The notes under the pieces are model-generated. The model searched no databases. It saw only the letters and a list, made by a program, of their open reading frames with translations, and had not been told where the DNA came from. Both the position numbers and the translations under genes were made by a program. Positions 1 through 13,895 of a stretch of DNA of 13,895 nucleotides are shown in pieces. The DNA comes from Eubacterium sp. (GTDB taxonomy: Bacteria; Bacillota; Clostridia; Lachnospirales; Lachnospiraceae): assembly GCA_021442545.1 (NCBI GenBank), contig JABUSX010000390.1, positions 1 through 13,895 of the forward strand, given 5' to 3'. How positions within the stretch are numbered: the first letter of the stretch is position 1; each line of letters opens with the position of its first letter.

Positions 1-717
1 GAAATGGTGCTTGGCCGTGACCACCGTCTGACGGCCTGCTCCACAGCCGCCGGCCCCGCTCTGGAAGGAGCCGGGATCACCTGCGGCATGCGCGGCAGTG
101 CCGGTGCGGTCAGTCACGCTTTCCGGAGCGGAAATACATGGGAATATGAAGTGATCGGCGGCGGCAGGCCCTCCGGTATCTGCGGATCCGGACTCATTGA
201 CATCTGCGCCGGACTTCTCGCAGACGGACAGATGGACGAAACCGGTGCCTTTGATGACCGTATCGAAGAACTTTATGGTGCGGGCGGGGATGTCGTAATC
301 GCAGATGCCGGAAAAACACTGTCGGGTGAGCCCATTGTGATCACCCAGAAAGACATACGTCAGCTGCAGCTGGCCAAAGGCGCGATTGCTGCAGGAATCC
401 GTCTGCTCGCCTCTGACAGCGGTATCCGTACGGAAGACATCAAAGAAGTCCTCCTCGCCGGTGCATTCGGAAGCTTTCTTTCTCCGGACAGTGCCTGCGA
501 TATCGGTATGATTCCGGAGGAACTGCGCGGCCGGATCACAGCCATCGGCAACGCGGCCGGAGAAGGTGCAAAAGCCGTCCTTCGAAACAAAGCGGCCTGG
601 AAAGAAGCATCAGAAACCGCGTCGGAAGCCCGCTTTCTGGAACTGGCCTCTCTTCCGGAGTTTCAGGATCAGTTTGTCGAAAATCTCCTCTTCCCGGAAC
701 AGGATGATTCGTGCTGA
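1..717 (+). CDS. RACo-like corrinoid activation ATPase (ASKHA/DUF4445), 5'-truncated
   Basis: C-terminal 238 residues of a protein that begins before the window. Seen: GICGSGLIDI, an ITQKDIRQLQLAKGAI stretch, VLLAGAFGSFLS and AIGNAAGEGAKAVL. These are hallmarks of the actin-like ATPase domain of reductive activators of corrinoid proteins (RACo/RamA type, DUF4445 region). In that family the protein uses ATP to return the inactive Co(II) corrinoid of methyltransferase systems to Co(I); an N-terminal 2Fe-2S domain is expected but lies outside the window. The in-frame ATG at position 4 is internal, not the start. The gene fits the corrinoid protein at 4665-5300 and the two UroD-fold methyltransferases downstream. 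Its stop is followed by about 190 bases and a new promoter, so it probably closes an upstream operon. I see no clear terminator after it. Family assignment is firm; which corrinoid protein it serves is inferred. Confidence 0.88.
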   Translation, partial: EMVLGRDHRLTACSTAAGPALEGAGITCGMRGSAGAVSHAFRSGNTWEYEVIGGGRPSGICGSGLIDICAGLLADGQMDETGAFDDRIEELYGAGGDVVIADAGKTLSGEPIVITQKDIRQLQLAKGAIAAGIRLLASDSGIRTEDIKEVLLAGAFGSFLSPDSACDIGMIPEELRGRITAIGNAAGEGAKAVLRNKAAWKEASETASEARFLELASLPEFQDQFVENLLFPEQDDSC

Positions 718-787
718 AACAGATTCTGCTGATATCGCCTTTTATTTTCTTTACAGCGGCCGCCGGGAGTTATGTAATTCTTTTCTG

Positions 788-816
788 TTGAATCAGATTT
801 TAATTTACTATATAAT
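788..816 (+). promoter_or_regulatory. Sigma-A-type promoter for the 48-aa leader-like peptide
   Basis: A TTGAAT -35 (788-793), a 17-nt spacer and a perfect TATAAT -10 (811-816) lie in an AT-rich stretch. Transcription would start near 823, leaving a leader of about 85 nt before the ATG at 909. Together with the terminator at 1106-1150 it makes the small ORF a self-contained transcript of about 330 nt. Confidence 0.65.
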
Positions 817-908
817 AAATTAAATATTTTCATGTGATTTCGGATATGCCGGAGACCAATACCGGTTAAAAGGAGTCATATAAAAAATAAAAAGGAGAGG
901 CAAAGAGG

Positions 909-1055
909 ATGGAAATTACAAGCGAACTGATCGAAAAAGCAAAAAAAATCAAAACCGTTGAGGAACTTATCGTACGTGCCAGGAAAATAGGGCTCGAACT
1001 GGATGAAGCTACTGCTCAGTATATTTTTGAGAAACTCCACTCCGGCGAAATCTGA
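909..1055 (+). CDS. 48-aa peptide resembling a RiPP leader without a core (Nif11-like/clostridial type)
   Basis: Short ORF with a strong ribosome site (AGGAGAGG, 893-900, 8 nt before the ATG), its own promoter and its own terminator. The product starts MEITSELIEKAKKIKTVEEL and ends EKLHSGEI: an amphipathic helix with 'ELIEKAKK..K(T)xEEL', an 'ARKxGxEL(D)xxxAxxYFxxL' helix, then 'SGE'. As I remember them, clostridial leader peptides of the Nif11-like class have this layout and continue with an acidic stretch and a Gly-Gly cleavage site before the modified core. Here the stop falls directly after SGEI, and reading on in any frame does not restore a DDELDxVxGG-like segment, so it is not a simple frameshift. 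No maturase, lanthionine synthetase or peptidase-transporter gene lies nearby. It may be a free-standing regulatory or partner peptide, or a decayed precursor. Coding status is likely; function unknown. Confidence 0.72.
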   Translation: MEITSELIEKAKKIKTVEELIVRARKIGLELDEATAQYIFEKLHSGEI

Positions 1056-1105
1056 ATCTTTCCTGCAGAATTCCGGCACCGGAAGATTTCATTGCAGAAT
1101 CAAAG

Positions 1106-1150
1106 ACTTCCCATCAGAGTTTTAACAGCTCTGATCCGGGAAGTTTTTTT
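1106..1150 (+). terminator. Rho-independent terminator after the leader-like peptide gene
   Basis: The arms ACTTCCC ATCAGAG (1106-1119) and CTCTGAT CC GGGAAGT (1129-1144) pair over 14 bp with a 2-nt bulge and a 9-nt loop. A run of seven T follows (1144-1150). It lies 50 nt after the stop of the 48-aa ORF, so it ends that short transcript and insulates the next operon. Confidence 0.88.
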
Positions 1151-1163
1151 ACGCAGTTATTCA

Positions 1164-1246
1164 GCGTCCGGAAAATGGACGCAGACATGTCTGAGATATT
1201 AAACCTGAGACGTGTGAATCAATTCCCGGAATATTCACCTTTCCGG
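1164..1246. repeat. Cluster of short dyads upstream of the M24 operon promoter
   Basis: Four symmetries lie within about 80 bases of the gene-free stretch 1056-1381. They are a 6-bp hairpin GCGTCC/GGACGC (1164-1182), a perfect 10-bp palindrome AGACATGTCT (1183-1192) with a near copy of its right half, AGACGTGT, at 1208-1215 (inverted pairing with one G-T), and CCGGAA/TTCCGG (1226-1246) enclosing GAATATTC. They could be activator or repressor sites for the promoter at 1296, or leftovers of a short decayed element. Apart from the flanking terminator (1106-1150) and promoter (1296-1324), I see nothing else in this stretch. Confidence 0.35.
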
Positions 1247-1295
1247 ACATGTTCATGCCGATTGCAATATACTCCGCACGTTTTACATATGATGA

Positions 1296-1324
1296 TTGAC
1301 AATATATTATTTTAGGGTCATGAT
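1296..1324 (+). promoter_or_regulatory. Candidate promoter of the M24-creatininase-UroD-corrinoid operon
   Basis: A perfect TTGACA -35 (1296-1301) is followed after 17 nt by CATGAT (1319-1324), a 4/6 match to TATAAT that keeps A2 and T6. An alternative -10, GATAAT (1322-1327), would need a 20-nt spacer. The -10 overlaps a perfect inverted repeat (1322-1358), suggesting repressor control of this promoter. Confidence 0.5.
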
Positions 1325-1358
1325 AATAGAAAAATATATGTTCCGGCATTCTATTATC
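1322..1358. promoter_or_regulatory. Perfect 10-bp dyad overlapping -10/+1, candidate operator
   Basis: GATAATAGAA (1322-1331) and TTCTATTATC (1349-1358) are exact reverse complements separated by 17 nt. The dyad starts in the -10 region and ends 9 nt before the ribosome site AGGAAGGAG (1367-1375) of the M24 gene. As DNA it is placed to bind a dimeric repressor; as RNA it would form an AU-rich hairpin just upstream of the ribosome site. No regulator gene lies in the window. Confidence 0.5.
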
Positions 1359-1381
1359 TATACATTAGGAAGGAGACTGTT

Positions 1382-2554
1382 ATGGCCCAGAGAATCTGCA
1401 TTCCGGATCACGAGTACAAAGAGCGTGTTGCTAAGTGTGCAAAAATCCTTCAGCGTGAAGGTCTTGATGCACTGATCGTCAACGGCAATGAAGCCGATTA
1501 TGCAAACCCCCGCTATTTTTCAGGATACTGGCCTCTTTTTGAGCGCGCAGGTGTTGCGATCTCCGCAGGGGGCGATGCCGCACTGATGGTCGGTCCGGAA
1601 TCGGCCGAATTCGGCAAAGACCGGAACAAACTGGACAAGGTTTTTGTTCTGAAGGCCTATCGTGAGGGTGCAGATCCTTCTTATCCGGAACTGAATGCGG
1701 ATACTTTCCAGGATGTTTTCAAGGCGATCGGCGTGACCGGAAAGAAGCTCCGCATCGGTATCGCTTCTTTCCTTGATACATCGGTCACAATCTATAACGA
1801 GATCCGTGATGCTTTTCCGGAAGCGGAACTGATCAACGCCGGTGACATCATGGTGGAACTCCGCCAGATCAAATCCGAAAACGAGCTGGCCTGCCTGCGC
1901 GAAGGCTACCGTCTTGCCGAGCTGGCTACCCAGGAAGTCATAAAAGAGATCCGTCCCGGCATGACCGAACTGCAGATGGTCGGCGTCGCGCAGCGTGTCA
2001 TCTATGAAAACGGCGCGGAATACGAAGGTCTTCCGATGTATGTTTTCTCCGAAGCCTCCACACGCCATGCCATCTCCCGTTCCGGGTACAGAGAATTCAA
2101 AAAAGGGGATATCGTCCAGCTGAATCTTTCCGCAAAGATCGACGGCTATTCCGCATCGATCGGCTATCCGATCTGTCTCGGAAAGCTGGAAGGTGAACGC
2201 CGCGAGATCGTGCAGTTCTGCCGTCAGGCACACGCCTGGACCATGGATCAGGTAAAAGCAGGCGTGATCGCAGGCGATATCGCTTCCGAATTCTACAAAT
2301 ATTACGTCGACAATGGTTTTGCCGGAAACTTTGTCTATGGCCCGCTTCATTCTACCGGCATCATCGAAGTGGAGGCACCCTGGGCAGAATCCACATCCCG
2401 CTATCCTCTTCAGCCGAATATGACCTATCAGGTCGATACCTTTATCTCCTGTCCCACCTTCGGTGTGCGCTGGGAAAAAGGCATCGTCGTTACAGAAGAC
2501 GGCTGCGACCTGCTGAGTCCGGAAATCCCCGAAGAATGTCCGGAAGTCTTCTGA
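1382..2554 (+). CDS. Creatinase-like M24 (pita-bread fold) protein lacking the standard metal ligands
   Basis: 390 residues, the usual size for creatinase/aminopeptidase P-type M24 proteins: N-terminal creatinase domain (about 10-155) and C-terminal M24 domain (about 165-380). The C-terminal half aligns by eye with family landmarks: KGDIVQLNLSAKIDGY (241-256), PLHSTGIIEVEAPW (321-334), YQVDTF (349-354) and GVRWEKGIVVTEDG (361-374). Metallopeptidases use D, D, H, E, E; here the first Asp is Asn248, the second Ser259, the His is kept (His323), the first Glu is Asp352 and the last Glu is kept (Glu365). Loss of both Asp ligands argues against a dinuclear peptidase and favours the metal-free, creatinase-type mechanism (creatine to sarcosine plus urea). 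His229 lies near the position of the creatinase catalytic His. The next gene is creatininase-family, which strengthens this reading. Ribosome site AGGAAGGAG is 6 nt from the ATG. Exact substrate unproven. Confidence 0.82.
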   Translation: MAQRICIPDHEYKERVAKCAKILQREGLDALIVNGNEADYANPRYFSGYWPLFERAGVAISAGGDAALMVGPESAEFGKDRNKLDKVFVLKAYREGADPSYPELNADTFQDVFKAIGVTGKKLRIGIASFLDTSVTIYNEIRDAFPEAELINAGDIMVELRQIKSENELACLREGYRLAELATQEVIKEIRPGMTELQMVGVAQRVIYENGAEYEGLPMYVFSEASTRHAISRSGYREFKKGDIVQLNLSAKIDGYSASIGYPICLGKLEGERREIVQFCRQAHAWTMDQVKAGVIAGDIASEFYKYYVDNGFAGNFVYGPLHSTGIIEVEAPWAESTSRYPLQPNMTYQVDTFISCPTFGVRWEKGIVVTEDGCDLLSPEIPEECPEVF

Positions 2555-2583
2555 CAAGACAAAACATCTGATCCCGTATATCT

Positions 2584-2661
2584 CTGTTTTCTGTCCCGGA
2601 TCTCAGAATACCGGTTCCGTGTCTTTCCCTCTGATCCGGGTACGGAAAACAGATCTTTTTA
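2584..2661 (+). terminator. Long hairpin with U-tract between M24 and creatininase genes (attenuator-like)
   Basis: Arms 2584-2602 (CTGTTTTCTGTCCCGGATC) and 2633-2652 pair over 19 bp with one G-U and one bulged base. The loop is 30 nt, and ATCTTTTTAT follows. This has intrinsic terminator form, but the next ORF starts only 23 nt after the U-tract with no clear promoter between. It therefore probably acts as a partial terminator or attenuator that lowers expression of downstream genes relative to the M24 gene. Confidence 0.7.
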
Positions 2662-2683
2662 TATAAGAAAAGAGGATAATTCC

Positions 2684-3421
2684 ATGCAGCTGATCGATAT
2701 GTTTTACGACGAGATCGAATCTGCCGCAAAGCGGCGCGTACCCTTTATCATCCCGATCGGCACGATCGAATACCACGCCCGTCATATGTCCTGCGGAACC
2801 GATACCATGGTCATTACGGGTGTCCTGCGTGAGCTGGAAAAAGAAAAAGAGATCGTCGTATGTCCCCCGATCTGGTACGGGGTCGCTTCCTATGCGGTCT
2901 GCAGTCCGCGGCCGGGGCATATTACGGTCGATGAAGATGTTTACGCACAGTATATTTATGAGATCGTGAAATCCATGATCCTGGGAGGCATTCAGAATCT
3001 TTATCTGATCCCGCATCACCAGACGGAAGCCGGCGGTCTGATGCCCATGACCATCGCCTGCCACAAAGCCGCAAAAAAGGTCGCCATGGAATACATGGAA
3101 GAGACCCGCGGCATGGGCTGGTGGGGAAGCAATGATTTTGCCGACTATTACGAAAAACTCGGCTCGGACGGAGATCCTTTCTCTTTCGTAAAGGTGATCC
3201 CCCTGATCGGACCGGAAGCTCAGATCAAAAACGGAGGCTTCGATCACGCCGGACAGTATGAAACCTCTCTGATGATGGGAACCTGGCCGGATCATGTCGA
3301 CCTTTCCCGCTGCAGCCGCAACACGGAATGGTTTGCGCAGAGCGCGAAGGATGCATCCGAAGAGCTCGGACGCTTCAAAGTCGGAAACACCCTTGAATGG
3401 CTGCGGGAGATGATAAAATAG
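2684..3421 (+). CDS. Creatininase-family amidohydrolase
   Basis: 245 residues, the usual length for creatinine amidohydrolase/MftE-like proteins. Seen: PIGTIEYHARHMSCGTD (24-40), matching the family's 'P.GS.E.HG.HLP..TD' with the Glu, His and Asp metal ligands kept; LIPHHQTEAGG, in the place of the usual 'NGHGGN' His loop but diverged; and HAGQYETS, matching 'HAGE.ETS' with Gln for the first Glu. Family members open cyclic amides (creatinine to creatine) or act on related C-N or C-C bonds: MftE is a peptidase, and IolN hydrolyses a keto-inositol. The diverged LIPHHQTEAGG loop argues for a substrate other than creatinine. Ribosome site AGAGGA (2671-2676) is 7 nt upstream. Immediate linkage to a creatinase-like M24 gene suggests they act in sequence on one compound. 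Family firm; substrate open. Confidence 0.85.
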   Translation: MQLIDMFYDEIESAAKRRVPFIIPIGTIEYHARHMSCGTDTMVITGVLRELEKEKEIVVCPPIWYGVASYAVCSPRPGHITVDEDVYAQYIYEIVKSMILGGIQNLYLIPHHQTEAGGLMPMTIACHKAAKKVAMEYMEETRGMGWWGSNDFADYYEKLGSDGDPFSFVKVIPLIGPEAQIKNGGFDHAGQYETSLMMGTWPDHVDLSRCSRNTEWFAQSAKDASEELGRFKVGNTLEWLREMIK

Positions 3422-3570
3422 CACAGGCCGCTCCGATATCCGGTCTCCCGATGTTCAGTATTTTTTCTGCGGAATGCTCACCTTTGTTCCTTCAGCTTAT
3501 CTGTCCGCAGTATATTTTCACTTCGACTTCGATACGGTTTCCGTACAGCATATTTCCAAGGAGGTCTTTC

Positions 3571-4578
3571 ATGAAGATCAACATGTATGACTGGGTCGAT
3601 TCCCTGATTGCCGCGGAAAAGAAGCCGCCCTTTCCGGTTCTGACTTTCCCTGCGATCCAGAAACTCGGCATCACGATCAATGACCTGGTCCGTTCCAGTG
3701 ACAACCAGCTGAAAATGATGCGGATCATCGCCGAAGAAACACCCATGCCGGCAGTTGCCGGTATGATGGATCTTTCCGTAGAAGCAGAAGCTTTCGGCTC
3801 CACTGTCCGATTCAGTGATAACGAAGTCCCCACCGTGATCGGACACATCATGGAAGAAGAGGAAGACGCCGACGCTCTGGAAATCCCGGAGATCGGCGCA
3901 GGGCGCACACAGATCTACATCGATGCCATCGGAAAAGCCGTGGAAGCTTTTCCGGACAAACCCGTCTTTGCCGGATGCATCGGACCCTACTCTCTGGCAG
4001 GCCGCCTTCTGGACGTCAATGAAGTCATGGTTCTCAGTCTTGAAGAACCGGATATGGTCCATACCGTTCTGGAAAAAGTCAGCACCTTCCTGATCAGCTA
4101 CATGAAGGCCTACAAAGCCGTCGGGGCAAACGGTGTTCTTATGGCGGAGCCGCTGGCCGGCCTTCTCGGCTCCGGCATGGCACAGGAATTTTCTTCCGAC
4201 TACGTGAAAAAGATCATCGATGCCGTTCAGGACGAAAACTTCCTTGTCATATATCACAACTGCGGCAACACGGCGATCCGGACCGTGGACACGATCATCA
4301 GTAACGGTGCACGCATCTTCCACTTCGGCAATGCGATCGATATGGCCGAAATGATGGCACACATTCCGGAAAACTGCATCGGAATGGGAAACCTGGATCC
4401 TGCCGGTGAGTTCCGGAACGGAACACCGGAGTCGATCCGGGAAAAAACCGGGAAACTGATGGAAGCATGCGGCGGATTCAGAAATTTTATTCCCTCATCC
4501 GGATGCGACATTCCACTCGATGCCAGCTGGGAAAACATCAGTGCCTTCTTCTCGGCAGTCGAAAACCATTATTCATAA
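3571..4578 (+). CDS. UroD-fold cobalamin methyltransferase (MtaA/MtbA-like)
   Basis: 335 residues from the ATG at 3571, chosen because AAGGAGGT (3558-3565) sits 5 nt upstream; the frame stays open to 3397 but that would add an implausible N-terminus. The uroporphyrinogen-decarboxylase fold is recognised from VFAGCIGPYSLAGRL (132-146), GANGVLMAEPLAGLL (185-199) and VIYHNCGNT (226-234). His229-x-Cys231 plus Cys312 (in SSGCDIP) match the H-x-C...C zinc site of MtaA/MtbA-type methyltransferases, which bind a thiol or methyl acceptor through zinc. True UroD enzymes lack this site, so a haem role is unlikely. The corrinoid protein follows 86 nt later. It could be the MT2 that takes the methyl from the corrinoid, or a substrate-specific MT1; chloromethane methyltransferase CmuA is a known UroD-like MT1. 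Confidence 0.88.
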   Translation: MKINMYDWVDSLIAAEKKPPFPVLTFPAIQKLGITINDLVRSSDNQLKMMRIIAEETPMPAVAGMMDLSVEAEAFGSTVRFSDNEVPTVIGHIMEEEEDADALEIPEIGAGRTQIYIDAIGKAVEAFPDKPVFAGCIGPYSLAGRLLDVNEVMVLSLEEPDMVHTVLEKVSTFLISYMKAYKAVGANGVLMAEPLAGLLGSGMAQEFSSDYVKKIIDAVQDENFLVIYHNCGNTAIRTVDTIISNGARIFHFGNAIDMAEMMAHIPENCIGMGNLDPAGEFRNGTPESIREKTGKLMEACGGFRNFIPSSGCDIPLDASWENISAFFSAVENHYS

Positions 4579-4664
4579 ACATTGACATTATCGAATGAAA
4601 AACAAGGGCATAATCCCTGACGTTTCAGCATAAAAACTTTAATTAAACGAGGAGGAACAGAACC

Positions 4665-5300
4665 ATGAGTGAGCTGCTGAAGGAGATTTCCGATAAAGTG
4701 ATTGCCGGCAAATCCAAGGTCGTTGTCGGCCTTGTTCAGAATGCGATCGACGCCGGAGAAGCTCCGGGAGACGTCCTGAATGCCATGATCAGCGCAATGG
4801 ACATCATCGGACAGAAATTCCATAACAACGAAGTCTTCGTTCCGGAAATGCTGGTGTCGGCCCGGGCCATGAAAAAAGGCGTCGCGGTTCTGAAACCATA
4901 TATGTCCGATAATGACGGACCCAGACTCGGCAAAGTGATCATCGGAACCGTCGAAGGTGATCTCCATGACATCGGAAAAAATCTGGTCTCCATGATGATC
5001 GAAAGCGCCGGCTTTGAGGTGATCGATCTCGGTGTCGACGTTCCCAAAGAAAAATTCATGGAAGCCTATGAGGCAAATCCCGACACAAAGATCATCTGCC
5101 TCTCCGCTCTTCTGACGACAACGATGGGAGCCATGAAAGACACGGTCGCTCTTTTCAATGGGCAGCCCTTCCGCAGCAAGATCCGCGTTATGATCGGGGG
5201 TGCTCCGATCACCGAAAAATTTGCGGAAGAAATCGGTGCCGATGCCTACACGGAAGATGCCGCTTCCGCCGCGACTATGGCCAAGTCTCTGGTTGCATAG
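4665..5300 (+). CDS. Methyltransferase corrinoid protein (MtaC/MtbC/MttC-like)
   Basis: 211 residues, the usual size of two-domain corrinoid shuttle proteins. Residues about 1-85 form the helical cap (B12-binding_2), with NEVFVPEMLVSARAM typical of the helices over the cofactor. Residues 88-210 form the Rossmann-like cobalamin domain with EGDLHDIGKN: Asp99-x-His101-x-x-Gly104, where His101 is the lower axial cobalt ligand. SALLTTTM (147-154) and IGGAPI (177-182) line the nucleotide tail. The protein carries the methyl group as methyl-cob(III)alamin between a substrate methyltransferase and an acceptor methyltransferase. Ribosome site GAGGAGG is 9 nt before the ATG. It ends the first gene block and is the likely client of the activase at 1-717. 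Assignment is firm; the methyl donor is unknown. Confidence 0.94.
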   Translation: MSELLKEISDKVIAGKSKVVVGLVQNAIDAGEAPGDVLNAMISAMDIIGQKFHNNEVFVPEMLVSARAMKKGVAVLKPYMSDNDGPRLGKVIIGTVEGDLHDIGKNLVSMMIESAGFEVIDLGVDVPKEKFMEAYEANPDTKIICLSALLTTTMGAMKDTVALFNGQPFRSKIRVMIGGAPITEKFAEEIGADAYTEDAASAATMAKSLVA

Positions 5301-5507
5301 GAACAACATCCGGCATCCAGCCGGTCCCTGCCGTGCAGAGTGCCTCCGGCCGGCCTGCAGATTTCCGGTTTTCACGGAAAGTGTCTGTCGTGCAGATATT
5401 TTTGACTCTGTCAAAAACTTATGATAATAAAGAAAATTTTTTTGTAATTTTCAACAAAATCATTTTCGATATTATTAAATTGTTATGTATTTTAACGAAA
5501 TATAACG

Positions 5508-5536
5508 TTTCCGTCATAAAAAAAGTGTGATATAAT
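5508..5536 (+). promoter_or_regulatory. Extended -10 promoter of the ABC importer operon
   Basis: TGA directly precedes a perfect TATAAT (5531-5536), giving an extended -10 element. The -35 position, 17 nt upstream, reads TTTCCG (5508-5513), a poor match, as is common with extended -10 promoters. Transcription would start near 5543 and give a leader of about 58 nt before the binding-protein ATG at 5601. Confidence 0.6.
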
Positions 5537-5548
5537 CATAAAATATTA

Positions 5549-5564
5549 GTGAACTCGTTGTCAC
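5549..5564. promoter_or_regulatory. Possible operator dyad just downstream of the importer start site
   Basis: GTGAACTCGTTGTCAC is an imperfect 16-bp palindrome with GTGA/TCAC outer arms, placed about +7 to +22 of the predicted transcript. A second TGTGA at 5526-5530 also pairs with TCACA at 5561-5565 across the -10. The form is compatible with a LacI/GntR-type repressor site, but no regulator is visible and chance is not excluded. Confidence 0.28.
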
Positions 5565-5600
5565 ACACTGTACCTTAATATGTTTCAAGGGAGGATAAAC

Positions 5601-6617
5601 ATGAAAAAGAGAGTTTTAGCTGCAGTAATGAGCGTATCCATGGTTGCAACAGCCTTCTCCGGATTCGGAGCAACGGCAGTCTTCGCTGCCGACGATGCGA
5701 AGGACGCAGTTCCGAAGATCGCTTTCGTTCCGAAGGTTGTCGGACAGGCATGGTGGGATTATGTTCAGAGCGGCGTTGAAGCCTGGGCAGAAGAGACCGG
5801 CATCGACGTGATCTATCAGGGACCGACAGAAGTTGACGCTGCTGCTCAGGTTCAGATCATGACAGACCTTGTCAACCAGGGCATTGACGTTCTCTGCTTC
5901 TCACCGAATGACCCGGATGCCTGCGAAGCCATCTGCAAACAGGCCATGGATCAGGGCATCATCGTCATCGCGACCGAAGCTTCCGGTATGACGAATGTTG
6001 ACTACGACGTTGAAGCATTTGATGAAGCCGGCATGGGCAGCTTCCTGATGGATCAGCTTGCAGCTCAGATGGACGAAGAAGGCGAATACATCACCATGGT
6101 TGGTTCCATGACGATGGAATCTCAGAACAACTGGGCTGACGCCGGTGTTGCACGCCAGGAAGAAGCTTATCCGAATATGGAACTCGTTCCGGACGCACGT
6201 GTCGCGGATGATTCCGATGCCGAAAAAGCATATCAGCTGACCAAAGAGCTCATCACCAAATATCCGGATCTGAAGGGTATCCTCGGAACCGGTTCCTTCG
6301 ACGCACCGGGATGTGCCCGCGCAATCGAAGAGCTTGGCCTGAGCGGACAGGTCTTTGCCATCTCTGTCGCTCTTCCGTCAGAAGTCAAGGATTATCTGAA
6401 GAACGGCACACTGCAGTCCGTCGGTCTGTGGGATCCGGCCATCTCTGCCAAAGTCATGCTGAACACGGCTGTCAAGCTGTTCGCCGGCGATACGGTCGAG
6501 ACCGGTTCTGACCTCGGAGAAGAGGGTTACGAAAGCGTCATCGTTGACGGTACACTTATCACCGGCAACGGCGCGATCGCTATTACAGCCGAAAACGTTG
6601 ATCAGTTCACGTTCTGA
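5601..6617 (+). CDS. Sugar-type ABC substrate-binding protein (LsrB/RhaS/RbsB-like, Peripla_BP_4)
   Basis: 338 residues from ATG 5601 (AAGGGAGG 6 nt upstream; an in-frame ATG at 5580 lacks such a site). Signal peptide: MKKR, a hydrophobic run, then AVFA|ADD, with predicted cleavage after residue 29. No lipobox Cys exists, although FSGFG (19-23) looks like a lipobox with Phe for Cys. The mature part is a type-I periplasmic binding fold: KIAFVPKVVG, GPTEVDAAAQVQIMTDLVNQ, VLCFSPNDPDACEAICKQA, and VGLWDPAISAKVMLNTA. These segments follow the LsrB/RhaS group closely. The AI-2-contacting residues of LsrB I remember are mostly changed here (Lys kept at 45; Asp to Glu, Asp to Ser, Pro to Thr, Ala to Ser), so the ligand is probably not AI-2. 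As first gene of the importer operon, followed by a stabilising hairpin, it should be the most abundant product. Ligand unknown; sugar or sugar-like is most likely. Confidence 0.9.
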   Translation: MKKRVLAAVMSVSMVATAFSGFGATAVFAADDAKDAVPKIAFVPKVVGQAWWDYVQSGVEAWAEETGIDVIYQGPTEVDAAAQVQIMTDLVNQGIDVLCFSPNDPDACEAICKQAMDQGIIVIATEASGMTNVDYDVEAFDEAGMGSFLMDQLAAQMDEEGEYITMVGSMTMESQNNWADAGVARQEEAYPNMELVPDARVADDSDAEKAYQLTKELITKYPDLKGILGTGSFDAPGCARAIEELGLSGQVFAISVALPSEVKDYLKNGTLQSVGLWDPAISAKVMLNTAVKLFAGDTVETGSDLGEEGYESVIVDGTLITGNGAIAITAENVDQFTF

Positions 6618-6633
6618 TCAGATTCATTCACAG

Positions 6634-6663
6634 CAGCTTTAAAGCCGCAGATCTTTAGAGCTG
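6634..6663 (+). other. 3'-end mRNA hairpin after the binding-protein gene
   Basis: CAGCTTTAAAG (6634-6644) pairs with CTTTAGAGCTG (6653-6663) over 11 bp with one G-U and an 8-nt loop, starting 16 nt after the stop. No U-tract follows. Such stems typically block 3' exonucleases and keep binding-protein mRNA more abundant than that of the other ABC genes. Confidence 0.6.
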
Positions 6664-6681
6664 TACCTGTCGAATTTCATG

Positions 6682-6730
6682 GGCGGAGGTGCCGACCGGC
6701 ATACAGGAGGTCTCACCTCCGCCTTTGTTT
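6682..6730 (+). terminator. Attenuator-type hairpin between binding protein and ATPase genes
   Basis: GGCGGAGGTG (6682-6691) is an exact reverse complement of CACCTCCGCC (6714-6723), with a 22-nt loop, followed by TTTGTTT. A second GGAGGT inside the loop (6706-6711) can pair instead with ACCTCC (6715-6720) across a 3-nt CTC loop. The two stems exclude each other because they share the same 3' arm. The U-rich tail is interrupted, so only partial termination is expected, lowering ATPase and permease output relative to the binding protein. Confidence 0.55.
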
Positions 6731-6767
6731 GAACCCACAGATCATCCCAGAGCAAGGAGTGTTCCAT

Positions 6768-8255
6768 ATGGCTGAATATTTACTTGAGATGTCGGGAATT
6801 TGCAAATCATTTGCCGGCGTCCACGCACTGGATCATGTAGACCTGAAAGTCCGGCCCGGTGCCGTTATCTGCCTGGCCGGTGAAAACGGCTGCGGAAAAT
6901 CCACGTTGGTCAAGATCATCTCCGGCGTCTATACGAAAGACGAAGGGGAAGTAACCTTTGACGGGCAGAAGATCGATCATATCACCCCGGCAGAAGCAAC
7001 TAAGCTCGGCATCCAGGTCATCTATCAGGATCTTTCCATCTTCCCGAATCTTACGGTCATGGAAAATCTGGCTATCAACTCGGAAATTACAGCAGGACGC
7101 AGGATCGTCAACAAGAAACGATGGGAAGAGACAGCAAAAGAAGCCATCTCCAAGATCGGCTATCACATTGATCTCCACGCAAAAATGGGTGATCTTCCCG
7201 TCGCAGACAAACAGCTCGTTGCCATCTGCCGCGCACTGCTTTTTAATGCAAAGCTTATAATCATGGACGAGCCGACCACGGCACTGACCAAAAAAGAAGT
7301 TGATTCTCTTTTCAGGACAGTCCGCCAGCTTCGTGACTCAGGAATCGCCATCATGTTCATCAGCCATAAGACGGAAGAGATCTTCGAGATCTCTGATGAT
7401 GTCTGCATCATGCGGAACGGAAAAAATGTATATGGCGGCGAAACAAAGGATCTGACGACCGAAGACTTTATGTATTACATGACCGGACGTCATCTGACCA
7501 ATTCGAAGTTCGTTCCCGAAAACCTGAGCAAGGATCCCGTTCTCACCGTTGAAAATCTTTCCCTGACGGGAGCCTATCAGAATATCTCCTTCGATCTGCG
7601 TAAGGGTGAGATTCTGGGAATCACCGGTCTGCTTGGTTCCGGGCGCACGGAACTCGCTCTCTCGCTTTTCGGCCTTATGCCTCCTGAAAGCGGAACCATT
7701 CGTCTGAACGGCAAGGAAGCTCATATCAAAACTCCGATGCAGGCACAGAAGCTGAAAATCGGTTATGTTCCCGAAGACCGGCTGACGGAAGGTCTCTGTC
7801 TGATGCAGCCGATCGCGGATAATATTACCCTCTCCTCTCTGGACCGGCTGTCCGGAAAACTCGGCACCCTCGATCATAAGAAGATCTACGAGGAGGCCGA
7901 TATCTGGGTCGACAAGTTTTCCATTGCCACCGATGATTCTCATAAAGCCGCTTCCACTCTGTCCGGCGGAAACCAGCAGAAGATCGTTCTGGCAAAATGG
8001 CTCAGCAATGACCTCGATGTTCTGATCCTGAACGGTCCCACCGTCGGTGTCGACGTAGGAGCCAAACAGGATATCCACACACTTGTTCACCAGCTGGCTA
8101 ATGAAGAAGGTCTGGCCGTTATCATCATCTCCGATGACCTGCAGGAAGTCGTGGCAAACTGCAGCAGGGTTATCGTAATGAAGGACGGGGTCATCTCCGG
8201 AGAGATCAGCGGCGATGATATCAACGAGGAAGTCATCCTCGGAATCATACGATAA
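6768..8255 (+). CDS. Sugar-type ABC importer ATPase with two NBDs (RbsA/MglA/LsrA-like)
   Basis: 495 residues, typical of the carbohydrate-uptake-2 family, where one chain carries two nucleotide-binding domains. NBD1: Walker A GENGCGKST (38-46), Q-loop YQD, Walker B LIIMDEP (163-169), His200 of the H-loop; its signature is degenerate (LPVADKQ). NBD2: degenerate P-loop GLLGSGRTE (287-295), intact signature LSGGNQQK (398-405), and a Walker B region reading LILNGPT where relatives have LILDEPT, so both the metal-binding Asp and the catalytic Glu are lost (Asn422, Gly423). One composite site (NBD1 Walker motifs plus NBD2 signature) should hydrolyse ATP; the other looks dead. The ATG at 6768 is chosen for AAGGAGT 7 nt upstream over an in-frame TTG at 6729. 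It energises import through the two permeases that follow. Confidence 0.93.
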   Translation: MAEYLLEMSGICKSFAGVHALDHVDLKVRPGAVICLAGENGCGKSTLVKIISGVYTKDEGEVTFDGQKIDHITPAEATKLGIQVIYQDLSIFPNLTVMENLAINSEITAGRRIVNKKRWEETAKEAISKIGYHIDLHAKMGDLPVADKQLVAICRALLFNAKLIIMDEPTTALTKKEVDSLFRTVRQLRDSGIAIMFISHKTEEIFEISDDVCIMRNGKNVYGGETKDLTTEDFMYYMTGRHLTNSKFVPENLSKDPVLTVENLSLTGAYQNISFDLRKGEILGITGLLGSGRTELALSLFGLMPPESGTIRLNGKEAHIKTPMQAQKLKIGYVPEDRLTEGLCLMQPIADNITLSSLDRLSGKLGTLDHKKIYEEADIWVDKFSIATDDSHKAASTLSGGNQQKIVLAKWLSNDLDVLILNGPTVGVDVGAKQDIHTLVHQLANEEGLAVIIISDDLQEVVANCSRVIVMKDGVISGEISGDDINEEVILGIIR

Positions 8256-8266
8256 GGAGGCCCATG

Positions 8267-9265
8267 ATGAAAAACAACACTCTCAAACGGCTGACGGGCA
8301 GAACCGAATTCTGGATCTTTCTTGTTCTTATCGTGCTCTGTATCATTATTCAGTGTGTATCCGGATCTCTCCTGTCTCCGACAACGATTGTAACCATTCT
8401 CCGTGACCTCATCGTAGACGGCATGTTCTGTCTTGTCTGCCTCCTGATCATGGTCTCCGGCGGATTCGACCTCTCCTTCCCGGCCATCGCGGCGCTGGCC
8501 TACTCGGCTTCCACCACGATCTGCCTGAACAACGGATGGTGCAATGAAAATCCGCTTGCAGGTTTTCTGATCGCCATCGCGATCGGCGCCGGTCTTGGTA
8601 TGCTGAACGGCTGGATCATTTCTTCCTTCAAGCTCAATACCATGATCGTTACCCTCGGTACCCAGACCTTATTCCTCGGTATCAGCATGGGACTCCTTCA
8701 GATGAAGGAGATCACCTCCACGCTTCCCCAGGGCTTCAAAAATCTGGGTGTTTCCTCACTCTTTACGGTTACAAATGAACGTGGACTCACCTCTACCATG
8801 TCGACCCTCTTCATTGCCTTCGTAGCTCTTGCAGTTGTCTGTTCCTTCATTCTGAACAAGACCATGTTCGGGCGTGCACTCTACGCGATCGGCGGCAACG
8901 AAGTTTCTGCAGAACGTGCCGGTTACAATGTAAGAAAAACGAAGTTCATCCTCTACACCGTAGCGGGTGCTCTCTCAGGCTTCATCGGCATGGTTCGTGT
9001 CTGTCTGGCCAGTCAGTCGATTCCGAAGGCACTTGTCGGAAAGGAAATGACGATCATACCGGCCGTCATTCTCGGCGGTGCAAGTATCTTCGGCGGCGAA
9101 GGTACGGTGTTCGGTACCGTCTGTGCGATCTCCCTGATCACGGTGTTCAAAGACAACATGATCTCCCTGGGAATCGATTCCTACTGGCAGGATTTCTTCA
9201 ATGGTCTGATCATTCTGGTCGGTATCACGATATCCGCTGTACAGGCAAAACGCCGCTTGAAATAA
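8267..9265 (+). CDS. ABC importer permease 1 (RbsC/LsrC-like, BPD_transp_2)
   Basis: 332 residues (333 from the adjacent ATG at 8264). The ribosome site AAGGAGG (8254-8260) overlaps the ATPase stop; it is 6 nt from the ATG at 8267 and only 3 nt from 8264, so I prefer 8267. The protein is very hydrophobic, with about nine membrane segments. Family landmarks: VSGGFDLSFPAIAALA, the cytoplasmic ATPase-contact loop GRALYAIGGNEVSAERAG, and GGASIFGGEGTVFGT near the C-terminus. It ends in a basic KRRLK tail, consistent with a cytoplasmic C-terminus. Pairing of two different permeases (as in LsrC/LsrD and RhaP/RhaQ), rather than a RbsC homodimer, fits the LsrB/RhaS-type binding protein. Confidence 0.93.
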   Translation: MKNNTLKRLTGRTEFWIFLVLIVLCIIIQCVSGSLLSPTTIVTILRDLIVDGMFCLVCLLIMVSGGFDLSFPAIAALAYSASTTICLNNGWCNENPLAGFLIAIAIGAGLGMLNGWIISSFKLNTMIVTLGTQTLFLGISMGLLQMKEITSTLPQGFKNLGVSSLFTVTNERGLTSTMSTLFIAFVALAVVCSFILNKTMFGRALYAIGGNEVSAERAGYNVRKTKFILYTVAGALSGFIGMVRVCLASQSIPKALVGKEMTIIPAVILGGASIFGGEGTVFGTVCAISLITVFKDNMISLGIDSYWQDFFNGLIILVGITISAVQAKRRLK

Positions 9266-9278
9266 GAGGAGGAACGTT

Positions 9279-10301
9279 ATGAAAAAATATTTACAGAAAA
9301 ATCAATATACACGTATGCTCCTCATCATGCTGGCCGTCGTCCTGATCTTCTTCACGATCACAAAGGGAAGTATCCTGTGGACGGGCAACATGTGGAGCGG
9401 CATGATGATGCAGTTCCCGGAATTCGGTCTCATCACACTTGGCATGATGTTTACCTTCATCTGCGGCCAGATGGACCTTTCCGTGATCGCTCTCGGTGAC
9501 TTTGCCGCCATTATTGCCTGCAAGTTCATCATTGCCAACAGCACGGAAGAAATGGGAAACGGACAGCTTGTAGGCATCTTCATCATCGGTATTCTGATCG
9601 CCGTAATCATCGCGATCTGCGGAGGTCTCGTCAACGGATTCCTGGTCACGGGACTCGACATACCGCCTGTCATGGCTACGATTGCCATGCAGCTTGTCTG
9701 GCAGGGGCTCTCGATCGCCCTGACAAGAGGTGACGCCGTCACGGGTCTTCCCTTATTGTATACGGAGATCGGGCACAGCAAGATCCTGGGCTTCATCCCG
9801 TTCCCGCTTCTTATCTTCATCATCGGTCTGCTCATTGCCGCATTCCTCGTGAAAAAGACGACTTACGGCGAAAAGCTGTACATGATCGGAACGAATCAGA
9901 AAGCCTGTGTATTCTCTGCGATCAATGTCAAGTTTACCATCATCATCACCTACTGCCTCTGCAGCGTTTATTCGGTAATAGGCTGCATGCTGATGGTCAA
10001 TACGCTCGGCTCCGCAAAAGCCGACTACGGCACATCCTATCTGATGCGCTGTATCCTGATCCTCGTTCTTGCCGGCATCCTGCCGGATGGCGGTTACGGC
10101 AATATCTGGGACAGCGTGCTGGCGATCATCATCATCCAGATCATCGCTTCCGGCGTCAATATGTTCAAAGAGCTGAACACCTACTGGTCCAGTCTGATCT
10201 GGGGCGCCATGCTGATCGTTGTCCTGATCCTGAGCACGAGAGTAACAGGAAACGCTCCTAAAAAGAAAAAAGCTGATGTAACAGCAAAGGCAGGATCCTG
10301 A
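9279..10301 (+). CDS. ABC importer permease 2 (RbsC/LsrD-like, BPD_transp_2)
   Basis: 340 residues, starting 13 nt after permease 1 with AGAGGAGG 6 nt before the ATG. It is strongly hydrophobic with about nine membrane segments. Landmarks: FICGQMDLSVIALGDFAA (the family's GG.DLSVG..... region), ICGGLVNGFLV, and a GEKLYMIGTNQKACVFSAI coupling loop more diverged than in permease 1 (Thr-Asn-Gln for Gly-Asn-Glu). The C-terminal tail is lysine-rich (APKKKKADV). It should form a heterodimer with permease 1 and couple to the double-NBD ATPase. The stop codon lies in the loop of the hairpin at 10289-10313. Confidence 0.92.
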   Translation: MKKYLQKNQYTRMLLIMLAVVLIFFTITKGSILWTGNMWSGMMMQFPEFGLITLGMMFTFICGQMDLSVIALGDFAAIIACKFIIANSTEEMGNGQLVGIFIIGILIAVIIAICGGLVNGFLVTGLDIPPVMATIAMQLVWQGLSIALTRGDAVTGLPLLYTEIGHSKILGFIPFPLLIFIIGLLIAAFLVKKTTYGEKLYMIGTNQKACVFSAINVKFTIIITYCLCSVYSVIGCMLMVNTLGSAKADYGTSYLMRCILILVLAGILPDGGYGNIWDSVLAIIIIQIIASGVNMFKELNTYWSSLIWGAMLIVVLILSTRVTGNAPKKKKADVTAKAGS

Positions 10302-10319
10302 CCGGATCCTGCCCCTTTG
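10285..10319 (+). terminator. Strong hairpin enclosing the permease 2 stop codon
   Basis: GGCAGGATCC (10289-10298) and GGATCCTGCC (10304-10313) pair perfectly with a 5-nt loop, TGACC, that contains the TGA stop (10299-10301). CAAAG/CTTTG extends the stem past a 2-nt bulge. Only a short T-run follows, so full termination is doubtful. It more likely attenuates transcription or protects the importer mRNA before the second methyltransferase gene. Confidence 0.5.
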
Positions 10320-10362
10320 AAACACTTCATACGCTTTATTTTACGATCCTGAGGTATCCGAT

Positions 10363-11409
10363 ATGAACAGTATTGAACGTTTTTATGCAACTGTGGAACG
10401 TAAGCCCGTCGACCGTCCTGCCTGCTGGCTCGGCGACCCGACCCTCGATGCCGTTCCGGCTCTCTGCGAATTTTACGGTGTCCCGGACATCAACGAACTG
10501 AAACGCGTCTGCGGTGATGACTTCTATGCCGTGGAGATCCCCTACAAATCCCCGACCTGTTCCGCGATCTTTGCCGCCTTCGACTGGTATATGGGCGGCA
10601 GCAACGTCGATACGGAACATCGCACCCTTACGGCAGACGCCTGCTTCACCGAATGCGAAGACCTCGATGACGTGAAAGCCGTGAATTTCCCGTGGCCGGA
10701 TCCGGAACTTTACATCGATCCGGAACGCTGCAGAAAACTCGTGGATGAGGCTCCGAAGGATAAGACCATTATGGGCATGCTCTGGGCCGCTCATTTCCAG
10801 GATGTCTGTGCCGCTTTCGGCATGGAGACCTGCCTGATGAACATGATCTCCGAACCGGAAATGGTCCACTATGTCGATGATCATATTGTCGCCTTCTATC
10901 TGAAAGCCATGGAGATCTTCCTGGAAGCCACAAAAGGCAAAGTTCATGCCATGCTGATCGGCGACGATGTCGGTTCACAGCGCGGTCTGATCATCAGCCC
11001 GAAACTGGTAGAAGAATTTGTTATCCCTGGTGCAAAAAAACTGATCGACCTCGCACACAGCTACGGTGTAAAGATCGTCTACCACTCCTGCGGGTCGATC
11101 GTGGATGCGATCCCGCTTCTGATCGACGCAGGCGTCGATGTCATTCATCCGATCCAGGCTAAGGCCGTCGGTATGGATCCCGCCAACCTGAAGGCAAAAT
11201 TTGACGGAAAGGTCTCCTTCTGCGGCGGTGTGGATACACAGGATCTTCTTCCGAACGGAACACCGGAACAGGTTCAGGACAAGGTCAGAGAGCTTCGCGA
11301 ATTCTTCCCGACCGGTCTCATCATTTCGCCGAGCCATGAAGGCCTGCAGGCAGACGTACCGCCCCGCAACATCAAGGCCCTGTTCGACGAAGCTACAAAG
11401 ATCTATTAA
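10363..11409 (+). CDS. UroD-fold methyltransferase, second paralogue
   Basis: 348 residues. The uroporphyrinogen-decarboxylase-like barrel is seen from MLIGDDVGSQRGLIISP (197-213), IVYHSCGSIVDAIP (238-251), VIHPIQ (260-265), SFCGGVDTQDLLPNGTPE (285-302) and IISPSHEGLQADVPPRN (320-336). These belong to the UroD-like group common in Clostridia with corrinoid proteins rather than to haem-biosynthetic HemE. Candidate metal ligands are His241 and Cys243, with Cys287 or His325 as the third; the layout differs from the H-x-C...SGCD form of the first paralogue, so the two should differ in role. Its place after the importer suggests it is the substrate-specific methyltransferase loading the corrinoid protein, with the first paralogue passing the methyl on; this is inference. 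The ribosome site is modest (GAGG, 8 nt before the ATG). Confidence 0.86.
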   Translation: MNSIERFYATVERKPVDRPACWLGDPTLDAVPALCEFYGVPDINELKRVCGDDFYAVEIPYKSPTCSAIFAAFDWYMGGSNVDTEHRTLTADACFTECEDLDDVKAVNFPWPDPELYIDPERCRKLVDEAPKDKTIMGMLWAAHFQDVCAAFGMETCLMNMISEPEMVHYVDDHIVAFYLKAMEIFLEATKGKVHAMLIGDDVGSQRGLIISPKLVEEFVIPGAKKLIDLAHSYGVKIVYHSCGSIVDAIPLLIDAGVDVIHPIQAKAVGMDPANLKAKFDGKVSFCGGVDTQDLLPNGTPEQVQDKVRELREFFPTGLIISPSHEGLQADVPPRNIKALFDEATKIY

Positions 11410-11414
11410 TCAAA

Positions 11415-11445
11415 ATCCTCTCCAGCGGAGGATACAGTATTTTTT
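11415..11445 (+). terminator. Weak hairpin with T-run after the second UroD-fold gene
   Basis: ATCCTC (11415-11420) pairs with GAGGAT (11428-11433) over 6 bp with a 7-nt loop; a run of six T begins 6 nt later (11440-11445). The stem is short and the gap to the T-run is long, so termination would be partial. It sits at the start of the palindromic array. Confidence 0.3.
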
Positions 11446-11709
11446 CCGGAGACCGCAGCGTTCTTCTGCAGAAGCTGCGGTATTCTTTTCCGGAAACGGC
11501 AGTTTATTTCTTCAGAAACAGCGGAGTTTTTCCGATAACAACGGTTTTCTTCTGAAGAACCTGCGTCTTTCATCTGCAGAAACAGCAGTATTTTTTCCGG
11601 AAACGGCTGCTTCCTTCTGCAGAAACGGTGATTATTATTTTGGAAACATCTGTTTTCTTCTGCAGAATCAGCCGTATTTTTTCCGGAAACGGCTGTTGCA
11701 ATCAGAACA
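11434..11709. repeat. Array of about 13 palindromic units, period 21-22 bp
   Basis: The gap between the methyltransferase and mutarotase genes is filled by a degenerate tandem array. Each unit has a palindromic core, TTCCGGAA or TTCTGCAGAA, followed by AC and a GC-containing link. The GGAAAC/AGAAAC anchors start at 11448, 11470, 11492, 11514, 11534, 11555, 11578, 11599, 11621, 11642, 11664, 11685 and 11704, with intervals of 19-23, mostly 21-22. CCGG-type and CTGCAG-type cores alternate, so the higher unit is about 43 bp; the alternation slips once near units 6-7. Some units extend to longer stems, e.g. CAGCCG...CGGCTG at 11669-11695. Two helical turns per unit would place the cores on one DNA face; as RNA it would be a row of hairpins. 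Confidence 0.8.
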
Positions 11710-11743
11710 GACCATTTTTTATAATAAAGGAGGCTCGAAAATT

Positions 11744-12070
11744 ATGATCAAACGCTTCGGACAGGTCATCAAAGTTTCACCGGAAGGAAAGGAACAGTAC
11801 ATTGCCTATCATGCGAATCCTCTTCCCGGCGTAAACGAAATGATCAAAGAATGTCATCTGAAGAACTACTCCATCTTCATTCGGGGGGATCTTATGTTCT
11901 CCTATTTCGAATACGACGGGGACGATTTCGATGCAGATATGGAAAAAATGGCGGCCGACCCGGCGACCCAGCATTGGTGGAGCCTTGTGAAACCTCTGAT
12001 GTGCCCTCTTGAGGACCGCGCAGAAGGCGAATTCTGGTCGGACATGACGGAAATTTATCATTTGGACTAA
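11744..12070 (+). CDS. rhaM: L-rhamnose mutarotase family protein (RhaM-like)
   Basis: 108 residues, close to E. coli RhaM (104). Seen: MIKRFGQVIKVSPEGKEQYI, YHANPLPGVNEMIK, NYSIFIRGDLMFSYFEY, QHWWSLVKPLM, and an EIYHLD end. These match the family's order: a QV.P....EY..RHN segment, NYSI, LF.Y.E, WW, and 'FHLD' end. His23 corresponds to the catalytic His of RhaM (His22). The family interconverts alpha and beta anomers of L-rhamnose and related pyranoses. AAAGGAGG (11726-11733) lies 10 nt upstream and supports this start, although the frame stays open far upstream through the repeat array. No other rhamnose gene (isomerase, kinase, aldolase) is seen in the window, so the true substrate may be another pyranose, perhaps a methylated one handled by the neighbouring methyltransferases. 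Confidence 0.86.
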   Translation: MIKRFGQVIKVSPEGKEQYIAYHANPLPGVNEMIKECHLKNYSIFIRGDLMFSYFEYDGDDFDADMEKMAADPATQHWWSLVKPLMCPLEDRAEGEFWSDMTEIYHLD

Positions 12071-12075
12071 GAGAT

Positions 12076-13335
12076 ATGAGCGATATTTACGAACTGATAC
12101 GTCAGGGATCCTTTTCCTGCGAATGCGGAAAAACACATTCGACACTTGTTGAACACATCATCATTGAGCACGGCGCCGTCCGGGCACTTCCGGATCTGCT
12201 CAGGGAATACGGAAGCAGCAAGCCCTTCCTTCTCTCCGGAAGCACGACCTTCAAGGCAGCCGGAGAGCCCGTCACAAGGGTTCTGGATGAAGCGGGCATT
12301 ACCTGCAGCCGCTACATCTTCCCGGAACCCTACGTGCAGCCGACCGAAAAATCCGTCGGATCTGCCCTGATGCACTTCGATTTCAGCTGTGACGGCATCG
12401 TCGCCGTCGGATCCGGGGTGATCAATGACATAGCCAAGCTCCTGGCGGCAATGTCAGGGCTTCCATATATCGTTGTCGGCACGGCGCCATCCATGGACGG
12501 CTATGCCTCTTCCACTTCTTCGATGGAAGTTGACGGTCTGAAGGTATCGATCAACAGCACCTGTGCGCGCGCGATCATCGGAGATCTCGATATCCTCTGC
12601 AATGCGCCCATGCATATGATCCATTCCGGGATCGGTGACATGATCGCCAAGTACATCAGCATCTGCGAATGGCGTTACAGCAGGATCCTGACCGATGAGT
12701 ACTACTGCCCGACGATCGCCGCGATCGTGGAAGAAGGACTGCAGCGCTGCGTGGATTCGGCCGACGGTCTCCTGACCCGCGATCCGGAAGCCATCAGAAG
12801 CGTCATGGAAGGTATGGTGCTGACAGGACTGGCCATGCAGTATACCGGCATCTCACGGCCCGCCTCCGGAATGGAGCATTACTTCTCCCATATCTGGGAC
12901 ATGCGGTCCCTTGCCTTCGGCACAAAAGCAGACCTGCACGGAATCCAGTGCGGCATCGGCACGCTGTTCAGCCTGAAGGCCTATGAATATATCAAAACGA
13001 TCCGCCCGGACAAAGAAAAAGCACTTCAATATGCGGCGCAGTTCTCGCTTGAAGACTGGAACCGGCAGCTCCGGGCACATATCGGTCCCGGTGCCGAAGC
13101 CATGATCGAAAACGAGAAAAAAGAGCAGAAATATAACAAGGAAGAGCATGCCCGCCGCCTGGATATGATCATTGAAAACTGGGATGAGATTATGGCGGTC
13201 ATCAATACGCTCCCGGATTACGAAACCGTGTACGGTCTTCTGAAACGCATCGGAGCTCCCGTCTCCGTCGCGGAGATCGGCATTCCGGAAGAAGAGGTGG
13301 GCATCACTCTGAAAATGAGCAAAGGAATACTATAG
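12076..13335 (+). CDS. sn-glycerol-1-phosphate dehydrogenase family protein (AraM/EgsA-like)
   Basis: 419 residues, the length of bacterial AraM-type proteins. Seen: an N-terminal CECGKTH (15-21) common in this family, VGSGVINDIAKLLA (111-124) of the NAD(P)-binding GGGS/GSG..D.AK loop, GTAPSMDGYAS (135-145), and the metal ligands Asp188 (SGIGDMIAKY), His268 (GMEHYFSHIW) and His288 (ADLHGIQCG). The known reaction is dihydroxyacetone phosphate to sn-glycerol-1-phosphate with NAD(P)H in the iron-containing alcohol dehydrogenase superfamily. It begins 5 nt after the mutarotase stop with no strong ribosome site, suggesting translational coupling. In this setting it may act on another polyol, hydroxy-ketone or sugar oxidation step rather than on lipid precursors; this is inference. 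No terminator follows before the AT-rich tail begins. Confidence 0.88.
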   Translation: MSDIYELIRQGSFSCECGKTHSTLVEHIIIEHGAVRALPDLLREYGSSKPFLLSGSTTFKAAGEPVTRVLDEAGITCSRYIFPEPYVQPTEKSVGSALMHFDFSCDGIVAVGSGVINDIAKLLAAMSGLPYIVVGTAPSMDGYASSTSSMEVDGLKVSINSTCARAIIGDLDILCNAPMHMIHSGIGDMIAKYISICEWRYSRILTDEYYCPTIAAIVEEGLQRCVDSADGLLTRDPEAIRSVMEGMVLTGLAMQYTGISRPASGMEHYFSHIWDMRSLAFGTKADLHGIQCGIGTLFSLKAYEYIKTIRPDKEKALQYAAQFSLEDWNRQLRAHIGPGAEAMIENEKKEQKYNKEEHARRLDMIIENWDEIMAVINTLPDYETVYGLLKRIGAPVSVAEIGIPEEEVGITLKMSKGIL

Positions 13336-13380
13336 ATCAGAATAATACGAAAAGAAAACCCATAGAACATATTAATAAAA
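13336..13380. other. Composition boundary / probable join between two genomes
   Basis: GC falls abruptly right after the TAG at 13333-13335 and stays near 19-23% to the end. The last bacterial gene has no terminator, and ribosome-site-like sequences stop. A GATC lies at 13335-13338, a possible ligation point if restriction fragments were used in library making. The exact breakpoint cannot be fixed by eye. Confidence 0.5.
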
Positions 13381-13895
13381 GATGTCAACCAGAAAATCAA
13401 AGAATAATAATTAATAATGATGAATTAAAGAAATCAGGAAAAATTCCTTCAGTAACAGCTTCTTCAACAGATGGAGCACATTCATCAACCTTTAAAGAAA
13501 TTACTTTTTCTAATCCTTTAATTAATGGTATAAAAACCAAAAACTTTACTCATGCAAATAAACCTTCAATTTTAACTACAGGTAGAAATAAAAATAAAAA
13601 TGAGGAAGAAAAAAATTCTAAAAAAGAAAATTTTGAATTATTAGAAATAATTCATAATAACAATTCAAATCTTAATACTTTTTCTAATAAGCCAATAACT
13701 AAAAAACAAAAAAAAGAAATAAATCCTATAAATAATAATAAATTTGAAACTAGCATAAAAAAAAGTAATAATAAGAATAATAAAATTAATATGCAAAATA
13801 CTATTAAAAGATTAAAACCAAAACCAAAAGAAATAAAAGAATCTTTATTGATTAAAAATCATTATATAAATATATTAAATGATAATATTATTCCA
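13338..13895 (+). CDS. Open, Asn/Lys/Ile/Ser-rich frame in ~19% GC DNA, partial; probably foreign
   Basis: A frame with no stop runs about 186 codons to the window end, in DNA where A and T are about 80% and TAA or TAG should appear every ten or so codons; the other frames are full of stops. Translation gives low-complexity text rich in Asn, Lys, Ile, Ser and Glu (for example KITFSNPL-like and NKNKNEEEK-like segments; later KRLKPKPKEIKESL), with AAT, AAA, ATA, TTA and GAA codons dominating. I recognise no domain. Composition and codon use are unlike every gene before 13335. Such Asn-rich low-complexity proteins at about 20% GC are typical of AT-rich eukaryotes such as anaerobic gut fungi (Neocallimastigomycota) or some protists; a mollicute-like bacterium is possible. 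The true start is not visible, and the left limit is arbitrary because the frame is open across the junction. Confidence 0.5.

Follow-up and report, generated by a model that had tools for sequence, protein, structure and literature searches.

A possible corrinoid-dependent sugar O-demethylation module beside a separable M24-creatininase module in a Eubacterium sp. contig

Introduction

Corrinoid-dependent removal of methyl groups has been described chiefly for methylamines, methyl halides and methylated aromatics. The aryl methyl ether O-demethylases of acetogens combine a UroD-fold methyltransferase, a small corrinoid protein and a RACo-type activase. Plant-wall sugars also carry methyl ethers, whose anaerobic removal is needed for fermenters to use the sugar; 2-O-methyl-L-fucose, a constituent of pectin RG-II, is one such sugar. 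We know of no methyltransferase step in L-fucose catabolism, and a search of the open-licence literature, a scope outside which most subscription papers lie, found no published account of corrinoid sugar or fucose demethylation.

In the available part of the Kountz and Balskus preprint (PMC10418091), the acetogen O-demethylases OdmB and VdmB are named UroD-superfamily enzymes, and methyl-sulfur or methyl-selenium metabolism is proposed for mlp clusters. These clusters are defined there by at least two Mlps, a corrinoid protein and Ram, encoded in the same direction with gaps of at most 2 kb, and by the absence of a THF methylase within 20 kb. A word search found neither "sugar" nor "creatin" in its main text. 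De Souza et al. (2009, PMC2739507) describe, in the part available, ASRT (PF07100) sugar-sensor genes together with monosaccharide ABC transporters; "creatin" and "M24" are absent from that main text by word search.

The window analyzed here covers one complete draft-genome contig of 13.9 kb (JABUSX010000390.1) from Eubacterium sp., a gut bacterium. Like the acetogen corrinoid O-demethylases, it encodes a UroD-fold methyltransferase, a small corrinoid protein and a RACo-type activase. Unlike them, it carries a sugar importer and a mutarotase-family protein, related loci contain fucose genes, and no aromatic context is apparent. With mlp clusters, as far as the available preprint text describes them (PMC10418091), the window shares a first UroD-fold protein (UROD1), the corrinoid protein and RACo, but it differs from them by the sugar importer and a second UroD-fold protein (UROD2).

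Results and Discussion

Gene content and synteny are established here, as are the co-occurrence, active-site motifs and predicted folds described below. Every gene family named in the initial annotation was found, all genes lie co-directionally on the + strand, and all Pfam domain matches exceed the Pfam cut-offs. The first gene, cut by the contig start at position 1, encodes only the C-terminal part of a RACo-type corrinoid activase (1-717; PF14574, 233.7 bits; AcsV, 147.8, far under the cut-off of 800). UROD1, an MtaA/MtbA-like (Mlp-like) UroD-fold methyltransferase that we propose as the second methyltransferase (3571-4578; PF01208, 170 bits; NF004889, 129.4 against a cut-off of 244), is followed by an MtgC/MtbC-like corrinoid protein (4665-5300; PF02310, 85.1 bits; PF02607, 66.7 bits), whose subfamily scores are 195.1 for NF047996 (cut-off 370) and 188.8 for TIGR02370 (cut-off 215.3). 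The four-gene importer (5580-10301) consists of a sugar-type substrate-binding protein (5580-6617; PF13407, 196.1 bits), a sugar-type double ABC ATPase (6768-8255; PF00005 in two stretches; ABC_tran, 178.1) and two permeases (8264-9265 and 9279-10301; PF02653, BPD_transp_2, 104.5 and 83.3 bits). UROD2 (10363-11409; URO-D, 81.0 bits) is a UroD-fold protein and, as we propose, the substrate-specific corrinoid methyltransferase (MT1). It is separated from a RhaM-family sugar mutarotase-like protein (11744-12070; PF05336, 90 bits) by imperfect 43-44 bp repeats (11437-11697), which Tandem Repeats Finder resolves into two arrays, 11437-11534 and 11568-11697.

It is possible that these genes form one operon. 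Gaps of 279 bp ahead of the binding-protein gene, 150 bp behind it and 334 bp behind UROD2 interrupt the run. Promoter-like sites are more frequent than expected by chance (22 versus 12.0) and, on the + strand, include positions 1282 and 1296 ahead of the M24 gene, 5448 ahead of the binding-protein gene and 11696 ahead of RhaM. Terminator-like sites are near chance (14 versus 11.7 expected), with + strand examples at 6706-6720 after the binding-protein gene and at 11415 and 11466 after UROD2. An Rfam search of the window gave no match at the gathering score. Judging by genome comparison, the window is a set of separable modules placed side by side.

The partnership between UROD2 and the corrinoid protein is evident across genomes. 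With presence defined as a match at E 1e-50 or better, the corrinoid protein is encoded in all 22 UROD2 genomes checked (our own included), versus 16 of the 99 genomes without UROD2; these 16 indicate that the corrinoid protein also serves other systems. In a first set, made up of 36 of the 80 named loci (37 were given; L047 is missing) and five further genomes, the counts were 9/9 with UROD2 (own genome included) and 8/32 without (p = 7e-5), the loci having been picked partly for their neighbors. Searches for UROD2 also covered the remaining 43 named loci; among the named loci, the corrinoid comparison was confined to those of the first set. A disjoint second set gave 13/13 versus 8/67 (p = 6e-10). 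Its positives were the eight remaining family genomes with UROD2, four class genomes at 55-61% identity and G657; it did not take in G090 (42%, partial) or eight class genomes with UROD2-type proteins at 35-41%. The 67 controls were those of G001-G078 without UROD2, minus G006, G011, G015, G016, G018, G020, G023, G038 and G063, of which G015 and G038 had belonged to the first set. This co-occurrence led us to reject, for UROD2, the view of the corrinoid genes as a mere add-on.

The local neighborhood is more variable. Within 9 kb of UROD2, 14 of the 22 genomes have RhaM, 16 have sugar importer genes, 7 have a corrinoid gene, 4 have RACo and 3 have UROD1; our own partial RACo is not counted because it lies 9.6 kb from UROD2. 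In the 15 genomes without a corrinoid gene in this range, its absence is due in some cases to short contigs, and in others the gene is plainly elsewhere. UROD2 lies 5 kb from the corrinoid gene in the window, and the RACo fragment 3.9 kb.

UROD2 has 3408 relatives at E 1e-20 or better and no sequence match in the PDB at E 0.01. It lacks the full H-x-C...C zinc motif: H-x-C is kept in 20 of 20 rows, and the position of the third Cys ligand, matched by eye, shows Ser-His-Glu in 19 of the 20 (18 distinct proteins). H241, C243 and H325 are residues of the proposed site. UROD1, in addition to its UroD domain, carries the complete motif (H229xC231...C312) in 15 of 15 sequences. The conserved motifs speak for the demethylation reading proposed below, the missing third Cys ligand of UROD2 against it. 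Substrate-specific members of the UroD fold may bind zinc in another way.

We tentatively propose, with somewhat less than even confidence, that the corrinoid module imports and O-demethylates an O-methyl-6-deoxyhexose, beside a separable, sugar-linked M24-creatininase module. The binding protein, the ATPase and the two permeases would import the O-methylated 6-deoxyhexose, and RhaM would equilibrate its anomers. UROD2 would transfer the O-methyl group to the corrinoid protein in its Co(I) state. UROD1 would take the methyl group off methyl-Co(III) and hand it to a thiol or another one-carbon acceptor, and the RACo activase would reduce inactive Co(II). The freed sugar would then be metabolized through L-fucose isomerase, whose gene lies in another part of the genome. 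We infer every reaction and substrate, the direction of methyl transfer and the roles of UROD1 and UROD2. If UROD2 does demethylate sugars, corrinoid methyl transfer reaches carbohydrates, a large family filed as uroporphyrinogen decarboxylase gains a function, and gut fermentation has an additional source of one-carbon units.

The substrate of UROD2 is perhaps 2-O-methyl-L-fucose, the leading candidate, as L-fucose catabolism (FucI, FucU, kinase) and GH29 share a gene run or neighborhood with UROD2 in some genomes. In G586, a single-strand run encodes an SDR, UROD1, FucI (964.9 bits, above the cut-off of 775), FucU, the corrinoid protein, UROD2, RhaM, a binding protein, an ATPase and two permeases; a gap of 16 bp separates UROD2 and the corrinoid gene there. 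In G605, a divergent FucI lies 5.5 kb from UROD2, with an ATPase, permeases and a creatininase-family gene between them. A GH29 gene (PF01120, 291.6 bits) is located 29 bp upstream of UROD2 in G093. The order is the same in G516, where a binding-protein gene and an esterase-like gene precede GH29 and UROD2. Matches of the GH29 protein include both alpha-L-fucosidase and exo-alpha-L-galactosidase chains. Just 5 of the 22 genomes have FucI or GH29 close to UROD2, G291 being a weak case (26% match, 5.2 kb off). At the genome level, FucI is present in 11 of 13 genomes with a UROD2-type protein versus 114 of the 378 others of a class sample (p = 1e-4). Both counts apparently come from a single draw of 391 genomes, for which the listing of genomes lacking a match is incomplete. 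G236 and G291 have UROD2 (55-57%) and no FucI match. FucI is also found in 34 of 42 genomes with the creatininase-family gene, a group drawn differently from the class sample beside it. In our own genome, the kinase beside FucI is xylulokinase-like (377.7 against a cut-off of 380). FucI enzymes also isomerize D-arabinose.

Several proteins near these genes gave less information. X677, next to the fucose genes of G586, was considered as an RG-II fucosidase and ruled out, its relatives including P-loop/helicase-type proteins. A GH20-like protein of 702 aa has weak PDB matches only, and a neighboring 718 aa protein has no PDB match at E 0.1.

UROD2 could carry out corrinoid demethylation on a different substrate, such as methyl-rhamnose, 2-O-methyl-xylose, a methyl-uronic acid, methyl-inositol or a methyl glycoside, and we regard this as unlikely, if a serious contender. 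The binding protein scores best on the RhaS model (168.9 bits, under the cut-off of 342; nearest solved chain 5bra, 219.8 bits), the mutarotase-like protein of the window is RhaM rather than FucU, the kinase in G586 is rhamnulokinase-like (445.7 against 527.95), and most UROD2 loci have no adjoining fucose gene. Against this stand the FucI, FucU or GH29 neighbors at five loci and the enrichment of FucI at the genome level. RhaM itself scores 43.5 on the rhamnose mutarotase model TIGR02625 (cut-off 99.6), with the first three residues missing from the query. Since subfamily scores in the window are far under the NCBIfam cut-offs, the names "creatinase", "creatininase", "RhaM" and "G1PDH" denote families here and not functions.

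An improbable alternative is that UROD1, RACo and the corrinoid protein belong to an mlp-type salvage system for methyl-sulfur or methyl-selenium compounds, located here by chance, and that UROD2 is a corrinoid-independent sugar enzyme. UROD1 occurs with the corrinoid protein and RACo, with no adjoining UROD2, in L168, L169 and G611 contig C19 (there with a DUF2284 protein), and most loci combining UROD2, RhaM and the importer have no corrinoid gene within 9 kb. Under the mlp rule, only UROD1 is clearly MtaA-like, the distances of UROD2 (5 kb) and the RACo fragment (3.9 kb) from the corrinoid gene compare with a limit of 2 kb, and a contig of 13.9 kb does not span the 20 kb to be considered. 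The presence of the corrinoid protein in every UROD2 genome checked, its absence from most genomes without UROD2 and the 16 bp spacing in G586 speak against this alternative.

The M24 and creatininase-family genes constitute a separate module, often accompanied by a sugar-sensor protein (ASRT) and an AraC-like regulator. The M24/creatinase-N protein (1382-2554; PF00557, 94.8 bits; PF01321, 43.6) is creatinase-like, creatinase being its nearest fold among solved structures, and scores 71.9 on PepQ (cut-off 630) and 51.2 on the ectoine hydrolase DoeA (cut-off 613). Its metal site is degraded: in the register set by alignment, the five ligand positions (Asp, Asp, His, Glu, Glu) hold Asn248, Ser or Ala259, His323, Asp352 and Glu365 in 49 of 49 sequences. 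The creatininase-family hydrolase (2684-3421; PF02633, 111.1 bits) scores 68.6 on TIGR04448, below the cut-off of 235. We take the metal and catalytic residues of creatininase to be E34, H36, D45, H120, E122, H178 and E183. The counterparts E29, H31, D40, H112, H188 and E193 are invariant (81/81), and Thr114 occupies the Glu122 position of the alignment in 81/81, with Tyr in the 42% relative L007.

Genes of the sugar-sensor family, RhaM and sugar importers accompany the pair, and only 1 of 80 loci has a corrinoid gene within 6 kb of it. Its relatives resemble the ASRT neighborhoods described in the available text of PMC2739507 in pairing an ASRT-like gene with monosaccharide ABC transporters, and some loci with ASRT and the pair include a ureidoglycolate-lyase-like gene. 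The two proteins may act on a sugar-derived compound, either that of the corrinoid module or a related one; hydrolysis would be a guess. Literature searches on a creatininase-type diketo-inositol hydrolase gave nothing useful, and the best listed places in plasmid searches for relatives of both proteins had only 24-28% identity. The wider claim, that UROD2 founds a corrinoid sugar O-demethylase family leading from pectin 2-O-methyl-L-fucose to FucI and that the ASRT-M24-creatininase genes encode another pathway, so far undescribed, whose substrate is an amide, ureide or diketo compound linked to a sugar, is less likely than not. The conserved module is a second system open to direct testing.

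The initial annotation had read the two gene blocks as one operon. They are separable: among 200 genomes of the same family, UROD2 is present in 10, the creatininase-family gene in 5 and both in 2, and with the own genome excluded the co-occurrence is not significant (1/9 versus 3/190, p = 0.17). This separability, and a contig end that looks chimeric, are consistent with an accidental mosaic of M24-creatininase, UROD1-corrinoid, importer-UROD2-RhaM and dehydrogenase parts with no shared pathway. We give this reading little credence. Three other genomes (L055/G589, L107/G611 and L085/G605) have a cluster of UROD2, RhaM, the importer and the creatininase-family gene, joined by the M24 gene in two of them; the refuting case named in the annotation, blocks never conserved together, is thereby rejected. 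Six other genomes have a corrinoid gene no more than 9 kb from UROD2. The final 560 bp of the contig look foreign; a phage search with the AT-rich tail returned nothing useful.

The annotation had also proposed import and demethylation of a methylated, sugar-like or cyclic-amide compound, noting that creatininase and creatinase act in series on creatinine; O-methyl fucose and O-methyl rhamnose were among the ligands it named. Its sugar-like and corrinoid parts are supported by the corrinoid, RhaM and importer counts above and by fucose genes at five loci, one of them weak; a creatinine/creatine pathway is not supported. The pair does share families or folds with creatininase and creatinase and is likewise encoded by adjacent genes, but family scores, active-site residues and sugar-type context led us to reject creatinine catabolism, an unlikely role for it. 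The full route, in which creatinine would yield creatine, creatinase would split this into sarcosine and urea, and the corrinoid enzymes would carry out N-demethylation, is hardly credible given Thr114 in place of the creatininase Glu and the usual lack of a nearby corrinoid gene.

The AraM/G1PDH-like dehydrogenase (12076-13335; PF13685, 107.9 bits; NF002022, 179.3 against a cut-off of 413), which had been counted as a pathway member, was discarded as a core part because it is not a conserved partner. A relative above 50% identity was found in only one of the nine other UROD2 genomes searched (G611, on another contig), and the gene is probably an accessory of its own genome. In L092, a relative at 30% identity adjoins a creatininase-family gene.

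Gene Content and Family Assignments

The draft genome from which the window derives comprises 480 contigs (1.96 Mb), and the window is the whole of contig C8. Open reading frames and domain scans recovered every gene family that the initial annotation had named from the sequence. In the profile scan, the creatininase-family, RhaM and G1PDH-like proteins scored well under the NCBIfam cut-offs for the named functions, and the M24 protein fell under each NCBIfam cut-off shown for it. Therefore, these names are used here as family labels only.

Two Separable Modules

The initial annotation had joined all of these genes in one possible catabolic system. UROD2 (window 10363-11409, plus strand), a UroD-fold protein proposed as the substrate-specific corrinoid methyltransferase, is grouped here with RhaM, the sugar importer and the corrinoid protein as module 1, and the M24 and creatininase-family genes constitute module 2. 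The two modules are separable: among 200 genomes of the family, 10 have UROD2 (E 1e-150 or better), 5 have the creatininase-family gene (threshold E 1e-60), and 2 have both. When the window's own genome is removed from this family sample, the co-occurrence of the two genes is not significant (p 0.17). The two modules share a single cluster in the window, and they do so in three other genomes as well (G589, G605 and G611). UROD2 (at least 60%) was found in 8 of 79 named creatininase-family genomes versus 1 of 390 other genomes of the class, the two groups having been drawn differently.

In two of these genomes, G611 (L107:1262-4749) and G605 (L085:11620-12361), the cluster contains two RhaM paralogues, one adjoining UROD2 and the other nearer to the ASRT-linked type. 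The two copies perhaps correspond to two sugars or two steps.

UROD2, the Corrinoid Protein and Their Neighborhood

The pairing of UROD2 with the corrinoid protein was observed in two disjoint sets of genomes, in which the family was represented by one genome per genus. In the first set of 41 genomes, UROD2 orthologues were counted from an identity of 72% upward and corrinoid proteins from an E-value of 1e-50. The corrinoid protein is present in all 9 genomes with the orthologue, the window's own included, and in 8 of the 32 without it (Fisher p 7e-5). The second set (UROD2 identity at least 55%) gave 13 of 13 UROD2 genomes, compared with 8 of 67 lacking UROD2 (p 6e-10).

In 16 of 22 genomes, sugar importer genes (SBP or permease) lie no more than 9 kb from UROD2; at the same limit, RhaM was found in 14 and the corrinoid gene in 7. 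The corrinoid activase RACo is this close in 4 genomes, a count that leaves out the window's own partial copy, located 9.6 kb away. Of the module 2 genes, the creatininase-family gene is a neighbor in 4 genomes and M24 in 3. UROD1 (window 3571-4578, plus strand), the proposed second methyltransferase, occurs within this distance in 3 genomes, as does the fucosidase family GH29; the counts for L-fucose isomerase (FucI) and the fucose mutarotase FucU are 2 and 1. Three of the 22 genomes (G098, G158 and G236) have none of the counted genes within 9 kb of UROD2.

Thirteen relatives have RhaM close to UROD2, and in 11 of these the two genes are spaced by 0-42 bp. The corresponding gap in the window is 334 bp long and holds imperfect tandem repeats of 43-44 bp (window 11437-11697). 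In G617, UROD2 is separated from the corrinoid gene by a LacI-type regulator (L243:14840-17110) whose C-terminus is a solute-binding-protein domain (PF01547). ORFs of similar size adjoin UROD2 in G013 (762 aa, known by size) and G026 (751 aa, with a LacI match).

Fucose Genes and the Proposed Substrate

In G586, a single strand encodes a PHP-domain protein, a rhamnulokinase-like kinase, an SDR, UROD1, L-fucose isomerase (964.9 bits against a cut-off of 775), a fucose-mutarotase-like protein, the corrinoid protein, UROD2, RhaM, a binding protein, an ATPase and two permeases. FucI of G605 is situated 5.5 kb from UROD2, divergent from the ATPase, permeases, creatininase-family gene, UROD2 and RhaM. 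Two genomes of different bacterial families (G093 and G516) share the order binding protein, carbohydrate-esterase-like protein, GH29 fucosidase and UROD2 (L305:3682-9347 and L176:8031-13656). This arrangement is a candidate cassette whose substrate would be a fucoside that is both acylated and methylated.

A UROD2-type protein (E 1e-60 or better, identity 35-100%) was found in 13 of 391 genomes of the class, the window's own included; FucI is present in 11 of these 13 versus 114 of the 378 others. The window's own genome carries FucI on contig C77, beside a xylulokinase-like kinase. Chain B of RG-II is described as containing a 2-O-methyl-L-fucose residue, which is released by the GH139 enzyme BT0984 (PMC10154630). 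From the fucose genes near UROD2, the presence of FucI in UROD2 genomes and the occurrence of 2-O-methyl-L-fucose in RG-II, we infer that the substrate of the UROD2 system may be O-methyl-fucose.

Module 2 in Other Gut Genomes

A unit of AraC-like, ASRT-like, M24 and creatininase-family genes is repeated across many gut genomes (L042-L121), joined at some loci by a ureidoglycolate-lyase-like gene. This unit constitutes a conserved sugar-linked module. At L066:5917-8597 (Lachnospiraceae), a corrinoid-protein gene (52%) follows the M24 gene by 0.8 kb on the same strand; of the 80 loci, no other carries a corrinoid gene at a distance of 6 kb or less from module 2. UROD2 of that genome is located on a different contig from the M24/corrinoid pair.

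Other Features of the Window

Directly past the last gene, GC content drops from 0.51 to 0.20 (window 13336-13895), and a single Asn/Lys-rich frame of 188 codons stays open up to the contig end. A phage search found no match to this segment, which is probably a chimeric contig end of AT-rich DNA, perhaps eukaryotic. A 48-codon ORF (window 909-1055), preceded by a ribosome-binding-like sequence, stands isolated between RACo and M24; by eye, we take it to be a candidate Nif11-leader-like peptide.
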